The position numbers and the translations under genes were made by a program. Below, piece after piece: positions 1 to 64,000 of a DNA stretch of 64,000 bases. How positions within the stretch are numbered: position 1 is the stretch's first letter; each line of letters opens with the position of its first letter. Source of the DNA: Rhizophagus irregularis (lineage: Eukaryota; Glomeromycota; Glomeromycetes; Glomerales; Glomeraceae). The DNA is taken from positions 1,426,001-1,490,000 of the forward strand of contig NC_089460.1 of assembly GCF_026210795.1 (NCBI RefSeq), written 5' to 3'. Under the pieces are notes generated by a model. That model worked only from the letters and a program-made list of their open reading frames with translations, was not told the DNA's origin and ran no database searches.

Positions 1-3000
1 TGGATGATCCATTTTGATTGGTTAAAATACATCATTTTATTCGTATATTTTCTCTCGTAAACTTGGGATACCTGGTATAAAAAGTCTAAGCAAAAGTAAG
101 CAAGTTGAATAATTTCCATGATTTGATTTCTGTAAATATTTTGCTATACAAGATTTTCTATACAAGAAATGGAATAAATAACATTTTAAATAAGGTATAA
201 ACAAAAATTTTAAAGTTATGTGTCCGACTTGAAATTTTCCAATAATAGAAATTTATTATAACCTTTAAATGGGATTAATAAATTATTTAATATTATTATA
301 TCTTTATTTATAAAAAAATTTTGCCAGTAACGTTTTTCGTTGTAAAGTACATTACTTTTTAAGTACATTATTTTTTTAAAAAGTACATTTTTTGTTGAAA
401 ACGAAAAACTCTCATAAATATTTTTTTTATATCATAAACCATTTTTTTTACTCGTAAATATTTTAACAAATCCAACAAAAATCCAACAAAAATCCAACAA
501 AATCCAACAAAATCCAACAATCCAACCAAAAAATAAAAAAAAAAAAAATTTTTTTTTTTAATATTATAAAATAAAAGAACAATATGTAATATGTAAACTA
601 ATAAATTTTAATTTGGTTAATTAATTTATGAACAATCAAAAAATTTCCGAAATAAAATTTAACCAAATTAATAGAATTTTTTTTTTCCCTTTACAAAAGG
701 TAATTTACAAAGAGGTAATATAAGTACAAACGGGTAAAAATTAATAAATTATCAAATATTTTTTGTTCCGTTAAAAAAACAAAAAAGGAAATAACCAACT
801 ATATTAATGTTTAACCGCATAAAATACTGCGTAATACTGCGTTACATTTTAAAAGGGGTATTATTAATGTATTTTTTATTATGTGAACTTTTAAAGGTTA
901 GTAAAAATTAAAGTTTTTTTTTTTGTTTTAGTAAAAAAGTGATGAGAAAAAAAATGATTATCAAAAAAGAAAAAGAAATATAATAAAAAAAAAAAAGATT
1001 TACAAGAAGAGAAGAGAGAAAGAAAACAAGACAATCTTAAAAAAAAATTAATAATTCATTCATTTTTGGTACGAAGGCTTGGGGTCGGGATTATCATAAT
1101 TAACCACTCATATGTTTATCGAATTTTATAATGTTACTTCACATTTTTGTTTTCTTCTTTTTCCACAAAAATGGTATAATTCAAAATTTTACAAATAAAG
1201 TAATTGACAATCAATATCATCATCATTCAAGGAGTCAATAATATCAGATAAGTTGCAAAGTTGTAATCACGAAAAATTACGAAACAAAAAAAAATAAAAT
1301 AAAATAAAAAAACAATCAAAAAAAAAAAAAAAAAACAATTCTCTCGTAATTTAATCACGTGATATGACGCCTGTAACAGCCACTTGAGTCTTGACCCAAT
1401 TGATTAATTATCGGATATTGATTCTACCGAATCAAACTCATCATTTATCAGCACGGATTTATAATAAACCCTTTAGAAGATATAAAGATTAATAATAATA
1501 TGTAAAAAGATATAAAAGGGACAATAAAAAGAATTTTTAAGTTTTCTCTTTTTTAGAATTTCATTATCGGAATGGACCGTTCTCTTGGCTTTATCAATGA
1601 GTAAATATAACGTAAAAAAAAGGTAAGAAATATATATTTTTTTAATAATATAATGATTTGCATAATATGAGACTATCTTTTAAGTGTTATTATTAAACCA
1701 GGGTAAACAGGTTTCAATTTACCATTTTCGGTAAATTTCTACTTAACTTAACCTAATTTAGATACAACGATATTTATCATTTGATATAAAATTAGTAATT
1801 CTTTTTATTGGAGAACGATATCTATTAATAAACTTAATTATTGTAATATCTTTTGAGTATTATAATTATCAAACTAATTAGGAAAAGTATTAGTTTCAAA
1901 AGTTTTGGTTCTTTGTAATCTTTTTGAAAAAAAAAAGAAGTTTCTTTAAACTAATATCAATAAAGTTAATGTTATTTTTGTTAAAAGCGCGTAATCTATT
2001 GTTAAAATAGTAACTTATACTTTTCATATATAAACGCGAGTCCAATTAAAGACTCCGACTTACGAATTAATATAAATAAAGAGAACAATAGACTGAAGAA
2101 TGATGAAAATGAACTTTTATAATTAGTAATAATTGATTCTTTTTAAAATGAACGCGTTATAATCACTAATCGAATGTAATAAAGTTTATAAAGTTAATTT
2201 AAAATTATCACAACTATTCACTAGTTATAACTACGATATTGTGATTGTGAATTGTGTTACCCGCTATTAAATATAAATAAATATAAAAATATATATATAT
2301 ATATATATATATTTATTCATTTATATCATTTATATAAATATATATATAAAAAATATATCTGTTATATGTATATTTAATATGAATATGTGGCTGATGTTTT
2401 TTTTTCTTTTTTCTTTGTTTATTAAAATAAGTAACTTATTAACTTTTATAATCTTTTTATTCAACAATTAAAATAATTAAAAAAAAATGGATTCCCTCGA
2501 TATCATCTCTTTTACTTAAAAAAGGTTTATTAAATATTATAAATTCTATTTTTCGCGTGAATAAGTATTTAATCGCGTAATAAAAGGAGGAGAAAGGGGT
2601 TTTTTTTTGGTGTTTCATCTATTGTTTCATATCCGGATTTTTGGGCCCGATTCAAAAAAAAAAAAAAATTAAAACATTATTGGATTTTAAATAAAAAACG
2701 TGTACATTACAATTTACAATAATCATTATGACAACATTTGGTAAATAAAAAAAAAATTTTTTTTACTTTTACTTTTTTTCTTTGTAATAAATATTTTTCC
2801 TTTAAAAAATTTCTTTGTTAAAACGTCATATGATTTAAAAATTATAGTTCGTTTCTGAAACTAAAAGTTCTGTCTCCTTGTAATTTTAATTATTCAAGTC
2901 AAGATCTTCATTATTATACGCTTGCTTTTAAGGTTATATGATTGGTGTTACCCTAATAGTTATGCACGTGGTTATTAGTATTCATAATGGACCCTAGTAA

Positions 3001-4140
3001 TTATGCTGAAAAACGTGGAAATTTCGGAAAATTCTTTAAATGTAGCAAAGAAAAGGATCCGCCGTACCGCCCGCCCGTACGTTGAAACAATTTTAAGCCT
3101 CGGCAATTTTGATGGCTGGTGAAAAGATTAAAAAATTTACATTATATACCACCAAAAATAGGAACAATAATCATTTCACATTTTTTTTTCTTTGTAAATT
3201 CCATAAAGAAAACCAACTATTTTATAAAAAATATCACATAATAGAACAATATAACGAATCCATCGTAAATATCACAAAAAAAGGAATTAATTGGAAATTT
3301 CCTTTCTAAATTTACAGATCACTTTGATACTTTTTAATATAACATGTTACATCAATCATTTAATTACTTTATTAAAATTCGGCCGAATAATTTATCTTTG
3401 ATGATCATTCTCTTTTTAAAAATTTTTAATGGCGTAATATAAAAAGATATCATCGACATTGATTATTAATTTAGGTAATAAAAGCTAAAAAATCCTGCAA
3501 AATAAAATTATTAGTAAATGCTCGGATGTTCGGGAAAGGCCAGGATAACATCCGTGGTTAAATTACAAAGAAGTTGAAAATAATTCGTTATAATCATTTC
3601 AACAATTATCCGTACATTATCCGGACTTTTTTTTTCCCGTCAAAAAATTTTTAAAAATTTTTAGAATTATAATCTGAAAAAGAGAAAGAAAAAAATATAA
3701 TTTATTACTTTTTTTGGCGTAAATTTTTATTATTGTTTTTACATTAAAACATTTAAAACATTTTATAAAACATTTAAAACATTGATGATCTTACAATGAA
3801 TCGAAAATGGCGTTTTCAATTACAAAGCTTGTATTTCTTATTATTATTTGATTTTACGTTTATCAATCCCATTTTTCGATCATAAATAAATTTTAAATTG
3901 TTGAATTGTTGGATTGTTGGATCTTTCCGAAATATAAAAAAAAAAAATAATTTATTTAGTAATATATAATGAACTTTCTTAATTTAGTAATTAAAAAAAA
4001 TGATCTTTTAATTAAAAAAGAATTATAAGGTAATTGTGGTAAAATTTATTTTTTTCGTGTTTTGTTTCATATTATTCATGTGAATACAATAATTAACGCA
4101 TACTTTACTTGTAAGTAAAATAAAAGAAAAAAATATATTC
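1..4140. other. Gene-free AT-rich intergenic tract
   Basis: No reading frame here is convincing. The longest open stretch (3109-3309) has low-complexity Lys/Asn/Ile/Phe composition and no recognisable motif. The tract is full of A/T homopolymers, an (AT)n run near 2288-2312, and a short tandem array near 464-535. A slightly more GC-rich patch at 3055-3115 has no recognisable feature. Confidence 0.6.
464..535. repeat. ATCCAACAAA-type minisatellite
   Basis: Six to seven head-to-tail copies of a roughly 10-bp unit (ATCCAACAAA with length variation in the A run). A reverse-complement echo (TTGTTGGAT) occurs near 3900-3920. This is a simple tandem repeat with no sign of coding. Confidence 0.7.
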
Positions 4141-4149
4141 TTGTAAGTG

Positions 4150-4262
4150 TGTAATCATTCAAATACGTAAGCATTCAATGTGTAAGCATTCAAGTGCGTA
4201 ACCGTATCCGTTCCAAGTGCGTAACTGTTCCAAGTGCGTGACCGTTCCAAGTGCGTGACGCG
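4150..4262. repeat. Short minisatellite, GTTCCAAGTGCGT core
   Basis: About six degenerate copies of an approximately 16-19 bp unit with the core GTTCCAAGTGCGTRAC. The left copies (ATTCAAATACGTAAGC, ATTCAATGTGTAAGC) are more diverged than the right ones. The gradient suggests expansion from the right side. No coding function is seen. Confidence 0.65.
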
Positions 4263-4489
4263 AAAGTCTTTTTTTTTTTTTAATCACATAATTGAGATTA
4301 ACTTTTTTAACTTGTGAGTTGTGACATCAGCAAACTCGACGCCACCAATATCAAAATATTAAAGAAAGTTAGTTTTTAAAAGCCGAATATATTAAATAAA
4401 TATAGTTTTATATATTAACAGATAATAAATGTCCATTTAAGCAATTATAAGGTTTATTATAATATGAAAAAATCGGTATTGACTGTTTA

Positions 4490-5890
4490 ATATATTAAAA
4501 TGTTGAAAAAGACTTTACGGTTTAAAAATAGATATTTTAAAATTAATTTTAGAAAAAAGACATTTTAAAAAGATGATTTAAAATGGATATTTTAAAATTT
4601 ATTTTAAAAAAAAAAGACATTTTAAAAAGATGATTTAAAAATGGATATTTTAAAATTTATTTTAAAAAAAGACATTTTAAAAAGATGATTTAAAATGGAC
4701 ATTTTAAATTTATTTTAAAAAAAGACATTTTAAATTTATTTTGAAAAAAGACATTTTAAAAAGATGATTTAAAAATAGATATTTTAAATTTTATTTTAAA
4801 AAAGACATTTTAAAGCCATTCTAAAAAGACGATTTAAAGCAGATATTTTAAAATCATTCTAAAAATAGATATTTTAAAGTCATTCTAAAAGTTGGTTTAA
4901 AAAAGACATTTTAAAGACATTTTAAAGACGTTTTAAAGATGTTTTAAAAGAGATATTTAAGAATATTTTAAAAGTTGTTTCAAAAGACGCTTTAAAAAAG
5001 ATATTTTATTTTAAAAGACGGGTCAAAAGGTATTTTAAAGACACTCTAAAAAAAACGTTTTAAAACAGATATTTTCAAGGCATTCTAAAGGATGTTTTAA
5101 AAAGATATTTTAAAGACATATTTCAAGAGATATTTCAAAAGACGTTTCAAAAGACGTTTCAAAAGACGTTTCAAAAGACGTTTTAAAAGACGTTTTAAAA
5201 AGATATTTTTAGAGACAAAAGACATTTTAAAGAGACATTAGAGACATTATAGATGACACTTAAAAGTAAAAAAAGACGTTGCAAAATGACAATTGTAAAA
5301 AAGAAAGACATTTTAAAGAAGAAATTGTAAAGTAGAACCTGTAAAATAGAAATTGTAAAGAAATTGTAAAATATAAAATTTAAAAAAAGTGGATATTTTA
5401 AGAAGACTTTATCATAAAAATATTTTAGAAAAGACATTATAAATTTATAATAAAGATATTTAAAATTATTATAATAAAGATATTTTAAAAATTATTACAA
5501 TAAAGATATTTTATAATAAAGATACAGTCAGACCTCTATAATTGCACTCTCCATAATTGCACCCACTATGTATACCCTCTCTAAATGCACCCTCTGGTTC
5601 GGTCCCAAGCTTATATGATCTCTAATTATTTTACCTCTATAAATGCACACTCTCTTTAAATGCACTATTTTGAAAATTATGCATATGGTCCCAAGGGGTG
5701 TACAATTATGGAGGTCTGACTGTATTTTAAAAATTATTATAATAAAGATATTTTAAAATGACATTATAATAAAGATATTTTATAAAAATTATTATAATAA
5801 AGATATTTTAAAATGACATTATAATTAAGTTATTTTAACAAGACATCATAATAAAGATATTTAGAAAAGACATTAAAGGAGATGTTTAAA
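4490..5890. repeat. Degenerate GACATTTTAAA / GATATTTTAAA array
   Basis: About 1.4 kb built from short, diverged units such as GACATTTTAAAAAGATGATTT and GATATTTTAAAATT, later drifting to GACGTTTCAAAA and then to AATAAAGATATTTTA. A clean TA-flanked MITE (5525-5722) interrupts the right part, and the array resumes on both sides with the same ATAAAGATATTTT motif. Both strands are littered with stops, so it is non-coding satellite-like DNA. Confidence 0.75.
5525..5722. mobile_element. 198-bp Tigger/pogo-type MITE
   Basis: The terminal inverted repeats start CAGTCAGACCTCTATAATTG on the left and read inward as CAGTCAGACCTCCATAATTG on the right. TA dinucleotides flank both ends (5523-5524 and 5723-5724), as expected for TA-targeting Tc1/mariner-pogo elements. 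There is no coding capacity, so it is non-autonomous. It sits inside the degenerate tandem array, which marks it as the younger event. Confidence 0.8.
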
Positions 5891-7130
5891 AGGCATTTCA
5901 ATTCGTAATTCAGATAAGAGAGCAGGACCTAAAGAATACGTAAATAACTCAGATCCAAATTTAAAGTTTCATGTGATTTTTATTAGAAAAAATCATCTGA
6001 TAAGTTCAAATTTGCTATAGATTATACAATTTCAGATTTGAGTTCAAAATTGCATTTTGATACCTTCTCTGCTATACGAAATATTTAAAGATCTAGTGAT
6101 CATATTTTAATGAATTTTATACCATTCAATTCGCCTCATCAAATGGTATAAAATTCATATCTAACATTATTGAAAATTATTGATCATAAAATCTTATTCA
6201 GCGATTATATAATGGTTTCGATCCCCATCGAGACGAATCTCTATAGGGTTAAATGCTGACAGAGATCGACATTTACAAAAATTAAAATTCCATATTTTAT
6301 GATTTCTATTCGCCCCATGAATCAATGGTGATAAATCGGCCAATATTGACAGAGATTGATACATCTAAAGTTATTATAAAAACTGCATATTGTATTTTTA
6401 GATTATTTTTCAATGAACAGATTTTGAGATCATGTAAAATTATTATAAAAATTACATTATATGTTTTATACAAATATATGTCTAACTCCTAGAATTACTA
6501 ACTAGTTAAATCATACGAATTCAATAAGATATTAACTTGGATCTCAGTTTTACATATAATCTTTGGAATCCTGAGTGAGTCCATCAAAATGATTTGAAAT
6601 TATTATTGAAAGAACTTTAAGATTTACTTTATTTTATGCATATATTTAGAACAACCTTTAAAAAGCTTCAAATTTTTAAAAATAATTTTTTGTAACAAGA
6701 GTATCTAAATAAAAATGCTTTATATGTATTCAAAATATGTGGTTTTGAGAGTGCATAAGTTTATTATTTAATTTTGAAAAATGAAATTTTAATGATTTTT
6801 ACTGATTTTTTTCAAATGATAGTATTTTTATTTCTCATTAATGATATCTTCAAAAAGTTCTAAAACAGACAAAGGCTAATACTTCTTTAATGCTAGAAAT
6901 ATTTCCATTAGATGCATTTCAATGAGATGAATCCAACGATCCTTCTATGATCATTGATTTTGAAATTCATTTAGTTTAAAATAAGATTTTGAAATTAAAT
7001 AAGATTTTAATTTAAAATAAGATTTTGAAAATTCATTTAGTTTCTAACCTTCATTACATAATAGCTCTAAAATTCGGCTTTGTTTTTTCCAGTGTTCTAC
7101 AAATGTTTTATGTTTTTCTTTAAATATATT
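5891..7130. other. Intergenic tract with remnants of a dispersed palindromic repeat
   Basis: No gene is seen. Fragments near 6120-6380 (for example ATTCGCCTCATCAAATGG, CATCGAGACGAATC, CAATATTGACAGAGATTGAT) resemble the 147-bp tandem unit at 58.6-59.0 kb, so this is probably an old relative of that family. The rest is AT-rich DNA without recognisable features. Confidence 0.45.
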
Positions 7131-7133
7131 ATA

Positions 7134-7552
7134 TACAGTATATTCAAATGTATTAGAAATTTGTATAATGAATTTCTCACTATAACGAATTTTTAATCTC
7201 CAGCCCAGCCCATGGGATTCACTATAATGAGGGTGAACTGTATCAAAAATAGAATAATACTATTTGCCTGGCATAATAAAAAAAAAAAAATTTTTCAAAA
7301 TGTCCTTTTTTTAAAATATCTTTATTAATTAGTAAAATTAGTAATCCAAATATGATCTATCTTATTCAAATATTTAAAATGAACTTTATGAAGCTAGTCA
7401 GTAAAAACAGTAAAAACGCATATACATGATTTCTGCTAACGAGAAGTTAGCTGAGGGTCATTTTATTATAAAATCTGTACCTGAACTTTTCTTCATTATA
7501 GCAAGTTATTCACAATATAAAAATTCACTATAGAGAGGGTGAACTGTATACT
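7134..7552. mobile_element. Degraded TA-flanked element(s) with CAGT..ACTG ends
   Basis: TACAGT near 7135 and two ACTGTA ends, at about 7236-7242 and 7542-7548, with internal blocks such as TTCACTATAACGAA and TTCACTATAGAGAGGGTGAA, look like Tigger-type termini. The right portion (about 7466-7552) closely matches a fragment at 38880-38952, so the two belong to one family. Exact boundaries are uncertain because two right ends are present. Confidence 0.45.
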
Positions 7553-7854
7553 AATACCTTTTAAACCAAGGGACAGTCTTTACGCATTACATTTAGATTA
7601 AATATCACATAGTTAATGAATAGTGATGAATAACTGATGATAAATTATCATCCGAACTGCTTCGCAGTTTGGTGATATTCTATTCAATAACTAATATTTA
7701 TTGGAGGTAACTATTTATTGGAGGCATGTTAACAAATACGGTGTACATAATACACCCATACAACAAATAACTACCTTCTCTAAATAGAGCTAAATCAACT
7801 AAATCCAAAAATATCAATAATTCATGGTGCATTGTACGGGAACGTCAGATGAGG

Positions 7855-8410
7855 TTTGTGGAACTCAATTACAAACTACAAGTAATATCCGTCCACCGAG
7901 AAAATCATACGATTTGTCTCATCTCCAAATAAAGCTAAATCAATAAATGTCAGGTGTGATTGTTTTTCATGTACAGCATTTTATAAAATGAATTTGTCTT
8001 TTATAGCTAAACTGCTAAATAGCAAAATGGAATTACAAACTACAAGTAAACAAGGTCGCCCAAAAAAGCAACCATCCACCGAGGAAATCATGTGATTTAT
8101 CTGTAAAAAGTCTCCGAATAACTAAATCCAAATTATTAGTTAGTAAAACCACCGAGAAATCATGTGATCATCTGTAAAAATATAATATTATTCCTTCTAC
8201 ATACAACTCCAAATAAAGTTAAATCAATGAATGTCAGATGAAGTAGTTTCATGTGTAGCATTTTCATCAAAAAAAAAAAAATTATTTTTTATAGCTAAAT
8301 AGAACTCAATTACAAACTACAAGTAAGTAAACTCTCGTAACTCTCGTAACTCGTAAGTTCGCTCGATAAAACAACCGTCCATCGAGAAAATCATGTGATT
8401 GATCTTATCT
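7855..8410. repeat. Imperfect long-period repeat (about four partial copies)
   Basis: Recurrent blocks occur in the same order. AATTACAAACTACAAGTAA is followed by a CACCGAGAAAATCATGTGATT-like block, then CTCCAAATAAAGCTAAATCAAT, then AATGTCAGATGA and CATGTGTAGCATTTT. Copies start near 7866, 8031, 8148 (partial) and 8300. There is no open reading frame, so it looks like old duplicated non-coding DNA. Confidence 0.55.
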
Positions 8411-9626
8411 GTCATTTTTCTCTTCTATAACATCTCCAAATAGAGCCAAATCAAACTAAATCCAAAATATCAATAAATTCATGGTGCACTTGTCATTATT
8501 ATTTTCATATTAACCTGATAAAGTATTACAAAATAATTATTATTGATTTACGTGAATTTTACTAAAATTAAGAGTTTTCTCTTAAAATTTCTCACGAAAA
8601 CTTGAAGTGCATTTATTTACTTATTTCACTACTATTAAGCAACAAAATTGGAATCAATAATAAAGAAAAGCTTGTTTTCATTATATTTTCGAATACATTT
8701 TTTTTTGTTTTTTTTTGAAAAAAATAGAAAATGTGACATAATGTTTATTTTATATACATACTATATTAAAATATAATTGTAACATAAAAAGAATTTAACT
8801 TATTACATAAAATCCATATTTGCACGAAAAAAAAAAGTTTTCTTTTTTAATGAGGAGGAAATAAAACGAAAATAGTGAATAAAAAATTAAAAATCTTTTT
8901 TTTTTTCCTTTTTGCCCGAGAAGTCTATATTAAAGTAAAGATTGGAGTATTTAAATTGTTTTTTTTTTCTAAAAAAAAAGAAAAATCATAATTATGAAAC
9001 CCGAATTTATTAAAGACGGACGAGATTAAACCGAACGAAATTTCTAGATCGGGAGTTTCCATCTACAGGTTTTTATAGGTTAATAAATAAAGAAAAAAGA
9101 GAAGAAAGAAAATACGAAAAAAAAAATATATTTTTCTTTTTACCTATTATCGAATTACATCACGTGCGCCCGTATTTTTAAAATTAAAAAGCAAAAAAAA
9201 TACAGTCTCCAACAAAAAGAAATTTATTTACAAGAAAAAAATAATAATTAAAAAGTAAGAAGAAAAGATATACATTTGCTTTAACTCAAATAAAAAACCA
9301 TATGTTAATTATACGTATACTATTTAGATAAAACTTAAAAGATATCGACATGTAAAATAATAATATTAAACCTTAATATGAAAATAGTATGAAAGGGATA
9401 AAATAAAAAAAGAGAATCTATAATCCTTCTTTTTTAAAAATTTTTTTTTTTAAAAAAAAAATGATAAAGACGGGTGCGTAAAAATTATAAAATAAAATAA
9501 TAATTTTAAAAATAGTGCTCGGAAAAATACTGTAAAAACAATTAAGATGAATCGTATAAATAATTTGTCAAAACTGCAATAAAGATAAAAAATAAAAATA
9601 CGTACAAAGACTGAAAACAAAGTAAT
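8411..9626. other. Downstream intergenic region of the SAM/HMG gene
   Basis: AT-rich DNA with A/T homopolymers. It lies 3' of the minus-strand gene ending at 9627 and must include its 3' UTR. Nothing else is recognised. Confidence 0.5.
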
Positions 9627-12074
9627 TTAATTACTTTTTGATGAATTGGTATCATCTTGTTGACATGACTGTGAACTATCCTGTTGCTGAGTATTTTGTT
9701 GTCTAGATTGTCGACGTTCTGGATTATCATCAGTTTCCATAAAAGCAGCAGGTGGAGTACTATGTGAACTTGTAGTTGAATTGTCTGAATCTTCAAAACT
9801 TGGACGTTCAACACTTCTACTACCGCTACTACTAAAACTACTTCCATTACCGCCATTACCACTACTACTACCATTTCCTTGTTGAGATTGATCATCTCCG
9901 ATATTACTGTCATCTTTAGCATACAAATCAGCTAATGTTGTTGTTTGAGTATTATTTGTATTGATACTTGATGGTGGAGTTGCTAGTGAGTTACCAATAT
10001 TTTGTCCATTGTTATTGTTTGAATACCCATAAGGTACAGTCGGATTGTAATGTGCATATGGAGGAATATAATTTGTGGAGTGATGAGAATAATTTGAATG
10101 ATGTGGATAAGGCTGGTTAGAATATGGTCTTGTGGGATGATGGTGAGTATTATGTCCATTTCCATTTCCATTGCCGTTTCCGTTTCCGTTTCCATTGCTA
10201 CTTCCACTACTAGTATTACCACTACCATTATCATACCCTACAGAAGTGGATCGTGTACTAGAGTAACCTGAAGGTGTTGCATTATCTGAATCTGGAGAAG
10301 GTTCGGTCTTCTGTCTTTTTCTTTTACCTGAATCTCGTGCTATAAATATTTTTATAAAAAAAAAAGAATGAATGAAAAATTAAGAATGAACTAAAAATAA
10401 AAAAAAAATGATATTGTAAACGTGTTGTTATTGATATCAATTTTTGCGTCAGATGTCATTAATGCATAATTCTCCGATCATTTCCTTTCTGGTAATTGGT
10501 ACACGTTCGACACCTGACGCTTGAATCGAAAAAAAAAAATACAATAGAATGTTAATTTTTTTTAATACATACAGTTTGATTCATACTTTTCTTTGAATTC
10601 CTTCAGATATTCTTGGTATTTCTAATAGTAATAAGAAATCGTTCCTCTTTAAAGATCCGCAAAATATAATGAGTTTATTAAATAAAACAAAAAAAAAAAA
10701 TATTTTACCTTCCAATTCTCAGTTGTTTTATATACGGCTAATTCAGCTTGATATTCTTCTTTTTTCTTTGCAGCTTCATTTTCGATAGCTTCTTTTACTT
10801 CAGGACGAACATTTTTCCAACGGTCGCCCACGATTTTTGCCATATCAGGAAATGAAATATTTTGACCAGCGTATTCTTCACGAACCTTATGAGCAAACAT
10901 TACATATGCTGAAAGTGGTTTTACAGGAGCATTTTTATCTCTTTTTGGATGACGTTTATATTTACGTTTGGTACTACCATTATCTGGAGGATCCGGGGGG
11001 TCTGGTTGGTCATCGTCTCTAGTTGATCTGTTTCTTGGTTGAGATGATCCCATTGTCGAATCATTTATACTTGAAGGTCCATTCACATAAAGGATTTTTG
11101 GTTGTACGTTATTAAGGGGTGGTTGATGGATACTATTATTTGATGAATGAATTTGACCATCTATAAGATAGGATTAGGATAATAAGAATTACTGCGCCAT
11201 ATAAAAATTTTTTTTTTTAATATCATAAAATTAAAATTTTTCTTTACCGCTGATTTCTTCTCCATGTTGAAAATATAATGGGATATTTGAAGGAATTCCT
11301 TTTATTGTAGCAATTTCTCTTTGTAATCGCTATATATTAAATGGCGCAGCAAAAAACTTCATTATTTTATTTATTACATTTTGTAATTTATTACAAAACT
11401 ATATACAAAATAAATATCTAATATCTAAAATACGATTAAATAAAAAAAAAATATAAAAATAAAGATAAATTACCCTTCGATGACCTCGTTTAACATCCAT
11501 AGCTATTAGATCAGCTTCAGTAACATCGAGAAGCTAAAATCAAATAAGGAAAGATAAGATAATATAGAAGTTATTGGTTAAATTTAAAACATGACGTCAT
11601 TTTGATAAAGAATTCATAGATGGCAAGATGGCGGGCCCAGACAGAAAAAGCCCGCAGCATTGATCCCATTTAACTGAACAATATGTAACACATTTCGAAC
11701 CATCTCGAACATCTTTAATGTAATGTAACAAAGCCAAAATCAAGATTCAACACGATGATTGATGAATTTGGTAAGAATGCGCATTAAAAGAAAGATAAAA
11801 TATTCACATATTGTGTACTGATAATGAAATCCCCTTTCCAAATACAAAAATATATCATTCTATTATGACATAATAATATATCAAATATTATGAAATATGA
11901 TAACCTTTTTTTTTTAACAAAACAAGCAAGGATCGAAACGGATCAAAAAAGGGGAAAATGATTACTTACTGATTGTAACTGATCGAATCCTTCGGATATG
12001 AACCTATCATAATATTCCAAAAGATTACATTTTTTTAAGAAATCCCGGACCTGTGGAAAAGATTGGATATTCAT
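9627..12074 (-). CDS. SAM-domain + HMG-box DNA-binding protein
   Basis: Six exons join in frame: 12074-11970, 11533-11474, 11329-11248, 11160-10709, 10621-10573 and 10339-9627 (486 aa). All introns are GT..AG and the phases close exactly. Residues ~5-62 form a SAM-type helical domain (VRDFLKKCNLLEYY, then LLDVTEADLIAMDVKRGHRR). Residues ~157-227 form an HMG box (KNAPVKPLSAYVMFAHKVRE, then FPDMAKIVGDRW) preceded by a basic KRKYKRHPKRDK stretch. The C-terminal half is low-complexity (Ser, Gly-Asn repeats, His/Tyr/Pro, Gln), with a second basic cluster KRKRQK just after the box. By family knowledge HMG boxes bend DNA in the nucleus and SAM domains mediate oligomerisation, so a chromatin or transcription regulator is likely. 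The chosen start ATG precedes the SAM domain; an additional upstream exon cannot be excluded. Confidence 0.85.
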
Positions 12075-13054
12075 ATTTTTTTCTCTTTGAGCGCACAAGG
12101 AAATACTCTTTTTTTTTTTAAAAAAAAAAATATTATATATATATATATATATATATATGATTTTTTATTGGAATCGCTTGCCTTTTAAATAATGTTTTTA
12201 ATGATTTGATATTTTTTAAATGTTTTAATAATTGTTCAATAGGAATGAAAATTAAAATTAATGGAAGAATAAAAACTTAAAGGATAAAGATTTGAATGAT
12301 GAAAAAGATTTGTGAATCATATTATTAACACGGGGAAAAAGAAGAATTGTATGCGATTACTCATACAAAATTACGTGTGTTAAAAAAAAAAAGAAAAAGA
12401 AAAAAGTATAAAGAAAACGATTCACAAAAAATAAAAGAGGGGAAAGATGTAAATTATATAAAGTTTTATTTCGTAATTAATTCTTTTTGTTCTCGTGATC
12501 AGGAAAGAAATCGTAGACGAGAAAAAAAATACTTTTTTTTTTTTTTTTTAAGAAAAAATAGTTTAAAAAAATGAATTGATAAATCGTAACAATAAGATAT
12601 CTTTTATAAACGTTAGAGAATAATGGGGTATGTCAAAATTTTTTTACTAAATGATATCATATCATAATTTATTACGAGGGAAAAAAGAAAAATTCGGGAG
12701 GAGTTTAATTTATATTTTTTTTTAAAAAAAAGTATAAAGTAAATAGTTAGTAGTATTAAAAAAAAAATAATATAAATATATATAAAAGATAAAAATAAAA
12801 TATTTATTAAAAATTAAATGAAAATATTTAATTACCTAAAAATTATATTTTATCGTAAAAAAAAAAAATTTTTAAACAAAAAGAACCCAACAGAAAAAAG
12901 TGTCGAAAATGGGTTTGTTTAAATGCAAAGCAACAGTATAATATATTAAAATTTTTTTTTTTATAATAATAATATAAAAAAAAAAATTTTTTTATTTAGT
13001 GTAATATATTTTATAATACATCTTATATAAAAAATATATTATATTATATTATAT

Positions 13055-13085
<31 letters not shown>

Positions 13086-16000
13086 GTAATATATATGTAC
13101 GGTATGTAGATTACTTTTTATTATTAATATAATTTTTTTATCTTATTTAGTTACCAAAAAGAATCAAAGAATCCGAAAAAAAAAAATTTTTGCCACTAAA
13201 ATTTTTGATTTGGAGAGGATCGTCTAAACGCAAAATTTGACATTTTATAAGCAAAGTGGTTTCAAATAAGACAATCCGATTACAACTCAATGCGAGATTT
13301 GCATTTTTTAGATAAATTATCAATATTTATCAATATAAAAAAAAAAAAAAAAAATTCTGATATTCGCAATAATTTATAGTAAATGGCTTTTTGAGTCTAG
13401 ATTTTACCATTATAAATATAGATAACAAAAAAAAATCGATAATTTGAAATTTCCGATTTTTTTTTTAATCATACAAAAAAAGATTAGCATCCACAAAATC
13501 CACAAAACCTTAGGGAAAATCTTACGAGACAATAAAAAATAAACGTATTTTCATGCTCGACATTGTCAAACATTTCGAGAATTTTCGTGCAATTAGATTA
13601 AATATTTTATTGAATTTACACTGAGTTAAAAAAATTTTTTATAATAAGATAAGATTGGGAATTGATAAAGAACTTCTATTCGAAAAGGCCTGACCGTCAC
13701 CAAGTGTGACAAAATCACAAGTCAAATAAAGGATATCATGATGTCATACACTACAATAATTTTTTCGCCAATTTGTGTTTTTTCCTTTTTTTCCTTTTAA
13801 GTTTAGATTGGTCCCCATCTCCTGTGTAAACATGAATATCAAGTAACACGCAGAAGTTTGGGTTGTCTAGATCAAGAATTCATATGTTTTTTACGATTAT
13901 TTCACTAAATGTATTTCATAATTATAAAATCATTTGTTAAAAAATTTAAGAAATCAAAAATCTAATTATCTTTTTAATACAATAAAAAAAAAAATTTTTT
14001 TTTTCCCACTTGCATCATTTATCCTTATTCAGACTTTATTTTTTGCATATTTGTTAAATTACGTTTTTTTAATGGATAATCCACCATTACTTATTTATAT
14101 CTTATATATTATATAAATTTTTTATCTTGTATATATATGTCTTAAAGTATTTTCAAAATTCTTGGGATCCCAAAAAATCGGAAATTACGATTTTCTATAA
14201 TATTACTTATATATACATAATTATATACTTTATATAACTGTATAACTGTATAACTGTATTTAATATATTTTTCTTGAACATTCTATTAATGATCGTCATC
14301 TTTTTAGTTAAGAAAACGGTATTTTTGGGACAATCATTTCCGATATTTCCAATGATCGAAAAAATGTTAATTAATATTTTTGATGAATTAGTGTAACATA
14401 ACTTCTGTACGTAATATTTTCCGATTTGCATATAATTTTCGATATCTCGAAAAATGTTTTTTTTTAATATGTAAATAAAAAAAAAAAATTTTTTTTTATT
14501 TTGACAAACAACAATGCCAAAATTTGAAAGTTTTTTTCATTTTACCTTGCCATCTCTAGTTAATATATATTTAACTCGGCGCTTAAAATTATACGTGTAT
14601 GGTAATTGTACCGCAGTAATTTTATAAATATTTCCCTTAAATGTTAACAAAATTTTTTTTTTTTTTAAGCAGGTTTTAAAACTTGCATCAATTACTATGC
14701 AAGGTCCCACAATTCTACGCTCGGGCGCATAAATATTTTTTTTTTTCTTTTTTTCTTCGAAATTGTAATAAATATTTCATCATTTCTTAATTTACGAGAA
14801 AAGGTATTGATACAAGGGTCTTGAATGAGGGGGAAAAAAAAATGTTTAATAAATTTCCAAAAAAAAAAAAAAAAAATCTTATAATTCTATGGCAGAGAAT
14901 AACTTAAAAATATTGACTAATTCAAATTAAAACTTAGAAGGTAAGAAAGAACTATTTTAGATATTTTAGAAGAATAATATGGTCAAAAATTGTCAAAATT
15001 GTATAAAGTCGGGAGTTATTCTGATCATTTTAATATATTAGTAAAAAATTTTCATAATCACCGATTAATTATAATTCTTTCGATTCAGTCCACGTGAAAT
15101 GATATAATTATTACATTGCTGCGTATTCTGCAAGTACTCACATGTTCTGCATAAATACAAAAGTGACGAATTTTACGAATTTTAAGAAAATTTCAAATTT
15201 ATACTAGTTAAAATTACGTATAATTTAAACCAACCATAACGTAAATATAAATGACGTTTTACATTCCTAATAATCAGTTTGTCTTACAAATATGAAATCA
15301 AACACATGGTGCATTTGATTTTAACCTAAAGCGAAAGATTTTCTTTGGATCTTTGGCGTATTGTATCATCTTGCGCATTTCATTGTCTCCCAACCTTATT
15401 TCCTCGTTCTTTTCTTTCATTTATCCATTATTAATTTTATATTATTTTATTATATAGATTTTTATGATATACTGCGCCTCCAATTTTCTTATCCTTTGTA
15501 CGTTTGATCAAAAAATAATCGTTTATTTTTGTTTATTTATTTATTTATTTTATTTATTTTCATAGAAATTTTATATAATGGTCTTAAGTATTATTTTAGG
15601 GGAGAAACCAATTATTTAATTATTTATAGGAAAAGTATTGAATTCCTTACCTGGCTAAAACAATGAGCTTCATACAGGAGGCTAGAGTATATATGGCTAA
15701 ATACTGTCTCCTCTAACTGTGACATGTATATTTGAAAAAAATTGAATTTTGTAATCATATTATACCAATCTTATTGCTGTTTTCAGAATTGTACTACCCC
15801 ATGCAAAAATTACTTAATAAAAATAAATTACTGAATTACAGGACGATTACTTGGGACAATTATTGTCCTATAATCATTCTGTAATTATAATCACTTAATA
15901 ATTCACAATACATACAATACATACAGAATTTTTTTGAAAAACTACAAAATAATTTATATTCTTCTTAGGTAAGGAATAAAATGAATTAATCAGAATTATT

Positions 16001-19000
16001 GGATAATTAGATTTGGTTTAAAAACTCTCGAATTTCTCAATTCAAGTTCCAAAAGATTTAATTCATTTCGAGAAAGAGTTCGAATTGATCCAAGAATTGA
16101 TCCTCCTCTTCTTTTAGGAGGGAATAGGAGGAAATATCATGATTTTATTACACTTGATATTAAAATTTTGAAATAAAACAAAACTTTCAAATTATTGTAT
16201 AACTGGATCAAATTTCTTTGATTTTTAATTTTTTATTTACCTACTTAATGTCATATGAATATATTACATAAACAAGTCATATTTCCTTTTATATTTACAA
16301 TCAAAAAAACTAGTTTTTATTAGTAATATTACCAGAAAAGAAAATCAACTAAAATTTTAAGATTTAAGATCTCCACGCAGCGTTAATCTCTGTTAACCAA
16401 ATTTGGTATCACAAACTTCAGTGAGGTTGACAACTCGCTTTTTCACACAAATGAATTACTCCTTTTTTTATATTTGTAACTTTTAAAAAATCACATCTAG
16501 AATTTTCTTCAAAACTTCTTCTTGTGATGAGCATTTTATTTCACAGTTTAAAATTTATTTCATTAAATCTACCATGTATAATGTTGTACAACTTGATATT
16601 TTTCTAGAATTTTGTTCACTTAAAAACATGATCATATATTATTATATATATATATATATATATCTTGAATTTATTGAATTCATCCTACTTCATGATAGTA
16701 GGTCATGATAGTAGGGTTCACATAAGAATCTTTTTTTTACTAGAAATTTCGTCAGAAAACAATAAATCAATAAATCACATTATCGTTATGCCAATTCCGT
16801 CCGGAAGAGTTCCGGAGAGCCAAAAATCTAAAATCGAAACGTTTAGTAACGTTTTACCTAAATGGACTTTTACCAAAATAATAATTAGTTTTAACGTGTT
16901 TAAATATAGTATATTACATAATTTGTTATTATATAAAAAGAATTTATATTATTGATTATGTAATAAACTTCATTATACAGTACTTGTTTATAATTGCAAC
17001 AAACTATAATGCTAAATGACAAAACTATTTTATCATTAATTCCTATCAAATTTACGTCATTACTCATTAGTATAAAAGCATGTAACAATATACGGGGATT
17101 AAAGTCCCGAAAACGATTAACTTTTTTAATCTATATTCACATTAAGCCCAATCTCATTAAATTATTTAAATTGATCAAATATTTAAGTTGGCGTCTTTAG
17201 TGTAAAGTTTATTTTTACATCAATGTCACGTAATAATTAATTCTCATATAGGGCTAACGTCCTGCATACAGTTTTTACTTTATTTAATCTACCGTGAAAA
17301 AAAAAAAGTAGGATAACTTGTTAATCATTATTTCATTGTTCATAAATATTGAATATTTGTGCTCCTGAAATCCTAAAATAGGAATTGTCGATATATGTGT
17401 CCCTTAAACTGTAAGAATAAAATTAATTTTGATTTATTTATTTAGGTTTGTTCAGCATTTAATAACCATATGACATCTAATGGTAAAAGGTTAATTAGTT
17501 TGTTGAATTCATTTCATTTAAGATCAATAGATACCGTACCACACTGTTTAAAGATACCTCGGCCCGGGTATATTACAAAATATCTAATTTAAAGAATTTA
17601 TTCTCTATTTATAATTTGTAATTCATTTTCTTAAAAATGATTTTTAATCAATAAAGATTTTTATTGTAAAATATTGATTTTTTATATAACACCTCAAAAA
17701 AATATATATAAAATTGATTTCAATTAATTAATTAATTAAAATTGTAGACTGCTGGCCGCAAAAAAACACTTAAAATAGCTCAATTTTTAAAGACGATCAA
17801 TTCTTATCAAAGAAGTACGAAAAATTTTAATTGCTGCAAATGTAACAAATCTTAGCTTAAAGATCCCTATAAGAGGTAATTTTGTATGACAATAACATTT
17901 ACGTCAATGATCGCGGCGTTTCTGATTTGTTCAAGTAAAATGGGCAGTTTCTTTTATCATTTAGCTTAAGATCAAAGATTAGTAGACGATTTTGTATCGT
18001 TTGGTTTATATCCAAGAGGATCGTTCGAAATGAGGTTCTTTTTCTACTACAAAAGGTGGGATATGTCTGCTACAAAAAGTGGGATTTTGGGTAAAGTTGT
18101 AGTTGCTCAGTTCGAAGGTCTCTTTAGGGTTATTCGTATATTACTTCTAACCTGAGGCTGGATTTAGTGAGTTTAGTGGTGTTATAGTTTAGCTTATAAT
18201 TAGATTATTGCATGTATTGACATTTTTTTTTTTTAATATATATTTAAAAGTATATACTGTATGTAATTGAACTTTGTAACCTGTGGCATATGTCATCCGG
18301 ATATTTTTTTATATACTGTTATCATTTATTATCAACAGTAATAAAATCATAAACATCAAAAGTTTCCTAAATTTCAATGGAGTGATGGAATCTTGACGAT
18401 TGTTTGATATACGTAATATAATAATCATCAGGCATGTGTATTATTCAAAATTCTGGGAAATAAGGAACCCTTCTTAGTTTTGAAATTTGAAGCGAACTAT
18501 GCTCTTGGAACGGTAATATGACTTGGTTAGGTTAGTACTTAATATAGTTTCGAAACTTTGACTGTTTATCCAATTTTGATTGTTTATTCAGGTTTGACAA
18601 GATTAAAAATCGAGTTCAGTCGAAGTTAAGTCATATTGTCAGCCAAAAAGTTGTCTCAATCCAGTTTAAACTCAAATATCCGGATTAGATTTGATTAGGC
18701 CATTAAAATTCCGGATTATTTTGGAGCGAGGCTTAGATATTTTTACATTTAAACTCGTGATTTTGTTATATTTATTTTAACATATATTATATTTCTTATT
18801 ATTGTGAAAAATCTATTTTACCCTAATACTCAAAAGTAAGTAGTCAATGTTCAAGTGAAAATTGAAATTACAAAATTGCTTTAGATTATTACACTTGAAA
18901 TAGTTATCTGAATTCACATGCGCAAACTAAAGGGACCTTTGGAACCTTCCCATACTGGAATAATCTTATACATTTACATGTTAATTAGTCAATCAAACTG

Positions 19001-19750
19001 ATATTTTGAATTTAGTGACCAATAGTTTTGTCACATTCCCCTTTCTATCAATAATTCTTTAAGACTTTAACGAATTCAGACAAAATCGGTAAGATTTATA
19101 GTATCACTAAAAAAAGCCACATTAATATATATTACAATATAAACCAAATGGATGGTAAAAGCAAAAGGGAACTTCGAACATTGGTAAAAGCCTCACTTTA
19201 AAAACAAAAGGAAACTCCCATTCTAGTTTAACTAAAATTATGAAATAATTTTATCAGATTTATCAGACTAACCAATTTTTTATAAAGTTTTATTGTGAAA
19301 AATTTGGAACGATTTATTGGAATTCTTATTATAGAATTTCCCTTTTTTTTTTCGGTAGAGGACTCTAATTTGCAAATCTTGTACCCACCGATAACACTAA
19401 ATTAGTATGGAACTCTATCTATTTTTATGCGCGCCACAATTTAAGTGGGTTTCGTAAAAGTAATAATATAATTACGGGATCAAATAGTAAGCGATATGAA
19501 AATTTATGATTGGCCGTTATAAAATTACGTACTTATCATACTATTTAGTATTGTCATTGACTATGTCTACTTTGGATATAATATTATCCAGTACTCCGTG
19601 TGTTTGTGTGTTTGAATCATTTCACTAATGACGCCAAATCATGTGACAGATTATCGTAACGATGATATCATTGTTGTTAGTCAGTCATGTGATTGGATGA
19701 TTTAAACCTAAGCTTTTAATTTTAATCTTTTCTTTTTGAATATTTTTACA
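12075..19750. other. 7.7-kb intergenic tract without supportable genes
   Basis: No multi-exon model or conserved motif could be built on either strand. There are dinucleotide AT runs at about 12133-12158, 13056-13080 and 16643-16663, and TTTA repeats near 15530-15560. A frame at 16690-16955 is open but low in information and matches nothing recognised. The right end contains the promoter of the BORCS6-like gene. Confidence 0.5.
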
Positions 19751-20336
19751 ATGGAAAATCTTTCCACTAATAAAACTTCACTAATATCAACAAATTCATT
19801 AGAACTTGATGATGATAATTTAAATTCGTTTTATATTGGAACAAAAACTGATCCACCAATAAATAAAAATATGATCGATGAATTAGAAATACAAGCTCAA
19901 GGTATTTCTAATGAATTAGAAACTATGTTACGTAATTTACAATCTCAAATGTTCGAGGTATGTGGTTGTTAATTTTAATTAACATTTAATTCTTATTTGT
20001 AGAATATAAAATGCGTTTTTTTATTTTTTATTTGTTGATTAATTAACTTAGGCGTCGGTTCTAACCACCGCTTCTTTCGATGTTTATAAACAAACCATTG
20101 AAAATCATTGTATTGTTATTAATGATGCTACAGAAAAATCCAAAGAATTGATTCAATTATGTTCAAGAATTGATAAGGGATTTTCTCATATACAAACATT
20201 AGCAAGTAAAATGTATGTATTTCATAACTTTTCGCTGTTTATAAAACTTTTTTTTTAACATTACTTTTTTAATTTGAATTTTAGCAAAAGTATTAGACAT
20301 CAAGTTGATGCTCTTCATACTGCTCTTGGAAAATAA
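19751..20336 (+). CDS. BORCS6-like subunit (lyspersin C-terminal domain)
   Basis: Three exons (19751-19957, 20052-20212, 20285-20336) give 139 aa with exact phase closure. The first ~40 residues are polar. The rest is helical: DELEIQAQGISNELETMLRN, then FDVYKQTIENHCIVINDATE, then QTLASKIKSIRHQVDALH. This matches the pattern of the BORC subunit 6 C-terminal helical domain, which sits in the BLOC-one-related complex that couples lysosomes or vacuoles to Arl8 and kinesin. The product is much shorter than animal BORCS6, which has a long disordered N-terminus; a core-domain-only form is plausible in fungi. It is convergent with the coiled-coil gene, 588 bp away. An in-frame TTG at 19736 is not needed as a start. 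Confidence 0.7.
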
Positions 20337-20924
20337 TTGTAAAAAAAAACAATTTATAGATACTAAATAATTAGTGAACATTATTAGATAATTAAATAAT
20401 CACGCTTAAAAAAAAAACACCTAATTATTATATTATTAATTAATAAATGAAATATAATATCCTTTATTTATTATTTTGATAATTTTTTTTCTTTTTTCTT
20501 TTTTCTTTTTTTTGTTATACAAATAATAAATATAATTTTAGAGTACCAGAAACCTATTAACAAAATAAATAACCTAAAAAGAAAGAAAAGTATAATGGAT
20601 AAACTAATTATGAAAAATATACAATATAATAGAGATTACAAAAGACTTGTCTAAATTGAATAACCCAAAATAATTAAAGCTTCCTAAATATAAAATATAT
20701 AAAATATAAAGAATTATTTTTTACTAACCTTATATTTTTTTTTTTTTTTTTTTGAATCAACTAATAGTTCAAATATACGGTAGTAATAAATAATATAATT
20801 ATAAATTTAGAATTAAAAAATAAACAAATGAAAGAATAAGAAGAATAAGAAGAATAAGAAGAATAAGAAGAAAAAGAATTATATTATATTTTCTTCTATA
20901 TCCTATTCAAAATGTGTATTCATA

Positions 20925-23900
20925 TTATAATTGAAATAACTTTTCTTGTTGTTGGTGAATCAACTTGAGCATTTGATCATTCTCTTCCTTAAATTTCTTG
21001 TTATCAATATTGAGTTGTTCAATTATTGTCTATAAAGTATTTATATAAAAAATTAGTATCAGATATACTTTCGTAAAAACGATATTATTATTTAATAATA
21101 AATCTTACGTCTTGTCGATCAATTTCTTGATCAAGCCAACTTTTAGATGATTCAAGTTCTTCAATGTTAGCACTATGAGCCTTTTCGAGTTCAGCAATTT
21201 TAGCATCATAGGCTGCTTTGAGTTCAGCAATTTCGGATTGATGTGCTTGATGTACTTCACTAAGGTCTTTGCCTTCTCCGTCGCTCTTTTTAATAGTTAT
21301 AGAATTCATTAATTAGATTCAACTTAAATAAATACATGACAAATAAAATTAAAAGTTAAACTTACAGGTTCGGATAATTTCGCTTTATATTCTTCAATTT
21401 CTTGATCCTTAATATCGAGGAGAGTTTGTAATTGTTTTTGGGAAACTAATGACTCAGCATTGACTTGCTCGATTTCAATTTTATGTTGCTAATGTTTATA
21501 AAAAAGTATTTAGATTTATATGGTTTAGTATAGTAGATAATACAATCAAATTATTTAATAATAAAAAACATTTACTTGAAGCTGCTCTTCATAATCTCCG
21601 ATTTGTTTATTTAATGCTGCAACTTGGTTATGCAATTCGTTGATTATATTAGAATCTTCATTTTTGACTTTGTCGAGTGTTTCAATTTCCAACAATAAAT
21701 TTTCTTTTACTTTCATCACTTCCTCAAATTCTTGCATTTCTTTACTGTGAGAATCTCGAAGATCTTTAATAGATTGATGATGATTTGAATTAATCTTTTC
21801 AATTTCTTCCTCAAGTTCAACTCTGGATTTTTCATGCAAAAGTTTCAATTCTTCAATTTCTTGAGCATGTCTTGCATTCAATTCTTCAAGTTCTTGAGCA
21901 TGTCTTGTATTCAATTCATCGATCACGGATGCATCCAATTTATTTTGCAAGCTCTCTTCAAGAGAATTTTTTAATTCATCATGAAGACTCCTCAATTTTT
22001 CAATTTCTGTAGATAATGTAGCTTCTTTATCAGAAGCTGCCATTAGACTAGCTTTAAGTTGAGCAATTTCAGCTTCATGTTGAGCTTTAAGTTCTGCTAT
22101 TTCTGTTTCATGATTGTTAACAAGCCCTTGGCCTGCAGATGACCTTAATGATTCAATTTCAATATTATGATTTTTTTTAAGCTCCTCTAAGCTGTTATTA
22201 AGATCCTCTATAGTCTTATTAAGATTGTGAATTTCTTGAGAATGTTGGCCTTTAAGAGCAGCCATTTCTTGGATAACAGCATCACTTTTTTTATTAGTTG
22301 ACTTCGATTCTTCTTCATATTCTTTCTGAAGTCTAATAACTTCATAAGAATGTTGATCATTGAGAAGCGTCTATTCGGAAAAAAATGCAAGTTATTAACA
22401 GAAAAATACAAAAATATTAATTACTATATAATAAATATTAAAAGGTTACCTGAATTTCAGTTCTAGCTTTCTCTATCGCATCATCACGTTCATCATTAAG
22501 TTTTTGTAATTCTTCAGCATGAGCTCTCTTAAGTTCGTTCACTTCGTCCAAATGGGTGAATTTCATTGTTTCAATGGCAATGTTAGTGTCTCCTTGAGTA
22601 GCCTTATTTAAAGTAAAAGAGGTCGTATCATTACGTATATACATATATATTTTATTAAAATAAAGAGAATATATTGAGCATATTGCAAAATATTACCCTA
22701 TAGTTATTTCTTTCTTGTTCTCTAGCTTGTTCAATATCAAGTTCTTGCTGTGTCTGTAAAGATTTTAATTGTTCCTCATGATCCTTTTTAGTGGTCTGTA
22801 AGGGAAAAAAGATTAATAAGTTATTAATCAAAACTTATGTCTATCATAAAACATTTGATATTCATCAAACCACCATACTAACCTCTAATTCAGCTCTTAC
22901 TCTTTCGAGTTCTTCGGCGATAGATTCACCGCCTTTAATTTTTTGAGCTAATTCGGAGATTTCAGCAGCATGGCTATCTTTAAGTTCCTCGATTAATTTA
23001 TTGTGTTTTTCATTTTGTTCTGATTTGGCCTTTTCAATTTGTGCTGCAGTGTTTTCCTTGAGTTGATTTATTTCTCCTTTATAAGCACTTTGAACAAACT
23101 AAAAAAATAAAAATAAAAAATAAAACTACTATAAATATCAATTCATAATAGACAAATTAATATTCAAATAAAAAATGCAAACCAACACTTACATCATTAT
23201 CTTTCTTTTCCTTCCTTAAAGTTTCAATTTCTTTCTTTAAAGAGTCAACTTCTTTTTTAAGCTTAGCAATTAAGTCTTCCTTAGCAAGGATTGCTTCTTC
23301 TTTTTCAATTAGAACATTCTCTTTTTCGATTTGAATCTTAAGACTTTCGTCTTTCAAATCTTCCAAATAACGAGCTTGTTGTTCAGCAGCTTCAGCTTTC
23401 ATAGCATCTAATTTCTCTTGATGTGATTTTATAATACTCTCCTTTTCTTCAAGGAGTCGAGTAAGTTCCTCATTCTATTAAAAAAAAAAAATTAAATATA
23501 TTAATCTTACCGTTGTAATCATTTTTATTAACATTTAAAAAAGATAGGTATGATTGGCACTACCAACCTTCTCTTTAAGATTAACATCAATGGAAGAAGC
23601 AACCTTTGCTACCGCGCCAACTCCATTAGCCTTCGCAGAAGATGCACTTTTTGTAGCAACAGCTTTTGCTGTTGTGGTAGTGACAGCAGGCGTAGCTTTT
23701 TGTTTTGTTGCAGGAGTTTTTTCGGATTTTGGAGAAGTTGGAGACTTTTTTGCAGTAGTTCCAGTACTAGCAGTCGTATTAGCACTTGTATTAGCAGACG
23801 GTTTACGTGTAAGACCTGGAGCAGCAAGTTTTGTCGAAGCTTTGGTAGTAGGTTTCGCTGTGGTCGAATGGGACGTAGTTGAACTGGACGTAGTTTTTGA

Positions 23901-24671
23901 TGTAGTTGTTTTTGTTGTACCTTTTGTTGCAGTCGACTTAGGAGATGTTGGTGATGTTTTAGATGATGATGTTAATGGAGCTCTTACATTACTAGAAGTG
24001 CTAGAAGAGCGTGGTGGTTTAGATAATGTTGGAGGATCCGATTTACTGATTGATGAACTACGAGCACGTGTTAATTTGGTAGAAGTCGGAGATGTAGTTA
24101 AAGTAGCTGAAGTTGATTTCTTAGTAGTAGTTTTGGAACTTGCAATTTTACTTGGAACTTTTGAAGTCTTTTTTTCCGGTTTATCTTTTTCCTTTTCATC
24201 GGTTGGACTTTTTGGAGGGGTCAAAACACCATTAGATACAGATTTTGTTTCTGTTGTATTAGATTCACCGGATACTGATACATTTTCATGATGAGTTTCT
24301 GATTCATATTCTTCTGAAGGATCAGATAATGTTTGTTGTTGAGATTCTATAGATTTATCATCAGTTTTTTCGGTAACCTTTTTAATTTCAGAAGTTTGAA
24401 CTTGTTCAGTATTAACTTGAGTAGGTTCAACTTTTTCAGTTGTTTCAGTATGTTTAATTTCTTCAGGAGGTGAAATAGTTCCTTCAACTTGTTTTAAATT
24501 ATCATATTCTTCTTCTTTAACAACTTTAACTTCATCGACTTCAAGAACAGTATCCAATTTTTCTGTGTGTTCTACATGAATAACTTCTTCAGTAACTTCA
24601 GTGTAAATCACCTCAGAATTTTCGTCTTCAACTCCAATAGAGTTACCCATCATAGTTTGAACGGCAGCCAT
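20925..24671 (-). CDS. Large coiled-coil protein with acidic head and basic Ser/Thr/Pro region
   Basis: Nine exons (24671-23568, 23474-23193, 23098-22883, 22795-22697, 22602-22450, 22370-21576, 21488-21366, 21285-21109, 21029-20925) are each a multiple of three and join into 1017 aa. Residues 1-~145 are acidic with repeated Glu/Val/Thr. Residues ~150-365 are rich in Ser/Thr/Lys/Pro/Ala, with several TSPKS/SPTS motifs and strongly basic. From ~370 to the end is nearly continuous coiled coil with recurring EIAELKA-, HAQE[IL]EEL- and AEIAQLKA-type heptads. No enzymatic domain is seen. A basic Ser/Pro-rich segment joined to a long coiled coil resembles microtubule-associated or scaffold proteins, but that role is inference. 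The acceptors for exons 5 and 8 are AAG rather than the more usual YAG. Confidence 0.8.
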
Positions 24672-27600
24672 ATTATTTTATTTTTTTAATATCTAAGTTA
24701 AGAGAACAAAAAGGAAAAAAGAATAACCTTTAAATATTAATATTGTACAAAATAATCAATAAATTTAGTAACCGCGTTTCCCTTATAATTAATACACCAA
24801 AGATTTTAAAAGGAACCAATAAAAGAAAAGAAAGGCTAGACTTGCAGTTATGTTATGTGTGTTATATGCGCGTTATGTTATATGCGTACGAGTTTAAGAA
24901 TATTTGTAGTTCCGCAGTAACTAACAAAGTAGATGAAAAAAAATAACGCGACAAAAACTTAACTCGCAGACTCTACGACAGAATATGGAAATACTTACAT
25001 AAAAAAAAACTAATAAGTGAGGAAGAAAAAGGTAAATCGGTATTTATTATTTTTTTAAAAAAGAATCTTAATTATTATTAGAAAGAAAAATAAATAAAAA
25101 AAAAAACTAAGAAGTAAGTTTAAAATTTATTCATTTATCTCGTTTTTTTTTTCTTTAAAAGCTATTTCCAAACGAAGGGCACAAAAGAAAAAAAAAACAA
25201 AAGGAAAAAAAAGGATAATTGACAAAGATAATGACAACTATCGAATTTTTTGATCACTTTATAAGACTAAAGATGGTATAATAAAAATATAAAAGGATGT
25301 AAAGAAGTTATTATCATAAAAAAAAAACAAAAAAAAAAATAATTTAGAAAAAAAAAGCTTATTGAAAGGGAATTTTTTACATAAACTCAATAAGGGTAAT
25401 TAGAAATGTGAATATTGCGGGTTACATATACTTGATCTGATGAGCAAACAGGTGGCAAAAAACTAGGGATTCAATGGTAAAAAACAGAGGTAATTGTACT
25501 TTCAGGTGAGGCAAATTTTGGGCGACTACCCTGATTGGAAGTCGTACAATTATTTAATCTTACTGCACAGTATCACCAAAGATTAGGGAATAAATTCAAC
25601 CGCGTGATTAGATTAAACATCTTATTTTTTTTTTTTTATATAATTTATATTATTAAACATTAATCTATAGTTCATTGTGATAATGTTGATATAACTCTAT
25701 CCCAAATGATCCTTATTCAGTATCACGGACAAATATTTTTTTTTTTTTTTTTTTTTTTTTTTGAAAAGTCAAAGGAAAGAAATTTATTTGAAAGGGAAAA
25801 GAAATTCTAAAAGTCGATTCCGGGCGCAAACTTGCAGCGAATAAAAAAAGATGCAGAAAAATGGATTTTTGTTGCTTCCGGCATCTCCGTTGCATCAACT
25901 CAAATAGACTTTAGAACTAACTCAAAAATGTTTATATACAAAAGCAAGATTATGCTTAGCTTTCTAGTAGGCTTTTAAAATGAAGGTTATAAAAGGGATA
26001 GAATATTTGTTATCCAGCCATATAAGTCCAAAAATTTTAATACATAAACTTGCTTAAGAATAAATCGAGTAAAATTTATTATTTATAAATATTTATTACA
26101 TTGTAAAATTCTCTATTATTTCTCAACCGGTTAACGGATGAATGTATTTGTAAAAATCATGGAAAGTGTAACTAGAGAAAAATCACAAAACCTGTCGAGG
26201 TTATATAATTTTCTAATTTTTTGTTCACCTGTACAATTTTTTTTTTTTAAAAAAAAATGAAATAAATAAATAAATAAATATATCACACACATGTACAAAA
26301 ATTAAATCTCCTAGTTTCAGATTTTTTTGTTCAAAAAAAAAATAATAAACGCAGAAGCAAAAATAGAAGCAGGAGCAGAAGCAGTGATAGAAACAAAATA
26401 GGGTAAAATAATAAAAATTATGATAAAGTTATTTGGCGTTCGTATATCAAAAAAATGGGACACTGTTGGCGCAAATGCAGATTTTTTTGCTCTCTGAAAT
26501 AAGGATCTACATGGAATTTAAAATAAAGTTAATATGGGAACTTCATGGGAACTATTTAGTCATATATAATTTGTATAACCTCGACTACAATGAATTTGAT
26601 AATGAATATTATTCTGGTTATAACAAACAAAAAAAAAAATTCTTAAAAAAAATTTATTCCGTAAAAAATAAAGAAATTAATATAATTTCCAATTTTAGTT
26701 ATTTCTTTTAACATCACAAGTGTACAAACTGTCACATTGAAAGGAGAATAATCATTTATTAAGGAGGAAGGGATGAAATCAAATGAAATTCCTCCGTAAA
26801 TCCTTTTAAAGCATATTTAATTCTTTAAATTTTTTTAATTTCATGCGATATTAATATAAAAATGTCAAAAGATGCAATGAAAATCTAACTTTAAAAAAAT
26901 CAACTAATTGTCCGTAAAATCACGTGGAATTATGTCATTACTTGTAGTTGGATCCTTTTCATACGAAATTTGAACAATAGGACAAATATTTCTCTTAATT
27001 TCTTAAATGTTGTACATTACTTTAGATAAAGTCACCGGATGAGATCAACAAAATCATGTGTTCATCACGCAATATCAACAACATTAACTCCCTGATCACT
27101 CGATCACATGATTTCTGTTGGTTACATTCTCCTTAAAAAATTGGTGTTCACTTTTTGAATTTTCCCAATTATCATGATATTAAAAGTTACTTGAAATTTT
27201 ATTTATGAGGAGCATGAAACATGAATGTGGTGTTCAGACTTATTCAGGCACAAATTTGGAGACTTTCTTTCCGAGATCTTCTTTTTTTTTTCTTTTCTCG
27301 ATTCCACCATACTTTGAATACTTTGAATTAGCTTTTTGGAATCAGGTGTTTTTATTACATTTTTTAGATTGATCTTTACCTTTAAGATATATTAATGTTA
27401 ATTATATTAATGTTGTTTCGTTGTGTCCCATTCTTAATTGGCGAGTGAATGAGAAGGCAGAAAACAGAATATGGCAAAATATGACTCCACAGATTCAGTA
27501 AGACCAATAACTCTACAAATTCAGTAAGACCAATAATATTTTTTTAACACGAAATAATTGCTCTGTAACACTACGTTAATGATTGTAATCATCTGATCCT

Positions 27601-27975
27601 GGGATAATAAATATTAAACCCCCATGAACGGAAAAATTAATTGGTCAAATATACAGAAACCTAAATTATGTGAATTTACCAAATTGTTATTCTTAAAGAA
27701 CAATTTGTACTCATTTTAGAGGGCTGATCAATCATTTATTTTTTTTTTTGTTTATTCAATTTTTTTATTTGTTGATTTATATTTTCCCCACGATCTTATA
27801 TTCCCTTCTTTGTAAATTTTATAATGAAAAAACTTCATAAATAGTCGATTCCCCCCAACAACGATATCTTAATTAATGTTCTCACGATCACATTTTTAAA
27901 TTATTTTATAAAATATAAATATTATTAAAAAAAAACCAGATCTTGTAAATTTTTAGTAATAATTGGCTCCCAATA
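24672..27975. other. Divergent intergenic region between coiled-coil gene and PUT2
   Basis: 3.3 kb containing the promoters of both flanking genes. It has a run of about 20 T at 25737-25760, AAAT repeats near 26262-26282 and long A/T runs. Frames at 24743-24946 and 26433-26711 lack recognisable content. No RNA gene is identified. Confidence 0.5.
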
Positions 27976-30406
27976 ATGTATTATAATAAATACGTAATTC
28001 TAAAATTGAGATCTAATTTTTTTTTAAATATCAAGAGTTTAAAAAATTCTTCACTTCCTAGTACATTGTTAAATATTAACAATAAAAATTCTATTTTATT
28101 TCTTAAAAAAAATTATTCCAAAATGTCTAACTCTTCTTATGCTACTCTTGGTACCTTTAAATTACCTGAAATTAATAATGAACCTATGGTAAATTTTCAT
28201 TACATTTTTTTTTAGAAATTTTTTTTTATCGAAAAAAAAAAAAAAAAATCTGACCCATATTTTTTTATATTAGAGAAATTATGAGCCAGGTAGTGCGGAC
28301 CGTACAAAACTTCAAGCTGCTTTGGAAGAATTAAAAGCTCAAGCTCCATTTGAAATTCCATTATTCGTTAACGGAGAAAAGGTAAATTACTTTCTTACAA
28401 TATTATCAGTTTTTCAATTTAATAAACTTATTCTCTTTCATTTCATTTTTACCTAAATAAATTAAAGATTTGTACTGGTAAATTTCAAGAACAAAAAATC
28501 CCATCGGATCATAAAACAATCCTAGCTAAAGCTCATGAAGCAGATACTTCAATTGTTGAAAAAGCAATTAAAGGAGCTTTAAAAGCACAATCAATTTGGG
28601 AAACTTATCCATTTAGTGATAGATCAGCTATTTTTTTAAAAGCAGCAGATTTAGCCGCAGGAAAGTATAGATATAAATTATTGGCTGCTACTATGCTTGG
28701 ACAAGGAAAAAATACCTGGCAAGCAGAAATTGATTCTGCTGCAGAATTAATTGATTTTTGGAGATTTAATGTTAAATATGCTCATGAAGTTTATCAACAA
28801 CAACCTTCTAAGAATTCTCCTGGTGTTTGGAATCGTGTCGAATATCGTCCTTTAGAAGGGTTTGTTTATGCTATTACGCCATTTAATTTTACTGCTATAG
28901 GTGGTAATTTACCTAGTGCACCTGCTTTAATGGGTAATGTAATACTTTGGAAACCTTCTCCAGGTGCTTTATTGTCTAATTGGATCGTATTGGAAATTTT
29001 AAGAGAAGCTGGTTTACCTGATGGTGTAATTCAATTTATACCTGGTCCTGCTGAACAAATAACTGAAACCATCTTTAAATCTCCTGATTTCGCTTCTTTA
29101 CATTTTACTGGTTCTACTGCCGTATTTAAAAAATTATGGAAAGATATTGGCAATAATATTGATATTTATAGATCTTATCCTAGAATTGTTGGTGAAACTG
29201 GTGGTAAAAATTTTCATTTATTACATAAATCTGCTAATGTACAAAATGCTGTAAATCAAACTATTCGTGGAGCTTTTGAATATCAAGGCCAAAAATGTTC
29301 TGCTTGTTCACGAGCTTATGTACCTGATTCTTTATGGGATGAGTTCCGTGAACTTTTATTGCAACAACATTCTAAGATTAAGACCGGTCCTCCTGAAGAC
29401 TTTTCTAATTTTATGGGAGCTGTCATGTAAGTTATAATGATAATCATTAATATTTTTAAATTTTTTTTCTTTAAATTAAATTTTGAATTTTTTTAGTCAT
29501 GAAGCATCATTTGAAAAGATTAAAGGCTACATTGATTGGGCTGCTAAAGATGCTGATAGTGAGATAATCGCTGGTGGTACCTATAGTAAATCAAAAGGTT
29601 ATTTCATAGATCCAACCGTTGTTGTTACTAAAAATCCGAAAAGTAAAACAATAGTTGAAGAAATCTTTGGGTAAGCTCGAATTTAACATTATGTGTATTA
29701 TATATGATATATGAATTAAATTACTAACTTGAAACTTCGCCTTTATGTTTACAGACCTGTACTTACTATATACGTGTAAATAATTATTTTTTCTCATCTC
29801 TATGGAAGTTATACGTGAATTTTTTTTTTTTGTTTACTAATATATTTTATTTTTATCTAGGTATAAAGCTGATGAATACGAAGAAATTTTAGATATAGTT
29901 AATAGTACAACTGATTATGCCTTGACTGGTTCCATGTATGTTAATATTTCATAAACTCCGAACATATTCAGTTTATAATAATTCGGTTCATAAATAATCC
30001 TTTTATTTTATTAGATTTTCAGAAGACCGATCCGCAACTATAACGGCAGCAAACAAACTACGTCACGCATCTGGTAATTTCTATATTAATGATAAGTCTA
30101 CGGGTGCCATTGTAGGTCAGCAACCTTTCGGTGGTTCACGTTCTTCCGGAACGAATGATAAAGCAGGAAGCCCAAGTTTGGTAAAGTATATTTTTTATAT
30201 AATAAGATTATATACATAATTTTCTTCTCTTAATCTATTATAGAATATATAATAATTAATTTTCTTCTGATTAATTATAATTATTGGTTGCTAATATTTT
30301 TTTTTCATTTAACTATTTATAGCTATATCGGTTTGTATCCATGCGCACTATTAAAGAAAACTTTATTAATATTGAAGACCATATATACCCATCAAATCTT
30401 GTTTAA
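27976..30406 (+). CDS. PUT2: Delta-1-pyrroline-5-carboxylate dehydrogenase, mitochondrial
   Basis: Eight exons (27976-28188, 28274-28381, 28468-29426, 29497-29670, 29755-29775, 29861-29935, 30015-30180, 30323-30406) give 599 aa, close to yeast Put2. Exon 5 is a 21-nt micro-exon. The product is an aldehyde dehydrogenase-fold enzyme that oxidises glutamate semialdehyde/P5C to glutamate with NAD+, the second step of proline catabolism. Family motifs are visible: GETGGKN with the general-base Glu at residue ~350, GQKCSACSR with the catalytic Cys at ~384, and [19 protein letters not shown] near the C-terminus. The first ~50 residues are basic and hydroxylated with few acidic residues, consistent with a mitochondrial presequence. 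A second in-frame ATG (MSNSS) follows that presequence. The gene is convergent with ECO1, with 138 bp between stops. Confidence 0.93.
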
Positions 30407-30544
30407 TAAACCTATCATAAAATTAATTTGTATATTTCAGTTTTACTTTGATATTAAATAATAAAAACAATTATTTTTTAATCGATATGTAAAGATTTTA
30501 TAAAGCGTTACCTATTTGTTTTAAAACTATATGCAAATACGCAT

Positions 30545-32298
30545 CTATTCATCAGCATACACTAAAAACTCTCGAGTTCCTGTGTATTGAGAGGCAAAAG
30601 CTTTACCATCTCCAGATGGTTGCGAGAATGCTACTTCATCAGGCTTGAGTTCACAACCATAAATAAAATTTTTTCTAAAATTTAAAAAATAAATAAATAT
30701 ATGTTCACATATATAGTGTTAATGATAGAAAATTTCATACCTGACGCTATCCAATAGTTTTGTCGCAATTTTTTTCCTTCGATAGTCTCTCTTAACCCAT
30801 AACCGGCTAATTCCACAAGCAGCACGAAGTGGTTTCGTACTATAAAAAGTATTCGTTTAATTCTTTTTAAGGTGCATTAATTTACGTAAAATGGGTTTTA
30901 AATTAATTCTTACCTACAGAAAATACCCGACCCATCATTATCATTTCCAATTTGCAATTTTGACACTTTTCTGGATTCGTTTTGAGCATTTTCGCTTGAA
31001 GAATCAACAACTCTGTAGGCTTTTTCAATTCGAACTGCCAAAGCGAATCCAACAATGTCATATTTATTAGCGACATAAAAGTACGCTTTACTCATCTTTA
31101 ACTTCTCCTCGGTCATTTCTACCGCACCAAGCTCTAAATTGACCCACTCAATAGTGTTTTTGATCTAAAAAAGAAAACCAAAGATAAATAAATGGAAAAA
31201 AAAATTGAAAAATCAGGTAAACATATACATCTTACTTTAAGTTTTTCAAAGAACCGTGTTTCATTATAAACAAGCAATACCACACGACCATTAATTTCAG
31301 GAATTGTTTCCAACGTAATTTCATCTTGATAACTCTATAAAAACAAACAATAATATTAATATAACTTACAAGTTAATACTACCCATAAATAATGAAAGAA
31401 AATTATATTGACATGATATTTAATTCCTTCAAGGGTTAAGCGATGAAAATTAGTATGTAATGTATCATCAGCTAGTGTTCCTTGAACATAAGACATTTGA
31501 CATTCTGGACATGTATATGTACCAAAATTCTTTTGTCCTAGATCAAGATAAGTTTGTTCGTAACTTTTGACGCGTTTTTTGGGTCGTGATGATAACGCTG
31601 AATTTTCCTTATTCTCTTTATTTCCGTCATTGTTTTTCTTAAATTTTGGAATGGTATATCTTTTCTTTTTTATATGATGATTACTATTTGACCCATCACC
31701 AATTACTGATGCAGGTTTAAAAAAATCTCCAATACATTTTTGTTTTATTCCAAACTTTTTTTCTTGTTTTTCATCCTCCATAAAAGTAGCAAATTTGACA
31801 ACAACAGGTAATGTAGAGCCAGTTGTGACACGTCTTTTTGGTCTTATGAATTGTGCGCCAATTTCAATACACTCATTATTAAATTCTAAACTGCCAGTGG
31901 TAATGCGTTTCTCCGACTGTGCATCATTTACGTACTCATTCAATTTAGTCGTGTCTCTAAGTACTGGTTCATTTTCAAGAAATGAATCACTTCGCATAGA
32001 ACTAATTTATGGTTGAATGAAATATATAGTTAATAATAAACTCTTAACAAATTCTACAACAATAATAATAGTTATACCCTAAAAGTGACGATTCAGGCAC
32101 AAAATACGTATCCTTACGTTTACCATAAGTCACTTTCACTTCTGGTTTTCTATTATTTTTAAACCAAATATTAAAAACAAAAGCTTTTTTTTATTATTCA
32201 GGTAACCATAATTACCTTGCTAGTAACATTTCTTCTTTATCTTCGTTATTTAATATTTCACATTGTGTGATAACGGATACTTCTTGTGGTGGTATCAT
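30545..32298 (-). CDS. ECO1: Eco1/Ctf7/ESCO-type cohesin acetyltransferase
   Basis: Seven exons (32298-32216, 32149-32078, 32001-31413, 31334-31236, 31164-30914, 30839-30741, 30674-30545) encode 440 aa. A KVTYGKRKD motif lies near the N-terminus. A PIP-box QKCIGDFF at ~139-146 is a PCNA-binding consensus. A C2H2 zinc finger has Cys ~216/219 and His ~234/238. The C-terminus carries the ESCO acetyltransferase core (CGISRLWVKRDYRRKKIATK, then DEVAFSQPSGDGKAFASQYT). By family knowledge it acetylates Smc3 during S phase to establish sister-chromatid cohesion at replication forks. It is longer than yeast Eco1 (281 aa) because of a polar, Lys-rich stretch between PIP box and finger. The intron after exon 3 uses a weak GTCAAT donor. 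A near-copy of exon 1 plus leader lies 450 bp upstream. Confidence 0.92.
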
Positions 32299-32647
32299 TA
32301 TTCTGTTTGCGTATAAATTATGAAAGTTTAAACATTTTCTTGAAGACCAGAAAGTTATTTTTTTTCAATTAAATGAATTAATTGACTTTTTATGATTTTC
32401 TTTACGTAAACCGCATGTGATTTTATAATTACATACAGTAATAAGAAGACGCGATGAAAGTTCGCGTTTTTGTAGGTTACACGAAAATTTCTTATTCATG
32501 CGTTCATGCGTTTTTGTGTAATTATATTATAAGTATATCACTATTAAAGTATATTTATTCTCTTATTTTATTTTACTTTTTACTTTTTAGATTTTTAGTT
32601 CTTTTTTTTATTTTATTTTTTACTTTTTGTTTCCTTAAATTTTTTAG

Positions 32648-32812
32648 ATAACCATAATTACCTTGCAAGTTGCAAGTAACATTTCTTCTTTATCTTTGTT
32701 ATTTAATATTTCACACTGTGTGATAATGGATACTTCTTGTTGTGATATCATTATTCTGTTTGCTTATAAATTATGAAAGTTTATTTTCTTGAAAAGAACA
32801 GAAGACCAGGAT
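32648..32812 (-). repeat. Duplicate of the ECO1 first exon and 5' leader
   Basis: This segment is nearly identical to 32202-32350, which carries ECO1 exon 1, its donor site and upstream DNA. The copy keeps the ATG (at about 32742), the reading frame, and a GTAATTATGG donor. Differences include several substitutions and an insertion of about 7 bp just before the donor. It could act as an alternative first exon spliced to exon 2, or be an inert duplication. It directly abuts the deaminase pseudogene at 32812. Confidence 0.75.
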
Positions 32813-33480
32813 ATTCTAAGATATGCACGTAATACGGAGCACAAATCACTGTTCTCTAATGTTGAGAGGAACCCGATATTATAGAAGATCAACACATATT
32901 TTCGTGGAAAAATACAATCGAAAGTCTTTTTGCTGACAAATCTAAAAGTAAAACTTTCATGAATAATTGTCTTAATGACGTTAAAGTAATGAAAAAACAA
33001 GAAAAATATATACTGATAGAGATACACAACAACAACCACCCCTTGAAGGCGATGATGTTAAACAACGTATATACTTGCATGCGGAAATGAACTTATTGGC
33101 CTATATTATAGAAAATAATATTAAAGAAAGAGTGTTTATAGCAGTATCTAAAAGATGTTTGTTACATGTGTGAAGTGTGAACTGTTCATTAAATTTGCAT
33201 GGTACAAAGGATACAAAATCTACGTCTCTGGATACCACAAGAAATTATATAGTTGTTGGAAAATTCCAAATGTAAAAAATGACGACTTCAAGATCGAAGC
33301 CCTGGAATTTATGATATGGAGTCTTAATCGTATCATAGGAGAAGATAAAAAAAGGCAATAAGGGCAGATTCTGATAGCGATGCCATTAGCCTCGAATCGG
33401 ATGATTATGAATCCGATAATCTTATAAAAAACGATTGGAGATGTACGCCCGGGAAATATGCACATGATAGCGTTAACGTC
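32812..33480 (+). pseudogene. 5'-truncated OTT_1508-like deaminase pseudogene
   Basis: It aligns along its length with the 3' half of the deaminase gene at 47413-48665. Stops and frameshifts are scattered, so no continuous frame exists. An LHAEMNLLAY block (about 33075-33105) retains the His-x-Glu zinc and proton-shuttle motif of the deaminase superfamily. It is followed by a RVFIAVSK block and, in another frame (33155-33361), the segment ending KKLYSCWKIPNV, which corresponds to the family's conserved K-[VI]-Y-x2-W-x2-P. The first Cys of the Cys pair lies where the frame breaks. Homology to OTT_1508-like deaminases is by recognition of motif order. Confidence 0.7.
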
Positions 33481-35842
33481 CGGAACACCTCCACTGTAAA
33501 TTAAGGAACCTAGGCGGATGGGCTCGTTTCACTAACTGATTATACAGCAACATTAACTTTTAAATAAATATTTTAATGTAATGTAATAAATATTTTATGT
33601 AATTAAAATTTTAATCTCGTCAAAGTGTAATAAACTATTGCTTTAAAGTAACATCCTCTAAATTGTAGCTTCTAAAAAAATAAAAAATTCAATATTAAAA
33701 ACTATAAAATAAATAATCAAATATCAAAAACAAACATTAATTTTCATTTATGTTTAAACAAAGGACTAACTGATCAATACTTTGTAAATGCAAATCTAAA
33801 GAAATGAAACCATTGATTATTATGAAATATGCTGTGCAAAAAAGATCAAGAAAATAAACAAATAAAAAAGTTATCAGAATCTTAAAACAGTATGAGACAT
33901 GGCCAAGTAGAGAATATAAATGAAAGTATAATAAAAGAATAAGGCATATTTTAAAAATATTGATAAATGCATTAACTGATAAAATGAAAACCAAAATGAA
34001 AATATTGTTAACTATGAAACTAATCATGAACTTTGTGAAATTATGCTCTAAAATTAGTAAACAGAAAAAAAAAATTTGAAAGTTAGTACCATTATAAAAA
34101 ATGTAGATTTCTCCATATGTATTATATGAAAATTAATATACACAATTTCGACCTTGCTGAACAATTTTCAATTAATTTAAAAAATCGATTTCATTTGACT
34201 AAAGTAATGAAATTATACTCTAAAGTTATTAAATAAAAAATATAAAACTTTAGGAGTTAAACAGTTAGTAGTATTATAAAAAACACAAATTTCTCTATAA
34301 ATTCCATTTCTAATTTATGAAATTGAGTTGTATGGATTTAATATATAGTATATTTGGAAAAAAAGTTACAGTTTAAAAAAATTTATAAAAAAATTTTTAT
34401 TTACATGTATGAAATTGTAAAACATAATACAAACAAAATTAAATTAATATAAAACTACTAAAATTATCATATTACTGGTGAATTTCACCAGAGATAAATT
34501 CACTACCTGGTGAATTAATTTTAAATTAACCACTGGCAAATATAAATAAAATTAATTCTTTTAAATATATTTTAAATATATTTTAAAAAGTTTTTAATTA
34601 TATTTTAAATAGAAATACTTTTTATAGGGCTTATTTTTTTTTTCTTTTTGTATTTAAAATAATCATCCAAACTTTTAAAAAATGATTATATTAACTGTAA
34701 TGATTATGCCAGTTATAATTGTAATTGTAATTATTGGAAAATTTTTTGAAATGCAGATCTGCACAGATTTTTAGAAATTATTTCTATATAGATCTTATAC
34801 CTTGACACAAAACATCAGAGAAAAAATCCAATAAAAAATTGCACAGATTTTTGGAAGAATGCAAAACTGTATAGTTCTGCAGAATCAAAATTTACGCAGT
34901 TCTTCATATTATTAAAATATGTGCAGAATTTTAATAATAAATATATGAAATTATTTTTATAATAAAATTTTATTATTTTTTATTAAATGTAATTAATCTA
35001 CTACTACTATATAATATACATTAAATATGATATTAAACACTATATTTATTGTTATAATTGTAGTTGTTATGTATATATTTCAAATTAAAAAAATGTAATT
35101 TTTTTAAAAAATTTTTATTTATTCAATATAAATATTAATTTATCTTAATGAATTATTTTATTTACATTTTAATTTAATTACTTTTTCAATAACTTTTTCT
35201 TTAACTATTTTAATGGATTATTTAAGTTTTTATATTTCTATTGCAAGTCTTCAATTTTCTTTACTTTTTTTTTATTTTTTTATATAAAAAATTTTTTTAT
35301 TATATTTTATAAGTTATCAATTTTTTTTTTTTTATTTCTAGTTTTTCTAATTTTATATTTTTTATTTAAAATATAGCAGAAAATCTTTTACTTTTATACA
35401 TTTTAAATGCAATATCATTTTATACTGCAAAAATTACCTTTTTGACCTATATAACAGGATTCCAAACAATACTGATACAACTCACATTTAAGATTCTAAC
35501 AGTGATTTTATTACAACTCACATTTAAGTTTGTGTAGAGTTTATATTAAAATTTTTTAAAAGTTGCATATTACAGAGGTGTTTTCAAAATTTCGTTATCC
35601 TACATACCCCTGTTTTTAATACAACCAGTAATTTGATTTTAATAAAATTTATATCATTAGATTCATCTCAATAAGAGAATTCTAATGATAGTAAAATTGA
35701 ATTCCTAGCTTCAATATTAACAGAGTTATGTCATAATATGTATTTTTACTTCAGTACTTAAAGTTTACTTGTGAATTATATTAGTATTATTTGGGGTCTT
35801 ATATAACTATATCATTACTTTTTTGCATAATATAAATATATA
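33481..35842. other. AT-rich intergenic tract
   Basis: No gene is supported. A minus-strand frame at 33737-34027 is hydrophobic only because of T-rich codons and shows no topology signal or splice partners. Near 34480-34520 there is a small CACCAG/CTGGTG inverted pair. A fragment at 35650-35715 echoes the GATTC-TCTCA palindromic repeat family. Confidence 0.5.
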
Positions 35843-35844
35843 TA

Positions 35845-36083
35845 AGGTTGCTTGCCGAAACCTAGGGTTTAGGCAAGATGGCATTTCGCCAAAAAGCGAA
35901 ATTCTGCCAAAACTATATTAAAGTTATATTAAAAAACTGGCAAAACTTTGGAGAAAGGCGAAATTGCTGAAACTTATTATAAATGCCAAAACTGCCAAAA
36001 CTCTACCGAAACTATAATAAATCTATAGTAAAATTTTAACGAAACTAATCGTAGGATTTTGAAGAGGTTTAGATAAGCAACCT
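35845..36083. mobile_element. 239-bp MITE, AGGTTGCTTG family
   Basis: Ends read AGGTTGCTTGCCGAAACC at the left and AGGTTGCTTATCTAAACC from the right, flanked by TA on both sides (35843-35844, 36084-36085). Its body is a run of GCCAAAACT/GCGAAA-type motifs. Three other copies are at 54466-54716, 54965-55204 and 62964-63288. The copy at 54965 is the closest relative. It has no coding capacity. Confidence 0.85.
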
Positions 36084-36186
36084 TAAATATATAAATAAAT
36101 ATTTTATAGCAAAAAAGCCAGTAGTTAAAAAAATAATTTTTGCTTTTATACTATAACCTGATTGATGAATAAAATTTTATGATATA

Positions 36187-36357
36187 CAGTCAACTCTTGT
36201 TATAACGAACCCTAGGTTCCAGCTCTCAACTTCGCCATAAGGCTATAGTAAAGATTTTAAAAGATTTGATTGGTTAATTCGTTATAATAAGGGAAATTTA
36301 TTATAGTTGTCTGAAAAATTTATTATATCAAGAGTTCGCTATATCAAGGTTTGACTG
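36187..36357. mobile_element. 171-bp Tigger/pogo-type MITE
   Basis: Left end CAGTCAACTCTTGTTATAAC and right end reading inward CAGTCAAACCTTGATATAGC, with TA target duplications at 36185-36186 and 36358-36359. The CAGTCAACTC terminus is shared with the 3.67-kb element at 56293-59960, which suggests mobilisation by related transposases. Confidence 0.8.
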
Positions 36358-36417
36358 TATATATAAATTTAACTATATGTTACAGATTTATATTACTATT
36401 TAAATATATTGATATTA

Positions 36418-38680
36418 CCGTATATCGCGCCACACACTAAACGGTATCTTGCAAATTTTCGATTTGGATGCATCCTAGGGTATATTACATGAGTGGATAC
36501 TATACATAGAGTAGAGAATTTTTAAAATATCCGTATTTCATACGTATAATATCTAAGATTAGCATAATCACTATGATGTAATCTCTCGTTAAGAATTTCT
36601 AAATGTATTCTATTTCTCATATCTTGATACTTTTTCAAGATATTTTACACAAAATTACTTATCTAAATACCCCTATTAATACATAAAAATGTCTTTGTTT
36701 AATTTACGTGTCTTTATTTACGTGTCTTTTTTTTCTTTCTGCTAAAGTAAAATGGTAGTTATTAGCAACAAGAAAAATATAAAAATACACAATCGTTTAC
36801 CACAAAAAAATGAAGACAATGAAACGTAAGGGAAAAATTAATGATAGTGTATTATTATGAAAATAATAATAAAAGTATACGTGGAACTGCTAAAATATTT
36901 GATATTCAGCCTAAACAATTGCGTGATTGGAAAAATAAAAAAGGAACTTTGCTAACAACTGCTCCTCATATGGCTAAACTTCATCAGGGTAAACCTACCA
37001 GATATCCGAAATTAGAAGATGATTTATTTGCATGGATAAGTGAAAAAAGAGCCAATGGAAATGCCGTTATTCAAAAATTAATTATCAATAAAGCCATTTC
37101 CTTATCCAAAAGTCCAGAATCATTAGCAAATAATCCGGATATTATTGGGTTTAAATTTTCTAATAGATGGCTTGATGGATTTCTAGGAAGATATGACCTT
37201 AGTGAGCGTCGTAGGGAAGCAACTGATGGCTTTAAGCAACTTCCATCAGATTTAATTGAAAAACAAAATATTTTTCTGAATTATATTATGTACCTAAGAA
37301 TTCACAATAAATATGAATTAAAATATATGGGCAATATGGATGAAATATCCATGTGATTTGACTTGCCAAGTAATACAACTATAAACTAAAAAGGAGCAAA
37401 AACGGTAAATATTCATACAACTGGTCACAAACGATCATCATTTACAGTTATACTTGCATGTATGGCTGATAGTACAAAACTTCCTGCAGTTTGCATTTTC
37501 AAACTGAAAAATATTCTGAAAGAAAAATTTCCACACGGTATTTACATAAGAGCTAATGAAAAAAGGTGGGTTAACGAACAGGAAATGTTGTGGTGGGTTG
37601 AAAACATTTGGACTTCAAGGAACCGTTTTGGAAATCCACTTTCTATGTTAGTATTAGATTCTTTTCGAGGGCATATAGTAAATTCTGTCAAAAATCGATT
37701 AGTGAAAAAAAATACAAATATTGCCATGATTCCTGGCAGTTGTACATCTAAATTGCAACCATTAGACGTTGCAATTAATAAAAGTTTCAAATCTAAGGTA
37801 TTGTTATTTAACCTTTTTCTTCAATTTTATTCTTATTAGTTATTAGTTACTAATATTAGTGAAATTATAGGTTAAAGATCGATATAATAATTGGATGATA
37901 TCAAATATTCATGCCTTTACTCCAGCGGAAAAGATTAAAAGACCTTCTTATTCAACAGTCGCAACATGGGTTAAAGAGTCGTGGGATGAAATTGATGAAA
38001 ATCTTATTCAAAGATCTTTTAAAAGTTGTGAAATATCGACAAATATTGATGGCTCGGAAGATGATTGTATTTTTGATCATGATAGTTTATTGAATAGAGA
38101 TAATGAAGTGTTAGAAAATTTGGATAACTCAACCGATGAAAATTATAAAGAATATCCCGAAGAAACTAATTATGAGAATAAATGGGATGTTAAAGTTGTT
38201 ATTGAAGTTGGTCAGGAAGAAGATAATGATGAAAGTGAAAGTGAGAAAGAGGAAGATGATGGTAATTATGATTATCAAGATTCTGATGATCAAGAAGAAA
38301 TGCGTCATAGACTAAATGAATTAAAAAAAACATATAAGGTAAAAATTTTTTTTTTTATATTATTTTATTTCATTTATTGCTAATTATTAAACTTGCATTA
38401 TAATTAGAAATAAAAGACCAATTAAGGAGTATATTACTATAAATATATTTGTATAATAAATAATAAACAAAATTAATAAATGTTAAATAATACTCCATTT
38501 AATAAATAAAGTTGTATTCGGAATATTATATTATAAATAAGTATTTATACTCGGGTATTTTACAAATTCTAAGATTTTAAATTGAAATTTCTATGTAAAG
38601 TATCCGGGTACTTTAAAATTCCGATAAATTTTTTTAAAGAGATACTGTGCATAGGGGGTACTGTAGCCCGCGATATACGG
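36418..38680 (+). mobile_element. 2.26-kb pogo/Tigger-like DNA transposon
   Basis: Twelve-base perfect terminal inverted repeats, CCGTATATCGCG (36418-36429) and its complement (38669-38680), are flanked by TA on both sides (36416-36417, 38681-38682). Similarity continues weakly inward. The element contains one transposase gene in plus orientation (36841-38413) that is now inactivated. Structure and target site are typical of the pogo branch of Tc1/mariner. Confidence 0.85.
36841..38413 (+). pseudogene. Pogo/Tigger-type DDE transposase, inactivated
   Basis: The N-terminus has a psq-like helix-turn-helix (SIRGTAKIFDIQPKQLRDW) and then a CENP-B/Tc5-type second DNA-binding domain (FKFSNRWLDGFLGRY). 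The DDE_1 catalytic core follows: first Asp in NMDE (about 37336-37347), second in LVLDSFRGH (about 37650), third in LQPLDVAINKSFK (about 37760). The frame is broken at a TGA (37354-37356) where a Trp is expected and at a TAA (37387-37389). One intron (37798-37870, GTATTG..TATAG) is still recognisable, and a second follows codon KTYK with a short terminal exon. The tail is strongly acidic. The catalytic Asp codons are intact, so the element died recently, but without repair it makes no full-length enzyme. Confidence 0.85.
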
Positions 38681-38819
38681 TAATTTTACATAACTAAAAA
38701 ATAATATATAAATGTAATTTTATAATATCAGTAAAACTTTAATAAATATAGTATATAATTATAATGCTTCAAATATTTTAATAATCTCAGTTTCTTAGTT
38801 TTATATAAAAATTTTAAAG

Positions 38820-38952
38820 GTTCGTTATAGTAAGAAATTCACTATACTAAAAGCCATTTTATTATAAATACTAAAGATCTGTACCTGAACTTTTCTTCAT
38901 TATAGCAAATTATTCGCTATATAAAAATTCGCTATAGAGAACTTTGACTGTA
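38820..38952. repeat. Fragment of a Tigger-type terminal region
   Basis: The segment ending AACTTTGACTGTA contains TTCGTTATAGTAAG and TTCGCTATAGAGAAC blocks typical of Tigger termini. Positions ~38880-38952 closely match 7470-7548 (both contain CTGTACCTGAACTTTTCTTC), so one repeat family is present in both places. Confidence 0.55.
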
Positions 38953-40545
38953 TTAGAAATTCAGATTTTGAATTATATATGTAATATATATAATTTAAAA
39001 TTTATACTATTAATAGAATATGATAAAAACCAATTTTAAATATATGTAAAAATTTTTAATTATTTGAGTTTTTAAAATTTATATATATACTTTATATATA
39101 TACTTTATATATTAAATTTCCAATATAAAGCTTTTTAGTTATTAAAATTTAAAAATATAGTTGCTGGAAAAATTAGAAGATTTTGGCAAGTTGATATAAT
39201 ATTGAGAAGATGAGCAAACTTATAATAAACTTTTATTAAAATAAAGTTGATAAAACTAATTATAAATAATAAAATCTTTTTTATCTTTTTTGAAATTATG
39301 TAAATTAAAAATCTTACCTTTTCATCCAACACCTTTTAAAAATATTTAAATTGCCTAAGCCTAAACCTTATACTAATAGCTCAGAGTCCTAATAACTATT
39401 ATTTTTTTAATATTCTTATCATATAATATGTTAATATTTTACTCAGTAAATTATTATTTATAATAGAAAATAAAATTATTTTAATAAATACAATCAACAA
39501 CTTTATGGGAATTTTATTTTTTACAAATATCCCAAGTCCCAACCAAATAATAATTCTCTTCTCATATTATTTTCAATCTTTCTACTTAGAACTCGTAATA
39601 TTACCATTTCAAACAAAATTTTATTATAAATTATTGTTCAAAAATAGGTGGTATATAAATAAAAAATATTACTGCGCTAGGTTGTATGGATTTTACATGT
39701 TCCCGTAGATTTTTTTTTGTCCATGTGGTTATTTGCCTACTTTCTTAATATTTCCTTCACATTATTCTTTCCACGTGTAACCAGTTATTTGTTACATTTC
39801 CATTGCACTTCGGGAGTGGGCTTTTTGTATTTTGTATATTTTGTATTAGGTGGCTTTCTTTTGTTCTTAATAAAGCGCAACAATACAAAAAAAAAGATAA
39901 AAAACAAAAGATAAAAAAAAATATCACTCATGATCACTATCATATCCTGTCTACAAGTTATCAAATTCTAATGGATAAGTTAGAGAATCACGTAAAAATG
40001 AAAATTAGTGACCAGAATAATATAAACGAAGAAAATAACTTTTGACAAGCAATCTCTTCCTGCTTTCTTTTTGGTATTATATATCATTTCGCAATATTTT
40101 TATACTTCAATATTAAATAATAAAAGAATGTAGTAGACAAGTGTTGTTCTACTGCAAAGAGAAAGTGAAAGTGTATTTATTATTATTTATAGAATATAAA
40201 TTATATATACTGTACGTGATAAATTTATTAATATATTAAAATCATTGAAACTTGATTAATTTTTTGAATTCGGTTCGTTTAACTCTATATTATTAAGACA
40301 AATACAAATTTCAAATTTTTTTAGGTAATTATCTTTGAAGATGAAATTCACGTCAACACATTCAATAACCCATGAAAAATGACTCAAGTTATGTAACACT
40401 TTGGGCGATAACCGATTGTTTCATTCTTTTTTGACATAGTAATTTGAAGCAAACACATTTAAGGCTTATGAGGTGGCTTTTATATTTTGTAATTTAATAG
40501 GGTAATTTATTTTGATTAATCGACAGTGGCACAGTCACAAATATT
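38953..40545. other. Intergenic tract 3' of the 4-TM gene
   Basis: AT-rich DNA. Frames at 39505-39708 and 39717-39914 are T/F/Y-rich with no motif and no splice partners. Nothing else is recognised. Confidence 0.45.
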
Positions 40546-41295
40546 CTAGACATCAGAATGATCAGATACACGAGCAAAAAGCTCTCTTTTGTAAGATCTG
40601 ATGACAATATACAAATAAACCTATGGAAGAAAATTTGAGAAAAAGAATGAAAAAGTAAAAAAAAAGTAAAAAAATAAAAATTCAACTTACTTCAATAATT
40701 ACGCCAATAACAAAATTAATAAGCCAACTTACAACAGGAAATTTATAATCACAAACTTCAGTATTGTTAGGATTCGCTTTTTCACAATTCCCTTTATCTT
40801 TAGCAGCAGCAATAGATAATGAAATAACTGATAGAATACTCATTCCTATATTAAATATTATACTATAGAGAAAAAATTTTGCGAATAATGCTACTCTATT
40901 AGGGTTCTCATTATAAATACCGTGAGCACCATAAAATGCAATTAAAGCTACGAATAAATAAAGCACTCCGACAATTCTCGTGTAAATCGCTATAAGTTTG
41001 TTAAAAAAATTAATTTTAAAGCCCATCTTGAAATTCATTTAAAGTCATGTTGTTCGTTTAATAACTTACATCCGAAATCATTGAATCCTGCTGTTAAAAA
41101 ATGAAAAATACCAAGATAAAGATTCCAAATGAAAATCCACGCTGCAACGATGAAAGCTCCAATTCGAAGAGGAATAAAGAAACTATTTAAGAATATTGAG
41201 ACTAATTTGATAAAATTTTCTTTTTCTTTTATAATTCTTTTAAATATATTACCAGCAATGGTCTGCTTTAATTTTATTGAATTTATCCATTTCAA
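40546..41295 (-). CDS. Four-transmembrane-segment membrane protein
   Basis: Three exons (41295-41070, 40989-40691, 40620-40546) join in frame through GTAAGT donors to give 199 aa. There are four hydrophobic segments: PLRIGAFIVAAWIFIWNLYL (~42-61), RIVGVLYLFVALIAFYGAHG (~79-98), a third around IIFNIGMSILSVISLSIAAA, and WLINFVIGVIIEVYLYIVIR just before a short basic cytosolic tail (SYKREL...). A soluble loop with two Cys lies between segments 3 and 4, possibly a lumenal disulfide loop. The layout resembles MARVEL/LAPTM-like four-pass proteins of endomembranes, but I do not recognise the family firmly. The alternative reading, a shorter protein from the ATG at 41038, would lose the first helix. 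It is divergent from the PNPOx-like gene 561 bp away. Confidence 0.65.
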
Positions 41296-41856
41296 TTCAA
41301 AAAGTGGATTCGATTGATAATTTAATTTACGGCAAAAAAAATTTTTTTAGTATTTATGTTAATGTTCATCTCTTTAAATTTAACGGGAATTTACCTTTTC
41401 AGAAACACATTTAATTTGAAAATTTTTCTTAGCGATGTAAAAAAATCCCAGTTATAACCGGTCAGCAGTTTGAAACTAGTTAACCATCACATCAAACTAT
41501 CCAGTTTGAGAGCGGAACACACAGGACCCAAACCTTCTGACGGAAATAAATAAAACGTATTCCGGATATGTCCTAAACTATAATTATCCAGAGACCTTGG
41601 AAATACATGAAACAACTTATGGTCATATCTGACATATGAAGATAACAAAAAAATTTGAACAAATTATAAATTAAATTTGTGCAACATTAACTGATGAAAA
41701 CGTGAAAAACAATGATTTTCTATAAAATGGTCAAAAAAGGTTTACACTGACTAATTTACTAATTTTGATTTTCTTTTTCTAAAATTTATCGACTTTTTCT
41801 TTACAAATTTTAAGAAACCTTATTTTGTTTTTTTTAAAAAAAATTGTTTGATTAGA

Positions 41857-42782
41857 ATGGATACATGGAATCAATTATTGCAACAAAGTCATAAAAAAAA
41901 TTATCGAAGTATTGGTGGGTTTCTTTACAACCGAATATGCAATATTTTTTCGTGCACGTAATGAATATGTTTATAAAATCTAATACATTTACCTGTCAGT
42001 TTATGTACAAATGACAAATCTTCGAAGGAATGGAGAACCTTCATTACACAATATAAGATTTCATGATTTTATTAAAGATGATTCAAGACATTTGTCATTT
42101 TTAATGGCATTTAATGATAACCAATTACATGGTGATATTAAATCAAATCCTAGTGCTCAATTAAGCTGGTGAGTTTCAATTCTCTCTGTAAAGGGAATTT
42201 GAGATCATAATTCATTTTTATTTTCCTTATTCTCTTAAAATAATATTATGCTACAGGCAAATGCCAACAACAAAGGAAATTTATAATTTATTAGGAAGAT
42301 TTTATATTGTTGCGTCACCAAAAAAAATAACAAGATTCCCTCCGCCCAAACTTGGTACGGAATTAATGAATTCAGAAATATCGGCTCAAGAACATTGGGA
42401 ATCAGTTAGAAGACAAGTTTGGTCATCATTATCATCACAAACTCGTGCAACTTTTACATGGCCTCCATCAGGAGAAATACCAAAACATGGAGACAAAGCA
42501 TTTAAATGTCTAAAGTTAGATTCTATGCTTGACAGAAACATTAGTTTAGATAATCCTGATAAGGTTAATCATGAAGTTGCTTTCGATAATTTTTGCTTGC
42601 TAGTTTTTAGAATTAATGAAGTTATAAGGTTTGAATACGGAATTTTTCCTCCAAAGAGAATGGTAAGCATAATTTTTTTAAAAATAATAATAATAACAAC
42701 AATAATTTTAATACATTCTTTATTTTAACAGATTTATAGACTTGTCAATGATGAATGGATAGAAGAAGAAACGAACCCATAA
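41857..42782 (+). CDS. PNPOx-like FMN-binding flavoprotein (Alr4036-type)
   Basis: Four exons (41857-41914, 42000-42168, 42257-42662, 42732-42782) give 227 aa with exact phase closure. The order of motifs fits the split-barrel pyridoxamine-phosphate-oxidase family of the Alr4036 type: VYVQMTNLRRNGEPSLHNIR (first strands), then a DDSRHLSFLMA strand, a NPSAQLSWQMPTTKEIYNL segment, an EHWESVRRQVWSSLSSQTRA helix with WPPSGE after it, and a short C-terminal RLVNDEWIEEETNP. Family members bind FMN; the substrate is usually unknown, so vitamin B6 oxidation should not be assumed. It is convergent with the 163-aa gene, with 32 bp between stop codons. Confidence 0.8.
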
Positions 42783-42814
42783 ACAATAATTATATTAGAC
42801 ATAAAAACAATTTT

Positions 42815-43471
42815 CTAGTAAGAAGGTTTAATTTTTATTTGAACAATTATACCATCTTTATCACGTGCCGCTTGCGTAGATTCAATTTCCGGTGCTAGAG
42901 AAGTTTTATTCTATATTTGTGAAGTTGATTTTCACATAAATGGTAATAAAGCATTAGAAAATTAGACTATAAATTATAAAGATTATAAAATAAAATTATA
43001 TTTACCCATTTAGTTTCATCATCCAGGGTTTTAATACATTTTTGTACATTTTCCTTTGTAAGAAACCATTTCTCAATTAAAGTTTCCTCATTATTGAATT
43101 TGAACTTGAATTTTAATGAATCCCATTCTGAATTATCAAGTTTTTTAAGGACTGTTACAATATTCAAAGAAGAAATCGAATAAGTGTTTAATGAAAAATT
43201 AGTAGGTGGGTGAAGAATTGTGAAAATGAGATCATTGGAAGATGATGATGCGTTTGATAAAATTTCTCGGAGGCTTGTCTGCCATAAATGTAATTTATTA
43301 AAGAAGTAATTAATTGATAAAAAGGACTTTAAACAATTTAATACATACGGATTCTGATTGAAAATCAATTTTAAAAAATTTGCCTTTTTCGTCTGGAGAT
43401 AAATCATAAATTATTGTGATACGGGATGATTTTTGATGAAATTTGATACGATCTTGAAAATTTGACTGCAT
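42815..43471 (-). CDS. Unrecognised 163-aa protein
   Basis: Three exons (43471-43349, 43278-43006, 42910-42815), each a multiple of three, join with GTATGT/GTAAAT donors and CAG/TAG acceptors. The product starts MQSNFQDRIKFHQKSSR, has alternating hydrophobic/polar strands (RITIIYDL, DLIFTILHPP), then a charged helix (TLIEKWFLTKENVQKCIKTL), and ends with a short strand (GIIVQIKIKPSY). No signal peptide or membrane segment is seen. I do not recognise a family. It shares a 171-bp divergent promoter region with ERG27. Confidence 0.7.
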
Positions 43472-43642
43472 TTTTTTAATTTATTCTAATTCCAATAAAA
43501 GAAAGATAATGAACGTGTGTATCAATTACAAATTTATATAAAGGATTGATGATTATATCCAATCATATTAAACTTAAAATCATTTTCGTGATTGTGCAAT
43601 TTTTATACTTCAATTTAAGTTCAAAAAGTTCAAGAAAAAAAA

Positions 43643-45125
43643 ATGAACAAAAAACGAAATAAACGAAAAAAAAGAAACGAAAGAAACAAACCTATAAAAG
43701 ATATGTCGACTGTCAAAATTGCATTAATTACTGGTGCAAATAGGTATTTTAATATATAATTACGTCATTAATTGATATGGTTTTCACTTTTGAAGGTATT
43801 TTTTAGCGGAATAGGTTATGGAGTTGCACAAAGGTTATTGGACCATTCGGCAAAAAATACTAATGAACAATTTAAGATTGTTCTCGCCTGTCGAAACAAA
43901 ACGCGAGCTATTGATGCTCAAAACGCACTATTAAAAGAGTTCACAGGAGGACTTGTTGAAATCGTTCTAGTAGACGTGAGCTCAGTTAAGTCTGTGTTCG
44001 AATGTTGTAAAGAAGTGAAAAAAAGGTATTTAATTTTAAATTTTATTACACTTGAAATGTTAAAATGATTGAGCTTCCGTCTGAATTTATTAATTCATAT
44101 CATAGATTTAATCGAATTGATCTAATTTTTTGCAACGCGGGAATTTTACCGTGTACACATGTTGATTGGTCGGTAGTAGCCAAACAACTTGTTTTTAGTC
44201 CTATTGCACTAATGTCAAGAACAGATTGCATAGTCCAGCCCGTAGGAAAAACTACGGCTGAAGGTTTAGGTGAAACCTTTGCTTGTAATGTATTTGGACA
44301 TTATGTTATGGTAAGTGATTAATTATATTTATATTTACATCATGATTAATACTGAAATTCAACCCTTTTTTTTTATTCTTAGATTCGAGAGCTCGAAAAC
44401 TTACTAATTAAAACAAAAAATTCTCGTATTATTTGGACGAGTTCATGTACTGCTACGAAAGAAAATTTTAATTTGGAAGATTATCAAGCTATTAAAGAGT
44501 AATAACCTTTTTTTACGTTTTATGAAAAAGAAAAAAGAAAATTTTGAATAACATTCTAAATTAACTTTTACTTTTCTTATTCATTTAGAAATGCTCCCTA
44601 TGAATCGTCTAAACGAATGACAGATTTAATTGCCATTGGACTTAATTCTCGCTTAAACAAACATGATATTTATAGTTTTGCAACTCATCCTGGAATTGCT
44701 GCCACAAACATCGTACGAGATCATCTCGGTTGGGTTATGGGTTACGGAATGCTAATAGGACTGTTCGCGGTAAATATTATATCCAAAATAACGGAGTTTT
44801 TTTTTTATTTTATTTATTTTTATTTATTTATTTTTTTATTCATTTATATAATTTTTTATAGGCACGAACTTTTTTAGGAATGAGAAATCAAACTGTCACC
44901 AATTGGAATGGATCATATTCTAATTACTACGTTGCAACTCAACCTATTGATCTTTTAAATAATGCCGCTATAAAAAAATTTGGTAGTTATTGTAATCGTT
45001 TTGGCGAGGTATATGTTGATACTGATGATATTGAAGATTATAATGAAGTTGAGACAGAAGCTTTATTCAATAAGTTAAATAAATTATTAGATGAATTTCG
45101 TGTCAAGTACAATATTAAGTCTTAA
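43643..45125 (+). CDS. ERG27: 3-keto-steroid reductase (Erg27-type SDR)
   Basis: Six exons (43643-43743, 43807-44025, 44106-44310, 44383-44498, 44589-44769, 44862-45125) give 361 aa, or 341 aa from the second ATG at 43703. It is a short-chain dehydrogenase: the cofactor motif TGANSGIGYG (residues ~30-39) is split by intron 1, NAG is within IFCNAGILPC, and the active site YESSK has Tyr ~218 and Lys ~222. The insertion between NAG and the active site, the TSSCTATKENF segment and the length match the fungal Erg27 / mammalian HSD17B7 group. That enzyme reduces the C-3 ketone during C-4 demethylation of sterols at the ER or lipid droplets. A very basic N-terminal stretch (NKKRNKRKKRNERNK) precedes the second ATG and makes that ATG the more likely start. 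Confidence 0.9.
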
Positions 45126-45454
45126 ATTAGTATTTTAATTATTTTAATTTAACTGTATCATTAATCATTATTTTTATAATTTACATTAAAAAAAAAAAAT
45201 TAATTAAAGATTTAATTTAATTTTTGAGTATTCAGGAAAAAAATTCCCCATTTGGAAATTCAAATTGTGATCAGATTCAGATCGGAGAAATTGTGTAACT
45301 TTTGCTTGTATCGTTTACATTCGACATGTGGCTTGGCCATTATAAGTTATTCCCTAATTATAACCCAGTCAAAGATCGAAAACAAACTGTACATATACAT
45401 TTTTTATCACTTTAAAAAACTAAAAAAATTGACTAAATAAAACAAACAAATAAA

Positions 45455-46335
45455 ATGGTAAGCTGGAAAAGAGGATTTCCAACGGTTTAAAATGAAAGTA
45501 ACATGTTTTTCCTAAAACAAAGATTTTGTTCGGTTTACTAGGCTAGTCCCAATGAATCTGATATTGGAACTAACAAAAACACCAGCGAAGAAACAGCCAC
45601 AGCTACTGCTACAACCAATAATGGCCCCGTCCCTTCGAACAACGGCGACGCTGCTACTTCTAATGATACAGCAGACGAATCTACAGGAAGTGTTGATGCT
45701 TCAGAGTGGGAATCTCGAATTTCCCGATCCCGTAGAATGATTTATTATTATAATCGTAGAACTAAAGAAAGTACTTGGGACCTTCCTGAGGGAATTGATC
45801 CTAGAGACATTAAGGGATATGCGAACAATCAAGATCCACAAAATATTGACCCATTAGAAGGTGGAGATGGTCGTATCAGAGCTAGTCATTTATTGGTCAA
45901 ACATGAAAAAAGTAGACGTCCTAGTTCTTGGAAAGAGGTTTGTATTTAGGCAACTAATTTTTCACTTATATTATTTTATTTTATTATATTTATTTTATTC
46001 CATTTTTCTGTTTATTTATTTATTCATTTATTTATTTTTTTGATACGAACCCATTAACCTTTTTTTAGCCCAACATAACTAGAACTAAAGACGAAGCATT
46101 GGCTTTAATTAAATCCTACCATTCGCGTATCATTTCTGGCGAAATTACTCTTGGTGAGCTTGCTGTTACTGAATCTGATTGTTCAAGTGCAAAACGCAAT
46201 GGTGATTTGAGTTATTTCGGTAGAGGACAAATGCAACCTTCATTCGAGGAGGCTGCTTTTAAACTTAAAGTCGGTGAATTGAGCGAACCAGTTTGGAGTG
46301 ATAGTGGAGTTCACTTGATTCTTAGAACAGATTAA
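45455..46335 (+). CDS. ESS1: Pin1/Ess1-type peptidyl-prolyl isomerase
   Basis: Three exons: 45455-45457 (only the ATG), 45542-45937 and 46069-46335, giving 221 aa. A WW domain spans ~57-85 with Trp57 and Trp80 (spacing 23, as in Pin1) and IYYYNRRTKESTWDLP. The parvulin domain starts at RIRASHLLVKHEKSRRPSSW, with the phosphate-binding Arg pair in SRRPSSW and the active-site Cys in ESDCSSAK, followed by GDLSYFGRGQMQPSFEEAAF and VHLILRTD. It isomerises pSer/pThr-Pro bonds, notably in the RNA polymerase II CTD. An N-terminal extension of about 55 residues rich in Thr, Ala, Asn, Ser and Asp precedes the WW domain, whereas Pin1/Ess1 usually start within ~10 residues of it. It lies 329 bp downstream of ERG27 in the same direction. 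Confidence 0.92.
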
Positions 46336-47412
46336 TATTTTCTTAGAGATTCCCTAAAATACAAGCCGATGAGCGAACAAAAATTTTCGAGGTTCAAGGT
46401 ACAATCATCCAACTTGTCGTATCTTTTTTTAATCATTGAGATTCAGATGTTATCGGATATTAAAAATTTCTCTCTTTTTTTTATTCAATTAGGAAATATA
46501 TCAGAGAATCTGAATAAAATATTGGGTATATCAATTCGTACACTTAATAAATATTTGGGTTTGTCTTCAAAATTTGTGAAAATGTAGTATTATATTCCAA
46601 TTAACTTCATTTTCTTTTAATAATTGCATTCTTTATACAAAAATTTGTATCAATTGCGCAAATTTTGGTTGGTGATCAGAATGAGACAAATAAATTGATT
46701 TTTTTTTAATTTAATTATTAATATGGTTAATATATGGTGCAGTTTAAGAATCACGTGTTTCGTCATGATTAAATAATATAATAATAATATAATCGTTGAT
46801 TCACCAAAGCTTTCTATTATGTTCTCTCTCTCTTTTTTCGCTTGCATGACTCGCATGACACGTCTGAAAAAAGAGATTATCTGATCGTGATAAACGTGCA
46901 TCCTTAACCTAAGGTGGGGAAACGTGGGGTGTGGACCATTAACCTAAACTGAGGTGTACGATTAAAATTTGACGAATTTCGTTTTGTGTAACATTTATCA
47001 GAGAAAATTTTCGCGATGTTTTTCGCGTGAAGAAATATTTATCATCGTACTATAGTGTTTTTATTATCTAAAATAACTTTTATAATTCTTGCAAATTTTA
47101 TTTAATTTATAAAATTTATTGTTTATTATGTTTTAAAAGATAAACCAGATATACAATATTTTATGTCTTTACTATTAAAACATGGCACCATAGAAAAATT
47201 TGCAAATTATTAATTTTATAATTTTATTGAATATTTTTATTACACGTAATTCTTCTTAAACTTTCTACTGATTTCTTTTTGATGTCATTATGAAAGCTTT
47301 ACAATAAGTGACACATAAATAATGTTAACTAATACGTGTACTGTATATATTATGCAATAGATATGATAAACTAAATTTTGTCCATGTTATCGCGGTTAAA
47401 AAAAATAACAAA
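46336..47412. other. Intergenic region between ESS1 and the deaminase locus
   Basis: No gene is recognised. Frames at 46369-46587 (+) and 46650-46901 (-) have no motif. The first half probably contains the ESS1 3' UTR. Confidence 0.45.
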
Positions 47413-48665
47413 ATGAAAGAGCAAGTGAAAGAGCTAGAGAAAGAGCTAGAGAAAGAGCAAGTGAAAGAGTTAGAGAAAGAGCAAGTGAAAGAGCTAGAGA
47501 AAGAATTGTATGGTAAAGAGTGCGTTGCCGAAAGTATCGACTTTGCTGTCGATGGAGTAAGTGAAGATCTTGATGACATAACTGTTGAAGAGGAACTTTC
47601 CTGTGACTTAGCAAAAATATTTACAAGGAATAAAGAAGTAGTTGCAGTGATGTTGGAAACTTTATCCAATGGCTATATAATTTACCTTTCGAAAAACACT
47701 GCTTGGCTTGAGAACGATAATAAATATGTTAATAATATTACTTGTTATTTGAAAACTATATCGACAAATGCTCCCAAGAGATTAGTCAGTGTTGAGACAG
47801 CTTTTGTCAAAGAAGTGGTGTCATATTGTTCTGCTAAACTTGAGTCTATATTTGAAAAGCTTAAAAATGATCTTAAAACCACTGATGATGATAATTATAT
47901 TAGACACATTAAATCTTTCAAAGATTTTATTTTAGCTAAGGATTATGATATGGATATGCACCAATTATCCAAAATTTGTTATGAGTATTATAATATAGTT
48001 AAAGATGATTCTAGCATTCCCCCAAAATTTTTAGGGCATATTAATAAGGCGGGATCTTATATTGAATCTATGTTAAGTATCACAAGATGTGTACGTAATA
48101 AAAAGTATAAATCACAATTCTCTAATGTGATAATGTATAAAGGGGTACCTGATATTATAAAAGATCAGCCTATATATTCGTGGAAAAATATTATCAAAAG
48201 GTTTACTGATGATTATAAAGTTTTCATGGATAATTGTTCGAAAAAGTCTGAAATAATGGAAAGAATAAGAAAAGTATATAACGACAAAGATACACAGCAA
48301 CATCAACTGCTCGACAGCGATGATGTTAAACAACGCATATACTTACATCCGGCAATGACAATATCGGCCTATATTATAAACAATAATATTAAAAAAAAAG
48401 GGTGTTTATAGCAGTATCTAAAAGTTGTTGTTACTTATGTGAACTGTATACTGATTTTGCACATGATGAAGGATATAATATCATCATCTCTAGATGCAAC
48501 AATAAAATATATAGTGGATGGAAACTTCCGGATGTAAAGGATAACGACTTCAAGATCAATTCCCTGAAATATATACTAAGAGATCTTGATCGAATCATAC
48601 AGCACGGTATAGATCACTATACTAGTAATTTGAATTCAGATGATGATGATTATTATTATGAATGA
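47413..48665 (+). pseudogene. OTT_1508-like deaminase, catalytic Glu lost and frameshifted
   Basis: An intronless frame (47413-48411) is interrupted at a run of nine A (48391-48399) and continues in another frame to 48665. The first ~33 residues are perfect K-E-[QL]-[VE] quartets from a 12-bp repeat. Residues ~35-300 form an uncharacterised, mostly helical region. The C-terminal domain has the block order of OTT_1508-like deaminases: an H-x-E position, a VFIAVSKSCCYLC strand with the zinc-binding Cys pair, and KIYSGWKLP. At the H-x-E site this copy reads LHPAM (His codon 48346-48348), so the catalytic Glu is Ala. Family members deaminate nucleic-acid or nucleotide bases in bacterial conflict systems; fungal roles are unknown. 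Loss of Glu and the frameshift predict an inactive product, although a sequencing error in the A run is possible. Confidence 0.75.
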
Positions 48666-51126
48666 TGATGATGAGCATATTATGAGATATATTGCGGGTA
48701 AATCACGAATAAATAACTCTTTTTGATTAAAACTGTGGCTTTTCTTTGGTATAAAAGCTTAGGATTTGGGGGTTTTGAATGTTGATTTTGCGTGATTTAA
48801 AACAAGACGTTTAAATCAGTTTTTTATTGTTTTATCCTTTTTTTTTGTTTTAAAACATTGATTAGCATGCATAATTATATTTTAATTTTTAAGCAACTTT
48901 TTTTAAAATTATTTCTACTATTAGGATTTAAAATTATTTCTTATTGAAGACTACTATTAGGATGAAAAAATTTAATTTTATTGAAAATTAATAATAAAAT
49001 GTTTAAATTTTTGTTGCAAATATATATTATGTAGTAAAGATTAATAAAGTAGTTAATGTTTCAAACTATATTTTTTGCCATCTTTATTAACATGTAAATG
49101 GTTGATTTTACCATTTTGAAAAATTTCTAATAAAAGTAATAAAAGTTATTGGCTTATTGCTAAAATTCAGAAAAATCATATAATCATAAATCACATAATT
49201 TTATTAATTAAATAACAATATATTTATAATAAAAGAATAATTTATTAGTATATATATAAACAAAATTATATTCAAAAAAGTAAGCTAATATTGTAAAATA
49301 AAAATCTGTAAAATATAATACTATTTTAGTTATTTTAAAATGCCAAAAAATTTTCTGTAACTTTTGTTAAAAATTTTGAAAATTAATAAAAGGAAGTAAA
49401 TTAAAATAATATAAGATTTCTTTTACTAAAATATAACTACCTAATTTTTCTTTTTATATCAGCTGATTGGAAAAATTAAGCCAATTAATATTTAAGCTCA
49501 GTTGGTAGATTCATTATATAACTGATGGGTTACTTTTTATTATTATTATGGAAGGCTTTTCTGACCAGCCGATATGTACTTCATATATATTTACCCAAAA
49601 ATTATTGTAAAAATTCAAATAAATTTTAATTAAAAGATAAAATAAATAATTTAAAATTTGATATTTTTATTTATTTAAGTATATTTTTATTTTATTCAAA
49701 ATAATTTAAATATTGCAAAGTTTTTTATTAAAATAAATAATTATAAACAAATTTAAACCTATAATATTTAGAATTTTACTATAATTCATATTTTAAATTT
49801 TAGCGAATTAGTATAAATTTAAATGGAATGATTTGATTTTGAAAAATTAGATCCATTTTAAAAGAAGTAAAAAGTACTTAAAAGTTATATATGTAATATT
49901 TAAGGTTTTACTAATTCTATCAATTCAGTTCAATTTAGTTTAGTTCAACTTAAATTTAATAATACTAGTTAGTAACTTAGTATAATATTCATTAAGTAAA
50001 ATTAATGTAAAGAAATATTAGTTTTTAAAGTTATACCTTTAAAATTATTAAACTTAAAACTATATTTTCTGTGTTCTGAATTTATAAAAAAATAAATATT
50101 AGTTAATATTTGTTAAATAAAATAAAAAGGTATAAAAAATAAAATGAATATTAGTTAATATTTATCAAATAAATATAAAAAAATAAATTTTTAAAAGTTT
50201 ACTTTCAAAATACTATTCAGAAAGCTATAGATATCTAATATAAAATTTATAATAACTGTCTTTTTATTAAAATTAATTCAATTTGCTTTTTTTTTTATTT
50301 TTTGCTTTTGCAGTTATTTTAACATTTAGTGATTTGATTTGAATAAAATTTTTTTTTATTTTGTAAAATTTAATATTAGCTATAAATTAAAAGAATTCAT
50401 CAAAATTGAATTACTGGATACTAAAAAAATTGCAAAAAACTGATTTTTTAAAAAGTTAAAAAAAAATTAATTCACTTTAAATTACCAGTATAAGTTATTT
50501 TAAAAATATTTAAAATTCTTTATAAATCTATAAAAAAAGAAAATTAAAATATTAATTAACATTTTATTTAAATAAAAAAAAATAAAAAAATAAGAGTATT
50601 TTAAAGAAATATAATCATTAATAGTTCAAATTTTATTTTTATAATGATTATTATTAAATTAGGATTTATTATTTTTAAATAAAATATTTATTTATAAATA
50701 AATTAAATAAATTAATATAATTAAGAGTATTGCTAATTTTAACTGGAGGGATAATTCCTCTTCAACTTAAGAATTTAAAAAAAATAAACTTTTTTTATGA
50801 AATATATAAAAATAAATATAATTGGATATTAATCGCATAAAAATTTGGCAATTTTTGGTTTTAAAAAAAAATTTTATTATAAAAAATACAATTTAACTAT
50901 AAAAATCAAAATTATGTAATTTTCTCAAAAACCATTTAAACAACTACCTTTTTTAACTTAATAAAACCTTTTCTTTTCATAAATTTACATATAATCTTAT
51001 TTTTAAATTACTATACAAGTCAATATTTTAATTAAAAATTAAAATAAAGGGAAAAGGAAGGAAAATTTCTCCAGATTAAGTTTAGTAATTCTCTATAATT
51101 AATTATAGGAAATAATAATTTTACGC
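48666..51126. other. Very AT-rich intergenic tract
   Basis: No gene is seen; stops are dense in all frames. A stretch at about 49494-49513 reads AGCTCAGTTGGTAGA, an exact tRNA A-box-like sequence, but no B box or cloverleaf follows, so it is at most a tRNA-derived remnant. Confidence 0.5.
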
Positions 51127-51238
51127 AGGTGCATTGCAATGCACCTCCTTTTTGGAAATTATTAAATAGTAAATTTGCCGATCATAACGTAATTATAAAT
51201 GATCGACAAATTTACTATTTAAAAATTTCCAAAAAGGA
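51127..51238. repeat. Perfect 20-bp palindrome followed by a ~39-bp-arm hairpin
   Basis: AGGTGCATTGCAATGCACCT (51127-51146) is a perfect palindrome. Immediately after it, about 51147-51185 pairs with about 51199-51238 (CTTTTTGGAAAT..GATCAT against ATGATCG..ATTTCCAAAAAG), leaving a loop of ~13 bp. It could be a small foldback element or a replication-arrest structure. No TSD is obvious. Confidence 0.65.
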
Positions 51239-51550
51239 AAGATATGTTCAAACACAGGTGTATTCAAATTTTAAATCCTTAATTATATTAATTTATATTA
51301 TTTAATATTTATATATAAATTAATATAAGTATATATAAAAATAAACTTTAATAACTTTTATAATATAAAAGTAATCTGATAATTTGAAAAAAAAACTCAA
51401 AATATAATTTTATCAGTTTATATTTCAATTATCATATAAAAAAACTTACAAATATTATATAATTAGAGTGAATTTATTTACTGCATTCTGCGTTACAAAG
51501 CATCCTTTCTTTTTTGTAAATTATTTATATTGATCTTTAGTTTATACACC

Positions 51551-51829
51551 GCACTGATAAAAAAATGGTCTATCCTACACATATCCTACACATATCTTAC
51601 ATATATCGGGTACTCAAAATGTAGAAAATCATACACAAATAATACACAGATTATACGCATATCGGATGCTTATATATATAGTATACCTATCAGTACTGAT
51701 ATATGTATGATATATATATTAGTACCCGATATGTGTATGATATGTGTATTATTTGTGTATGATTTTCTACATTTTGAGTACCCAATATGTGTAAAATATG
51801 TGTAGGATAAATCATTTTTTTACCAGTGC
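51551..51829. mobile_element. 279-bp foldback element
   Basis: The left arm (about 51551-51658) and right arm (about 51722-51829) are complementary over ~105 bp with scattered mismatches, from the terminal GCACTG[AG]TAAAAAAATG inward through ATCCTACACATAT, GGGTACTCAAAATGTAG and AAATCATACACAAATAATACAC. A CCG trinucleotide flanks the CACTG..CAGTG core on both sides. It has no coding capacity, so it is a MITE or foldback transposon of unassigned superfamily. Confidence 0.75.
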
Positions 51830-52347
51830 CGCACCCTCTTAAAATGGCAAATAATAAATATAAAAATATATATAAATTTGTAACGTAGAGTGTGATGACT
51901 GGAATACATTATTTCATATAATTATTAAAGGAGAAAAAATAATAATCAAAATCTTATATTATACTTAATCAAATTATATGATTTATAAATATTATAATTT
52001 AATTGGTTATTAAATTTAACAAGAAGAAGGAGAAAGTAAGTTTATATTAAACTGAATATTACGTAATACAATCTACTCGCTTTATAACGAAGTCAGTAGT
52101 TTGGCCAATTAGACTTTCATTATAAAAATATTTGTTATTACTATAATAAATTATTTGGTATAATATAACGAATTATTTGGTATATTATATAATGGATATT
52201 TATCATATAACATTATAATACTTATATATAATCTAGACGTAGATCACATTATTTAATATATTACAATTTATTATATTATATAATGTATAATGCGTTACAA
52301 AAAAAAAATACTATTTAGTTTATATTAATAAAACTATCAAAATTTGT

Positions 52348-54403
52348 TTATCTTGCAAAAATAAACTGTTGTTTTGAAACTTCCTTTTTTAGCTTTCTAA
52401 CAAATTTCAATTCTTTCTTTTTTATATTAAAAACATCTTCTTGTTGTTCTAAATATAAAATAATTTTATCATAAAATCCAATAGCTTCATTATGAGTAAT
52501 AAGTGGTAATAAAGGATCCAAATCTTCTATTTCTTTCTTTTGATTATCATTATCATTAGGCCACTCCAATTTAATAGTTTGTTTAACGTCTTTTACACTT
52601 ATTTTTTTTGAAAATTTTTTAAAAATAAACGAACATATGTTATATCACGTGTCTTATAATAACATTACCGATCTGTATATTATTTAAAAGAATTTCTTTC
52701 TAGTGTAATTGAATCTACCAAAGAAAATGGTATAATTAATAAAAGTAACATATATAAACTTATTAATTGCATTATCTGTAATAAATTAAGATGTACTTTT
52801 AGTAAAAATGCATTGAGTGATAAAGAAAAAACTATGTTTATTTTTAAATGTTTACTTAATTTAACCTCCTCCCCCCCTCAATTTTTATATAAAATTAGGA
52901 CGTTAAATAAACTATTAAATTGGAGCAGCCTTATTAGGAAGAATTAACTTTAAAATCTCTTCGTTTGATATCATATCTGTTGTAATTTCAGAATCATCAT
53001 ATTGAACATATTCATCAGCAGAAAAGGGATTTTCAAAATCAAGTTTATTGATCAATTCTTGAATTTCATCCAATTCTTCTATATGTGTAAGACAAATCTG
53101 TCTTTCAGCTTCAATATCCATATCAGTTTCATTATTCATATCAGTTTCATTATCCTCATTTTTTGGCAAAATATCAGCCTTTAACTAACAGTTTTTGATT
53201 ATATTTTGTGTAATATTATTCCATGCATATGTGGTGTATTTAATACGTTTTTTGATATTAATTTTGGTGGGTTTGATGCCATATTCATTATAGTTATCAA
53301 AAGCTTTAACCTGATTTTTCAAAAACAACTTTCAATATTGTGGCTAATTAAAAAAAATATATAATTAATTTAATTAAAAATTATTAAAAATATTGATAAA
53401 AAAATAAATTACCTTAAAACTATTAATAACTTCTTAATCACACAGTTGCAAGTGTGCTGTAGTGTTTGGAGAAAGGTGCTCAATTGTAATATTAGTGAAA
53501 TGTGTATTGTCATATAAGGCGTGGGTTGGTGCATTATCAACGAAAAGGAGAATGTTTTGACCTAATGTTCTCATTCGAACATCAAGATTTTTAAGATAAT
53601 CATTCCAAATAGATACCTGCATCCAACTTTTTGAATTCCAATAATAATTTACTGGAAGTGTATTTTTCTTGATACCTTTAAGGGCTCGTGGATTTTCATA
53701 TTTGTGTATAAATAATGTGCACATTTTTTCACTTCCAGTTGTATTATAGGTAAGCAAAATAGTTACACGATCTTTTGATTGTTTTGTTTCAGCAACTGGA
53801 CCATTTAATATTGTATGGTTAGGTTTCATTTTTCAGAAAAAATCTGTTTCATCACAATTAAAAATATCTTCAAGGGCATAATTCTTTAGAGTTTGACGAA
53901 GATTTTCATGCATTGCATCAAGATCTTGAAGTGGCGCACCTGCTGCTTCTCCATGTATATTGTATTTTTTAAGATTATGCCGCTTCTTAAAATTGTTAAT
54001 CCATCTAGTCAATCCTTTGAATTTTTCTTCTTTGCACAAAAAAGCAAATTCTAAAGCCTTAATTTTGAGAATTTCATCACTAATATTAAGACTAACTTGA
54101 AGGGCATTTTTTACTCAAAGAGATAAAGCTTCATCAATAATAATGAATAGAAGTTTTTTTTCGCATCTCAAACCAGCTTTGATGTGAGTTATTAAGATCA
54201 ATATAAAGCCATCGATCTTTTGCTTTTAAAATATCACTAATCATCTCCTCACTAACTTCATATTCATTAGCCAACTCTTTTTGTTTTAAAAAAGGCTTAG
54301 ATATTTTCCTTAAATAGATTTCTTTCTTTTGTGTTGCAGTAAGAGACTTACGTTTTTTGGGAACTTTATCATTATATTGTTTTTTAGTGGTTACTTTTGG
54401 CAT
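52348..54403 (-). pseudogene. Tigger/CENP-B-type DDE transposase, decayed
   Basis: From the ATG at 54403 the N-terminus has a psq/CENP-B helix-turn-helix (LKQKELANEYEVSEEMISDI). A frameshift follows near 54150. Next come the second DNA-binding domain (EKFKGLTRWINNFKKRH) and the DDE core: DET in IFNCDETDFF, ILLFVDNAPTHA, and LQLCD where LQPCD is usual. Stops occur at 54115-54117 (TGA), 53833-53835 (TGA), 53433-53435 (TAA) and 53185-53187 (TAG); at least three replace expected Trp codons. The C-terminal region after an intron (about 53412 downward) is acidic, and a last block (52569-52348) probably belongs to the same gene. About 340 bp between 52570 and 52915 has no clear coding signal. It is clearly non-functional. 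Confidence 0.8.
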
Positions 54404-54465
54404 ATTAAAATATATGTGAGACGAAGCAAAAAATGAAGTTGTAAGAATAATAAAATGTAAAACTA

Positions 54466-54716
54466 AGGTTGCTTGCCTAAACTTCTCCAAAATTCTACAA
54501 TTAGTTTTTCCAAGATTTTACTATAGTTTTATTATAGTTTTGGCAAAGTTTTAGCAGTTTTGGCATTTATAATAAATTTCATCTAGTTTCGCCTTTCTCC
54601 AGAGTTTCACCAACTTTTTAATAAGACTTTCATATAGTTTTGGCAAAGTTTCGCTATTTCAGCATTTCACCAACTTGCCAAAACCTCTTAGTTTCTCCAG
54701 CAACCTTAAGCGAAAC
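54466..54716. mobile_element. 251-bp MITE, AGGTTGCTTG family
   Basis: Begins AGGTTGCTTGCCTAAAC and ends, read inward, AGGTTGCTGGAGAAACT, with TA at 54464-54465 and 54717-54718. The body is in reverse orientation relative to the 35845 copy (GTTTTGGCAAAGTTT motifs). It lies 63 bp upstream of the dead transposase start. Confidence 0.85.
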
Positions 54717-54964
54717 ATGAACTTATCATTATTATTTAAGAAAAATGGTTAAAAATTACTACATTTGAAAAAAAATACCATGTAAAATTAATGACAAATT
54801 GTCTTTATGGTAAAATTTCATTTCGCAAAATTTTTTGTTATAATAAAAAAAAATTCGCTATAAAAAAACTTTGTTACAAAAAGATTCATTTTATATATAT
54901 TTGTTCTACATTTTACTTCGTTAAACAGTATACAACATTTAATTAGTAAAATTCGGTATAAGTA

Positions 54965-55204
54965 AGGTTGCTTGCTAAAACCTAGGGATTTAGGCAAAAT
55001 GGCGTTTTGCTGAAAAGCGAAATTCTGCTAAAACTATATTAAAGTTATATTAAAAAACTGGCAAAACTTTAGAGAAAGGCGAAACTGCTGAAACTTATTA
55101 TAAATGCTGAAACTGCCAAAACTCTGCCGAAACTATAATAAATCTATAGTAAAATTTTGATAAAACTAATCGTAGAATTTTGAAGAGGTTTAGACAAGCA
55201 ACCT
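54965..55204. mobile_element. 240-bp MITE, AGGTTGCTTG family
   Basis: Begins AGGTTGCTTGCTAAAACC and ends, read inward, AGGTTGCTTGTCTAAACC, with TA at 54963-54964 and 55205-55206. It is nearly collinear with the copy at 35845-36083 throughout, so both came from one recent source. Confidence 0.85.
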
Positions 55205-55734
55205 TAGGTATAAGGCGATTTTTTAATATATTAAAATTAGAACAATACTAAAGATCTGTTATATTAAGAAATTTGTTAAATCAAACTTCGTTATAAAGCA
55301 AGTAGACTGTGTATGTAACTTCTCTAATTTTAATAAGTAATTAGATTTTTAAAATAATTAATTTTATTTAATAAATAATGTATCATATTTTCAAAATTCT
55401 AATTTTAATAAGAATTAGATTTTTAAAATAATTAATTTTATTTAATAAAATAATGTTTATCATATTTTCAAAATTCTATTTAAAAGAATTTTAGAATACT
55501 AAAAATCTATAAAAGAAAACTAAAATATTATTCAACATTTTGTTTAAATAAAAACAAAAAAAAATAATAAATTTCTTTAAAATTCTGTTTAAAAAACTGA
55601 AATTTTTTTTTTAAAAAAATTAAAATATTAATAATATTTTAAATTAAAATTAAAATTAAAAAGAAAATTATGATTTATCGCATATGCGATTTATCGCTAT
55701 ACCCCATTTGTTATGTGATTTGATTAGTTTAATA

Positions 55735-56024
55735 GGACCCCGGATATCTCCAAAACAGGTCATAAGTCACACTTTCGGCAGATTAGCCCATTTTTCAGGC
55801 AAAAATCGTTTTTTGTAAATATCTCGGCATCCAGTAGTCCAATTTTGATGAACTTTTTTTTAAATTGTAGAGCTAAATGAGGGCTACAAAATAAAAAAAA
55901 GTTCATTAAAATTGAATTACTGGATGCTGAGATATTTACAAAAAACGATTTTTTGAGTTTCAGCAAAAAGGGGTGTTTTTGGCCAAAAGTCCATTATGAC
56001 CTTTATATTAGATATCCGGGGTCC
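55735..56024. mobile_element. 290-bp palindromic MITE with GGACCCCGGATATC ends
   Basis: Fourteen-base perfect terminal inverted repeats (GGACCCCGGATATC) are flanked by TA (55733-55734, 56025-56026). Complementarity extends far inward: GCAAAAATCGTTTTTTGTAA pairs with TTACAAAAAACGATTTTTTG, and TAGTCCAATTTTGATGAAC pairs with GTTCATTAAAATTGAATTA. The whole element is one long hairpin with a loop near 55865-55890. It has no coding capacity. Confidence 0.85.
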
Positions 56025-56154
56025 TAGTTTAATTATGTAATAGATATGGATTTGCGTAATCATTTTATTGTAATGATGTAAAATAAACTATAATCACGTG
56101 AATTATACTTTTAATAAACTTTCGATTATCAAGTAGATCAGTATTTTTTACGCT

Positions 56155-56181
56155 TTCTTTCTCTCTCTCTCTCTCTCTCGA
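56155..56181. repeat. (CT)n microsatellite
   Basis: Eleven or so uninterrupted CT dinucleotides following TTTCTTT. The minus strand reads as Arg-Glu repeats, which explains the spurious open frame there. Confidence 0.85.
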
Positions 56182-56590
56182 AATGTTTTCATTTTAGCTA
56201 TTACTTTCATTAATATTTGAACGTAAAACACTATTTTTTCGCTAATATTGAACATAAACACCTTTTTTTTCATTAATATCGAATGTAAATTACAGTCAAC
56301 TCCCTCTATAGTTACTCCCGTTATAGTCACATTCTACTATATAGTCATACCAGTTGAATGTTCAAAACACTTTATTATTAAAATCTATCCTATATAGTCA
56401 CAATCTATCTATAGTCACTACTCACTATCACACCTATCCTCAAAAATCTTATATTAAAAAGAACCGTTTATAATCGCAGTTATATAAAAAATATATTAAA
56501 TAACATCTAATAATCGTACAACGATGTATCAGAGCTTGTTAGAATCGTCTCACTGAGACGAATCGAATGGTGGTAGTTTTATCCTTTTCC

Positions 56591-57560
56591 TTTGCTATTG
56601 TTTACGGCCAGACCACCCATTGCCTCTTATGAGACTAATCTCGGGTCTGTGTCCTATCATCTTCAATAGGCAACCATTAAACCGAGTACTTAATTCCTCA
56701 GGTAACAGCACCATGTGAAGACATCCCCCATCGAGCCATTTTAGGCTGATCTGAAGCTAGGTACACGCCGCCTACTCATCCTTAATCCATTGCATGATAC
56801 TGGTACTCAATTTATTTTACGACCTTTAGAGAGCACCTACTTTCATGGAGGACTTTCGACAGGTAACATCAACCATCTAAGCACCTTTCCATACCACCAT
56901 TTTAGGTACGAGGTCTCACTCAAAGGCCACTACAGCCCGCGATTACCTAGCACTGATAGTACAGTTGTTTACCCCAAGTGGTATACTTATGTAGTGACCA
57001 CTCGGACAGGAAGTAGCAGGCTTCTGTCCAGGATCGCTTTATGGTGGGTATACGACACGGGGATCGCCAACGGGACTAAGAAGTGGGGGAATCGGAACAT
57101 AACCATGCTACCTGTTCTGTGCACGAACACCTTGGTTGGCCTAAGACCTAACAGAAGGTCTAACTACCACTAAGACATTGCACCCTCAGCTTTACCATCT
57201 AGGACGACCATCTAGCAATTACTGTGCAGTGGTATCGTGGAGTGACCCGCCCAGACGGAAGTCCCCCCAAGGTATAGTAGTGACCTCAAGGACAGGACTG
57301 CGCACATGCCAATGGCCTCATAGGGAACGTTAGAAGGACACCATGACCCTTAGTTGAAATGTGCGGCCTAACTGTACACACTAATTCACCATGATGCAGT
57401 CCAACTACACTAATTCCTGTATTTTCACGCTATTGGTTGTAGCGTCCGCAGTAAAATTCTTTTTATTTCCGTGGTCATGGGAATCGAACCTGCGACCTCA
57501 CCATACTCAGGCTTAATGAGGGTCTCAGTGACTAACCACCGAGATAGGGTGACCAACCCT
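56591..57560 (-). mobile_element. SINE-like retroelement with tRNA head, full copy
   Basis: A 970-bp, comparatively GC-rich segment lies between two exact copies of GTTTTATCCTTTTCC (56576-56590 and 57561-57575), read as target-site duplications. Its 5' end on the minus strand is an 84-nt tRNA-like sequence (57472-57555). The body is non-coding and is shared with the truncated copy at 57576-57891 and, in the opposite orientation, with 59344-59906. The open frame at 56790-57173 is incidental. Non-autonomous retrotransposition by a LINE enzyme is inferred. Confidence 0.65.
57472..57555 (-). other. tRNA-Leu(AAG)-like SINE head
   Basis: The minus strand has terminal TGGTC/GACCA pairing, a D-arm TCTC..GAGA around GGTGGTTAGTCA (A-box-like), an anticodon arm CTCA-TTAAGCC-TGAG with AAG in anticodon position, an extended variable region as in class II tRNAs, and an exact B-box GGTTCGATTCCC. 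Total length of 84 nt fits tRNA-Leu. The T-stem is largely unpaired and the acceptor stem is short, so this is a decayed pol III promoter head, not a working tRNA. Confidence 0.6.
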
Positions 57561-57575
57561 GTTTTATCCTTTTCC

Positions 57576-57891
57576 TTTGCAAGTGTTTACGGCCAGTACC
57601 ACCCATCGCTCTTAGAGACTAATCTCGGGTGCGTCTCCTATCATCTTCAATGGGCAACCATTATACCGAGTACTTAATTCCTCAAGTAACAGCACCACTA
57701 TAGAAGACATCTCCTATCGGGCCATTTTAGGCTGATCTGAAGCTAGGTACACGCCGCCTACTCATCCTATACCCATTGTACGAGACATCGATACTCAATT
57801 TATTTAACGACCTTTAGAGAGCATCTACTTTCATGGAGGACTTTCGACAGGTAACATCAACCATCTAGTACCCTTCCATACTACCATTTTT
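57576..57891 (-). mobile_element. 5'-truncated second SINE-like copy
   Basis: 316 bp collinear with 56591-56906 (the 3' third of the full copy), for example TGTTTACGGCCAG and GGCTGATCTGAAGCTAGG. It has no tRNA head, so on the minus strand it is 5'-truncated. It is flanked by GTTTTATCCTTTTCC at 57561-57575 and 57892-57906. Truncation from the 5' side is characteristic of target-primed reverse transcription. Confidence 0.65.
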
Positions 57892-57906
57892 GTTTTATCC
57901 TTTTCC

Positions 57907-58459
57907 TGTGCAAACAGTCTTATGACTTTATTTTTTATTTATACTTTGAACTTCGAAAAATAATCGAACAATATTACAAAAATAAGAAAATAAACTAATA
58001 AAAAATAAAAAGAGTAGCTTCACGACTCATACAAGTAAAGAAATCTAAACTAAAATAAAATTAAAGCAAAGAAAAACTGAACTATTACAGAATCGCATAC
58101 CCCAACTTTACCCGAAGGCCAGTGTGAGTCAACTATCCAACATCCAAAAATCTAATCCGTTACCAGAAAGAAATCCTAAGAGGTTGAACTGTTAAGCGGC
58201 GCAGAAAATCCAAGTGCGAGATCCAAGATCCACCCCGAATTATAGAAGAGGATATCCAAGAAATCCAGGAATCCTGAGAAACTGACGCCAAAGAAGAGTT
58301 GTGTTGTTGTGGAGTAGTATTAGGGAAAGAATTTGTAGATGGGCCACGTAATTTGGAAGCAGCCGAGATACCCTGCGACTCCTCCCAAGCATGGAAAAGA
58401 ACATTCCGACACAGCCAAATTTCACCATATAATTCGACTTGGAAGTCATTAAGAAGGGG
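57907..58459 (-). mobile_element. 5'-truncated LINE-like 3' end
   Basis: 553 bp between GTTTTATCCTTTTCC copies at 57892-57906 and 58460-58474. The minus strand starts with an open segment translating as LLNDFQVELYGEIWLCRNVL and, further on, SWISWISSSIIRGGSWISHL, a C-terminal style seen in fungal non-LTR retrotransposon ORFs. It then enters a 3' UTR ending AAGTCATAAGACTGTTTGC. The same UTR occurs in plus orientation at 59101-59328. Assignment to a LINE family is from these features, not from a search. Confidence 0.6.
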
Positions 58460-58604
58460 GTTTTATCCTTTTCCGATCACTGGCTGATGAGTTATTCAAC
58501 AAAATGTTAAACATCGGCATTATAATATTTCTTGATTTACGTTTACTGTGCCATTTAACATTTTGCTAGATTTCTCGGTACCTAGTGATTGTAAAAAGAC
58601 GATT

Positions 58605-58990
58605 TATAGCTCGTTGGAATCGCCTCATCGAGACGAATCGAATGGTGGTAAGCTCATCTCTCTGTGATCAATATTGACGGAGTTATTACTTAAAAACCAT
58701 TTAATATTTTTTAATTTCGGAAATTGATCTAGTGATTGGATTTCGATGTATCTTATACCATTAGATTCGTCTCATCAAGACGAATCGAATGGTAGTAAGA
58801 TCGTCTTTCTAGGATCAATATTGGCAGAGTTATTACACAAAAACCATTAATATTTTTTTAATTTCGGAAATTAATCTAGTGATTGGATTTCGACGTATTT
58901 TATACCATTAGAACCGTCTCATCAAGACGAATCGAATGGCGGTAAGATCATCTCTCTACGATTAATATTGGCGAAGTTACGATACAATAA
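58605..58990. repeat. 147-bp tandem repeat (about 2.6 units)
   Basis: The motif GACGAATCGAATGG recurs at exactly 147-bp steps (GAATCG at 58635, 58782, 58929). Each unit holds a small palindrome (GATTCGTCTCATCAAGACGAATC type), ATCAATATTGGCAGAGTTA and TTTCGGAAATT. A further unit at 56535-56575 continues at 58475 once the retroelement array is removed, so array 1 inserted into a member of this repeat. Confidence 0.75.
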
Positions 58991-59100
58991 AGTTTTAAGT
59001 ATAATTCTGGCTAAAATTATGTTGATTTTTGGCCGGAATTATGATATACAAATATAAGAAATTTTTTATATAGTCACATCTCTTTATAATCACCAAATAT

Positions 59101-59328
59101 TGGCCTTCGGGTAAAGTTGGGGTATGCGAATTCTGTAATAGTTTAGTTTTTCTTTACTTAATTTTATTTTGTTTAGATTTCTTTACTTGTATGAATCGTG
59201 AAGCTAGTTCTTTTTATTTTTTATGTTTATTTTCTATATTTGATATTTGTAATATTGTTCGATTTGTTCTTTGTACTTTTCGTTTAAAAATTTAATAATA
59301 AAAGATAAAGTCATAAGACTGTTTGCTC
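59101..59328 (+). mobile_element. Short 5'-truncated LINE-like 3' end
   Basis: 228 bp matching, in inverse orientation, the 3' UTR of the copy at 57907-58459 (GGCCTTCGGGTAAAGTTGGG to AAGTCATAAGACTGTTTGC). It is flanked by exact ATAATCACCAAATAT repeats at 59086-59100 and 59329-59343, read as target-site duplications. It contains UTR only, so it is a very short 5'-truncated insertion. Confidence 0.65.
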
Positions 59329-59343
59329 ATAATCACCAAATAT

Positions 59344-59906
59344 GCACAGACAGATAGCTTGGTGATTGGGTTCGATTCCCTTCTCTGATGGGCCCTGGTT
59401 GGTGATTCCTGGTGGTTGATACCCACCATAAGGGATGATCCTGGGTAACACCTACAAGCTTACTGTTCAGGTGGTCACTACAAAGTATACCACTTGGAGA
59501 TTACAACTGTACTATCGGTGGTGGGTAATCGCGGGCTGTAGTGGCCTTGGAGTGAGACCTAGTACCTAATATGGTGGTATGGAAGGGGTCTAGATGTTTG
59601 AAAGTTATCTGGCGAAAGTCCTCCGTGACAGTAGTAGTGGTGAGGGGTTTATAATAGTAGCCATTACAGTATCGTACAACGGATTAAAGGACGAGTAGGG
59701 TGGTGTTCAGCAGATTCGAAGGCCTTCGGGTCACTTGGGATAAGTCCTTGCGTTCTGGTTGTGGTGTTGAATTGTCCCTGTTAAAAGGTGGCAGGGATGG
59801 TTACATCATGGCTTAGTGAGGATGATGCAATGAACGACCTACCTCCATAGCCTTCAATAGAGGGTGCGGAAAGTAGTGGCCACTAAACTTACAAAACACT
59901 TGTAAA
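59344..59906 (+). mobile_element. SINE-like retroelement, diverged copy
   Basis: 563 bp between ATAATCACCAAATAT copies at 59329-59343 and 59907-59921. It starts with a collapsed tRNA-like head, TAGCTTGGTGATTGG immediately followed by the B-box GGTTCGATTCCC, with the anticodon region missing. The body aligns in inverse orientation with the copy at 56591-57560 (for example TACAACTGTACTATCGG, GCGGGCTGTAGTGGCC, GAAAGTCCTCC) but is clearly more diverged. Confidence 0.6.
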
Positions 59907-59978
59907 ATAATCACCAAATATGGACTGTCCCAAATGTGTGACTATAAAGAGAGTTGACTGTACTTTATTTACTACTTT

Positions 59979-61040
59979 ATGGAAAATATGGAAGAAGAGT
60001 CTAGCGAAGACACTCAAACCTTGGAATTTACACATGGTACGTATAGCTTAGGGTTAGGGTTAGGGTTAGGGTATGTTGGATTAGGGTTTGGATTAGGGTT
60101 TGGATTAGGATTAGGGTTAGATTAGGGTTAGATTAGGATAGTGGGTTAGTGTTAGTAATGTGAACTTTATAATTTACTAATTATTTATTTATTTTTTTTT
60201 AGATGATTGCAATAATATAGGTAATGAAATGATCTTGTCTAATGAGAATCACCATACATTATTGTATTCAGGAAGGAAGTATGAATCATGGGAAGCTTGT
60301 GAAAATTTTATTATCATGTGGGCCAAGCAGCAGGGCTTTCAGATTATTAAGGATCGTGTAGTACGTTTGGAAAGTATCATTTGTCGTCGCACATATATAT
60401 GTTTTCACAGACGTACCTATGAATCAAATTTTACTAAGACACTATTACAAAAAAAATTGGTTGTCCGTTTGTTGTCATCCTTCTCAATGGTATGATGACA
60501 ACAAAGATGTTAAAAAAGCTATGCAAGAAATGTTTTTAGTTGCTGACAAATTTATACAGGAAAATATCACTTATAAATATGATGGATTTTCCGATTCTAA
60601 TATGACTTTATGTTTATTTAATCAATACAATAATGAGTTTTGTGAAGATAGACTAACAATTATGGAACAGAAACTCATCTATAGAAAATTACATAGAATG
60701 TATAAAAAAGCGTTAAACAAAGCTTTAGGATCTAATTCTAAATTAGAACAGCTTATCAATCTGTTACAAGAATTCACAGAAGATGGGGAATCAGATTTCG
60801 AAGAGTTAAATGAAATTAATGAAACTAATCCAGAGGATGAAATAATTGATAAAGAAAATGTTGATCCTTTAACGCCAATATTGCGAAATCCGAAGAAAAG
60901 AAGTGGTAAAGGACGACCATTGGGTACTAAAAGGTTTAAGTCATCCACTGAGACTCCTAAACCTAAGTCAAGAAACTAACGAAATTGCAGAAAATGTGGG
61001 AAGGTTGGCCACTATCAAAAAAAATTGCAAGGTACTATAT
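59979..61040 (+). pseudogene. MULE/FAR1-type transposase remnant
   Basis: Exon 1 (59979-60036) splices in frame to 60203 across a GTACGT..TTTAG intron. Exon 2 encodes a FAR1-like DNA-binding segment (YESWEACENFIIMWAKQQGF, RRTYICFH). The frame breaks in an A run near 60447-60454, just before the conserved zinc-ligand region. A second frame (60443-60979) carries the tail: the KKAMQEMFLVADKFIQE region, an acidic linker, a basic KKRSGKGRPLGTKRFK stretch, then after a TAA (60977-60979) a C-x2-C-x4-H zinc-knuckle half (CRKCGKVGH) that is itself frameshifted. The MULE catalytic domain between FAR1 and tail is missing, so it is an internally deleted, inactive derivative. Confidence 0.7.
60047..60155 (+). 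repeat. Interstitial telomere-like TTAGGG repeat
   Basis: Four perfect tandem TTAGGG units (about 60049-60072) are followed by degenerate units (TTAGGGTTTGGA, TTAGGATTAGGG, TTAGATTAGGG) over about 80 more bases. TTAGGG is the telomere repeat of most filamentous fungi. The block occupies most of the first intron of the MULE remnant. Confidence 0.9.
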
Positions 61041-61655
61041 CATTAGCGTATGCAAATATTATGGTTTCTTACGCAAGTTACATTAAATTTTATTTCTATA
61101 ACTAAGAACAAGAAATTTAACGTCGGGAATAATTAATTAAAATGCATGAATAGAAATAATGTATCAATAGAAAAAATGTATTAATCGAAAGAATGTATCA
61201 ATAGAAAGATAATAGTAATATGTTAATAATTGTTAATAATTAATTTGTATAGTTATTGCTTTGCTTTAATAAAAATAACGATAAACTAATCACATGATAA
61301 TAGTTTAAACACGTGACATTTGAGGACTTAGCGATATATCGCCATAGTGATAAAAAAAAAATCCAATTAAAAATTTACCTTTAAAATTAAATCTTTCAGC
61401 ATTTTGAATTTACAAAAAAAAAAAATAAATGTTAAAAATAACCAGAAATGATATCATTTCTTAAGAGGAAAAAAAGTGTAATCTAAATATCAGAATAATA
61501 ATATGATCAGAAAAATAATTACTGAATTTCTAATACTAAATTTAAAACAATTTAAATTTCTAAAGATTCTACTAAATTTTAAGTTTTATTTTTTTACTAA
61601 TTACCTATTTATTTATATATAATATTAATTATATGATTACCATACATTACAAGTA
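61041..61655. other. AT-rich spacer
   Basis: Three weak copies of AATAGAAA[GA]AATGTATCAATAGAAA at 61145-61215 form a short degenerate tandem repeat. Nothing else is recognised. Confidence 0.45.
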
Positions 61656-61914
61656 GTGTTCTGCACAAATCAAATTTCTCCTTTGAAATTCAATTCAATT
61701 CAGATTTGATTCAACCTCCAAAAATTATTATCTCAAGATCTAGTAATCCAATTTTGATAATTTTTTTAATTAATAGGTCTCATTGCCCTGATCAAAATAA
61801 AAAAGTAATCGTCAAAATCAGACTGCAAAATCGAAAGTTATTCGCAAAATACATTTTTATTATTCGAGAATAATCAGAGTCACACTATGTCATGAATCAA
61901 TTCGTGCAGAACAC
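61656..61914. mobile_element. 259-bp MITE with GTGTTCTGCAC ends
   Basis: Perfect 11-bp terminal inverted repeats GTGTTCTGCAC are flanked by TA (61654-61655, 61915-61916), with weaker pairing inward. The internal TAATCCAATTTTGAT block resembles the TAGTCCAATTTTGATGAAC block of the MITE at 55735-56024, which may reflect shared ancestry. It has no coding capacity. Confidence 0.8.
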
Positions 61915-61916
61915 TA

Positions 61917-62961
61917 ATTACAAGCTATAATATCTCACTTTTTTATATCCTGTAAAAAAAGTTAATTCGTTTTTTATATTCCATCTTTTTTCTGTAAAAG
62001 ACTTATATTTTTGAAATTAATAACCTTATATCACAGAATGTATCAAATTATTTACATTTTCTGTAAATGGATCTGTGAAAAGCAGAATTTTTACAGAAAT
62101 AATAGATAAAATTTTTATAGGGATATAGTATATATAGTACTTCTCAAAAAAGAAATTCTATTTATTATTGATTTTATTATTTAAATAATTTAATAAATAT
62201 TTTAAATATATGTAATATATAATAATACTTTGATTATTTTATAAATTTTAACTACTTTTTATTAATAGTAAAATTTATGTAATAGAAAAGCTAGAAAAAT
62301 ATAGGATATATATATTGCCAAAATAATTTTTAATTTTGAATTAATTTTAGCTTTGTAATATAATTTTACAGTATATAATATAATTATCTAAAATTTGTTA
62401 AAAGATTTTATTAGACTTTAAAAAATTTAATAATTTCAATTAAGTTTGTATAAATTTTAAATATATAAAATTAATTAATAGAATAAAGTAAATAAACTTA
62501 ATCAAAATTATTGCCAATAAAACTAAAATTATCAGAAAATTTCTTTATATTTACTAAATTTAGACTTTTAATAAACATTTCTATTAAGTTTTAATTGGTT
62601 ATTTTCATACACTTAAAATTATATTATAAATATTATAAAGTTAAAATTAATTTAAAATTTGCAAAATACTTTTATTTTAAAATATTATATTTAACTATTA
62701 ATATAAAAATAAATAAATGTATTTGTACATATTTTATTTATAACATCCTTTTTTTATTTTTTTTAATAATAAATTTAGTATGCATTTTACAAATAAAATT
62801 TTTATATGCAAAATTTGATTTGAAAAACTTTTTCATAGACAAAATTTTAAATTATAAGCAGTTTCTTAAAATTTTTTAAAAAAAATGAATTTATTTCTCA
62901 CTTTGGATGAGTAATATTATTACTCACCCCTATTATGTGATAAGCATTTTAATTGACTTAT
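61917..62961. other. Very AT-rich intergenic tract
   Basis: No gene or repeat is recognised. The frame at 62595-62879 is made of I/L/K/N/Y/F codons only and is judged spurious. Confidence 0.5.
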
Positions 62962-62963
62962 TA

Positions 62964-63288
62964 AGGTTGCTTGCCAAAATTAGGTAATTTAGGCCAAGGC
63001 CGAAACTTTTTTGTAGCCAAAAGTTTAGGCAATTAGGCAATCAAAAATAAATTTGCCAAAATTTATAATGCCGAAATTATTGCCAAAAGTCCAAAATTTG
63101 ACTGAAATTATTGGTATAATTCTGGCCATTTTTAGGATGTAATTCTGGCCAAAAAATGATCGACATTAAAATTTCCTAATTTTGGCCAAAATTAAGACCG
63201 AGTTTTAGTCTAATTTCAGCATTTTCGGCATTTGATTTGATTGGCCAAAATCTTTCAGAATTTCCTTTTTAGTTTTGGCAGGCAACCT
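62964..63288. mobile_element. 325-bp MITE, AGGTTGC subfamily
   Basis: Begins AGGTTGCTTGCCAAAAT and ends, read inward, AGGTTGCCTGCCAAAAC, with TA at 62962-62963 and 63289-63290. The body uses TTTTGGCC/GGCCAAAA motifs and is longer and clearly diverged from the three ~240-250-bp copies, so it is a related subfamily. Confidence 0.8.
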
Positions 63289-63290
63289 TA

Positions 63291-64000
63291 TGACTTATTT
63301 TTGATTATAACAGCTAATCAGCGACATAACACATAATTTATTTATAATTTTATTCTTTTGAAAATTTATCATTATTAATAGAAGAATAAAATACAATTAT
63401 TCAAAATTAAAATTTACAATTATTTATCTTTGACATAATTAGTATTAATAATAATGAAAAAATATGGAAAATAAAAGATAAAGTGATAGATATAATTTAG
63501 TAGTAATATTTATTTGACATATAAAGTGATCTGAAAGCCAGAGAAACAGAAATAAACCCAATCAAAGATTAAAAATACATCCAAAAATGATAAATCAAGA
63601 ATAATACAAGAAATATATGAAATGTTTAATGAAACATTCAATGTTTAATAATATCAATGATCTTGATGATTATCTTGATGTTGAAATAAGCAAGATGAAT
63701 GATGATATTAATATCGAAAAGCAAAAATAATAAAGAGTAATAAAAGCAAAGAGGAAGAAACAAAAATGAAAGGCAAGAGAGTGAAGTTAGAGGAAAAATG
63801 AAAGGGAAAAGAACAAAAATAAAAATAAAGGGAAAGGGAAAGATTTAAGAAGAAAAAATGGAAAAAAAAGGAATTAAAATAAAGAGAAATAAAAATGAAA
63901 TGAAGAAGAATGAAAATGAAACAGAAATGAAATAAACAAAATGAAAATAAAACAATGAAAAGATTATGAAAGGAAAAGAAAATGAAAATTATTAGTAATG
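63291..64000. other. Intergenic tract ending in purine-rich DNA
   Basis: From about 63740 to the window edge the plus strand is almost entirely A and G (GAAAATGAAA, AAAGGGAAAGGGAAAG), a strong strand-asymmetric low-complexity tract. Short open frames here are compositional. No gene is supported. Confidence 0.5.

Follow-up and report, generated by a model that had tools for sequence, protein, structure and literature searches.

The retroelement arrays in this part of the Rhizophagus irregularis genome lie at fixed sites within a multicopy DNA transposon, and judging from their junctions it is very probable that LINE and SINE copies were stacked there by serial insertion into a target regenerated each time. 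The window, here and below, is the whole stretch of DNA that was analysed, 64,000 nucleotides in length. An earlier note on this DNA had named serial re-use of a regenerated target as one of two explanations, and this part of it is strongly supported by empty sites, by full 15-bp target copies at the junctions, by the occurrence of all order combinations of LINE and SINE, and by one array in which all seven target copies recovered have the same base change.

Two arrays in a single host transposon

Three exact copies of ATAATCACCAAATAT (site B) bound a LINE 3' end and then a SINE-like fragment on the plus strand, as the earlier note had described, and the window holds no other exact copy (Table 1). 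The same LINE-then-SINE order in element orientation, also claimed for the first array, is present there on the minus strand, where the array reads LINE, SINE and then a second SINE. The two arrays that the note called independent do not lie at unrelated targets, however. The host transposon spans both, and therefore both lie in a single host copy, at two of its sites.

Table 1. Features of the two arrays and their host in the window
Feature	Position	Strand	Remarks
Host, mariner-like miniature transposon by its ends, CAGTCAACTC...GAGTTGACTG	56293..59960	+	TA on both sides; interrupted by the two retroelement arrays
Site A target copy 4	56576..56590	-	GGAAAAGGATAAAAC in element orientation; adjoins host
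SINE-A	56591..57560	-	near full-length, 970 bp
Site A target copy 3	57561..57575	-	
SINE-A fragment	57576..57891	-	5' truncated, 316 bp
Site A target copy 2	57892..57906	-	
LINE-A fragment	57907..58459	-	5' truncated, 553 bp, end ...GACTGTTTGCACA
Site A target copy 1	58460..58474	-	adjoins host; 626 bp before site B
147-bp repeat, 3 copies	58582..59022	+	repeat scan; internal part of host, between sites
Third site A2	58591..58605	+	GTAAAAAGACGATTT; empty in the window copy, A-type elements there elsewhere; 495 bp before B
Site B target copy 1	59086..59100	+	adjoins host left flank
LINE-B 3' end	59101..59328	+	228 bp, inside 3' untranslated region
Site B target copy 2	59329..59343	+	LINE-B/SINE-B junction
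SINE-B fragment	59344..59906	+	563 bp, 5' truncated; 89.6% match with positions 444-1004 in a 1004-bp relative
Site B target copy 3	59907..59921	+	adjoins host right flank

Without the two arrays the host is 963 bp long, and this array-free sequence matches uninterrupted copies in five other loci (L024, L038, L039, L040 and L043) at 96.5-97.3% in whole-length alignment. It has terminal inverted repeats with CAGTCAACTCYCTYTATAG at both ends, and TA adjoins 9/9 left and 13/13 right ends among those listed. By these TA flanks and inverted ends we judge the host to be a mariner-like miniature transposon, and from its length it is taken as non-autonomous. The motifs of sites A and B stand about 626 bp apart at many of the genome places listed, as they do in the window, which indicates that both are part of one repeated unit. 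About 80 bp past the right end of the host (60044-60149 of the window), inside the contig, there is a degenerate, telomere-like internal TTAGGG array, and further on (60200-61000) come interrupted reading-frame remnants which, by eye, we take to resemble a DNA-binding domain of the FAR1/MULE type. Elsewhere the window has AT-rich tandem arrays of AAAAGACATTTT-like units with periods of 12 to 80 (4521-5875) and a 332-aa open frame that starts with a GAAAGAGCTAGA repeat of 7.5 copies of 12 bp (47413-48411).

Target sites in the genome

The genome (146.7 Mb in 32 contigs) was scanned for exact matches. Site B occurred 646 times (345 + 301) against once for a reversed control pattern, and the motif of the first array, GTTTTATCCTTTTCC (site A), 503 times (268 + 235) against none, so chance is excluded. 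Site B preceded by the left host flank gave 404 exact matches, and the empty site, with host on both sides and nothing between, gave 288; the difference leaves about 116 copies of the site that are occupied or have an altered right flank, and these as well as the empty sites are distributed over the contigs. For the empty site A 68 matches were obtained with a loose pattern, two of which (C29:1940052 and C31:1199516) are LINE ends.

The elements at these sites belong to two LINE/SINE pairs, A-type and B-type. There were 177 exact B-type LINE or SINE 3' ends at site B, about 1.5 per occupied or altered site, and no A-type end at site B anywhere in the genome, while 230 A-type ends were found at site A. 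Seven B-type-like ends also stood at site A, but six of these are TTTGYAC, by eye the LINE-A end without its last A, and the remaining one (TTGTAAA, SINE-like, C25:1135395) is ambiguous. Within the 100 listed of the 177 ends at site B, one LINE end (TTTGCAC, C17:3910610) is ambiguous too. The pairs therefore hold separate sites in nearly all, possibly all, of the counted copies, and clear cross-use of sites between them was not found among the ends counted or listed.

The 3' ends of the elements were also searched for without naming any target, with the SINE-B list read by eye. An A-, A2- or B-like site adjoined all 100 LINE ends listed of 200 found, 65/65 SINE-B ends, and all 100 SINE-A ends listed of 234 found. 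Among these LINE ends, three were scored poorly by the script owing to extra bases at the junction; one of them (C4:5645016) runs into an exact site B that the genome scan for this site lists as well, and the other two, by eye, into A-like sequence. Insertion is thus strictly at one sequence, with the A-type elements using two related sites, A and A2.

The third site has the form GTAAAAAGACGATT(A/T) on the opposite strand from site A, and it hosts A-type SINEs and a LINE-A. It was the nearest site for 9/100 listed SINE-A ends and for 1/100 listed LINE ends, these being A-type ends. In one locus (L052) two SINE-A stand in tandem between the host flanks and each of the three junctions has the 15-mer, and at another (L058) the right junction of a LINE-A at A2 could be read. 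An imperfect inverted repeat of the host overlaps site A with one arm and A2 with the other; the two sites face each other, and in most copies seen they have AGTGATY|GKAAAARGA in common across the insertion point, which suggests that this is the sequence that the A-type endonuclease would read. Of the SINE-A copies listed, the 20 at GTAAAA-type targets (A2 included, and also those in L052) all end in CACTAGCAAA, and at GGAAAAGGATAAAAC targets three further 3' variants occur besides this ending; the subfamilies of host and SINE may have turned over in step with each other.

The LINE and SINE families

The full length of LINE-B, which lies at site B on the plus strand of the window, is about 8.0 kb, and that of LINE-A, at site A on the minus strand, about 7.84 kb. 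Copies of LINE-B range from 31 to 8009 bp and end in TTTGCTC (TTTGCTT in the shortest), and in LINEs and SINEs alike the 5' truncation falls at many different points and the 3' ends are nearly constant. According to Pfam, both LINE families have an ORF1 with RRM and an ORF2 with endonuclease, reverse transcriptase (RT) and RNase H, and copies with long uninterrupted reading frames are present. In one LINE-B copy (L047) the Exo_endo_phos match (E 5.7e-11) and the RT match (E 1.6e-13) lie in one frame, and likewise in L016, while the LINE-A domains come from different copies, L030 for the endonuclease and L029 for the RT and the other domains. These elements accordingly have the features of LINEs of the apurinic-endonuclease type, namely endonuclease and RT in one ORF (in LINE-B), a constant 3' end, variable 5' truncation and a target duplication. 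Among PDB sequences only L1 ORF2p and R2 proteins matched the LINE, and the endonuclease domain alone had no convincing match there.

Judged by their proteins, LINE-A and LINE-B are sisters. Four LINE-A copies compared with L047 have 78-80% protein identity in the RT and 68-70% in the endonuclease; the linker has 53-64%, RNase H 53-58% and the remaining C-terminal half 53-57%, and four other LINE-B copies have 76-95% over the same domains. The 3' untranslated regions of the two families, one copy each, are identical at 213/246 positions (87%) although no clear exchange of sites was seen, which leaves 3' recognition as no obvious basis for the choice of partner. Site A also holds elements of about 3.2 kb (L034 2224-5452 and L035 1309-4475, in coordinates of the reverse-complemented loci) that have LINE-A-like first few dozen bases and the LINE-A 3' end, and these are possibly internally deleted, non-autonomous LINE-A, comparable to SIDEs.

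SINE-B is about 1.0 kb and SINE-A about 0.98 kb at full length. They have the short length, constant 3' end and 5' truncation of SINEs, and their non-autonomy is judged by length. The B-box motif GGTTCGATTCC is found at positions 71-72 and again at 469, but the tRNA head that the earlier note had assumed was not confirmed, as neither the window nor eight loci yielded a tRNA with ARAGORN, and Rfam gave no tRNA match in four loci, nor in the window at gathering level. The one Rfam match in those four loci (snoCD11, E 0.43, under the gathering score) was taken as chance. No tail common to SINE and LINE of the kind that defines stringent-type SINEs was found, with matches of only 11-13 bases at E 0.19 or worse, and a LINE-SINE partnership, in which the LINE would mobilise the SINE, is suggested by the common sites.

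The heads of the SINEs are common to both families and the tails are not, the opposite of what the 3' untranslated regions of the LINEs show. Between one SINE-A and one SINE-B copy 447/466 positions are identical in the first part and 131/257 in the last part, while two SINE-B copies have 410/456 and 286/294, and two SINE-A copies 446/465 and 241/260; the head is therefore closer between the families than between the two SINE-B copies. As the heads are alike, the tails unrelated and each SINE family at its own site, we tentatively consider that the tail may be an address label recognised by one LINE protein, although this is somewhat doubtful. If it were so, one SINE would have been switched from one LINE machinery to another by an exchange of heads or tails, and the small DNA transposon would be a self-regenerating landing pad for both.

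Serial insertion and alternative explanations

The most telling array lies on contig C12 (about 3,792,250 to 3,822,510), where all seven recovered target copies are ATAATCAACAAATAT, a C-to-A variant of the target. Six of them come from loci L053-L056, which cover part of the array, and one from the list of LINE ends, and the variant stands beside the left host flank, beside the right host flank, and between LINE and SINE copies. Among the listed B-type ends covering C12 there was no element junction of the usual form in this interval, and the variant was not present elsewhere among the matches listed in two of the 3'-end searches (one of them with 100 of 200 listed). A 15-mer carried by the elements would be of the usual form, and each insertion in the C12 array must consequently have copied the local target.

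These copies bear directly on whether the 15-mer is host DNA or a terminal repeat that the elements carry with them. The earlier note had counted the presence of the 15-mer at all copies of the elements, together with an absence of similar arrays in the genome, against its own reading. The 15-mer, a close variant or another host site does adjoin every element copy examined, as a carried repeat would, but it stands there as the target and not as a part of the element. The 288 exact empty sites have no element, the 15-mer beside the sister LINE and SINE at site A is another one, and in C12 the changed form extends to both host flanks; we regard an element-borne 15-mer as refuted by the empty sites and the C12 variant and give it practically no probability. 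Hardly any probability attaches to an assembly artefact either. While repeats are prone to misassembly, the empty sites and the occupied or altered ones are spread over the contigs, and the target variants are specific to arrays.

Neighbouring copies within arrays give further evidence on how the arrays grew. Three pairs of SINE-A neighbours had the same unusual target variant, more than expected from shuffling (P 0.00055). Unusual targets were present in 12 SINE-A neighbour pairs altogether, and nine of these had no exact match, although by eye the two targets are a single base apart or differ by a gap or shift of one base. Six SINE neighbour pairs were valid for comparison, a seventh SINE-A pair having been left out because L036 8040, one of 16 rows taken as SINE-A, is a LINE fragment caught by the end pattern. 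Four of the six have unequal 5' ends, those in L033 and L052 being only a few bases apart, in three the nearest relative of the upstream member is in another array, and every pair has at least one of these two signs. The C12 variant, the target variants of neighbours, the 5' ends and the nearest relatives together speak for repeated insertion rather than for one insertion multiplied by tandem duplication or unequal exchange. Such multiplication could account for L033 and L052, where some neighbours are mutually nearest in the sample (96-98%) and have 5' ends only a few bases apart, but not readily for the four pairs with different 5' ends, nor for the other two, in which the upstream member has its nearest relative in another array. 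Neighbours are also often of different families (LINE before SINE or the reverse), and 15 bp is short for homologous exchange. Tandem duplication is therefore an unlikely origin of the arrays.

The order of LINE and SINE was compared among neighbours joined by distance alone, with C17:3910610 counted as LINE despite its ambiguous end. Among the first 100 listed of the 177 ends at site B there were 12 LINE-LINE, 11 LINE-SINE, 9 SINE-SINE and 7 SINE-LINE neighbours; at least one of the LINE-LINE pairs (C1:157370/159555) is false, as the right host flank lies between its members (L041), and the LINE-SINE and SINE-LINE counts are unaffected by it. At site A, among the first 100 listed of 230, the counts were 16 SINE-SINE, 10 LINE-SINE, 3 SINE-LINE and 2 LINE-LINE. 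When shuffled within arrays, the excess of LINE-SINE over SINE-LINE had a permutation P of 0.16 at B (11 vs 7) and 0.016 at A (10 vs 3). The order LINE before SINE is thus at most a weak bias, and a fixed LINE-then-SINE logic, as the earlier note had seen in the two arrays, is not supported by these counts. The same bias, 21 against 10 over both sites, is what single-event template switching from LINE to SINE with repeated priming, the second explanation offered there, would produce, and template jumps are known in R2 (PMC3414825). Such a jump would nevertheless leave no complete 15-bp host target between the elements, whereas the complete target is found at the junctions, and LINE-LINE, SINE-SINE and SINE-LINE neighbours occur besides LINE-SINE; we consider template switching very improbable.

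It could also be that the host attracts insertions through its chromatin or structure and that the endonuclease itself is not sequence-specific. All three sites do lie in one element, and the inverted-repeat arms at A and A2 would fit a structural cue, but the elements enter at the same base with the same 15-bp duplication, and the A and B families have different sites, which makes this quite improbable.

Serial insertion into a regenerated target could work as follows. The LINE, with its apurinic-type endonuclease, RT and RNase H, would nick the bottom strand just before the 15-mer, and cDNA synthesis would be primed at this nick. The top strand would be cut 15 bp further on, so that the whole 15-mer is duplicated, and since the duplicate could again be used as a target, LINE and SINE copies would stack head-to-tail. 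By borrowing the machinery of one LINE family, the non-autonomous SINE would insert at the same site, LINE-B and SINE-B using site B and LINE-A and SINE-A using sites A and A2. The fixed target, its duplication, the empty sites, the stacking, the separate sites of the two pairs and the domains of the LINEs are seen in the sequences themselves, while the cut by this LINE's own endonuclease, the movement of the SINE by the LINE, the positions of the nicks and the choice of target copy are inferred from them. On the target copy that is re-used, same-family neighbours divided 4 to 2 in a sample where the end pattern missed many SINE-A (six kept), which favours neither copy.

Comparison with known systems

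The best-known site-specific LINEs occupy rDNA or telomeres, target arrays that themselves undergo recombination. In the present case a miniature transposon is the target, dispersed in hundreds of copies with different flanks, and each array is thus a readable record of repeated insertions. As the two sister pairs have different sites, they permit a direct test both of the part of the endonuclease that sets the target and of the part of the SINE RNA that selects its LINE. Insertions confined to another transposon may spare genes. A LINE of the apurinic-endonuclease type specific for a site in a DNA transposon was reportedly described by Christensen et al. in 2000, namely Tx1L in Tx1D of Xenopus laevis; that system is not known to have a SINE partner or a stacking of several families, and its host is not mariner-like.

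Transposons are among the targets of LINEs (PMC5035012, PMC8869645, PMC4640811), and the Tx1 and R1 clades are apurinic-endonuclease groups with target-specific members, R1 itself being a clade of apurinic-endonuclease LINEs (PMC4640811). In the 28S genes of Drosophila, tandem R1 copies are separated by the 14-bp target duplication, and these arrays have been explained by insertion into the duplicated target (PMC2718515). The arrays described here resemble them in having an apurinic-endonuclease LINE, copies stacked at one site and target duplications between the copies. They are unlike them in that the target of R1 is rDNA, with no SINE partner mentioned in the excerpts of that source, whereas the arrays here occupy three sites of a DNA transposon and involve two LINE/SINE pairs.

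The R2 and R2/R1 SIDEs of Drosophila are non-autonomous users of the R1 and R2 sites, and the R2/R1 hybrids carry the 14-bp duplication of R1 (PMC3414825). As in SIDEs, non-autonomous elements here would use the machinery and site of a site-specific LINE, which for our SINEs is what the shared sites suggest. Unlike them, since SIDEs are internally deleted R2/R1 copies with the LINE 3' end (PMC3414825), our SINEs have no detectable LINE sequence and carry B-box motifs. The transposable element library of Rhizophagus irregularis includes SINE, LINE/L1-Tx1, LINE/L1-R1, LINE/I and Tc1-Mariner families (PMC11075540); the term 'insertion site' is absent from the main text of that paper, and site specificity and transposon nesting are not mentioned in its excerpts. 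The listings of searches over open-licence PMC papers showed neither a site-specific SINE within a DNA transposon nor a LINE/SINE-pair system like the present one. A single host transposon that offers three sites to two LINE/SINE pairs makes the system more organised than the earlier note had made out.
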